A stretch of DNA of 36,454 nt. It comes from a virus. A model generated the notes under the pieces. That model searched no databases. It saw nothing but the letters and a program-made list of their open reading frames with translations, and was not told the origin of the DNA. The DNA lies in the IMG/VR virus record IMGVR_UViG_3300030329_005938, positions 1 through 36,454 of that record, one strand, 5' to 3'. The translations under genes and the position numbers were made by a program. Positions 1 to 36,454 of the stretch are shown piece by piece (within the stretch, counting starts at the first letter, position 1; each line of letters begins with the position of its first letter).

Positions 1-2364
1 CGAGGGCACGACAAGTATGCCCGTAACAACCGCAAAGACTGGTCTCTGTATAAGCACACGTACATGACTCGCTATTGGGAGTACATGACTGGTGATGACA
101 TGCCCAAGCGCAATCGTCGTTTGCGTGAGGTAGAGGTCGAGGTCAATCGGTTGTGGGGCGTCATCACTTCGTACCTTTCGGCCTTGTATCCACGAGCTAG
201 CCGAGTTGTGCTTTCACCGGACCCTACAGGAAAAGGTGACGCTGAAAAGTCAGAGATTTCTGTGAATCGAATGTTTGAGAGTCGTAAGATTCATGAGCGT
301 GTGATGACTGCGTTGCGTCAGGCATTGTTGTATCCAGGTGCTGGTATGAAGGTTGGATACAGACAAGGCCGTGGTAATCCCATGGATCGGGTTTGGATGC
401 GCGTGATTCCAATCTGGGAAATGCTTCTTGATACAGAAGTATCAGACACCGATGATGAGCGTTTCCGAGGACATATGTACTATCGACCGAAGCAAGAGGT
501 CGAGGAAGAGTATGGTCTAAGTGATTTGAATGGCGTTCGTCGTGTAGACTTTTTGTCTGGTTCAGACACAGAGGCTGATGATTACAAAAACCGCAAGAAA
601 TATGAAATACCTAACGACGACAACAACTTTGTTCGTGTGTTGGAGTTCTGCAATCTTGTGGATCATTATGTAGATCCTGAAAACCCTGACTTCAAATACG
701 AAGGCCGTTTAGAAATTTACGTTTTGGGTCAGGGTAATCATTCTAAAAAGCCCGTTTACGTTGGGCCACTTCCGTTTGCAAAGCATGACGGAGAGCCGCT
801 TGCTCACATTGTGCCATTGATTTTTAACTATGAGCCTGAGTTCCCGCTTCGCGGCATTGCTCACGTCAAACGATTGATGCCTCAATTCAAAGAGTTGAAT
901 GCATATCGGTCGTACATGGCGATGGCTACACGCAAAGATACTCGTCAGTATGTGACCCGTAAAGGGACATTTAATTCTGAGGAAATGACTCTTTTGACCG
1001 AGGGCCACGATGGTCTGATTCTTGAGGTTGATTCAGGGTATGAGCGACCACTCGCCGATGCTATTATTCCGATTCAGAACGCGCCGATTTCAGCTAACAT
1101 TCAAAACTACCTGGCCAATGTTGAAGTTGACTTGGAGCGTGTCATTGGGACGAGCCCAGCCGCCAGAGGTATCGTCACCAAAGCGACGGCGTACGAAGTA
1201 GAAACAGTTCAGCAATACACTGAGTCTGAGTTTGGTCTTCATGCTGCCATTAAGGATCAATGGCTTGCCAATCTGACTGAGTTGATGATGCGGGCGTTGA
1301 TTGCAGCCATGACTGACGATGGCAACAGTTCAGGCGCTTATGAGGCCCAGAAAACAGATGTTGCTGAAGTAGGCGCTTCTCTCCAAGAAGACCAAAGTGT
1401 TCCACCAGAAGAGCGTGAGCCAGAGACATTCGACATCGCCAAGATCAAATCACTCGCTGAAATGATTGGTGTTGATGTCAACGATGAAGACTTCAAAGAC
1501 CTCGCTTCTAAGATCACCATGAAGCGTGAGCTTGAAGACATGTCCGAGGATGAGTTGAACCTGCTTGGTTCTACACTCGCAGGTCGTACCGGAGACATCG
1601 AGCGTGCCACTGAAGATCGAGAAGAAGCTCAAGCTGAAATGGCTCTCGTGAAGAATACAGCAGCGTTGCAAGAGCCTCTCGTGGATGAGGATGTTGTTCC
1701 TCCACTTGGATTGTTTGCTACTGAGGACGAATACCAGATTGTAAGCGAGAAGATTATTCTACGAGATCGCAATGAGCAGATCGTAGTAACGGTTGAAGAT
1801 TTGGATGCAGACTTCTTGATCTCGTTTGTTGAAGGCGGTCGCACACCATTGAGTGACGCAGCGATGCAACAGAACTTGGTTGCTTTGCTTGAGCCATACA
1901 GCGCATTGTGGCAAACATCTACCCAGGGTGGTCCTGTTGGTGTTTTTGCCAAAAACTACATGAAAGTTCTCGCTGAGCGATTCGAGTTGCCGAAGGACTT
2001 GCATCCCGAAGAACTCGAAGCTGAGTTGAAGATGCAAGAAGAAAAAGCAGAGCAGCCACCCGAAGCGCCTCCTGAAGCACCGCCCGAAGCGCCTCCTGAA
2101 GAACCTACCCCTGAGCAAGCTCAAGAACCGCAGCCGGAACCTGAGCAACAGCCACAACAAGCGCCTGAGGGTCAGCCATCACCACAAGAGGTCATTGAGC
2201 AACTTAAAACCTTGCCCCCTGATCAAGCACTTCAGGCAATGAAGCAGCTTTTTGGTGAAGCTCCAGAGATTGCACAAGTAATTGAACAAATTGAACAGAT
2301 GCCGCCTGAGGAGCAGGGTCCGGCAATTCAACAGCTTTTGGAGGCAGTTAGTGCCAACGTATAG
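1..2364 (+). CDS. Portal (head-tail connector) protein, 5'-partial
   Basis: This is probably the dodecameric portal ring through which DNA is packaged and ejected. The frame is open from base 1 with no stop before the first ATG at 64, and the 21 upstream codons read as plausible protein (RGHDKYARNNRKDW...), so the true start lies outside the window. The layout matches P22/T7-type portals: an N-terminal segment with NRLWGVITSYLSALYP, a wing region (WMRVIPIWEMLLDTE), a helical stem region around MPQFKELNAYRSYMAMATRK, and a helix after GTSPAARGIVTKATAYE. After about residue 640 (counted from the ATG at 64) the chain becomes a long Pro/Glu/Gln-rich tail with PPEA repeats, then a short helical end. 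At 787 aa or more it is longer than T7 gp8 (about 536 aa), mainly because of this tail. The scaffold and capsid genes downstream support the call. Confidence 0.85.
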   Translation, partial: RGHDKYARNNRKDWSLYKHTYMTRYWEYMTGDDMPKRNRRLREVEVEVNRLWGVITSYLSALYPRASRVVLSPDPTGKGDAEKSEISVNRMFESRKIHERVMTALRQALLYPGAGMKVGYRQGRGNPMDRVWMRVIPIWEMLLDTEVSDTDDERFRGHMYYRPKQEVEEEYGLSDLNGVRRVDFLSGSDTEADDYKNRKKYEIPNDDNNFVRVLEFCNLVDHYVDPENPDFKYEGRLEIYVLGQGNHSKKPVYVGPLPFAKHDGEPLAHIVPLIFNYEPEFPLRGIAHVKRLMPQFKELNAYRSYMAMATRKDTRQYVTRKGTFNSEEMTLLTEGHDGLILEVDSGYERPLADAIIPIQNAPISANIQNYLANVEVDLERVIGTSPAARGIVTKATAYEVETVQQYTESEFGLHAAIKDQWLANLTELMMRALIAAMTDDGNSSGAYEAQKTDVAEVGASLQEDQSVPPEEREPETFDIAKIKSLAEMIGVDVNDEDFKDLASKITMKRELEDMSEDELNLLGSTLAGRTGDIERATEDREEAQAEMALVKNTAALQEPLVDEDVVPPLGLFATEDEYQIVSEKIILRDRNEQIVVTVEDLDADFLISFVEGGRTPLSDAAMQQNLVALLEPYSALWQTSTQGGPVGVFAKNYMKVLAERFELPKDLHPEELEAELKMQEEKAEQPPEAPPEAPPEAPPEEPTPEQAQEPQPEPEQQPQQAPEGQPSPQEVIEQLKTLPPDQALQAMKQLFGEAPEIAQVIEQIEQMPPEEQGPAIQQLLEAVSANV
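2056..2103 (+). repeat. Two tandem 24-nt units coding PPEAPPEA in the portal tail
   Basis: Two near-identical 24-nt units (2056-2079 and 2080-2103) encode PPEA PPEA and PPEA PPEE. They fall in the disordered C-terminal extension of the portal and keep the reading frame. They look like a small in-frame tandem duplication. Confidence 0.8.
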
Positions 2365-2947
2365 TTATAGATGTGAAGATTGTAATGAAGTAAAAGACCA
2401 CATGTTCCGGTTTTCCAATAGACCTGAGTTCGTCGATTGTGGTTCTTGTAGCGGTAAGTCGAAAAGAATTTTTACCATCAGTGATTCTCAGACAAACGAC
2501 CCATACAACAAAAAACAGCCACGTAAGCGACGAATGAATGGCTTCGTTATGCATTTGTACAAATGCTCCGACTGTGGCCACAAGTTTGAAGAGCTAGTCG
2601 ATTTTTCTAAAGGCGAAAATTACGACGACCCACAAGAGTGTCCTGAATGTGAATCTAAAAATTCTAAATGGATACCGATGGCTAGAATTGATCGATTTAG
2701 TGAAATGTTCCCTTATTATGACCGTGGTTTAGGTGTTATGCTTCAAAGCAAGCAACATCGTTTAGATATATGCAAAGAGCGCGGACTTACTCCAGTTGAT
2801 GGAGATTGGGATGCCGATAAAATGTTTAGTGAATGGGACATTAGAAAAGAAAATGAAGTAAAAGAGTATAATGATTACTGCGATAGATTAGAAAACCACC
2901 CTGCGTTTCGTCAATACAGAGAAGCGCGAGACAAAAAACGAGTTTAG
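2351..2947 (+). CDS. Double zinc-ribbon protein, FmdB-like
   Basis: A 198-aa protein starting at GTG 2351. The start is fixed by GGAGG at 2340-2344, six nt upstream, and by the resulting N-terminus MPTYSYRCEDC, which is typical of the FmdB/regulatory zinc-ribbon family (usually M-P-x-Y-x-Y-x-C-x-x-C). The frame is open further upstream, but that part overlaps the portal gene out of frame. The first ribbon has C8-x2-C11 and C30-x2-C33. A second has C72-x2-C75 and C97-x2-C100. The C-terminal half is charged and helical. The gene overlaps the portal end by 14 nt, so the two are probably translationally coupled. Single-ribbon FmdB-like proteins are known in phage structural clusters, but their role is not established. 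It could be a small virion or assembly factor or a nucleic-acid-binding regulator. Confidence 0.7.
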   Translation: MPTYSYRCEDCNEVKDHMFRFSNRPEFVDCGSCSGKSKRIFTISDSQTNDPYNKKQPRKRRMNGFVMHLYKCSDCGHKFEELVDFSKGENYDDPQECPECESKNSKWIPMARIDRFSEMFPYYDRGLGVMLQSKQHRLDICKERGLTPVDGDWDADKMFSEWDIRKENEVKEYNDYCDRLENHPAFRQYREARDKKRV

Positions 2948-2955
2948 GAAAGGCC

Positions 2956-3576
2956 ATGTACGGAATGAAAAAAGAATACGGACAGCCCAACGAGTATGGG
3001 CAGCCTCAAGAACAAATGGCAGGTGAGCCTCCAATGGAGGAGCCCGCAGCGATGGAGCAGGCACCAGCAGATCCGCAAGCAGAAATGGAGCAACAGTTCC
3101 AGCAAATGGCTCAATCTGCTCCACAGCCTGAAAAGCCATTTACCGTGAAAGTTATTCAGCGCATGGTCAAGACCCTCAACGCCACCATGTCTAAGCTTAC
3201 AGACGAAGAAATTCCTGAAATTTCATTTGAACCTGAAGACGCAAAGGGCGGCAAGTACGACCAGGCTTTGCCAGGTGAGTTATTTGTAATGCTCATTGCA
3301 ATCACTCAACTGCTTCAAATGGTTGGTGGTGGAGAGTTTGCAGATAAGTATGAGTTCGACCCATACACTGCTGTAACTGATACTGATATTCGTAAAATTA
3401 CCGCTCAATTGCAGAGAATCGGCAAAGACAAAAAGCTGGTTAAAGCGGTGAAAGAAATGACTGCAGGTGAAGACATGACCGAAGGCGCAGAGCCGATGGA
3501 TGACGAGCCAGACATGCAGTCGCCTCCTGCTCAGATGTCTGAAGAAGATTCAGAACTTGCGTCGGCTATGGCATAG
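2956..3576 (+). CDS. Unknown Gln/Pro/Met-rich protein of the head cluster
   Basis: A 206-aa protein that I do not recognise. It has AGGAAAGG just upstream of ATG 2956. Residues 1-60 are low-complexity and rich in Gln, Pro, Met and Glu. Residues about 60-160 look folded and mostly helical, with a hydrophobic helix around ELFVMLIAITQLLQMVGG and a second helical part near TDIRKITAQLQRIGKDKK. The last 40 residues are acidic and disordered (D/E/M/P-rich). Its place between portal and scaffold suggests a head assembly or minor virion protein. The acidic tail would also suit a small scaffold-associated partner. No enzymatic motif is visible. Confidence 0.75.
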   Translation: MYGMKKEYGQPNEYGQPQEQMAGEPPMEEPAAMEQAPADPQAEMEQQFQQMAQSAPQPEKPFTVKVIQRMVKTLNATMSKLTDEEIPEISFEPEDAKGGKYDQALPGELFVMLIAITQLLQMVGGGEFADKYEFDPYTAVTDTDIRKITAQLQRIGKDKKLVKAVKEMTAGEDMTEGAEPMDDEPDMQSPPAQMSEEDSELASAMA

Positions 3577-3638
3577 ACTTAGAACAATTAAATTAGTAAA
3601 TAATATGGTAGTATTTTTCGAACCTAAGGGAGTATTTT
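3577..3638 (+). promoter_or_regulatory. AT-rich leader before the scaffold gene, possible promoter
   Basis: This 62-nt gap is much more AT-rich than its surroundings. It contains TAAATAATATGG, with a TAATAT -10-like hexamer at 3601-3606 and a weak -35-like TTAGAA 16 nt upstream (3579-3584). An AAGGGAG ribosome binding site precedes GTG 3639. Matches to the sigma-70 consensus are poor, so only the position and base composition favour a promoter here. A phage-specific late promoter is also possible. Confidence 0.3.
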
Positions 3639-4595
3639 GTGAGTGACGAAACTGTAAATGAAATGAATGTTGAAGAAAGTGCCGGGTCTACCGGGCTTCT
3701 CGACGAATCAAACGATGTAAGTGCGGAGCCTACTTTTGCCGCAGAAGATGACTCGTCTGTGCAATTTGCTGATGACGGCGCTGATTCTGCACCAAACGTT
3801 GAATCTGCTCCCGTAAATTTTGACCCATTGTCTCACGATATTGACGATGAAGAGTTGAAGACTGATGGTTTCTATGATGGCATCACTGAGCATGACATCA
3901 AAGAGCTTCCAACAGTAGCTCGTCGCATGCTGCACAACTTTCGTGTCGCATATAAGATGAAGCAAAACGATCTTGATGAAAAGTATCAAAATCGCTTGAA
4001 TGAGTATAAAAAGCGCGAACAACAAATTGAACACTTGGAACGGGACTTTGCTCGCCGACAAGCTGAATTTGCATCATTGGTCGAAGATCCAGCAATCCAA
4101 GAAGCGTTGAAGGTTGAAGAAGGCGAATTGCCAGACATTATGTCGGAAGATGGCATCAACGCCCATATCAACCGTCGAGTTGCAGAAGCCGTGAACAACG
4201 TCTTTTCGCCAATGCAACAAGCTTCTGCACAGCGCCGCCAAGAAGCGGCGTTTTATGATTTTTTAGAATCTCATCCTGAAATGAAGAATTCATCTTTCAA
4301 GAAGGAAGTTGCAGCCCTTGTAACTGAGCGAAAAAATACTGACGCACCATTGAGCACTCAAGACGCTTACGAGGTCGTCAAGGCACGTAAAATCATGGCA
4401 GAACAGCGCGCTCGTGTTGATAAAGAACGTCGAGCCAGAGCAGATGCAGCACGCCGAGTGCAGCGAAACTCAATGAGCGGTTCTCCTGATGCGATGCAAA
4501 TCCCCCCTGAGGTCAAGAAGCAAGGTGCGGCTTCGATTGCTGCTTGGCTCAAGTCAAACCCCGAAGCTGCGAAAGCACTGTCTAACTACCGCTAA
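3639..4595 (+). CDS. Scaffold-like head assembly protein
   Basis: A 318-aa, highly charged, mostly helical protein immediately before the major capsid gene, which is where podoviruses keep their scaffolding protein. It starts at GTG 3639 with AAGGGAG upstream. Residues 1-80 are acidic and disordered. About 95-150 is a strong coiled coil (around DEKYQNRLNEYKKREQQIEH), and about 240-280 is a basic helix rich in Arg and Ala (KERRARADAARRVQR). The C-terminal 30 residues form a small basic helix pair of the kind scaffolds use to bind the capsid. Scaffolds diverge quickly, so the call rests on position, charge pattern and coiled coil rather than on a conserved motif. Confidence 0.75.
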   Translation: MSDETVNEMNVEESAGSTGLLDESNDVSAEPTFAAEDDSSVQFADDGADSAPNVESAPVNFDPLSHDIDDEELKTDGFYDGITEHDIKELPTVARRMLHNFRVAYKMKQNDLDEKYQNRLNEYKKREQQIEHLERDFARRQAEFASLVEDPAIQEALKVEEGELPDIMSEDGINAHINRRVAEAVNNVFSPMQQASAQRRQEAAFYDFLESHPEMKNSSFKKEVAALVTERKNTDAPLSTQDAYEVVKARKIMAEQRARVDKERRARADAARRVQRNSMSGSPDAMQIPPEVKKQGAASIAAWLKSNPEAAKALSNYR

Positions 4596-4607
4596 TAGGA
4601 GCCTAAA

Positions 4608-5660
4608 ATGGCAACTACTTCCCTGACCATTGGAAACGAACTGCTTTCCACCACCATGCACATCCTGATGAAGGACTTTCGTGACAATGTTTACGAATCA
4701 GTAGCCTTCTTGGATGCACAAGAGCGTATTCACGGATCGGGTAAACCCGTTCAGTCTGGTGGATCACGCATCGTTGTTCCGCTTGGTTTTGGTGAGCACT
4801 CCTCAACAACCCGCCTTCAGACTGGTTTCGAGCGCATCGACCTTAGTGTCGAAGATGTGTTCCAACCTGCACAGTACGACTTCGGTCACGTTGTGCGTCC
4901 AGTCGCTATCTCTTCGGAAGAAGAAATGGTCAACCAAGGTGATGCTGCCATTCTCTCGATTCTTGAGAGCCGCGTGATGATGACTGCAAACGCTCTCAAG
5001 CGTGAGTACGTCAAGCAAATCGTTGCTGGTGGTCAAGCCGGTTGGGAAGATTGGAACACACTTAACGGCTTCGATGTCACCAGTGGAGATCACCAAGGGT
5101 TCCTCGAAGAGAACGCAGTAAGTGCTCAAGGAAACACTGTTGGTGGCGTAAGCAAGTCTACCTTCAGCGGAAAGACTGGTTGGCAAAACCAAATCTTTGA
5201 CGGTGCTGGATCGTTCAACTCGAACGGCCTCGCAGGTCTTTACGACCTCAAGGTTGAGATCAACGCTGTGTCTCCTTCTGGAGCGCCCAACGTGATCCTT
5301 GCTTCCCGCGCTGGCTTCAAGAACCTGAAGCGTGCCCTTCGGGCTCACGAGCGGTACGTCGATCAGTCCAAGATCGATGGTGGACGCATGATCGAAACCT
5401 TCGACGGTGTGCCAATCAACGTTGAGTACAACATGCCCAACGATGGTACTGCTACTACCGCTGATCCAATCAGCTTCTACTTCTTGAACATGAACGACAT
5501 CTACACCCTCTGGGATCCACAAGGTTACTTCGACCTGTCGGACTTCGAGACTGTGTCTGGTGAGTACGATGTTCGCGCTGCTAAGCTCCGGTGCCGTGGT
5601 CAACTGATCGCCAAGCACCTCGGTTCCAGCGGTGTTGCATTCGACCTGGATACCTTCTAG
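4608..5660 (+). CDS. Major capsid protein (HK97-fold type)
   Basis: A 350-aa protein with a strong ribosome binding site (AATAGGAGCC) before ATG 4608. It has an N-terminal helical arm followed by an E-loop-like beta segment (GGSRIVVPLGFGEHSS). Next comes a long spine-type helix (AAILSILESRVMMTANALKR), and then P- and A-domain-like regions with SPSGAPNVILASRAGFKNLK and FDGVPINVEYN. It ends with a strand-rich segment containing LWDPQGYFDLSDF. Length, position after the scaffold and rich use of optimal codons all fit the main shell protein. A terminator-like hairpin directly follows the stop codon, which suits a highly expressed transcript. Confidence 0.88.
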   Translation: MATTSLTIGNELLSTTMHILMKDFRDNVYESVAFLDAQERIHGSGKPVQSGGSRIVVPLGFGEHSSTTRLQTGFERIDLSVEDVFQPAQYDFGHVVRPVAISSEEEMVNQGDAAILSILESRVMMTANALKREYVKQIVAGGQAGWEDWNTLNGFDVTSGDHQGFLEENAVSAQGNTVGGVSKSTFSGKTGWQNQIFDGAGSFNSNGLAGLYDLKVEINAVSPSGAPNVILASRAGFKNLKRALRAHERYVDQSKIDGGRMIETFDGVPINVEYNMPNDGTATTADPISFYFLNMNDIYTLWDPQGYFDLSDFETVSGEYDVRAAKLRCRGQLIAKHLGSSGVAFDLDTF

Positions 5661-5672
5661 GTCATCCTGATT

Positions 5673-5705
5673 GGGTGGGGGTCGCGGTGATCCCCACCCT
5701 ATTTC
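5673..5705 (+). terminator. Terminator-like hairpin after the capsid gene
   Basis: GGGTGGGG (5673-5680) pairs perfectly with CCCCACCC (5692-5699) across an 11-nt loop. A short weak T-run (TATTT) follows. The stem is strong but the U-tract is poor, so termination may be partial, which would set a capsid-to-downstream expression ratio. Confidence 0.65.
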
Positions 5706-5736
5706 ATAGCCATTTAGTCAAAAGAGGGAGGACAAC

Positions 5737-6231
5737 ATGGCAATTCACAAGATCGATGGTGTCGACGGCGACAACAATTTTCCTAAGAAGTTTGTGCGAC
5801 TTCACTGCACCACTGCCACAATCGCAAAGGGTGATTGGGTCATGATTGATGTTGCTGATACCACTAATGGTAGGGGTAACTCTTGTAAGCAAATTACCAG
5901 TAATGTTGCTGGTGCTGAGCCTGCTTTTGGTGTTGCAACTGAAACGCTAACCGCAGCAGGTATTCTCAAGGTTCAAACTGCTGGCCTCTATGGTGACGGC
6001 ACAACTGGCGGTGGTGCTAGAACTGGCGGAAGTGTTACCGCTGGAGCAGTCCTTGCTGCTGGAGACACTGTAGGAGCAGGTTCACCTGGCGCTGCCGGTG
6101 CAGTAATGAACTTTGCGGGTGCAACTCACGTATCTGCTGCACCCTGTGGTCTTGCTTTGGTAGCAGATGGCGACGGCGACTACGGTGCCGCCGAGACTAC
6201 TGTTCTGATTTACGATCAGGGCCTCTTCTAA
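5737..6231 (+). CDS. Probable capsid decoration/stabilisation protein
   Basis: A 164-aa Gly/Ala/Thr-rich, beta-dominated protein with a strong site (GGGAGGACAAC) before ATG 5737. It has no membrane segment and no catalytic motif. The stretch AKGDWVMIDVADTT and later AVLAAGDTVGAG resemble the short beta-barrel repeats of phage head decoration proteins, which bind the outside of the shell. The gene sits alone between two hairpin terminators, directly after the major capsid gene, as expected for a separately dosed and abundant head protein. The family assignment is by context and composition only; a head fibre or completion protein is also possible. Confidence 0.6.
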   Translation: MAIHKIDGVDGDNNFPKKFVRLHCTTATIAKGDWVMIDVADTTNGRGNSCKQITSNVAGAEPAFGVATETLTAAGILKVQTAGLYGDGTTGGGARTGGSVTAGAVLAAGDTVGAGSPGAAGAVMNFAGATHVSAAPCGLALVADGDGDYGAAETTVLIYDQGLF

Positions 6232-6263
6232 GCCATATTCGCTACCGGACCTCGGTCCATTCT

Positions 6264-6304
6264 CGGCTGCTGGGGTATACTTCTCCAGCAGCCGTTTTCT
6301 TTTT
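6264..6304 (+). terminator. Strong rho-independent terminator
   Basis: CGGCTGCTGG (6264-6273) pairs perfectly with CCAGCAGCCG (6285-6294) across an 11-nt loop and is followed by TTTTCTTTTT (6295-6304). It ends the capsid/decoration transcript. The T-run ends where the GGAG ribosome binding site (6305-6308) of the next gene begins, so transcription of the tail genes needs read-through or antitermination. Confidence 0.9.
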
Positions 6305-6314
6305 GGAGTCTGAC

Positions 6315-7790
6315 GTGAATCTCAAAGACATGATCACAGAAATCAACTCTGCGTTGGACTACAACCCAGACTTGAAGCAGTATGATGACAATGTTGCCCG
6401 TGTAATCAACCGCCACTATTTGCAGGTCTCAAGCCAGTACCAGTGGCTGTTCATGCAAAAGCGCCATGTGTTCATTCTCAGGAAGGACATCACGCCAAGC
6501 CCTCCGGTCGAGCCGGCAGAGACTACGGTCGACGTACTGACTACGGACGGCTCAAGGTTGGTTGCACTGCCCACAACAACTGGAGCAGGGATCCGAAACC
6601 TGCCCTCAGACATCGCGGGTCAAACTCTTGTTGTCGACAACATTGAGTACTTGATCACTCACTTTCGAGACGCGCGCACCTTTGTTGTAGACACCCCCAT
6701 ACCCACTGGAACGCACACTTCTTGGACGATTAAGTACGTCACATATCCAATGCCCAGGGATTCAGTTGAGATCCTCGGTGTTATGGACCGTGGTTTGAGT
6801 CAAAATGAAATATTGGGATTCAGCACAGATGAAGTCAATACGAAGTTGACCGGTCCGAATCGAGGCCGGTTTATATTCTTGGATGCCCGAAAAGAAGAAT
6901 ACCTTCAACTTGATCGTCAAGATACTGGCGATTCATTCGTCAGTGTTGAAGAAATTCACAACAACTTGAGGCCACCAGATTACGCCCCACATGTTGGTGT
7001 AAAAATTACCACATTAGGTACTGACTTTAGCGCAATTCGAGGTGCCACTTATGAATACTGCTACACCTTTTTGTATGCCGGTAAAGAAGGCCCCCCCTCT
7101 CCGATCGCTTCAGTAACAGTACCCGAGTCAGGAAGCTTCAGGATCCAAGTCGCTCGTTTGATGAACACCAGCGCCAATTACACAGACTCCACAATCGATA
7201 CAGCGACTGGTAGATACAAAAAAATATACCGACGAATAGCAATCAAACCAGAGCGGGTCATTGGTGTTCCCTTGGATCGATTAGATACGGGCATGGGTCC
7301 GTGGCGACATATCGCAACGGTATCCGAAGCCAACACTGCTTATACCGACAACTTCAAAGAGCTTGAAACGAACACTGTTATGACCGGTGTAACGTTCGAC
7401 TCTACAGTCAGTGCATCAGGAGATCTGTTCGATCTCGAACATCTGAATGAGATTGGTCCTCGTCAATATCTTCGTTTTTGGTACTCACCTGGTTCTGATT
7501 ATCCAGTAGAAGCAAGATACCATCGTCGTCCTTTGCGGCTTGTAAATGACGCTGATTCGCCTGAGTGGCCAGTTCAATACCATCATTACCTTGTATACGC
7601 GGCGTTGAAAGACATTTGCCTTCAACACGGAATGGTCAACAATAGTCAATTGTATGAAGCACGAGCAAAAGAATTGCTTGAGCGAATGAAATCTAAGTAC
7701 TTGTCACGCACTGATCGCATGTTCATTCGGCGTGGATTTGATCGGTCGATGGCTGATCGTGAACGTTTTGGAATCCCGAGTAAATCATGA
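6315..7790 (+). CDS. Tail adaptor-like protein (gp11/head-completion type)
   Basis: A 491-aa protein. Start GTG 6315 is chosen because GGAG at 6305-6308 is six nt away; a TTG at 6303 is in frame but lacks a site. The first 55 residues form helices (MITEINSALDYNPDLKQYDD, then NRHYLQVSSQYQWLFMQKRH), like the helical bundle of T7 gp11-type adaptors that dock under the portal. A beta-rich part follows. About residues 235-290 resemble a fibronectin-III-like insert (YEYCYTFLYAGKEGPPSPIA). The end returns to helices (QYHHYLVYAALKDICLQHG). It is longer than T7 gp11 (about 196 aa) because of the beta insertions. Pairing with the nozzle-like gene, which overlaps by 4 nt, is the main support. Confidence 0.62.
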   Translation: MNLKDMITEINSALDYNPDLKQYDDNVARVINRHYLQVSSQYQWLFMQKRHVFILRKDITPSPPVEPAETTVDVLTTDGSRLVALPTTTGAGIRNLPSDIAGQTLVVDNIEYLITHFRDARTFVVDTPIPTGTHTSWTIKYVTYPMPRDSVEILGVMDRGLSQNEILGFSTDEVNTKLTGPNRGRFIFLDARKEEYLQLDRQDTGDSFVSVEEIHNNLRPPDYAPHVGVKITTLGTDFSAIRGATYEYCYTFLYAGKEGPPSPIASVTVPESGSFRIQVARLMNTSANYTDSTIDTATGRYKKIYRRIAIKPERVIGVPLDRLDTGMGPWRHIATVSEANTAYTDNFKELETNTVMTGVTFDSTVSASGDLFDLEHLNEIGPRQYLRFWYSPGSDYPVEARYHRRPLRLVNDADSPEWPVQYHHYLVYAALKDICLQHGMVNNSQLYEARAKELLERMKSKYLSRTDRMFIRRGFDRSMADRERFGIPSKS

Positions 7791-10102
7791 ATTCTTCTAG
7801 ACTTGTCGTAGAGCGCCTTCGTGGCATGGATCAAAGGTACTACACACGGGCTGAAGCTGCTGCTTTGATCGAGGAAATGACCTGGGATCCTTACGACGGG
7901 TGGAAGAAATCCGGTGGCTACGATTTGGTTACGCAAGATTTGTATAATTGGCACAAGACAAATCCACGGGGTCTGCGAATCACATCGATTCATAGCTACT
8001 CAAAAGGCAAAAACTTCAACGAAATAATTTTCGAAACAAATACTGGAGCGTTGTGTCGACTCAACATTGGGAAAGGAAAAGGAACACCACCTGGTATCGA
8101 TGGTTTATTTTCAGTAGATCCTTTCGAATTTTTAAAAGACATTGATGACATTGAATACAACGGCAACACTATCGGATTTGTACCGACTGAAGCCATACCA
8201 TCAATTGAAGGAACGACTCCGCTTGGCAGAAAGCGGTTTGTCCCTCGTGTAAACGACATCGGAAGTCAGTCTTGTACCTTTGGTGGTCGTTTGTACATGG
8301 TCAACGGTGTAGATGACCCTATTGTTTACGATGGTCGTAGGGTTCATAGGGCTGGATTCAATCAAAAACCAGCACAACCCAAAGGCTCCGTTGTAATGAG
8401 ACGGTATCACAACACCTTTATGGCTGAAGGTGGTGAAGATGGTCGGTACTTTTTGGGAACAAAGCTTAAGAATATTGGCTTGGGAAGTTTGAAACCAAAG
8501 GGAGCCAAGTACACTCTTCCAGATAGCGATGGAACGGCTAAAGCGAAAAATTTCATTGATGGAAAAGTTTGCGGCTATCAGTACAAAGTTACTTTTGTAA
8601 ATGAACGAGCACAAGAAAGCTCAATGTCGGAAGCCAGTGAAATGGTTCGGTTCGAATGTGCTGACGGCAAAAAACGATTTGTGTCGCTCGAACTTCCGAT
8701 TGGAGACAAGTCCGTCGTAGCGCGACGAATTTATCGAACCAGGGATTTGTTGGATGACTTTGGTAATCCAATTGGTCCTGAGTTTGGTCGTAACTTTTAT
8801 TTTGTTCGTGAAATAGAAGACAACGAAACAACGCGGTTTGAAGATTTGTTGGCTGATTCGAACTTGGGCTCTTTGACTGATGACTTTGATTTCGGCGATA
8901 TGCCCATAGGATCCCGATTCATTGCATCGTTCAAAAATTGTTTGTTTTTGGCTGGTGGTCCAGACAACCTCGTTCAATTTAGCGCCAGTGGAATGCCAGA
9001 AGTCTTTCCTAAGCGAAACATGATTGATCTTGGCGATGCCGATGCAGGCAAAATTACAGGCATGTACGCCTCGACAAACACGCTGGCTGTATTCAAAGAG
9101 AAGGGCATTTACTTAATCACGCAAAAACAAGACGGTGGGTTCCAATACAAAACGATTAGCCGAGACGTTGGTTGCGTATCTCCACGATCAATTCGAGACA
9201 TTCCTTTCACCGGCCTCGCATTTTTGTCTGAAAAGGGTGTTTTTGTACTCAAAGGCTTCTTGGAAAACACGGATACCGCAACTGAAATAGTAAACCTGAG
9301 CACTCCGATCAAAGAGGTAATTGATCGAATCTGTGTAAGTTCTTCTTTTGGTTCTGTTGGTTGTGTAGACCGAACAAAGAAGGAATATTTGTTGTGTGTT
9401 CCAACTATTGGTGCTGAAAACAATTTGTTGCTCGTTTGGCATTACGATGTAGGTGCATGGAGCATTCGTAAAAACTATCCGATGAACTGTGCAGTTGAAA
9501 CTAAGGGTGGTCAATCACGAATATTTTTTGGCAGTAATAGAGACGACATGCCAGGAATATTTGTAATAAATGACTACTACAACTTCAAAAATGAATTGGG
9601 CAGTAACGTTGAGCCTGCACGATCAGGTGGACCGTCAGTTCGTACAGTTGAAAAAGATTTTCCTGTTTATGAAACAGCACCCCTTAAGCTGAATGGAGTT
9701 TATTCTGGTGTCCATGTTTCATATGTAAATTTGTATTGTGTTGCTTATGGTGATGAGCCAATAAAATTAAATTTAAAAATAAATAGAAATCAAGAAGTAA
9801 TTTTAGAATCCAATAAAGCCAGAATTCAACAACATATTGATGAGTCTGAGCGATTGGCCGTTTATGGTAAAGCTCGTTTTGACGAAGACAAATTTGGTTT
9901 CCATAGGCCGGTGGTCATACGATTTGACGTTACTCATTTCCACAAAACCCTTACTACTGAGTTTGCAGTAAGAGTTCTTCAGGATGCTTTGAGCAAATTT
10001 CCAAATCGATTGATGTTAGTTGGTTATTCAATTGACGCAAAACTTGGTGAGCAGAAAAACATCAGAATGATGACTGATGTTATCGCCCCAGGCCAGAGGT
10101 AA
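7787..10102 (+). CDS. Tail nozzle-like beta-propeller protein (gp12/gp10 type)
   Basis: A 771-aa protein starting at ATG 7787, overlapping the previous stop by 4 nt (ATGA), which suggests coupled translation. It shows the repeated hydrophobic-strand pattern of phage nozzle proteins. Typical phrases are FGGRLYMVNGVDDPIVYDG (about residues 165-184) and STNTLAVFKEKGIYLIT (about 429-445). These describe looking up a value, then printing it on a propeller blade, and similar lines occur in T7 gp12-like and P22 gp10-like proteins. The C-terminal 150 residues form another beta domain. It likely closes the tail tube until ejection. Length is close to T7 gp12 (about 794 aa). Confidence 0.7.
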   Translation: MNSSRLVVERLRGMDQRYYTRAEAAALIEEMTWDPYDGWKKSGGYDLVTQDLYNWHKTNPRGLRITSIHSYSKGKNFNEIIFETNTGALCRLNIGKGKGTPPGIDGLFSVDPFEFLKDIDDIEYNGNTIGFVPTEAIPSIEGTTPLGRKRFVPRVNDIGSQSCTFGGRLYMVNGVDDPIVYDGRRVHRAGFNQKPAQPKGSVVMRRYHNTFMAEGGEDGRYFLGTKLKNIGLGSLKPKGAKYTLPDSDGTAKAKNFIDGKVCGYQYKVTFVNERAQESSMSEASEMVRFECADGKKRFVSLELPIGDKSVVARRIYRTRDLLDDFGNPIGPEFGRNFYFVREIEDNETTRFEDLLADSNLGSLTDDFDFGDMPIGSRFIASFKNCLFLAGGPDNLVQFSASGMPEVFPKRNMIDLGDADAGKITGMYASTNTLAVFKEKGIYLITQKQDGGFQYKTISRDVGCVSPRSIRDIPFTGLAFLSEKGVFVLKGFLENTDTATEIVNLSTPIKEVIDRICVSSSFGSVGCVDRTKKEYLLCVPTIGAENNLLLVWHYDVGAWSIRKNYPMNCAVETKGGQSRIFFGSNRDDMPGIFVINDYYNFKNELGSNVEPARSGGPSVRTVEKDFPVYETAPLKLNGVYSGVHVSYVNLYCVAYGDEPIKLNLKINRNQEVILESNKARIQQHIDESERLAVYGKARFDEDKFGFHRPVVIRFDVTHFHKTLTTEFAVRVLQDALSKFPNRLMLVGYSIDAKLGEQKNIRMMTDVIAPGQR

Positions 10103-10104
10103 TC

Positions 10105-11124
10105 ATGTCATTGAAATTTCCGACTATTCGTCCTGAAACATCAGAGATTGTTGAACCCGATGATTTGAATTTAAATCTCAAACAATTTGTAGATGAAATA
10201 AACGGCAACCTAACTCATGAGAATTTGTCTGACTTCGATCTTACTGAGGGAATGTTTGAAGATGATTCATTCAGTGAGGCATTTCAGTCTTCTTTTACGA
10301 TGGATGGTACAAGTGTTGTTTCGAATGGATTTCAATGCAGCAAGAACTCGGCAGGTTTTATCAGAAAAGATGTAGATGGTAAAAAAATGCCATTGATTGA
10401 TTTTTTTGCTGATCGTGATGGTTACATCATTATTGACTTTTCAATTGCTTTTGAGTGGGTTGGAAGTGGTCTTTTGTCGGTTGAAGAAGCTGATCGTTTT
10501 CAACTCATAGAAGCCCATTACCCGGTTCGTCACGATTCTTTGTATTGGGGTACAACATCAGAAACAAATAAACTTACTGCTGGCGGTTGGTTGGGAGCAA
10601 GTGTTTCACCTGTTTTGCCAGAAGGTTCTCCTAATTTGTTAGTTGCTACTACTACTGGAAATGAAGTTTCACCGTTTACAAACATAAATTTCCCACAAGG
10701 CAAATGGACGGTCGATGCTAATGATCGTTTTGCTATGAAAGTCAGGGTTTTATCAAACGGTAATGAAATTTGTGAATCAGGTTGGATTTATAATGGAACC
10801 GATAAAAATTCAGTATTTTTAACTGGTGTATTGCCTGTTAGGTCTGGACTTAATGAAATTAGAACTGAAATAGCAGCAGCGATGCTTGTTAATCAAATTG
10901 GTACTTTTCCTGGTATTAGAGCAAAAGAAAACGGAAAAAAAGGTAAGTTTTTTCCTAAATCATTTTACTCCGCAAGAAACGTAGCGATGCCGTTGCCTGA
11001 AACTCGTAAGCCTACTGCAGATGAAATTTCCGATTCTCAAGTAAGCAAAGATGACGACATAATTTTGGGTATTGATTGTTATGTCAGCGCGGCAAACCTT
11101 GTTGTTCAGTATAGGAAAGCATAA
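10105..11124 (+). CDS. Fibre-like virion protein A of a three-gene set
   Basis: A 339-aa protein with AGAGG before ATG 10105. It has a short helical N-terminus containing NLKQFVDEINGNLTHENLSD, followed by beta-rich sequence with no catalytic motif. It ends in a beta strand (NLVVQYRKA). The next two genes have the same plan: an N-terminal helix, an Asn/Gly-rich turn and an acidic stretch, then a beta-rich body and a final strand. Such an N-terminus would serve as an attachment peg on the tail hub, with the body exposed. No homologue can be named. It follows the nozzle gene directly, where podoviruses place fibre or spike subunits. Confidence 0.6.
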   Translation: MSLKFPTIRPETSEIVEPDDLNLNLKQFVDEINGNLTHENLSDFDLTEGMFEDDSFSEAFQSSFTMDGTSVVSNGFQCSKNSAGFIRKDVDGKKMPLIDFFADRDGYIIIDFSIAFEWVGSGLLSVEEADRFQLIEAHYPVRHDSLYWGTTSETNKLTAGGWLGASVSPVLPEGSPNLLVATTTGNEVSPFTNINFPQGKWTVDANDRFAMKVRVLSNGNEICESGWIYNGTDKNSVFLTGVLPVRSGLNEIRTEIAAAMLVNQIGTFPGIRAKENGKKGKFFPKSFYSARNVAMPLPETRKPTADEISDSQVSKDDDIILGIDCYVSAANLVVQYRKA

Positions 11125-12077
11125 TGGCATACAAGAAAGTACCAGAATTCGAATCTAATAAACCTATTTCGTCATCAGCTTTTAATAAAGCTTTTTCTGC
11201 ATTTGAAGATTTAAATTTAGATGGAGAAAATTTTGCTGACGAAAGCCTGGGTGTAGATCAAGTTCCTCAAAATATATCTCTTACTGATACCGATAAAATA
11301 ATTAAAGGCGAAGACTCATTTACAACTCAAAGCATCATACGAGGTGTGACTGAGGGCACGAACCCATTTAGGTCTTTCGAGGGGTCTGGGGTCACATACA
11401 GTGGGCAAAGATTCAAAGATCGGAATTTGCCCAACCTCAACAGAGTCACACTCAAAGGTGTGAAGAACGGAGATAAATTTATAATCAGAGCAAGCTGTGT
11501 CGTTGATGTTCCAGATGGTGGATGGAGAACATATTTTGCAGGTGTTCCACCGGTTTTTAAAATTGGATTGGTTCGAATCCCTGGTGAAGAGGGAATAACT
11601 AACGGTTCGAGTAATGCAAACACGACTCCTATTTATTCGACTGTGGCAACCTATAGGGTCGCATTCACTGGAAAAGTTCCAAGCGCATCATCACTTTCTC
11701 GCGAAGCTGTTGCGGAACATTCGCCTTCTGGTGGGGGATCTTATTTTCATAAAGATATAACGATGGATGCGGGAAAGTACTCTTATCGAGATACTCGCGG
11801 AGGTGCTGATACAGCAGAAGCACATGATCCAAATACAAATAAGTCTGGCTTACCGTTTCAAGGGTATCATAGTTACACCACAGCTTATTTATATGAGTGT
11901 GAGGCGGGCCATGACACAACTCAATCTTTTCGAGTCATGTGTTTTTTCGGAGGTGCTGATAAAGGTCACAGCACTCCCAATCTAAAGGTTGGTAAAGACC
12001 ATGGCTGTGGAGATCCAAAATTTGAATCAGCGAGAATTAGAGAATTTAAGCTCTTTTGTTATCAGGTGAAAAATTAA
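11124..12077 (+). CDS. Fibre-like virion protein B of a three-gene set
   Basis: A 317-aa protein whose ATG 11124 overlaps the previous stop by one base (TAATG), with AGGA upstream. The N-terminus contains ISSSAFNKAFSAFEDLNLDG and GENFADESLGVDQVP, similar in layout to the genes on both sides. The body is beta-rich with several Gly/Ser/His loops (HSPSGGGSYFHKDI, GCGDPKFESARI). It has four cysteines and a final strand (FKLFCYQVKN). Probably a subunit of the tail fibre or spike, or a tail-associated jelly-roll protein. Function is inferred from position only. Confidence 0.6.
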   Translation: MAYKKVPEFESNKPISSSAFNKAFSAFEDLNLDGENFADESLGVDQVPQNISLTDTDKIIKGEDSFTTQSIIRGVTEGTNPFRSFEGSGVTYSGQRFKDRNLPNLNRVTLKGVKNGDKFIIRASCVVDVPDGGWRTYFAGVPPVFKIGLVRIPGEEGITNGSSNANTTPIYSTVATYRVAFTGKVPSASSLSREAVAEHSPSGGGSYFHKDITMDAGKYSYRDTRGGADTAEAHDPNTNKSGLPFQGYHSYTTAYLYECEAGHDTTQSFRVMCFFGGADKGHSTPNLKVGKDHGCGDPKFESARIREFKLFCYQVKN

Positions 12078-12932
12078 ATGCCTATCAATCCAGCACTTTT
12101 CCCTGTGGTGGGACCGGGTGATGTCGTCTCAGCAACCGATATTCGCAACAGGCTCGAAGATTTAGAAAGATTGGTGAATGGCGGCATTACGCTAGCAGAT
12201 CTAAAAGTTTCTGCTGAATTTACAGAATCAGAACGAAAGATTTTCGGGACACGTCATATCGTGCGCCCTGAGTTTTACTCAGTTGCGAACACACGGGTGA
12301 TTGGAACGCCTGCCGATGTTTACTATCGCAATCGGTTCTTTTCATCGTTGAATAGATATGTAAGGCACGAAATTACAGGATCATATCAAACAGGAAACAG
12401 CGGCGTTGATTCCACGGTTCTGGATGCATTGCCTGCTGAAGCATGGACTCCGATTGATGGCATGGCCGCAAGCGTTGTTGTAAAGGGCGGAGAAACGGTT
12501 GATGCGATGGTGAATGGATCGTTGTACGCTTTTGGTGCTGGTGGCAGTGATGGGTTTTTTACAAGCCTTGAAGACCGATATAATGACACAGGTGACAGTG
12601 TTGGTTTTCCAAACAACGAACAACGAGCGGCATTTAATCGTGCCCAACAATGCGGTATTTTTAAAGCGTTTTTTATGCTGTACGTTGATTTGATGGATGG
12701 AAATGGACCTCAGCCTCAACGAGAAACTGAGCGTCGTATTTTCAACCGTGGAGAGGCAACATACCCGTTCCGAAAAACTCAGGTGTCATTTGCGACAAAA
12801 GTCCAACTGAGTCCTGGTGTGAACAAGATTTCGTATAGATGCCTTTATCGAATGCGCCAGGATGATAATATTGGGTTCAATCACGTATACATAGACAACA
12901 GAAATTTTTTCGTTGATGTCCACTATAAATGA
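12078..12932 (+). CDS. Fibre-like virion protein C of a three-gene set
   Basis: A 284-aa protein that starts at ATG 12078 immediately after the previous stop, with CAGGTGA upstream. Its N-terminus has a clear short coiled coil (ATDIRNRLEDLERLVNGGIT) and then DLKVSAEFTESE, matching the peg-like layout of the two preceding proteins. The beta-rich body ends with PGVNKISYRCLYRMRQ and a terminal strand (NFFVDVHYK). It could trimerise through the N-terminal helix like other phage fibre pegs. The specific role is unknown. Confidence 0.6.
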   Translation: MPINPALFPVVGPGDVVSATDIRNRLEDLERLVNGGITLADLKVSAEFTESERKIFGTRHIVRPEFYSVANTRVIGTPADVYYRNRFFSSLNRYVRHEITGSYQTGNSGVDSTVLDALPAEAWTPIDGMAASVVVKGGETVDAMVNGSLYAFGAGGSDGFFTSLEDRYNDTGDSVGFPNNEQRAAFNRAQQCGIFKAFFMLYVDLMDGNGPQPQRETERRIFNRGEATYPFRKTQVSFATKVQLSPGVNKISYRCLYRMRQDDNIGFNHVYIDNRNFFVDVHYK

Positions 12933-12953
12933 TAAGCTAAATTTGAGGTTTTG

Positions 12954-13400
12954 ATGGCAGTTGCTGACTATGCATTGGCGGGTGGAAGTGGCGCACTGGG
13001 CGGGGCAGGAACTGGTGCTGCTATCGGCTCTGCAATTGGTGGACCTCTTGGTACAGGAATCGGTGCAGGTGTCGGCGCTCTCATTGGTGGTGGTCTCGGC
13101 TTACTCGGACAATCACAAGCCGATAAGCAAGCTGAAGAACAAAAACGACTGGTGCAAAAACAAACACGTCGTGCCAAAAATTTAGCAGCAAAGCAACGAA
13201 GTGTTGAGCGTAGATCAATAGCACAAAACAAAGAGGCATCTGCACGAGCCCTCAAAGAGGGTCGAGATATTCAACCTCCAACTATTGGAGGACAACAATT
13301 TGCTTTGATTCAAAGCATGGCAGTTGGATCTGGAAGCCCTTTCGATTCTTTTATTCAGCGCACGTATGGTCGACCACAAACATCTGACCCCACGGTGTAG
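12954..13400 (+). CDS. Glycine-zipper membrane-active internal protein
   Basis: A 148-aa protein. ATG 12954 is preferred over the in-frame TTG at 12951 because GAGG at 12945-12948 is properly spaced for it. Residues about 8-55 are a Gly/Ala-rich hydrophobic stretch with repeated GxxxG spacing (GAAIGSAIGGPLGTGIGAGV), a glycine zipper that can insert in membranes and oligomerise. Residues 56-100 form a basic/Gln-rich helix (EEQKRLVQKQTRRAKNLAAK). It opens the ejection-protein block and resembles in size and design the small internal virion proteins (T7 gp14-like) that form the envelope channel for DNA. The analogy is structural, not by sequence identity. Confidence 0.6.
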   Translation: MAVADYALAGGSGALGGAGTGAAIGSAIGGPLGTGIGAGVGALIGGGLGLLGQSQADKQAEEQKRLVQKQTRRAKNLAAKQRSVERRSIAQNKEASARALKEGRDIQPPTIGGQQFALIQSMAVGSGSPFDSFIQRTYGRPQTSDPTV

Positions 13401-13408
13401 GAGAAATC

Positions 13409-14344
13409 ATGGTTCAAAGACTTACCACTGAAGACATGCAAGCGTTGGGTCTCAAAGATGCATTTTCATCGAAGCAAAAACAAGAGGGTGCAATTGCAGG
13501 CTCAGCCATTGATTTGGGTATGGATTTTTCTGATTACCTGGGGCGCATTTTTGATGCAAACCTGTTGAGAAATATCGGTAAAGGTACAATTGCTCGCGGT
13601 AAACAACTTGATAAATCAGCAGGAGCAGGAGCCGCACAACGTTTGGCAAACGTTACAGGTCAAAGAACTGCAGCAGCACGGGATGTCATGAAAAAAGCAG
13701 CCACAGTTGCTGCTCAAGATCCTACAGGTGCTGGTGCGGTTCAACTTGCACGGGACGTTCAGACGACTCAGCAACGTGCTGGTGACTCAAGCAAAGAGTT
13801 GACGGCTGAAATGGATGTAGCTCTCAAACAGAAAGCGTTTGCAGAAAAGATTCGGGCTCTTGGTGAGCAACAAAAATTAACGGCAGAGCAAGAAAAGAAG
13901 AAAGCTAGACTTGGTTTAGCTACTGATATTTTCGAGGGTGCCGGAAAGCTTGCACAAGCTCTTGAACCGCCCACTTATGAAGCAAAACTTGACGCTCAAC
14001 AAAGACGTCAAGGGTTGAAAGCTCTACGAGCCCAGAAAAAAGCATTGAAGAAATTCGAAGCAGGCGATCTCGAAGGTGCCAAAAAATTGAGAGACAAAGC
14101 AAAAGAAGCAAGAGATGCCCGGTCACGTTTGCAACAAGAGCGAGATGCCATAACTATTGCAGAATTCAAAAAACTTCAGGCTAAGGCAGGCGCTCAAGAA
14201 GGATCCACTGAAAAGGTTAAAAAGCTCTTAGAGGGATTGAATACGCCTGGGGGATACTCGAATCTTACACCTGAGCAAGTGGCAGACCTGAAGGATTATA
14301 TTGGCGACAGAGTTGTTACCGGCCAACCACCGAAATCTAAATAA
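13409..14344 (+). CDS. Lys/Ala-rich helical internal virion protein
   Basis: A 311-aa, almost wholly helical protein with a good site (TAGGAGAAATC) before ATG 13409. It is rich in Ala, Lys, Gln and Glu. It has long heptad-like runs (MDVALKQKAFAEKIRALGEQ, then ALRAQKKALKKFEAGDLEGA) and no catalytic motif. Residues about 75-130 are Ala/Gly-rich and could pack in a tube. Between a glycine-zipper protein and a 1098-aa coiled-coil protein, it fits the second internal (ejection) protein of a podovirus core, like T7 gp15 in place though not in sequence. The stop overlaps the next start by one base. Confidence 0.55.
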   Translation: MVQRLTTEDMQALGLKDAFSSKQKQEGAIAGSAIDLGMDFSDYLGRIFDANLLRNIGKGTIARGKQLDKSAGAGAAQRLANVTGQRTAAARDVMKKAATVAAQDPTGAGAVQLARDVQTTQQRAGDSSKELTAEMDVALKQKAFAEKIRALGEQQKLTAEQEKKKARLGLATDIFEGAGKLAQALEPPTYEAKLDAQQRRQGLKALRAQKKALKKFEAGDLEGAKKLRDKAKEARDARSRLQQERDAITIAEFKKLQAKAGAQEGSTEKVKKLLEGLNTPGGYSNLTPEQVADLKDYIGDRVVTGQPPKSK

Positions 14345-14880
14345 TGCCGTGGGTAGATGGCACATATGTGCCCAATAGAAGGGCCGACACAACGAGTGAA
14401 ATCGTATCCACAAATGTGTCTACGGTGGTTGCCCCGGTTGAGCTTGAAGAGAGCTTGATCGAGAATGACTTTTTCACAGAATCTGTGGTTTTCAACAAGT
14501 TTTCAACAGGTTCGTTTACTGCATCTGTAATTAAAAAATTGGTGCCATCAGGCGTAGTGTCGGTTGCTAATGGACTGAGAGCATTGTTTTCACCCGGCTT
14601 CGTTAATACGGAGTTGATTGAGAACGGTGCCGTTACCGGCGCTAAAATGACCAACCCTATTAAAGTTGCCCTCATCAATGGTGGATCCGCTGGGGTTCAT
14701 ACGGTTACGGGTATCAAGATCGAAGACGAGTTGATTTGCGTTCTGGAGCAGAACGGAACCTCTGGCTTGTTGACTGATCTTACAAGTGAGTTTTCAATCA
14801 TCAAAGCTGATACGATTACAAATGTTGGCGGCACGGCAACGAGCAGCGACAAGCTTGTAGTATTGTATTTGAGCAAATGA
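14344..14880 (+). CDS. Small beta-rich virion protein of unknown role
   Basis: A 178-aa protein; ATG 14344 shares one base with the previous stop, so translation is probably coupled. The first 90 residues are Thr/Ser/Val-rich. The phrase NTELIENGAVTGAKMTNP belongs to the loose NGAVTxAK turn repeats common in phage fibre-type proteins. The C-terminal 80 residues form an even beta pattern (AGVHTVTGIKIEDELICVLE and TATSSDKLVVLYLSK). No enzymatic residues are seen. It sits among ejection proteins, so it may be a minor core or tail component. Confidence 0.6.
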   Translation: MPWVDGTYVPNRRADTTSEIVSTNVSTVVAPVELEESLIENDFFTESVVFNKFSTGSFTASVIKKLVPSGVVSVANGLRALFSPGFVNTELIENGAVTGAKMTNPIKVALINGGSAGVHTVTGIKIEDELICVLEQNGTSGLLTDLTSEFSIIKADTITNVGGTATSSDKLVVLYLSK

Positions 14881-14890
14881 AGAGGCGGAT

Positions 14891-17800
14891 ATGTCAGATT
14901 TTACAGAACGCATGTACCAAAAGTTTTTGCCTACAACTGAGGCTTACATCAAATCTGTTCAGGCAAGTCATCAAGACCCAATGAAGCGCATTGCTTTGAT
15001 CAACAAAGAAATTGCAACACTGACCAATCCGAGAAATCTTCGAGCCGCATCCAAACAAAGCGTTGGAGCTTGGACGCAACTTCTTTCAAAGTATTTAGAT
15101 TTGCAAAAAGCATCTGAGGCTGGAAGAAAAAAAGCGATAAAAAAACTTGCTGATAACCTTGATAACTACAACAATACATACAATGATTTAGAATCAAAAA
15201 TAAAAAGTGAAGAATCATTGAAAAATATTCAAGCTTATGTAGGAAAATTGAAAACAGCTAGAAATGCTGAAGTATTTTTGCGAACTAAACTTCCTGCACT
15301 CGTAAACGAGAAAGCAGCAGGAAAAGATCAGACTAAGGCTCAATTGTTCGCGCTACGTGAAATTAGAAGACAACTTCTTACTCCTGAAAAAGAAGGAGCT
15401 ACAGCTTCATATCCATTAGCAGAAAAGGCAATCGGAAAGATTTTTTTAGAAAAACTGGCGGTCGCTTCAATTGATCCCAGATTTTCTACGCCAAGCGGTA
15501 AAAAGAAACTACAACAGATTTTAAAAGCGCACAATGATGGCACTAACCTTTTTAATATAGAATCATATTTTGATTATACGTATCCAGACTTGCGTGGTGC
15601 AAAGGATTCAATTTTAGCAAATCCGAGAAAGAACATACCGATAAACGCTAAAAATGAACTTTTAAATGATGTCGATTTGGATGCGTATGTTGGGTACGAA
15701 GACGACATTGCATGGGTAAAAGGAAAAATTAACGGTACTGACAAGCCCGTAGCCTTACCCGCTGTCGAAGACTCATATGCAGCAAAAAAAGCATATGTTG
15801 AAGCATTGGTTCCTAAGGGCCTTACGCTTGATGAGCAAAGCGATCGCATCATTATTGACGATGCTGCAACTCCACAAAACCAAAAGATTGCAACAGAGTT
15901 TTTGTCCAAAAACATTGGCAAAGCCCCGAAATACAGTGACTTCATAGAATCAGAGCCAATCAAACAATTGGCGTCTGGTATTACATCTGGAACTTCCGCT
16001 CAAAAAAGGATGCTCGAAAGGGCCGCTGAACTTGAAGACCAGAAGATTTCGCTGATGCAGCTTGCCATGGTCGACAAAGATCTGACTCCTGCCGAAAAAT
16101 CTGTTTTGAGAAACCCACTGTTTACGAGGACTGGATTTCGTCGCACTGCTCCATACCAATTGCTGAAGCGAACACAAGGTTTAGATGCGAGTTTGGATGC
16201 ATTAGACGCTCGGTTGCAGGAATTTGATCAACCAGAGGAGCCCGCTGATGTTCCTGTTGCACAGGATGTAACACCAGGTGAAAAAACCGGTGTTCCCGTC
16301 ATTCCAGCTACAGTAAAAATCTTTCAAGATGCGGTGACTCGATATGACGTAAGCGGAAATATTGGCCCACTTCTTGCGGTAAGGGATGCATTTTTTGCAA
16401 TGCCTGTAGCTGTAAGGGACAATTTTCCTAAAATTTTTAAAGAGCAGTTGGCAAATCTCAGCAACGACAAATTCCCATTGGTTGATCCATCCGATCCACG
16501 AAAAATAATTTTGTTGGATGAAACAACGTCAAAAGGTGGATTCGATCGTAAAGCTCGATTGGATGCTTTGATGGCGTCTCTGGATCAAACCGAACTGACC
16601 ACAGAAACCGTCAGTGATTTTATCGCATCACTTGGAGAAGACGATTCACAAGACAATGTAAACCGATTGAAAAGTATGGTGAACTTGATGGGCGTTTACA
16701 TGACAAGGTCTACAGAAACATTTGATGCACCTGCAAGTGCTCTTGGCAAGGGTGCAGACCGGTTTGAAGATCCGGGAGGCACGCTTGGCAAAGCGTTGGC
16801 TGACGCCGAGACTCCTGAAGAAATAGCTGCGATCAAAGAGAGGGCTGTTCGATTCGCTCAAAGGAGTAGTATTGGGTATGACCCAAACGTGTACGGAACA
16901 TACCCCGGTATTGAATCTGTTGACCCTGATGAGGTTGCACCTGATCAGCCGCCTGTAGAGCAGCCTGTGGAGCAGCCTGAGGCCCCTCCACCTGCCCCAC
17001 CAAGCCGCATGGACCGCCGGATTGCAAGGAGGGCCAAACGACTCGAAGCAAAACAACGTGCCGCAGAACTTGCCGCAGCGGAGCAACAACGAGAAGAACT
17101 TGAACTGAGAAATCTTGATCGAGACCTTGAGCGTGATGATGAGGAAGACGCACTTGCGGAGGAGGAGTACTTCGATGAAGTGATCGACATTCCTACTCTC
17201 AAAGAAGGAACGCTCGAAACTGATCCTGATCGATTTGCTGATCAACAAAAAATGATTGGCAATGTAGACATTAAATTGAAAGAATTTCAACAAAGAAGAC
17301 GAGACGAAGCCGCCAAGAAAGCTACGGATCAAGAGGTTGCTGACGCTGCGTCAGATCGAATTCAAGATCCCCTTGCAATGGACGTGGGTCCAGTACGATC
17401 AATTTTTGATACGCCGCCTGCTCCAACAAAACCGAGTGGGAAAGCTCGCGAGGAAAAAGACCCATTCAATATGGGACTCCCGGTGCCTCCTCCGAAATCA
17501 GAGGAAGAATCAACCAACGATTTGTTGATCGCAGGAATGCCAAGATCATACGAAGTTCCACATTTCGAATCGCCACGAGGGACTACTCTTGTTGACCAAA
17601 GAAGTACAGCAGACCGACTCGAAGTGTTGAACCTTACTTTGAAAGATTTAAATGTATCGCCTGAATTTGCCAACCTTGCGTCCGAAGTTGAAAAAGAACT
17701 ATCTAGTGCTGAAGGGTTCCAGATGCGAAATTTGATACAGACTGGAAGATTCGCGCCCGGTACTCCAAGAGGTGATTACTATGGTACAGACCGTTTTGGT

Positions 17801-18187
17801 GAGCCGTACCCATTTCCTACCGGCAAAGGTAGCAGTTCTTTTTCGGAAAAATTAACCACGTATGGAAATTTGAAGCGAAAAATTATTGATGAGATTCGAA
17901 ACGATCCAGACTACAATTTAGTTAAATCAGGATCACGTGATGCTACAGAAGATCAAATAAACAAAGTAAAGCAATATGATTATACTTTGGAAAGTATTAC
18001 AGATCTTGAAAAGGCAGCACAAAACGCCCAATTGTTGAGTCGAGACGGAAAAGGGTCTGAGCCTCGGGTAGGCGATAGAGGCACCGAAGATGTAATTGAG
18101 TCTTTGCCTGACACTTCGAAATCAGTCAACGATGTGTTGATATCTGAAACTCGAACCCCATCGCCCACAAAACAGGCAGGTCCATAA
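14891..18187 (+). CDS. Large coiled-coil ejection-type protein
   Basis: A 1098-aa charged helical protein with AGAGGCGG before ATG 14891. About residues 1-130 are helical (LLSKYLDLQKASEAGRKKAI). The middle is alternating helices and short loops. About 676-705 is a Pro/Glu/Gln linker (QPPVEQPVEQPEAPPPAPPS). A very strongly charged coiled coil follows (ERDDEEDALAEEEYFDE), then about 350 residues that look partly disordered. The last 180 residues seem folded. I see no lysozyme or protease motif. Size and position match the large internal core protein of podoviruses, ejected ahead of the DNA. It overlaps the M23 peptidase start by one base. I do not recognise a named family. Confidence 0.6.
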   Translation: MSDFTERMYQKFLPTTEAYIKSVQASHQDPMKRIALINKEIATLTNPRNLRAASKQSVGAWTQLLSKYLDLQKASEAGRKKAIKKLADNLDNYNNTYNDLESKIKSEESLKNIQAYVGKLKTARNAEVFLRTKLPALVNEKAAGKDQTKAQLFALREIRRQLLTPEKEGATASYPLAEKAIGKIFLEKLAVASIDPRFSTPSGKKKLQQILKAHNDGTNLFNIESYFDYTYPDLRGAKDSILANPRKNIPINAKNELLNDVDLDAYVGYEDDIAWVKGKINGTDKPVALPAVEDSYAAKKAYVEALVPKGLTLDEQSDRIIIDDAATPQNQKIATEFLSKNIGKAPKYSDFIESEPIKQLASGITSGTSAQKRMLERAAELEDQKISLMQLAMVDKDLTPAEKSVLRNPLFTRTGFRRTAPYQLLKRTQGLDASLDALDARLQEFDQPEEPADVPVAQDVTPGEKTGVPVIPATVKIFQDAVTRYDVSGNIGPLLAVRDAFFAMPVAVRDNFPKIFKEQLANLSNDKFPLVDPSDPRKIILLDETTSKGGFDRKARLDALMASLDQTELTTETVSDFIASLGEDDSQDNVNRLKSMVNLMGVYMTRSTETFDAPASALGKGADRFEDPGGTLGKALADAETPEEIAAIKERAVRFAQRSSIGYDPNVYGTYPGIESVDPDEVAPDQPPVEQPVEQPEAPPPAPPSRMDRRIARRAKRLEAKQRAAELAAAEQQREELELRNLDRDLERDDEEDALAEEEYFDEVIDIPTLKEGTLETDPDRFADQQKMIGNVDIKLKEFQQRRRDEAAKKATDQEVADAASDRIQDPLAMDVGPVRSIFDTPPAPTKPSGKAREEKDPFNMGLPVPPPKSEEESTNDLLIAGMPRSYEVPHFESPRGTTLVDQRSTADRLEVLNLTLKDLNVSPEFANLASEVEKELSSAEGFQMRNLIQTGRFAPGTPRGDYYGTDRFGEPYPFPTGKGSSSFSEKLTTYGNLKRKIIDEIRNDPDYNLVKSGSRDATEDQINKVKQYDYTLESITDLEKAAQNAQLLSRDGKGSEPRVGDRGTEDVIESLPDTSKSVNDVLISETRTPSPTKQAGP

Positions 18188-18840
18188 TGTCTAGTGAAAA
18201 CGTTTTTGGCGATTTGTATGAAGATAAGCCAAAGCAACAGCCTGCATCTACTGAGGACGTTTTTGGCGATTTGTCTGAAGATCCGGGTTCAACTTTCGAA
18301 ACTCGATACGATCCTAAAATGGATGGTTTTTACAAAATAGATGTTCCTTCCGATTTAAAAATATCTCAACCCACTGCATACAATGTGATTACGTCTCATG
18401 TAGGTATGCGTGGCGGTAAAATGCACGAGGGGATCGATATACGGGCTCGTGAAGGAACACCGATTATGGCGTTTCAACCCGGCATCGTAACAAAAGTGGT
18501 TCGAACATTTACCGAAAATAAAGGGCCTGGAAAGTATGTTGTTATCGAAAACCCAGAAACAGGGGAGCAACATAAATATTTTCATCTTTCATCAATTGGT
18601 GATGATTTGAAAGTTGGCTCACAAATTAAAGCAGGACAAACATTCGGGACTGCTGGCAATACGGGTGGTTCGCATGGCGCTCATTTGCACTTCGAAATTC
18701 ACCAACAAGATGATTCTGGTGAATATCAGCCGGTCGACCCTCTTGAGGCGTATCCAGAACATTTTGGTTCTTACATCGACAAAAAAACAGGCGAACCAGT
18801 TAATATAAATAAAGTATTGGAAACCAACCTTTCCATGTAG
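18187..18840 (+). CDS. M23 (LytM-type) peptidoglycan endopeptidase with VFGDL tag
   Basis: A 217-aa zinc peptidase that should cut peptide cross-links in peptidoglycan. The core has all the family residues: H80-x3-D84 (MHEGID), H133 (KYFHLS) and H166-L-H168 (GAHLHFE). H80, D84 and H168 would bind zinc, while H133 and H166 are catalytic. No signal peptide or membrane segment is present. The first 30 residues are a linker with two copies of VFGDL (residues 6-10 and 25-29), a motif also found at the start of the next gene. It overlaps the previous stop by one base (TAATG). Lying inside the ejection block rather than by the holin, it is probably a virion enzyme that opens the wall during DNA entry, though a lysis role is not excluded. 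Confidence 0.88.
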   Translation: MSSENVFGDLYEDKPKQQPASTEDVFGDLSEDPGSTFETRYDPKMDGFYKIDVPSDLKISQPTAYNVITSHVGMRGGKMHEGIDIRAREGTPIMAFQPGIVTKVVRTFTENKGPGKYVVIENPETGEQHKYFHLSSIGDDLKVGSQIKAGQTFGTAGNTGGSHGAHLHFEIHQQDDSGEYQPVDPLEAYPEHFGSYIDKKTGEPVNINKVLETNLSM

Positions 18841-18852
18841 CTGGAGAATGTT

Positions 18853-21800
18853 TTGGCCGAAAAAAGTGATAATGTTTTCGGCGACCTTCTTGATGAACAA
18901 CCAGTTAATCAAGTTGAGTTGCCTTTGGATACCGTAACTGACGCACCAGACGTTTTTGGTGATTTGTCTGAAGCCGCGTCATACGACCCTACAGATGTCG
19001 TTCCGGAAACCCCAGTAATCAGTCCTGAACAAGAAAAAATCAATGAGGACGCTGAACGTCAACTGAAACGTGATTCTGGTATTGATGTTTCACTGCCTAA
19101 AAGCGAAAGCTTTGAAAGCCCTGTTTTTGATGCAGTCGAGTTGCCAACTGTCGAAAGACAAGAATCTGTTGATGAAATTTTGCGTGCTCGTGATGAAGCA
19201 ATTGAAGCGAACGAAGATCAAATTTATCACTTAATGAAGCCTCAAGGGTTTTCAGACGAAGAAATCAATCAAGTCATCGAAGAACAAAAGAAAGAAATTT
19301 TGTCGACGACTGGCCAAGGTGGTTCTCGGATGATGTCGCTCGGTCCGACACAGCAAATGTTTTTGACTCACTTGGATATGGTCAAAGCGCAAACGATTCA
19401 AGACGAAAATATTTGGGATTCTGCACTCCGATTTTTCAGCAACGAGATTGATCCTAGCTTGATGACGACATTTGCTGCTATGCGAGCAAGAGGAATTGTT
19501 GATTTCGTTGAAGAAGCAAAAATTCGTGAAGCAGAACTTTTAAAAGAAGGCTTATCAAAAGAAGATGCTGAAAATCAAGTAATAGCTGAATTTGATGCAA
19601 GGGGTGTAGATCCCGTTGAGGCTACACGAAGTGATTATCAAAAAGAGTTGCGAACAATTGCTGGTTATAAGATTCAAGATAAAGATTTAAGTAGAGCATC
19701 TTATATATTGGCGGCAGGCCCAGCTTACCTTGCTGCTAAAAAGGGCCTTGTAGCAGGCGCAACATATGGTGCGCGAATAGGTAAAGGCCCTGGCGCAGTA
19801 ATAGGTGGCATCGGCGGCGCGCTAATATCGGGAGCCTCTGTAGGCATTTTAACGAAGATGGCGGTGATGTCAGGTTCATCGGGCAGATTTGATTATGATC
19901 CTGAAGATGAAGAGGAAAGAGCAAAGCTTGAATCAGATATTCCTGGCTTAAGAATAAGAAGAACAGCAAATAGTCAAGTTGCACTCGCTCAAAGTATTGT
20001 GGATGATTTTGGTGCTCCTGCAAACGTTGAAGCGTACCTAGAAGTAGCCACTGCTGAAGAAAAAGCTGAGTTAATAACCAGGGCAATTACTCTGGCCGAT
20101 GAATACGGCATTTCAGAAAAGCTACGAGACAACGAAAGCCTCAAAAGTTTGGTAGACGTTTTTTCGACTGCTCAACAACGATCGAAAGCTTTTCGAGATA
20201 TGGGATTTGCAGGTGGAACAACTCCATTGCATGGCTTCGCCTATAGTCCAATCGTCCGAAATTACGTCAAGTCTGCACTCGAAAGCGTAGACGCAACCAA
20301 AAAAGAAATAGAAGCTGTACAATATCTTATGGATGCTGGCGAGTTTATAGCGCGCGTGATGTCTCCTGGAACGATTCCCAATATTCTAGAACCTTATCAG
20401 GAAGAAATATTAGATTTCGGTGGTGAAGACGAATCTAATATTCCTGACATAGCTCAATTAATCGTGGACATTGGAACTGAAATTGCTGCCACAGATCAAT
20501 ACAGAGAGCAACAAGCTGCAAAAAGAGAAGCTGAAATTAAAAAGCTACGTGAAACAACGGAAGAGTTTCTCAGAGAGCGAAAAGTAACTTTTGAAGAAAA
20601 AACTGAAGTTTTAGAATGGTATTCTAATGTACGTCGAGGATTTATAGAAACTAGCGATTTTGATTATAAATTTAGACTGCAATCATTTGTAGACTCTCAC
20701 AAATGGAATGATGCCAACCCGAAATGGCGTGGTGAACAACCAGACGCTGAACGATTTACAGACTTTGTTCAAGCACATCTGCTTGCAGGCGGTAAACGTC
20801 AATACAGCGATCCACTAATGAACGCAGCAATTAAATCGGTGATTGATGAGGAGCCGAAAGAAGACTTGCAGCGATTGCTCAACAACATGAACCTCAAAAC
20901 GTTGAGAGAAATAGGAGGCAACAACATCAAACGTGTTTGGGAGTCTCCAAGCATCGAAGAAATTGAAGACTTCATGGATTCAATGGAAACAACACTCACT
21001 CAAGGAAAGGGTGGTGGTCGAGCAGCAAGTCGAGAAATGCAAAAAATGCTCGAACTTGAAACGATGAACAGAAAGGGAACCTTCTACGAGCCATCATTTT
21101 TCAACAAACTTCTTGGATATGCATCATTAGTTCCAACGACTTTGGCAGAAATACCTGTAAGCTTGCCAGATCACTTAAAACCGATTGTCGAATCGATGGG
21201 TCTCCCTTCGTCTACACCAGCCTATGAGGACTTCGAAAAGGGGCTTGGTATACGACCATTAAATTCTACTGTTTACGAAAGAGTGATTGCAAGACGTCGT
21301 TCTCTTACAGGTGGTTTTCAGCTTGGTTTCGAAGAAAACAAATTAGCTGAGGGATACCAACGACACGATCCAGAGTTCAATAAATCCTCAGCAGCAGGAT
21401 TTGTTTTGGATATGTTGAACTTCGAAAAGTATGGCGGCAAAGCTATCGGTAACGCGGCTAGAATAGGGTGGAATACTCCAAGCGCAATTGGTGCAACATT
21501 TAAATCAGGAACTCCAGCATCTAGAACCATTCAAGCTCGTAACGAGTTGTTGAAAAACACATCGTTTGATCGGACAACAGATCCTGTTGTATCAATGCAC
21601 CAGGCTCAAAAAGTTGGGGCACAAGAAGATTTGAACAGCGGTATCAATCCTGTTCGAAAGCACCTCACACCAGATGAACAAGACTTGTTTGATGACGTCC
21701 TGACCATGGCTGGTCGAGATCCCCGAGAAGTAAGGGCGGCGTTGGATTTAGCTGCCGGCAACGCCGAGACCATTAAAAATATATCTGAAGGACTCAAGGA

Positions 21801-24800
21801 GCGTTTGGGCCCGAATGATCTTGTAGTTTTAAGAAATCATCCGGAGTACAAACGACTTCATAACGATGTCTTCAACCTTGTTCGAAAAGGTAAAATCACA
21901 GCAGATGACGCAAACAGGTTTCTTGCTATTCTTGAAGATCAAGCAATTAGAATTGCTGAGTTGCCTGACAATCCATATCGGTCTGCAGTGGATGTCATTT
22001 CGAATCTAGAAATCGTCACAAATAGACCTGCAGGCACGGGCGCTCGATTTATGGGCAAAGGTCTTGAAGAAGTAGATACGGCACCTAAGGATCCATTCAG
22101 TCAGCCATTAAGACGTGACATAAGCATTGACCGTATTCGAGCCATTCTTGATGATGTAGATATTGATGAAAGTGATCCGAAATTTGTAGCCGACCTCAAG
22201 AAAAAATTTAACGTCGAGGTATTGGAAGACTTATCCGACACTGACCGAATCGCATTGAAAGAAGAGATTTATCGAGGCAAAATGAGCTTTTCGAAGCCCG
22301 CTAAGCCAAAGAAAATTTCAAAACCAAAAATTGTAAAGCTACAGCAACGGTATTCAAGCAAGTCGTATGAGAAAGCGCCTGGACCTTTAACTCGATCAAC
22401 TCGCAGGACCGCTAAGTATAAAGAACAACCACTTAGACAAAAAACAACTACAGATATTGCTGCAGAAGATTTTCGACGTGCAGATTCGCATACCGATTTG
22501 ATTGGAAATGAAAACCCAATCATACAAAACAAGAATTGGAACTCATGGTGGGGGGGGATCACAAACGCAAAAGGAAGGTTGCTTGAGCCGCCACTGAAGG
22601 TACGTGAATACGCAGATCCTAAAAAAATGGCCTCAGAGTTAGAGCGTCTTACTCCTGATCAAAAACGCAGAGCCGACAGCGGTATTCAGCTTGTCGAACA
22701 ATTAGGAGCGTTGTACGAAACTGGAAGAGCACAAGCCAACCTTACTGCACAGCTTTTGGGTTGGACAATTCTGAGTCGATCACTGTCCGCGTTCCCTCAC
22801 GAAAGCGCATTCTTGGATGCATTTTTGAGTGCTCCACCCGCTTCAATTTTCAAATCAAATTTCGGAGATTTCATCAAGAGGGCACTTGATGGTACTTTTG
22901 ATGAGAAAGCTCTTCTTGAATATGACGTTTGGGTTGGAGGGATTCATCGTCGTCGAGCAGCAGATAAATTGCTTGCAGACGGAGAAATCGACCAAAAGAC
23001 CTACAATCTGTATGTAGGCAGAGACAAAAAAGTTGTCGATTCGTTGGTTAAGCGTGGGGTGATTGAAAAAGATGACGTGGGCATGTTTTTTGTCAATCCG
23101 TTGCCCAACATTAAAAAGAATCGAGTTGCGAATGGAGAAGTCGCAACGGCGATGTCTAATGCTCGCAAATTAGCTGAATCTTTGAGACGACAAGATTTGA
23201 TTTCTATCGATGAGTTCAGGGCGCTGGTTGGGTTTCAACCGGCTTTGCGAATTGAAGGCACGGGCAATCCTGCGGCAGCTAATCTTCGTGCTTTCGGTAA
23301 GAACTTCTTGTTGCAGTCCTCCGAGCGATTGCCTGGCGGAAAACCTTTGATTGGCATGGAAGGTCGCACTTTTGATTTTGGAGGTCAAACAAAACTCGAA
23401 GCTTGGCACAACATTTTGTTGGACATGTCTATTAGTGGGCAGGAGGCCCGCAGGTTGTACCACCAAATATATCAAGGCGCAGGAATCGACAACAAGGTGA
23501 TTTCATTCATGTTGTTAGCTGCGGGTCGCAAAGATGTAATTGTCATTGATAGGATTCAAGCAAATCACTTTTGGGGCGCGGCTGAAAACTTGCTTGGCAG
23601 AAAGGTGCTTCGAAAAGATGGAAGTAAGATCGATCTATATGAGGGTTTTTCTGCACCTGACTTCAAGGATTTTTCCTCCAATAGCGTTCAATCATGGGCA
23701 AAAAACCCGAGGCCATTCTCAACAACGAGAGGTTTAGCAGACGTATTGAACGGTGCGAGAGGTAGCGTCCTCTATGAGGCAATTGAAAACCTACTCAGCA
23801 AAAGTTTGTCTGAAGCTTACAGGCTTGCTGGTCGAGAAGGTGAAGGAAGCCTTGGTCGTTTTCATTGGGAGACTTGGGTGATCAATAGTGGCCAAGAAGT
23901 GGGTCACGACACCCTCAACGTCATATTGAAGCAAGCTCAAGGCTTTGATCGTCCTGCTGAGGGGGCGTTTGTTAGTGAAGGCAAGTTTCAAATGCGTCGA
24001 TATGGCATGCAATATGCCGTATTACCTGACAACCAACAGGCCATGGTGGTTTCCACTCAGGATGGAACGCCGTATATTTTCGTTCCAGAGAGTTGGGCCA
24101 AGGTTGTTGACAAATTGACTCGCGATGGTGCGAATGTTAACCCTGCTGATGGAACGCCGAGAGTAGTACCAAAAGGATGGAAGTTAGAAAATGAAAAATT
24201 TGCCAACACTCCGTGGTATCACCGAGCGTCTGTTAACCGCGACGCCATCGACATTGCCATCCGATCAAACGGAAGAAGAGCAACTACTGACGAAATTGTG
24301 GCACTGGAGAGATTCGCCGGTCGAGCCGGAAGTGGTCGAGTCAAAAGTCCAAGAGTTCGAGAAGCCGGAGTAGATCAAGTACAGTTTCGTGAAATTACTG
24401 ACTATGATCTATTTGAACGCGCAAAAGACAATAATACCAGAGCTGAAAACCTAGCTCCGAAATCACTTGATGAATACGAAGGCGCTCGTGTTTTCATGAT
24501 TGAATCGAATGACGCTGGGTTCATGGTCAAAAATGGTGACCTCCAGAACGTCTTCAACAACTCAGGCATCGTCGGTCTTGGGACCGAAATGCTCAAATTG
24601 TCCATTGAAAAATATGGAGCCAGAACGCTCGATTGCTACGATGGATTCCTACCCAAATACTACTCGAAAGCAGGCTTCGTAGAAATTGCAAGAGTGCCTT
24701 GGGATGACGGTGAAGCGCCAGCAGGATGGAATTATTTTAAGCTCGGTCGACCAGATGTTGTTATGATGGCTTATCAGGGTGGAAATCCTGATTTGATTAG

Positions 24801-27800
24801 GAGTAATTTTGGAAGATTTAGAGAATATACAAGAACAAACAACCGAACAACAGACTATGGAGCAGCCGAAGAACTCACCCGACGATCAGTCCGAGATAGC
24901 GGAGATCCGAGAGGAGTGGAGGCAGTGGGCGCTGAGCCACCACGGAGAGGCGTGGGTGAACAGCCACTTCGAGGCCGAGTGGGAGAGGACAAAACACCTG
25001 ATTCTGTAGAGCCTACAGTAATCAGACTGATTGATCCTACAAGCGATACAAAGTATCAACGAAAGAAAGGGGTTCCGCTGGGCTACTTCGAGTACGACCA
25101 GCGGACTCGTCTAGCGATTATCAACCTCTTTGAAAGAGGAGATCTTGACACTCTTTGGCACGAGAACGGCCACTTCATGGCCACGCTCATGGGCGAGCAG
25201 TACAAGAACAACATTTTCAAACATTTCGATTTTGAAATTGATGAAACAGGTTCTCGCAAGCTGACAGACGTCGGTCACGAGCAGTTTGCTGAAGCTTGGA
25301 GATATTACAGACGAGTGCGTGATTATCCAGACGGATACTTGCGCCGTTTGTTTGATGAGTTGTGGATTGCTTTGCATAATCTTTGGTCTAAGATTCGTCG
25401 CAAACCAGGATTGCTTCCTGATGAAGTTCGAGAGTATTGGGACTTAGAGTTCGGATCATTGCCGCAAGATCGTCGGTCTGTGAACTCTGCTGTTTCAGGA
25501 GCAATGTACAAAAAGAAATCTCGTAGCATGACTAAGAGGTTTGACCCCGATGACCTTGATGATGGTGCAGCGGTCAGCAGGGCTCAGTTACGGGTGGCAA
25601 AAGATCTTGGATATGACGAAAATACTATTCGTTCTTTGCTCGGAGATCGGCCTACAAACACTGTTCGCTCACAACCTGACTTGCAAGTATCTCCGGGGGA
25701 ACAACCACGAATACAGCGTGTAGTTGAGCGAACCTTTGAGCCACGATCATATGATGCAGTTGATGCCGGTTTAGAAATTTTTGCTTTGATCAAAAACTCA
25801 AAATTCAGAAAAGACTTGTCTGGCAAAAAACTGAGCACTGTTGGGACTGGTCGATACCAAGTACCTACGACGATTCTCAAACAATTGACTGACAACGTCA
25901 ACACTCGAATGACAGCAGCAATTGGAATGCAGGTAGCTAAGTTTAGAGACAAACTTTTTTATCCAGACAAAACAGGAATCAACGCAATTGGCCGTCGACA
26001 AACAATTCCTGAGGGCGTGAACACTCAAGATATTGCTGCGTTTCAAAAAAGATTGAAAGTTCAAAATCCTGAAAGAGATCCACAAACTCATCGTAGTAGT
26101 GTTTCATTCTTTGTATTGACCGACCGAGAGCAAGCTGGATTCAAGACACTTATTCAAGAGCTTGCAAGGCAACCTGAAGCTGATTCAATTCCGTTTGGTT
26201 TGCTGGACCCAGATGTAAACTTGAAGTTGTTGTCGATCGATGAATACAACTTTATCCACGGAGTGTTGACCGATGTTACGGCAACGCCCCTTCAGAGACG
26301 AAACAGAAATCAAGTACACCCTGGGTACCTGCAATCGTTTGCGGCAATACTTGGTGACGCTCAGGTTACTGAAGCGGTTGGCGACATATTCAAAGATATT
26401 GGTCGATTCTTTGGTAAAAAACCAAAGCTAGACCGGCAAGATCTTGATCCACAACTTGTGGATATTTTGGAAGGTTTTGGTAGGCGAGCGATTGGCTCTG
26501 GGGAAGACCTTGTAAGATATTCAAAAAGCAAAAAGTTTGGTCCTGAAGATGACTTGTACAACTTTTTCGGTGATGTTGTCGACCGTGCTGCTCCCAGAGT
26601 CAGTCTTGCGAATTTGACGGGATTACAAAAAATCCATCAACGATTGAGCGGCACTGTTAGAAACATGACTCTTGACGCCGCTGAAAGGGCGAAAAGCGAT
26701 GTTACTACAGGCGCAAATCGACCAGTAACGTATGACCCAATAGTTACTGGTGGCGGTAAACTGACCATCGAAACAATAAGTCAGGATATTCCCCTTATTC
26801 AAGATTTGCTTGATGGTCCTTTTGGAATGACTGCAGCAGAAAGAGAAGCCATCATTGGTATTCGATCTGTGCATGAGCAAATGAAAAGAGGTCGAAGCCC
26901 ATCCGATTTTACACCAGAAGAACGAACAGTTATCGGTTCTGCAATAGAGATTCTACATTTAGGCATTGATGAAAAATATCAATATGTGAAAAATCAAGCA
27001 GAACGAATTTATGAACGAGTGATGGCTGTTGAAGGTGTTGTAGATACAGACTTTAGAAAAGATTATGTATATGACATTTATAGAAACTTCTATTCTGGAA
27101 ATTTCCTTGAATTGTTCAAAATGGCCGGCAATATCAAGAATGTTCGTCAGGCTCCAAAAACTGCTAGACGAACGTACAATCTTGGATTCTTAAATCGTTT
27201 TATTGAATTCAATCTTCCTGCATTAAATAAACTTACAAGAGCACGAACAAAGCGTTTGAAAAAAGAGGGCTTGCTTGATCGAACATTAGGCGGAACCCTG
27301 CCAGAGTACGAACAATCCGTCATAGCTCTTATGATTTTGACAAAAATGGATGAGCTTAAGCAGGATCTTGCAAGTGAGCTTGTTCGGTACGGCTTTGTCG
27401 CAAATAGGCGTAAGATTGTATCTGATCTCGGACTTCTCTCAGATGTGAGCGTAAGCACTGAGCGGTATCTTGATCGTGTTCAATTTTATGTAAACCGGAC
27501 TCTTCAATACGGTGACATTACAAAAATTCCTGTTGATGATCTGGGCAAAAGGGCTGGAGAAATCACTTATGCAAAAACAGCAAAAGAGTTCGATGACCTT
27601 TACGGCCCAGCAGAAAATCCAAAAACATTCCGTGGCGATGCTGAAATTATCAATCGCTTAGATCTGACTGCTCTTCACGAGGCCGATCAAATCATTGCTC
27701 GTTTGGGAATTAAGCCTGGGCGTGGAACCCTTGAGACTGTTGACATTGGCGGCCAACTGTTCTTCATGCCAAAAGTTGCAGTCGAATTTTTGGAAGATCA

Positions 27801-29871
27801 TATTCAGCAAACCTTTCCCAAAACAAGGTTGAAAAAAACATGGGGTCAAAAAGGTAAGGTGGTGCATCGATTGACGGGACGCATCCCAGAACGAACGTTG
27901 CCGAAAAAAATTGTTGATATGGCTGCGGAGTCTGCAAGCTCACTTGTAAAAGTAGGTGAGTTTTTGATTTCGCCAAGATCGTTTTACACTGGCCTATTGA
28001 TTGGTACTGGTGGGCTCCCCATGGTTGGATACGGCATGGGTGTGTTTATTGGTGGTCTCAGTCAGTTACATCTGGGTAAAGGCGCTACTGAAACGATTAA
28101 GGCCGCTGCTGCTGCTCCGGCAACATTGGCTGAAGCTTTGCCATTCGTCAGAGATCTTTCAGAGGCCGTCAGAGGGCAGGTGGGCTTTTCAGCGGCAGTG
28201 CTTGCTCGAATTCACGGTAGAGGCTCAGCGAAGCCTTTTGCGAAAGCAATCGTTCTTGCCGATGGTCGTATCATTACGGCTGACATGGTTGCAGAAAGTG
28301 TTCGTAAACATGGATGGAAAAGCGCATTCGTTGACGTAATTAAGAACCCAGACACATTCGAAAATCTGTACAACCGGTTCAACAAAACCAATCCAACGTT
28401 AGCTAATACTGTTGTGTTCGGAGCGGGTGGCGCTCCGTACGGAGTAACGAGCGCAGTATTGTCGGCTGCATTGGGCGCTTCGGTTGGTGAAGCACTCAAG
28501 CCAGGAAATATATTTGGTAAGCTCCACAGGAACTATGCAGAGGCGTTTGCTGCAATCGATTCATACTTGAGAATTCGAGTGTTGCTTAGTGAGTTGAATG
28601 AGGGCAAAGCACTCGAAGATGCCGCACCTAAAGTTCGTGACATCATGTTGGATTACTCGGCAATGAGTGATGCAGAGCGTGCAATAATTGCAAGATACTT
28701 TGCGTTTTGGTCATATTTCTCTCAAGCAAACAAGTTGTTTTTCACTGCTGCAATTGAGAACCCTGATCGAATTGTTACTCAACTTAAATTTGCCTTGAAC
28801 ACCCAGCGAACAATTACACAAGGTAGAGATCCCGACAAATTTTTGCCACCATGGGATCGATACAGGTCAAGCATTCCGTTCAAGATTGATGGGCATTACT
28901 TCCGACTGCCGTTTTTGATAACTGGCGATACGTTAGGAATGTTGTCGGAGCTTGCGACTGTACTTGCGCCATTTGAAATGCCGGACGAAGCGAGGAAAAA
29001 AGCTTCGCTTGCAATCACTGGACGATTGAGTCCACAGATTGGTTTGGGAATCGCAACAGTTCTTGGGGTCGACCCAGGACTGGGCTTTCCGCTCGACCGT
29101 GCAACGCTTCAAGTTCCGGCTGAACTTATTGAAATAGACGCTCTTCTTTTCGGTGGTGCTTTGTGGGACTACTTGGAAATCAAATATGTTCCACCCGATA
29201 AGATCAAGATGGTCTTCGATGATCCTGAAAAAGGAAAAGTAAGGATTAATCCCAACAACATAGAAAGCCCCGGTCAAGGAATATGGATTTCGCAGTCTCC
29301 AGTAAAATATTATTACCTAATGAATTACTTGCAGACTCCGCTGACTGGCCGCATGGGTGACAACATGTGGGCTTTGAGTCGGGCTAATGCGGGTCCGATC
29401 GCAGGATTCGTTGATGGTTTGGAATATGTAAAAGCAACATACAGTCCCGATAAGCCCATCATGGCGAACTTTGGAGTGTTGAATGCACTGTCTGTTATGG
29501 GTCTGGATATTCCAGACAAAAACCGGACTCCTAAAGGTGATGATGAAGCTTTGATGCCCGGTGAGACTCCATACCTCCCGCCTTCCGCAGTTGTTGATCC
29601 AAACCAACAGTTGGTAACGGCACCGCTCGACCTACTTAAGCAGGCAGCAATTGCCTACGAAGGAGAGGATGGAACGGTTGAGGTATATACAAATAGATTT
29701 TTCTGGCCAGAGTTAGGTCGCATTGTTGGTATGACAAGAGTGCCAAATCGCGATGAAGAACGACCTGCTGTTATGGAATATCGTAGACATATGAAACAAG
29801 CTCAAGAAAGTGCCCGAGAACAAGAAAAGCAAACTTCTGAAGGTATCGATCTAGACATCATCGGCGAATAA
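18853..29871 (+). CDS. Giant multidomain virion (polyvalent/ejection-type) protein
   Basis: A 3672-aa protein. Start TTG 18853 is set by GGAG at 18843-18846; no in-frame ATG is near. Order of parts (residues): VFGDL tags at 8-12 and 34-38; Gly-rich hydrophobic segment about 285-340; helical regions; about 1276-1680 a segment resembling HhH DNA glycosylases; about 1847-1976 a GNAT-like segment; R/G/E-rich linker about 1985-2060; zincin site H2103-E-N-G-H2107; more helical regions; hydrophobic stretches about 3037-3076 and 3182-3214; and about 3224-3417 a segment like the C-terminal domain of large polyvalent proteins. I infer it is packaged and injected with the DNA, carrying several effectors. 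I looked for N4-type virion RNA polymerase motifs and found none. A tape measure is unlikely because there are no other long-tail genes. The gene is about 30% of the window, has no frameshift, and lies next to the peptidase sharing its tag. Confidence 0.8.
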   Translation: MAEKSDNVFGDLLDEQPVNQVELPLDTVTDAPDVFGDLSEAASYDPTDVVPETPVISPEQEKINEDAERQLKRDSGIDVSLPKSESFESPVFDAVELPTVERQESVDEILRARDEAIEANEDQIYHLMKPQGFSDEEINQVIEEQKKEILSTTGQGGSRMMSLGPTQQMFLTHLDMVKAQTIQDENIWDSALRFFSNEIDPSLMTTFAAMRARGIVDFVEEAKIREAELLKEGLSKEDAENQVIAEFDARGVDPVEATRSDYQKELRTIAGYKIQDKDLSRASYILAAGPAYLAAKKGLVAGATYGARIGKGPGAVIGGIGGALISGASVGILTKMAVMSGSSGRFDYDPEDEEERAKLESDIPGLRIRRTANSQVALAQSIVDDFGAPANVEAYLEVATAEEKAELITRAITLADEYGISEKLRDNESLKSLVDVFSTAQQRSKAFRDMGFAGGTTPLHGFAYSPIVRNYVKSALESVDATKKEIEAVQYLMDAGEFIARVMSPGTIPNILEPYQEEILDFGGEDESNIPDIAQLIVDIGTEIAATDQYREQQAAKREAEIKKLRETTEEFLRERKVTFEEKTEVLEWYSNVRRGFIETSDFDYKFRLQSFVDSHKWNDANPKWRGEQPDAERFTDFVQAHLLAGGKRQYSDPLMNAAIKSVIDEEPKEDLQRLLNNMNLKTLREIGGNNIKRVWESPSIEEIEDFMDSMETTLTQGKGGGRAASREMQKMLELETMNRKGTFYEPSFFNKLLGYASLVPTTLAEIPVSLPDHLKPIVESMGLPSSTPAYEDFEKGLGIRPLNSTVYERVIARRRSLTGGFQLGFEENKLAEGYQRHDPEFNKSSAAGFVLDMLNFEKYGGKAIGNAARIGWNTPSAIGATFKSGTPASRTIQARNELLKNTSFDRTTDPVVSMHQAQKVGAQEDLNSGINPVRKHLTPDEQDLFDDVLTMAGRDPREVRAALDLAAGNAETIKNISEGLKERLGPNDLVVLRNHPEYKRLHNDVFNLVRKGKITADDANRFLAILEDQAIRIAELPDNPYRSAVDVISNLEIVTNRPAGTGARFMGKGLEEVDTAPKDPFSQPLRRDISIDRIRAILDDVDIDESDPKFVADLKKKFNVEVLEDLSDTDRIALKEEIYRGKMSFSKPAKPKKISKPKIVKLQQRYSSKSYEKAPGPLTRSTRRTAKYKEQPLRQKTTTDIAAEDFRRADSHTDLIGNENPIIQNKNWNSWWGGITNAKGRLLEPPLKVREYADPKKMASELERLTPDQKRRADSGIQLVEQLGALYETGRAQANLTAQLLGWTILSRSLSAFPHESAFLDAFLSAPPASIFKSNFGDFIKRALDGTFDEKALLEYDVWVGGIHRRRAADKLLADGEIDQKTYNLYVGRDKKVVDSLVKRGVIEKDDVGMFFVNPLPNIKKNRVANGEVATAMSNARKLAESLRRQDLISIDEFRALVGFQPALRIEGTGNPAAANLRAFGKNFLLQSSERLPGGKPLIGMEGRTFDFGGQTKLEAWHNILLDMSISGQEARRLYHQIYQGAGIDNKVISFMLLAAGRKDVIVIDRIQANHFWGAAENLLGRKVLRKDGSKIDLYEGFSAPDFKDFSSNSVQSWAKNPRPFSTTRGLADVLNGARGSVLYEAIENLLSKSLSEAYRLAGREGEGSLGRFHWETWVINSGQEVGHDTLNVILKQAQGFDRPAEGAFVSEGKFQMRRYGMQYAVLPDNQQAMVVSTQDGTPYIFVPESWAKVVDKLTRDGANVNPADGTPRVVPKGWKLENEKFANTPWYHRASVNRDAIDIAIRSNGRRATTDEIVALERFAGRAGSGRVKSPRVREAGVDQVQFREITDYDLFERAKDNNTRAENLAPKSLDEYEGARVFMIESNDAGFMVKNGDLQNVFNNSGIVGLGTEMLKLSIEKYGARTLDCYDGFLPKYYSKAGFVEIARVPWDDGEAPAGWNYFKLGRPDVVMMAYQGGNPDLIRSNFGRFREYTRTNNRTTDYGAAEELTRRSVRDSGDPRGVEAVGAEPPRRGVGEQPLRGRVGEDKTPDSVEPTVIRLIDPTSDTKYQRKKGVPLGYFEYDQRTRLAIINLFERGDLDTLWHENGHFMATLMGEQYKNNIFKHFDFEIDETGSRKLTDVGHEQFAEAWRYYRRVRDYPDGYLRRLFDELWIALHNLWSKIRRKPGLLPDEVREYWDLEFGSLPQDRRSVNSAVSGAMYKKKSRSMTKRFDPDDLDDGAAVSRAQLRVAKDLGYDENTIRSLLGDRPTNTVRSQPDLQVSPGEQPRIQRVVERTFEPRSYDAVDAGLEIFALIKNSKFRKDLSGKKLSTVGTGRYQVPTTILKQLTDNVNTRMTAAIGMQVAKFRDKLFYPDKTGINAIGRRQTIPEGVNTQDIAAFQKRLKVQNPERDPQTHRSSVSFFVLTDREQAGFKTLIQELARQPEADSIPFGLLDPDVNLKLLSIDEYNFIHGVLTDVTATPLQRRNRNQVHPGYLQSFAAILGDAQVTEAVGDIFKDIGRFFGKKPKLDRQDLDPQLVDILEGFGRRAIGSGEDLVRYSKSKKFGPEDDLYNFFGDVVDRAAPRVSLANLTGLQKIHQRLSGTVRNMTLDAAERAKSDVTTGANRPVTYDPIVTGGGKLTIETISQDIPLIQDLLDGPFGMTAAEREAIIGIRSVHEQMKRGRSPSDFTPEERTVIGSAIEILHLGIDEKYQYVKNQAERIYERVMAVEGVVDTDFRKDYVYDIYRNFYSGNFLELFKMAGNIKNVRQAPKTARRTYNLGFLNRFIEFNLPALNKLTRARTKRLKKEGLLDRTLGGTLPEYEQSVIALMILTKMDELKQDLASELVRYGFVANRRKIVSDLGLLSDVSVSTERYLDRVQFYVNRTLQYGDITKIPVDDLGKRAGEITYAKTAKEFDDLYGPAENPKTFRGDAEIINRLDLTALHEADQIIARLGIKPGRGTLETVDIGGQLFFMPKVAVEFLEDHIQQTFPKTRLKKTWGQKGKVVHRLTGRIPERTLPKKIVDMAAESASSLVKVGEFLISPRSFYTGLLIGTGGLPMVGYGMGVFIGGLSQLHLGKGATETIKAAAAAPATLAEALPFVRDLSEAVRGQVGFSAAVLARIHGRGSAKPFAKAIVLADGRIITADMVAESVRKHGWKSAFVDVIKNPDTFENLYNRFNKTNPTLANTVVFGAGGAPYGVTSAVLSAALGASVGEALKPGNIFGKLHRNYAEAFAAIDSYLRIRVLLSELNEGKALEDAAPKVRDIMLDYSAMSDAERAIIARYFAFWSYFSQANKLFFTAAIENPDRIVTQLKFALNTQRTITQGRDPDKFLPPWDRYRSSIPFKIDGHYFRLPFLITGDTLGMLSELATVLAPFEMPDEARKKASLAITGRLSPQIGLGIATVLGVDPGLGFPLDRATLQVPAELIEIDALLFGGALWDYLEIKYVPPDKIKMVFDDPEKGKVRINPNNIESPGQGIWISQSPVKYYYLMNYLQTPLTGRMGDNMWALSRANAGPIAGFVDGLEYVKATYSPDKPIMANFGVLNALSVMGLDIPDKNRTPKGDDEALMPGETPYLPPSAVVDPNQQLVTAPLDLLKQAAIAYEGEDGTVEVYTNRFFWPELGRIVGMTRVPNRDEERPAVMEYRRHMKQAQESAREQEKQTSEGIDLDIIGE
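22678..23890 (+). other. Domain in giant protein: HhH DNA-glycosylase-like core
   Basis: Within residues about 1276-1680 of the giant protein, GIDNK (1544-1548) is followed after 18 residues by D1566 in VIVIDR. OGG1-type HhH glycosylases have the same order: GVGTK with catalytic K249, then D268 in VPVD, 19 residues apart. Upstream, a helix (LTAQLLGWTILSRSLS, from 1297) recalls the 'A.LSP..' helix of phage proteins with this core, though about 230 residues are inserted between. A conserved-looking HWETW (1671-1675) follows. The assignment is by eye. Confidence 0.45.
24391..24780 (+). other. Domain in giant protein: GNAT acetyltransferase-like
   Basis: Residues about 1847-1976 show the GNAT order. 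A strand with SNDAGFMVKNGDLQNVF comes first. Then G1908-L-G1910-T starts a helix, as in the acetyl-CoA-binding R/Q-x-x-G-x-G/A loop. LDCYDGFLPKYYSKAGF follows, matching the common Y-x-K-x-GF motif near the end of GNAT folds. The first position of the R/Q-x-x-G-x-G loop is not conserved, so activity is uncertain. Confidence 0.5.
24809..25009 (+). CDS. Possible overlapping small gene inside the giant gene (+1 frame)
   Basis: A 66-codon ORF one base out of frame with the giant gene. It starts at TTG 24809 behind AGGAG (24799-24803, five-nt spacing). The product is acidic and Trp-containing (EIREEWRQWALSHHGEAW, then VNSHFEAEWERTKHL) and looks like a normal soluble helical protein. The giant frame here is low-complexity R/G/E-rich linker. 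Bases 24901-24960 are 40/60 G+C against 18/60 in 24781-24840. It may be a real overprinted gene, or the relic of an inserted piece now read out of frame. Confidence 0.3.
   Translation: MEDLENIQEQTTEQQTMEQPKNSPDDQSEIAEIREEWRQWALSHHGEAWVNSHFEAEWERTKHLIL
25081..25455 (+). other. Domain in giant protein: zincin metallopeptidase-like
   Basis: Residues 2103-2107 read HENGH, a perfect HExxH zinc site in a helix (TLWHENGHFMATLMG). A third ligand could be E2147 in EQFAEAW, 40 residues on, a layout seen in zincin domains of phage polyvalent proteins. The rest is helical with a basic end (LHNLWSKIRRKPG). It would be a protease acting in the virion or in the host. Confidence 0.55.
28522..29103 (+). other. 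Domain in giant protein: polyvalent-protein C-terminal (LPD38-like)
   Basis: Residues about 3224-3417 include MLDYSAMSDAERAIIARYF followed by AFWSYFSQANKLFF. This resembles the 'DYS.LT..ER....R.iPFy.w...N' signature of C-terminal domains in large phage polyvalent proteins (I recall LPD38). It follows two hydrophobic segments, which suggests membrane contact. Recalled from memory, not searched. Confidence 0.5.
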
Positions 29872-29889
29872 TTTAACTGAACACTATTG

Positions 29890-29917
29890 ATGACAACCTT
29901 TAGCTTTGTGTTATCAT
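29890..29917 (+). promoter_or_regulatory. Sigma-70-like promoter candidate before the tail-surface cluster
   Basis: ATGACA (29890-29895, 5 of 6 to TTGACA) lies 16 nt before TATCAT (29912-29917, 5 of 6 to TATAAT). This is in the 86-nt gap between the giant gene and the following small genes. A pyrimidine tract (29929-29943) and a GGAG site precede ATG 29958. No terminator is visible after the giant gene. Good consensus fit, but unverified. Confidence 0.45.
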
Positions 29918-29957
29918 TTACACGATTCCACTTCCCCTTCCCCATATGGAGTATTAA

Positions 29958-30563
29958 ATGTCTCAAATTCCTGAACTGACCGGAGGCCGCGCCCTCGAAC
30001 ACGGTATTGCAATGATGGTTGACCACGGTCGCGGTGGTGGATCGAAGATGCATGTCGGCGGACAAGCTAACGCCCAAGTTGCTGCTGGAACCTCGCATGA
30101 AAACACGATAACTGAAGGATCATTGTCTCAGTATGCTATTCCAGCCAATACGCTTGTGGCTGGATCTACTATTCGATTCTATGCTGCAGGCGTAGTCGAA
30201 GACAACAACAGCACCGATACCTTGACGACGGCTGTTCGATTTGGAACAAGCACTACAGTTACAAGTAACACTGCAGTTTTTTCTTCTGCTGCCGTAGACG
30301 TCGCAGATGACGATATTTACTGCTGGCAAGGTATTATTCAGATTCGCACTGCCGGGTCAAGCGGAACTGCTGTTGCCATGGTTAGTTATCAAGACCCAGA
30401 CGCAACCGGAACTGCTCCTAAGTGGAACTATAAGTCAAGTTTTGCTGTTGATACAACATCCAAGTTGTATTTGGACATTACTGGAGACTGGAGTGTCGCT
30501 CACGAAGATAACGAGGCCAACTCGGAAATCTTCGTTGTAGACATTGTCAACCCGTCTACCTGA
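29958..30563 (+). CDS. Beta-rich surface/virion protein, unknown
   Basis: A 201-aa protein with TGGAGTATTAA before ATG 29958. After a Gly-rich N-terminus (HGRGGGSKMHVGGQANAQ), it is a regular beta pattern with many Thr/Ser/Asp turns (LVAGSTIRFYAAGVVEDN, KLYLDITGDWSVAHEDNEAN). This suggests a jelly-roll or Ig-like fold of the kind found in head fibres, tail-fibre tips and decoration proteins. No catalytic motif or membrane segment. It opens a cluster of small beta proteins that probably coat the particle or bind host surface. Its specific role is unknown. Confidence 0.6.
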   Translation: MSQIPELTGGRALEHGIAMMVDHGRGGGSKMHVGGQANAQVAAGTSHENTITEGSLSQYAIPANTLVAGSTIRFYAAGVVEDNNSTDTLTTAVRFGTSTTVTSNTAVFSSAAVDVADDDIYCWQGIIQIRTAGSSGTAVAMVSYQDPDATGTAPKWNYKSSFAVDTTSKLYLDITGDWSVAHEDNEANSEIFVVDIVNPST

Positions 30564-30567
30564 TTCT

Positions 30568-30603
30568 AAACCCCTGACTTAGGAGGCTCCCATGCAGGGG
30601 TTT
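30568..30603 (+). promoter_or_regulatory. Hairpin holding the ribosome site and start codon of the next gene
   Basis: AAACCCCTG (30568-30576) and CAGGGGTTT (30595-30603) form a perfect 9-bp stem. Its 18-nt loop contains the ribosome binding site AGGAGG (30581-30586) and the start ATG (30592-30594). A translational switch or an mRNA stability element is possible. The T-run is too short for a good terminator. Confidence 0.55.
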
Positions 30604-31023
30604 GTGGTCAACGATGCTGACGTAGCGTCTATTGGAACTAACTACGTAGCAGGCAAGAGAATATTACTGCACGAAGACTCAACGGCAGACGCTTTATCTA
30701 AGGCGCTGCCACAGTCTTGCTATATTTCACATCTAGATCTTCAGCTTGATGAAACAGGTTCTACTGCGACAAAGGTTTCGGCTTTTTTGGCTTGGGATAC
30801 AGATGGCGATGATCCGATGACTGGCGAGTCAGAAGGAAACGTACTGTGGTCTGGTATGACCGACACAAGTTTGCGGAACACTTCTATTGCTCTCGATGTT
30901 TTTGTAACTGCACCTACTGGTCAAACTACCGCTGGTAAATGTTATTTGTGGATTAAAGTTGATGCTGGAGCAGTAACTCTTAAAAAAGCCAGATTGCACT
31001 GGGCGACTCGACCAACAATATAA
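30592..31023 (+). CDS. Small beta-rich virion protein, unknown
   Basis: A 143-aa protein with a near-perfect AGGAGG site before ATG 30592, itself in the loop of a 9-bp hairpin. It is beta-rich with SYISHLDLQLDE-like alternation (CYISHLDLQLDETGSTATKV), a WDTDGDDPMTG acidic turn and a final strand (LHWATRPTI). It looks like a single jelly-roll or carbohydrate-binding-like domain without catalytic residues. Probably part of the tail-fibre/surface cluster. I do not recognise the family. Confidence 0.6.
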   Translation: MQGFVVNDADVASIGTNYVAGKRILLHEDSTADALSKALPQSCYISHLDLQLDETGSTATKVSAFLAWDTDGDDPMTGESEGNVLWSGMTDTSLRNTSIALDVFVTAPTGQTTAGKCYLWIKVDAGAVTLKKARLHWATRPTI

Positions 31024-31035
31024 CGGGAGCGCAAC

Positions 31036-32583
31036 ATGGGTGATTTTTACAATCGTGATGGCGGTGCGCTAACGACAACAACGATCACAGCCACAACTAT
31101 CACGGCTGATGATCTTGAAATCGATAGCGGAACATTATCTATTGATGAGACAAACAACCGTGTTGGCGTTGGCCTCACCACTCCAAAAACTGCACTTACT
31201 GTAGAGGGTCCAGTAACTCTCAAAGAGCAGGCCAGTGCTGATGGAGACACCGCAGCGTATGGTCAAGTGTGGGTGAAGACCGCGACACCTAACGAGCTTT
31301 ACTTCACCACGGATGCTGGTGATGACATCCAAATTACATCAGGGACATCGGTTGCCGGTGCCTCTGGTGCAGTGTCGATGGCCAACGGTTCAAACAATCG
31401 TATCACTACAGCAACAGGCGCTTCGGCCCTAAACGGTGAAGCCAACCTGACATTCGATGGTACGACGCTCCTGGTTGATTCTGATGTAACGGCAACAACA
31501 AACCACACGACTGTTGGTGCCCACATTGATTACGATGCCACGGGAATCATTGCTTCTGGTCAAACCGGGAACAACGTCGGTCTTGACGTAGACATCAACT
31601 CAGACAGCCCCACGATGGTGGGTACAGTTGTCAACACCGGCCTCGACATTGACCTGACGGGTGGGACATCTGGTGCTCAGACCAACATAGGTGTTGATGT
31701 CAACGTAACTGGGGCCGATACAAACTATGCTGCAGTATTCAATGGCGGCAACGTTGGTATTGGTACGTCTACGCCATCAACAGCATTGCAAATCGCGGCG
31801 GCAGATGCCTACATAACGCTGAAAAACACTACGGCTGAAAACGGCGAAGGTGGCGCTGAGACACGCGTTTCATTCGTTGACCACTCTGACACTGCTCTTG
31901 CTCTTATCGAGGGTAGCCACAGTGGAACGGCTGACGACACCAAGGGTAAACTCAACCTGTTTACAAACACGGGCAGCGGTGTTGTTCCGGCTTTGACCAT
32001 CGACGATACGCAGTTGTCGACTTTTGCTGGTGACCTTATCGTAAGTGGTGGAGACGCCACATTAGGCACCGCTGGGAACACAACAGCTACAACGATTTCT
32101 ACAATCACCAACACTGGAACGACTGTAGGAAAATCCCTGACTATTGCAGCAGGTTCTACCACTACGGGAGCGAACAACCTAAATGGTGGTGACCTGATTC
32201 TTAAATCCGGTGACGGGGATGGCAACGGTACTTCTTCAATGCAGTTTCATACCAAAGTAAGTGGTACCGATGCTGCTGCAGAACGCATGCGGATTAACAC
32301 GAATGGTAATGTCGTCATCAATGGATCAACGGCTCACGCTGCATCACTCGCTCTCGATGGAGCAACTGCTGCGGTGGCGTTGAAAGAAATGTCTAACGCA
32401 CCAGCCGACACGGCAGCGTTTGGACAGCTTTGGGTAAAGACTGCAACACCCAACCAATTGTATTTTACGACGGATGCAGGTGACGACATTCAGCTTACAT
32501 CAGGAACATCCACTGCAGGCGGCGGTGGGTCTGTTACAGCAAATGATGCCAGTTTGATTCTGGCTACACGAGTATTTTCATAG
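31036..32583 (+). CDS. Tail-fibre-type protein with GIGT repeats
   Basis: A 515-aa Thr/Gly/Ala/Asp-rich protein with a GGGAG site before ATG 31036. It carries the phage-fibre motifs NRVGVGLTTPKTAL (residues 41-54) and GNVGIGTSTPSTAL (238-251), which are shaft or receptor-end repeats of the 'VGIGTxxP' type. It also has two 49-residue near-copies (60-108 and 447-495) with VWVKTATPN and LYFTTDAGDDIQ. The middle is regular beta (TGLDIDLTGGTSGAQTNIGV). This fits a trimeric beta-helical fibre. No chaperone or cleavage motif is evident at the C-terminus. Confidence 0.75.
   Translation: MGDFYNRDGGALTTTTITATTITADDLEIDSGTLSIDETNNRVGVGLTTPKTALTVEGPVTLKEQASADGDTAAYGQVWVKTATPNELYFTTDAGDDIQITSGTSVAGASGAVSMANGSNNRITTATGASALNGEANLTFDGTTLLVDSDVTATTNHTTVGAHIDYDATGIIASGQTGNNVGLDVDINSDSPTMVGTVVNTGLDIDLTGGTSGAQTNIGVDVNVTGADTNYAAVFNGGNVGIGTSTPSTALQIAAADAYITLKNTTAENGEGGAETRVSFVDHSDTALALIEGSHSGTADDTKGKLNLFTNTGSGVVPALTIDDTQLSTFAGDLIVSGGDATLGTAGNTTATTISTITNTGTTVGKSLTIAAGSTTTGANNLNGGDLILKSGDGDGNGTSSMQFHTKVSGTDAAAERMRINTNGNVVINGSTAHAASLALDGATAAVALKEMSNAPADTAAFGQLWVKTATPNQLYFTTDAGDDIQLTSGTSTAGGGGSVTANDASLILATRVFS
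31213..31359 (+). repeat. Fibre internal repeat, copy 1
   Basis: 147 nt encoding residues 60-108 of the fibre protein, starting VTLKEQASADGDTAAYGQ. It matches copy 2 in length and most residues, including WVKTATPN and LYFTTDAGDDIQ. Probably a duplicated fibre domain. Confidence 0.85.
32374..32520 (+). repeat. Fibre internal repeat, copy 2
   Basis: 147 nt encoding residues 447-495, starting VALKEMSNAPADTAAFGQ. Same length as copy 1 with conserved WVKTATPN and LYFTTDAGDDIQ. The nucleotides have diverged more than the residues, so the duplication is not recent. Confidence 0.85.
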
Positions 32584-32592
32584 GGATATAGA

Positions 32593-32979
32593 ATGGCTAC
32601 TTTTTCTCGCGCTTGCTTGTCTCCGGGTGGAACTGAAGGTGATGGTATTGGTATTGTTGTCAACGGTACAACAGAAACCGACATCCACGAATGCAACACC
32701 ACAACGACTACGATCTACCACGAGGTTCATTTGTGGGCGACAAACATTGGGACGAGTGCCCATACGTTGAAGCTTCTCGTGGGTGGTGCTGACGATGCTG
32801 CTGCTGCAGTTGCTCAACAGAAAAACTATATCATTCAGCCAGACGAGACTCTCTACGTATCTCCCGGCTTTACGCTTCGTGGTGCTTCAACCAATGTTGA
32901 GATTCAGGCTGTGTTGGCATCAAACGACAATAACGAAGTTATTATTCACGGCTACGTAAACGTCATTGACCAGAGTTAA
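32593..32979 (+). CDS. Small beta-rich virion protein, unknown
   Basis: A 128-aa protein with TAGGGATATA before ATG 32593. It has the outline of one Ig-like or jelly-roll domain: alternating strands (TIYHEVHLWATNIGTSAHTL, DETLYVSPGFTLRGASTNVE) and a final strand (VIIHGYVNVIDQS). There is no membrane or catalytic motif. It lies between the fibre and a tandem paralogue pair, so a fibre-tip or surface-decoration role is likely. No family recognised. Confidence 0.6.
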   Translation: MATFSRACLSPGGTEGDGIGIVVNGTTETDIHECNTTTTTIYHEVHLWATNIGTSAHTLKLLVGGADDAAAAVAQQKNYIIQPDETLYVSPGFTLRGASTNVEIQAVLASNDNNEVIIHGYVNVIDQS

Positions 32980-32981
32980 AA

Positions 32982-33857
32982 ATGGGTAGTCGGAGTTTAG
33001 TACCAGGAAACTTTAGTCATACCAGTGTCGGCAGATCAAAACATGCCCGCACTGGATGGCAGCGTTTCCGAATGCTTGACTCTGATTGCACTATTGAAGA
33101 CCCCCAGTCAGTAGCGGGCACGGTAACCGAGAACGCAACGACAACATCATTTACGTTTGCATCGCACACTGCGACGGCAGATAAGTCTCCGATTATGGGG
33201 TACGTGTCTGTAAAACCTTTAAGGGATTCAGAAGGTCGTATTCTGACATTCAGTGATTGTTTTTCTCTCAGGCTTCGTATTGAGCTAATCAGCATCAGCG
33301 GAGATCACACTTCGTCTACATCTGGCACTACAAAAAGCAAACCCCAGGTGTTGTTTGGGGTTTGTGCAAATGCTTCGGACATTGATGCTGATGACAATAA
33401 ACATTTGTCTTTTGGATGGCGATGCAAAGCCGACAGTCATCAAAGTGAAACCATCGACAAGACTCCAGTGCTTCTAAAATGCAGTCTCCAAACTGACGGA
33501 ACAGGTCAGGTTGTTTCGAATGTTACTAGCGGGATTAGTGACGGGACAAAGATCCTTGAATCGGAGATTTCAATTGGGCCAGATCTGGACGCAGCAAGCA
33601 ACAGCAGCATGGTTAACCAGGTATACGGAGATTCTAGCGAAGATTTTGACAAGGCCAGTGGTGGAGCCCTTGCTCTTCAAGATACGACGCTAAATGTAAA
33701 CCAAGGTAACTGGGGAACAGGGCCGGTTCATCTGTTTTTTGCCGTTGGAGATTGCAACGCAACAAGCGGCGCAAATACAGCATGCACTTTCGTTTATCGG
33801 GCTTCGTATATGGTTGAGGCATCAACATTTGAAAACGGTGGGTTTGGTACAAGTTAA
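32982..33857 (+). CDS. Paralogous surface protein, first copy
   Basis: A 291-aa beta-rich protein, related to the next gene along its whole length. Both share PGNFSH, VGR, a GW...F signature near the N-terminus, a central SF/LF...ISxSGD stretch, and a late segment ending RYMV/SYMV. This copy contains five or more cysteines and a loop SDIDADDNKHLSFGW. The start at ATG 32982 is two bases after the previous stop. No signal peptide or catalytic site. A particle-surface or receptor-binding role is inferred from the cluster and the duplication. Confidence 0.6.
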   Translation: MGSRSLVPGNFSHTSVGRSKHARTGWQRFRMLDSDCTIEDPQSVAGTVTENATTTSFTFASHTATADKSPIMGYVSVKPLRDSEGRILTFSDCFSLRLRIELISISGDHTSSTSGTTKSKPQVLFGVCANASDIDADDNKHLSFGWRCKADSHQSETIDKTPVLLKCSLQTDGTGQVVSNVTSGISDGTKILESEISIGPDLDAASNSSMVNQVYGDSSEDFDKASGGALALQDTTLNVNQGNWGTGPVHLFFAVGDCNATSGANTACTFVYRASYMVEASTFENGGFGTS

Positions 33858-34723
33858 TGAGTAGACGTCCAGGAAATTTTTCGCATCAGTTTGTGGGTCG
33901 GAGAAAAAAAGTTGTTTCTGGCTGGCGTGATTTTGATCCGTTTCACCCGCACGCGACAAACAATGGTTTTCCAAACAGTCAATTGGCTTCACTTACTGTC
34001 AATTCATCTAGACAACTGGTGGCAACGTTTAACGATGCAATCGCAACGGCTGGTAGCACCTTGGCGGGCAGTGACGTATACGCCATACCACTAACGAACA
34101 AAGACGGAACCCGAGTAACGTTTGCGGATTCGTTTATACTCAAAACCCAAGTTGAGATCATCAGCGCATCGGGTGACATTAAAAACACCACTAACTATGC
34201 GCAGCCGTTTGTGGCCCTGGGTATTGGTCAGCACGCCGACGCAGACGACAGCACGAACCACTACGCGGCATATGGGATCTGGCTTTGGGATCGGGACGGC
34301 AGCAACAACATAAAGATGGCAGGCTGTGGGTTCCGCACAACGAACGTAGACACGCACAACGCAGTACAAGACTTCGACACCGGAGCGATCACTGACTTCA
34401 AAGGCAACCCACCGACTGGTCAGGTCATTACCGATTACTATCTTGGTCCGGGTCTGGGGTCTGCATTTACCGATACAAACGTGGTGAACTTGGCTAACTG
34501 GATCGGCGAAAACCAAACCGGTAGCTATACGAAACGGTCGGTGCCTGGTTTTGACCTATCAAACGCTAACGGCCAATTCGACGTTGATACACAGGTATAC
34601 CTGTACGCCGTCTTCGGGGTGAAGGCGGCGATCGATGGTTCAGAGGATCAAGCTTCAGTAACGTGTCGTTTGCGGTACATGGTAAACTCTAATGACGGCA
34701 AAGATGGGACGGCAACAGCATGA
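33857..34723 (+). CDS. Paralogous surface protein, second copy
   Basis: A 288-aa beta-rich protein with ATG 33857 sharing one base with the preceding stop (TAATG). The N-terminus PGNFSHQFVGRRKKVVSGW aligns with the previous gene (PGNFSHTSVGRSKHARTGW), and the middle (TFADSFILKTQVEIISASGD) and end also align. Sequences have diverged widely elsewhere, as expected for receptor-facing proteins. Local GC is somewhat higher than in the first copy. No catalytic motif. Confidence 0.6.
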   Translation: MSRRPGNFSHQFVGRRKKVVSGWRDFDPFHPHATNNGFPNSQLASLTVNSSRQLVATFNDAIATAGSTLAGSDVYAIPLTNKDGTRVTFADSFILKTQVEIISASGDIKNTTNYAQPFVALGIGQHADADDSTNHYAAYGIWLWDRDGSNNIKMAGCGFRTTNVDTHNAVQDFDTGAITDFKGNPPTGQVITDYYLGPGLGSAFTDTNVVNLANWIGENQTGSYTKRSVPGFDLSNANGQFDVDTQVYLYAVFGVKAAIDGSEDQASVTCRLRYMVNSNDGKDGTATA

Positions 34724-34923
34724 CACAAGATGATTGCAATAATTCTATGTCCAATGTTTCATTGAACTCGCAAACTACTCAAATCGTATCTGATTCAAGT
34801 AACCAAAGTTACGATCAAATATACCTAAAAGGTGAAATTGAGCAGACCATTTGGGATGCTGCCCTGGCATCTGCTGATGACGCCCTTGTGCTAGTACAAT
34901 GGTTAGAATCTAAGAGAGGTTGA
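34720..34923 (+). CDS. Small soluble protein upstream of the holin-like gene
   Basis: A 67-aa protein. ATG 34720 overlaps the previous stop (ATGA), so translation is probably coupled. The first 35 residues are Ser/Asn/Gln-rich and disordered. The rest is one amphipathic helix (EQTIWDAALASADDALVLVQ). No membrane segment. It could be a holin partner or a small virion protein. The function is unknown. Confidence 0.5.
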   Translation: MTQDDCNNSMSNVSLNSQTTQIVSDSSNQSYDQIYLKGEIEQTIWDAALASADDALVLVQWLESKRG

Positions 34924-34924
34924 C

Positions 34925-35116
34925 ATGCAAGCTTTTATCGACAAACTTTTTTGTTCTCAAAAACGAGTATCTTGGCGGCGACTGGCCGTGCTCATTCTCG
35001 GAACCGGACTGTTGGCAACTGGTCTACTTGATTCTGAGCAGTGGCTGTATCTTAGTCTTGCTTATATCGCTGGTGATTCTGCCGAAAAGGCAATGAGTGC
35101 AATTTCTAAGAAGTAG
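34925..35116 (+). CDS. Holin-like small membrane protein
   Basis: A 63-aa protein with AGAGGTTGAC before ATG 34925. It has a basic start (MQAFIDKLFCSQKRVSWRR), then a hydrophobic helix (LAVLILGTGLLATGLL), a short turn, and a second moderately hydrophobic helix (WLYLSLAYIAGDSAEKAM) with a basic end. Two membrane helices in about 60 aa with charged ends is the usual design of small phage holins. Holins are too diverse for a sequence-level call. No endolysin gene is next to it in this window. Confidence 0.5.
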   Translation: MQAFIDKLFCSQKRVSWRRLAVLILGTGLLATGLLDSEQWLYLSLAYIAGDSAEKAMSAISKK

Positions 35117-35119
35117 TAG

Positions 35120-35494
35120 ATGGCTTTTGTAACGACAAAATTTGACGATGCGACGTCATTCAAAGTTGCTTATCACTCGCAAATAACCAATGCGGTGACT
35201 AGCAATTTGACTGGCGGTGCTGGATCTTTGTACTCAATTAAAATTGAAAACTCTAATGATGCAGCGGTGTATATAAAAATTGCCAATGCATTCACGGCCA
35301 CGTCTGGATCAACAGCACCGGATTGGATTTTTTCTTGTCCTGCTGCATCTACATACACATATGAAATACCGAATGGCGTTGCTTTTAAGGCATTGTCAGT
35401 TTGGGCGAATGAAAATGCTGTTGAAACCGACAATACTACGCCCAGTGTTAGTGGTAACGAAACTGTCCAAGTGACGATTGTGACGGGTTCATAA
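35120..35494 (+). CDS. Small beta protein, first of a tandem pair
   Basis: A 124-aa beta-rich protein starting at ATG 35120, three bases after the previous stop and with only a weak ribosome site (AAGAAG). It shares its layout with the following gene: a strand SLYSIKIENSNDAAVYIKIA, a Pro-rich turn, a strand near YTYEIPNGVAF, and a final strand QVTIVTGS. It looks like one beta-sandwich domain, probably a surface component. Confidence 0.55.
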   Translation: MAFVTTKFDDATSFKVAYHSQITNAVTSNLTGGAGSLYSIKIENSNDAAVYIKIANAFTATSGSTAPDWIFSCPAASTYTYEIPNGVAFKALSVWANENAVETDNTTPSVSGNETVQVTIVTGS

Positions 35495-35883
35495 TGGCAA
35501 ACACGAAAACAATTCTTGGTAACCTGGCCCCTAAACTTGTAGTTGATGAGGACGCAGACACTACTGCTGCGTCTGATGTTACAGGAACTACTGGTTCTGC
35601 CTATGTAATTGAAATAGACGCAACGGCTGGAACACCCACAACTGCAGAGCCTGCTTGCTACGTCAAAATTATTGATGCAGATTCAAGTGTTGTTGGTGGA
35701 GGGGGTAGCAGTTCTGTTCCAGAGCTTGTTCTTTACGCTCCGATTGGTCAGGTCACAACATACGTTATTAGCAGTGGTTGGGCTTTTTCGAGTGGTCTTA
35801 GTTTTTGGGCAGTAACAACTGCTGCTGTAGCTGGAGACACTTCTCCGACATCTGATGTTAAAGTAACAATCCTAACAACATAG
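35494..35883 (+). CDS. Small beta protein, second of a tandem pair
   Basis: A 129-aa protein whose ATG 35494 shares a base with the previous stop. It contains SAYVIEIDATAGTPTTAEPA, CYVKIIDADSS, TTYVISSGWAF, and ends VKVTILTT, all in the same order as in the preceding gene. The paralogues have diverged strongly but keep the same length and fold pattern. Function unknown; a decoration-type role is a guess. Confidence 0.55.
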   Translation: MANTKTILGNLAPKLVVDEDADTTAASDVTGTTGSAYVIEIDATAGTPTTAEPACYVKIIDADSSVVGGGGSSSVPELVLYAPIGQVTTYVISSGWAFSSGLSFWAVTTAAVAGDTSPTSDVKVTILTT

Positions 35884-35891
35884 GTTTAAAA

Positions 35892-36125
35892 ATGATTGAT
35901 GAAAAAGTAACCTGGGCAGCAACAGAACTGAACTCTAAGTTTGGCAACCATAAGCAAGCTGGCAAAGTTTTGCTGTGCGTTATTGCAGATCTGATGGCTG
36001 AACTTGAAGCAGCAAAAGCTCCCGCCAAAAAAGCTCCCGCCAAAAAGACTCCAGCCAAAAAGGCTACCGCCAAAAAGGCTCCTGCGAAAAAATCAACAAA
36101 ACGAAAAACCACAACCAAAAAATGA
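35892..36125 (+). CDS. Histone H1-like basic protein
   Basis: A 77-aa protein with AGG ten nt before ATG 35892. Residues 1-40 form a short folded part with a hydrophobic helix (AGKVLLCVIADLMAELEA). Residues 43-67 are five 5-residue units (APAKK, APAKK, TPAKK, ATAKK, APAKK), followed by a Lys/Thr/Arg tail (STKRKTTTKK). The tail is like the C-terminal tail of eukaryotic histone H1 and of bacterial H1-like proteins, which bind DNA by charge. A DNA- or RNA-condensing role, or packaging with the ejected DNA, is possible. Lys-Ala repeats also arise by slippage, so the repeat alone does not prove a function. Confidence 0.6.
   Translation: MIDEKVTWAATELNSKFGNHKQAGKVLLCVIADLMAELEAAKAPAKKAPAKKTPAKKATAKKAPAKKSTKRKTTTKK
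36018..36092 (+). repeat. Five 15-nt units coding [A/T]-[P/T]-A-K-K
   Basis: Five in-frame 15-nt units (GCTCCCGCCAAAAAA and variants) encode the Lys-rich tail of the H1-like protein. Units differ at several bases, so they are diverged rather than freshly expanded. Confidence 0.85.
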
Positions 36126-36133
36126 TTACTATC

Positions 36134-36221
36134 ATCATTCCGATTGCCACATGTTGATTTGAAAATCTATTTAGAAGCTGACCTGTTGTGGCTTTCGGAT
36201 TGTTTATGAGATTGGAATGAT
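36134..36221 (+). promoter_or_regulatory. Nested inverted repeats across the last intergenic gap
   Basis: ATCATTCCGAT (36134-36144) pairs with ATTGGAATGAT (36211-36221) over 11 positions with one G-U pair. Inside it, GCCACA (36146-36151) pairs with TGTGGC (36187-36192). The right arm covers the GGA and ATG (36217-36219) at the start of the next gene, so the structure could block or control its translation. No T-run follows, so a terminator is unlikely. Confidence 0.5.
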
Positions 36222-36454
36222 AAAAATGGACCCTATTTCTTGGACCGCAATAGCCGTTTTGGCTTCATTAGGCGTTGGTTTTGGTGCAGGCTGGGGCATG
36301 AAGCCAGACGCGGGCACAAAAGCTATTGAAGCCCAAACTGAGGCCATTAAAGAACTGAATACTGGCAACCAGGCGCTCGTCGATAAAGTGCAGGAGGTTG
36401 CGGTGGAAGAGGCTAAACGTGAAACTGTGATTGCGGATAAGCTCACAGATATGC
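36217..36454 (+). CDS. Membrane-anchored coiled-coil protein, 3'-partial (spanin-like?)
   Basis: An open frame from ATG 36217 (or ATG 36226, three codons later with GGA nine nt upstream) to the end of the window, with no stop seen. About residues 7-26 form one hydrophobic helix (WTAIAVLASLGVGFGAGWG). A helical, charged segment follows (GTKAIEAQTEAIKELNTGNQ, then ALVDKVQEVAVEEAKRETV). An N-terminal anchor plus a coiled coil is the plan of an inner-membrane spanin, and a holin-like gene lies 1.1 kb upstream. The missing 3' end prevents a firm call. Other small membrane coil proteins also fit. Confidence 0.5.
   Translation, partial: MIKMDPISWTAIAVLASLGVGFGAGWGMKPDAGTKAIEAQTEAIKELNTGNQALVDKVQEVAVEEAKRETVIADKLTDM

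Follow-up and report, generated by a model that had tools for sequence, protein, structure and literature searches.

At positions 36127 to 36199 of the window, the 36,454 bases that make up the whole of IMG/VR record G000 (classed as linear), we identified an element composed of an invariant box and a covarying helix, H1 (Table 1). It is located on the plus strand, preceded by the stop codon of a lysine-rich gene and followed by the Rz-like gene with which the putative lysis cassette begins, and it is present in a single copy in the records searched. We put at about one half the probability that this element is a conserved cis-acting intercistronic RNA which controls or insulates the expression of the lysis cassette. 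The timing of lysis in tailed phages is for the most part explained by holin biochemistry; the element may help to set the timing or the level of lysis gene expression, and if this is true, conserved RNA control at the entrance of the lysis cassette would be an extra, testable layer in an uncultured phage group.

The same region had been proposed earlier, from the window alone, to form nested inverted repeats in which an 11-pair outer stem closes the start of a possible spanin gene and delays lysis. Covariation in metagenomic relatives replaces this stem, picked by eye, with a well-supported one that uses the same arm.

Table 1. Features at the end of the window.
Feature	Position	Strand	Basis or remark
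Upstream gene, 77 aa, lysine/alanine-rich repeat tail	35892 to 36125	+	ORF list
Invariant box TACTATCATCA	36127 to 36137	+	11 of 11 positions identical in all 21 pairwise comparisons, seven rows
Outer stem, left arm ATCATTCCGAT	36134 to 36144	+	Present in the sequence; overlaps box and H1 5' arm; no covariation
H1 5' arm UCCGAUUGCCAC	36139 to 36150	+	Covarying 12-bp helix, RNAalifold
Loop motif, directly 3' of the H1 5' arm	36151 to 36157	+	Alignment A2
H1 3' arm GUGGCUUUCGGA	36188 to 36199	+	Covarying 12-bp helix, RNAalifold
Outer stem, right arm ATTGGAATGAT	36211 to 36221	+	Overlaps Shine-Dalgarno (SD)-like GGA (36214 to 36216) and first ATG (36217)
Rz-like spanin candidate, putative first gene of the lysis cassette, truncated at record end	36226 to 36454	+	phrog_2466 (weak)

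Helix H1 and the stems first proposed

RNAalifold, run de novo on the relatives, returned H1 and nothing else. In alignment A2, 97.2% of the H1 cells are paired and 8 of the 12 pairs are changed on both sides. The covariation score of 0.739 (shuffled mean, 0.395) was reached by none of 500 shuffles, and sliding the partner by 1 to 3 columns lowered pairing to 25 to 58%. One of five measures, the number of further pair types, was not above the shuffles (15 versus 13.9; 164 of 500 as high). The evidence comes from six distinct sequences, whose 72 helix cells include 9 G-U and 2 U-U (both in the window) but no A-C. The presence of G-U cells and the absence of A-C cells argue that it is the sense RNA that folds, and because the covariation tolerates G-U, it suggests that RNA rather than DNA is under selection at H1. 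The window copy forms 10 of the 12 pairs, with two adjacent U-U mismatches, and A36151-U36187 can extend the helix to a 13th position. Taken from these comparisons, the hairpin structure is well supported. Folding of single sequences is more variable: H1 reached a probability of 0.84 and 0.94 in two further flank contexts of the window, 0.59 in L045 with 20-nt flanks, and only 0.02 in L036 with 60-nt flanks, and the z-scores of the elements are modest (-0.47 to -2.84). No helix is common to the loops of the six elements; a second helix within the loop, H2, was better than shuffles in one of six (L057, 5/300).

Both arms of the outer stem are present as originally described, separated by 66 nt and able to form 10 Watson-Crick pairs plus one G-U pair. 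The inner stem, GCCACA (36146 to 36151) with TGTGGC (36187 to 36192), is also real, but it had been described too small, being the apical half of H1. The right outer arm, said to cover the start codon region, does overlap the SD-like GGA and the first ATG, while the probable start at 36226 lies outside it. Indeed, 6 of 48 relatives (L016, L018, L037, L038, L042, and L044) lack any of ATG, GTG, and TTG where the first start, 36217, would be (L043 could not be judged, and the start of L045 is divergent). The downstream gene therefore probably starts at the second ATG, 36226, with 36217 as the alternative, and the right arm would thus cover the SD-like GGA and not the start codon.

The gap at 36126 to 36216 is, with 91 nt, the longest between the main ORFs as picked (next, 86 nt). 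When RNA 36126 to 36230 was folded, as the original prediction had suggested, the outer stem led on this bare 105-nt piece (0.61 versus 0.40 for H1, an advantage of 0.4 kcal/mol), but the stability of the piece is by itself unremarkable (z = -1.55; 19 of 200 shuffles as stable). With native flanks, in four segments of 131 to 301 nt, the outer stem fell to 0.01 to 0.05 versus 0.92 to 0.95 for H1 and became 0.8 to 2.6 kcal/mol worse. A single 11-pair stem is also not rare, since the plus strand of the window holds 145 such registers (G-U allowed, loop 3 to 80), versus 58 to 95 in five codon-block shuffles.

We also considered whether the outer stem could close the SD and start of the spanin gene and so delay lysis, perhaps as a switch state alternative to H1. 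The two structures exclude each other, sharing the 5' arm, and besides its slight lead on the 105-nt piece, the outer stem keeps 8 to 9 of its 11 pairs in L003, L036, and L057, by sequence conservation. However, only 2 and 3 of the 11 pairs are kept in L045 and L011, and the SD region pairs with the box or the 5' arm at a mean of only 0.00 to 0.21 in the five other distinct elements (0.04 to 0.13 in the window). Arms that do not covary in relatives had been named at the outset as the observation that would speak against the stem, and covariation is absent: in alignment A1, none of the 11 pairs is changed on both sides, 68.9% of the cells are paired (406 of 500 shuffles as high), and the covariation score was reached by 270 of 500 shuffles. 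Across the six distinct elements, we found no conserved pairing over the SD or start. The closing of the spanin start, and a switch built on it, is thus highly improbable, and we dropped the outer stem as a functional structure. Since it does not covary, unlike H1, chance together with conservation of sequence is the best account of it.

The box, the loop motif, and candidate mechanisms

The box (UACUAUCAUCA) stands 0 to 2 nt before H1. Two of the seven rows in which it was compared carry the same element. Over the same rows, four-fold sites of gene 35120 agree at 0.16 to 0.69, and those of the spanin agree at 26 to 84% (the L058 row, out of register with 6 to 7 sites, was left out); four-fold agreement without the two closest pairs is 16 to 56%. 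The box is hence invariant against nearby four-fold codon sites that have largely diverged. The loop motif reads AUGUUGA in the window and UUGUUGA, UUGUUGG, or UUGCUGA in relatives, with 5 to 7 of 7 positions identical in pairwise comparisons. Spacing varies little: 1 to 7 nt separate the upstream stop codon from the box, the hairpin begins 13 to 18 nt past that stop, the loop measures 36 to 38 nt, and 26 to 33 nt lie between the end of H1 and the spanin start codon, leaving the SD outside H1 (L045 was counted to its ATG, and a GTG occurs earlier).

A pseudoknot between box and loop gave duplex energies of -2.6 to -8.4 kcal/mol but is unsupported, because the partner is different in each sequence; the box showed no consistent pairing with either the loop or the 3' flank. 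We also discarded a leader peptide in the gap, since by eye no frame with a start is kept across relatives.

The exact box occurs once per record in the six element-bearing records searched. The 8-nt core of the box was found at 18 sites across 10 records (0 to 6 per record), a count for which the reversed-sequence comparison is no control, being part of the box itself. One-mismatch boxes exist at like spacing in G001 and G007, and another, 5.9 kb downstream in G002, is antisense within a 285-aa ORF.

These counts bear on the possibility that transcription of a separate lysis mRNA starts here, with the box serving as a promoter element and the hairpin forming the 5' end of the transcript. TACTAT is close to the consensus -10 hexamer, transcription from it would begin near the base of H1 and so give the mRNA a stabilizing 5' hairpin, and the matching gap of T7 holds an Escherichia coli promoter. 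On the other hand, no sigma-70-like site was found in 34500 to 36454, the sequence 5' of the box varies and consists largely of lysine and alanine codons, and the exact box did not recur at several places in any of the six element-bearing records, as a recurrent phage promoter would. A Pfam search of 12 records detected no T7-type RNA polymerase, a result which is uninformative because its control was silent. Altogether, we consider a promoter quite unlikely.

The element was then compared with known RNA classes. A cmscan of the whole window against Rfam release 15 returned no family at the gathering cutoff, low-threshold scans of the window region, five relatives, and one element alone gave only matches far below cutoff, and ARAGORN found no tRNA or tmRNA gene in the window. 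There is no intrinsic terminator at the element in the window, whose loop is in the range of 36 to 38 nt, and none 3' of H1; a loose T-tract measure of 5 T in 8 bases is passed by two of the six elements, the window (6) and L011 (5), and failed by the other four.

The closest known layout is that of T7 genes 18 and 18.5, where a 94-nt gap directly before the Rz-type gene 18.5 folds with a 10-bp hairpin (z = -2.11). We take this hairpin to be RNase III site R18.5, although it is not annotated as an RNase III site in the T7 records examined, and no invariant box is known there. The record also places the E. coli promoter in this gap. The likeness drawn here is one of layout; unlike T7, the element here is single copy, and no T7-type polymerase was detected (control silent).

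By analogy with T7, the element could be an endonuclease processing or mRNA stability site, at which RNase III cuts the hairpin or the hairpin guides RNase E to the box; cleavage would then split off the lysis mRNA from that of the structural genes, in the manner of the intercistronic hairpins of T7. Position and size match the T7 layout before gene 18.5, and RNase III processes early and later transcripts of T7 (PMC4858673). However, an RNase III processing site is a near-continuous duplex of about 20 bp, whereas only 12 continuous pairs are conserved here, the second helix, which would bring the duplex close to two helical turns, exceeds shuffles in L057 alone (1 of 6), and the window copy carries two U-U mismatches. 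RNase III sites are also not known to need an invariant 11-nt flanking box. On balance, we regard such a site as rather unlikely.

Two further known systems were compared. The arrangement here, with a structure lying between a stop codon and a downstream SD, all within about 140 nt, resembles intercistronic control and translational coupling in operons; the difference is that the hairpin leaves the SD outside. Direct occlusion of the SD is not the mechanism, because H1 leaves it uncovered. The element also resembles candidate structured RNAs from comparative genomics, metagenomic DNA included, in its covarying stem, conserved single-stranded parts, and fixed gene context (PMC2864571); its difference from those candidates was judged through the Rfam release 15 non-match. 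Among the titles listed in the literature searched, which took in few subscription journals, none describes the element. Conserved intercistronic RNA hairpins are known as a kind, and this box-plus-hairpin family appears to be new.

In the reading that we favor, a conserved intercistronic RNA acting in cis, the element would be carried on a late polycistronic mRNA between the last tail-side gene and the first gene of the lysis cassette. The 12-bp hairpin with its 36- to 38-nt loop and the invariant box in front of it would together gate expression or insulate it. The hairpin would lie near the front of a ribosome terminating at the upstream stop codon, and the element would break the close stop-to-start spacing seen in relatives that lack it. 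Translation of the lysis cassette, or processing of its mRNA, might then require a factor, either protein or RNA, by which the box and the loop motif are recognized. More tentatively, we suggest as one possibility a new class of phage regulatory RNA, in which a box-plus-hairpin would sense a trans-acting protein or RNA by means of its invariant 11-nt sequence and gate ribosome entry or mRNA processing into the lysis cassette.

Distribution among relatives

Relatives were recovered through the last gene of the window, which gave 48 loci, the longest contig among them measuring 74 kb; a search with the spanin alignment gave a best 80 of 84 loci, many on the same contigs. Besides the window, the element is found in seven other IMG/VR contigs, L003 and L004 (identical), L011, L036 and L039 (identical), L045, and L057, making six distinct sequences with the window included. 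It always occupies the same place, between the stop codon of the lysine-rich gene and the Rz-like gene. A covariance model, R1, built from the detected element sequences or identical ones, scored 71.8 to 95.4 bits in 7 of 50 relative records, once each and at the same place, and 69.5 bits, once, in the window. This set of 50 leaves out L051, L043, and G000. Five further records gave weak matches of 11.6 to 22.6 bits, so that 12 of 50 had a match at an E value of 0.5 or less. A box-and-helix screen covered 339 loci, and R1 was also run over 10, 90, 17, and 80 fetched loci; 39 of the 119 newest loci were screened by the helix script alone and gave sites of at most 11 of 12 pairs. Among the matches listed in pattern scans of viral contigs (at least 120, at least 120, 96, and 8 stretches), only known records were accepted.

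The R1 match of 22.6 bits (L050:5323-5409, equal to L340:4823-4909 and also found at L051:3922-4008) lies inside a coding gene and was rejected as chance. It has 12 standard pairs followed by CUGUUGA, and the 35120-type gene of its contig is the closest to that of the window, the element being absent. Matches in L219 and L229 (26.8 bits, preselected by pattern), in L397 (23.8 bits, with mispairs), and at lower scores were likewise taken as chance.

The distance from the upstream gene to the aligned spanin start is 2 to 21 nt in 38 of the 46 loci with a readable upstream gene and 90 to 100 nt in 6 of 46, all of which bear the element. In this count, L043, whose match begins at base 2, and L010, without an upstream ORF, were left out, and spurious overlapping ORFs were passed over in favor of the row homologous to the neighbors' upstream gene. 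Since the 38 relatives with a short gap have a downstream gene of the same kind without the element, the group as a whole can do without it. Longer gaps without it are those of L038 (256 nt) and L044 (153 nt). In L038, the 256-nt stretch has no upstream ORF of 50 aa or more and contains a strong hairpin of its own at 2901 to 2969 (14 pairs, 2901 to 2914 with 2956 to 2969), 40 nt before the spanin ATG and by eye unrelated to the element.

A tree of 20 rows of the 35120-type gene places the element-bearing rows in one group of 10 (support, 87/86; branch not starred), with three label changes. Two members of the group are without the element: in L340, other genes follow the lysine-rich gene, and in L350, the contig stops before the element's place. 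The spanin of L041 differs from that of L039 in 2 of 132 residues, but its upstream gene is different and no element is present. The element thus seems to go with the upstream module, and the upstream gene could therefore be its target. Inheritance of the element seems to follow the tail-side module, with loss or replacement at points of module exchange. The near-identical spanin products of L041 and of L036 and L039 stand behind different upstream genes, an exchange of modules at the spanin boundary. At the spanin's place, L360 (4510 to 4947) and L050 (about 5230 to 5670) have another gene, whose product shows by eye a signal-like N terminus and a C-terminal membrane-type segment.

The position of the element where tail and lysis modules exchange (L041 and L050) is also what one would see if it were a module boundary or recombination site without a role in lysis, and the invariant 11-mer beside a stem looks like the seed of a trans-acting small RNA cut from the mRNA. 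Against a boundary site, the G-U-tolerant covariation suggests selection on RNA and not on DNA; against a small RNA, there is no terminator after H1, and the antisense of the box, at up to one mismatch, occurs once in seven phage records (G001:58231, mismatched) and is absent from the window. We hold either of these to be unlikely.

The phage and its flanking genes

The window carries tailed-phage structural genes and is distant from named phages. Its major head protein matched phrog_9953, and comparison of the capsid protein with GenBank phages gave two distant records, at 25.1% and 23.7% identity. GenBank phages gave no match to the last 2.5 kb as DNA, to the spanin, or to the first large protein, and on the host side, the spanin alignment found no relative among genome contigs. 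Judging from the sample numbers, the phage group is presumably marine.

The stop codon of the upstream gene is 1 nt 5' of the box in the window. Lysine-rich genes homologous to it also precede the element in relatives, and the one of L003 has a weak, subthreshold match to the histone-like HC2. The number of lysine/alanine repeats varies among near relatives (86 aa in L003 and 76 aa in L004).

Downstream, the spanin candidate has by eye, from the alignment, a transmembrane-like N terminus and a cysteine-bearing C terminus; one or more cysteines occur in 507 of 528 two-component spanins (PMC6139136). Its match to phrog_2466 is weak (E value of 2e-4 for the part in the window and 0.0074 for the full-length relative of L003), and it has no Pfam match above cutoff, so we assign it to the spanins only weakly. 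In L003, a second small membrane-type gene comes next after the spanin candidate; its matches are all weak and include a holin family (E value, 0.0031). An endolysin-like gene (phrog_33083, E value of 5.6e-16; also phrog_3000) comes after it. We call these three genes, as predicted from their sequences, the lysis cassette. That an RNA structure stands in the gap before a possible spanin gene, the more general part of the original prediction, is accordingly upheld by the covarying H1, the phrog_2466 match, and the endolysin-like gene two genes on in L003.

Elsewhere in the window, a single ORF of 3672 codons (18853 to 29871) has as its sole PHROG match phrog_2563, a 134-position family of unassigned function, and a zinc-ribbon ORF (2282 to 2947; PF09723, E value of 2.3e-16) overlaps the end of the preceding long ORF.
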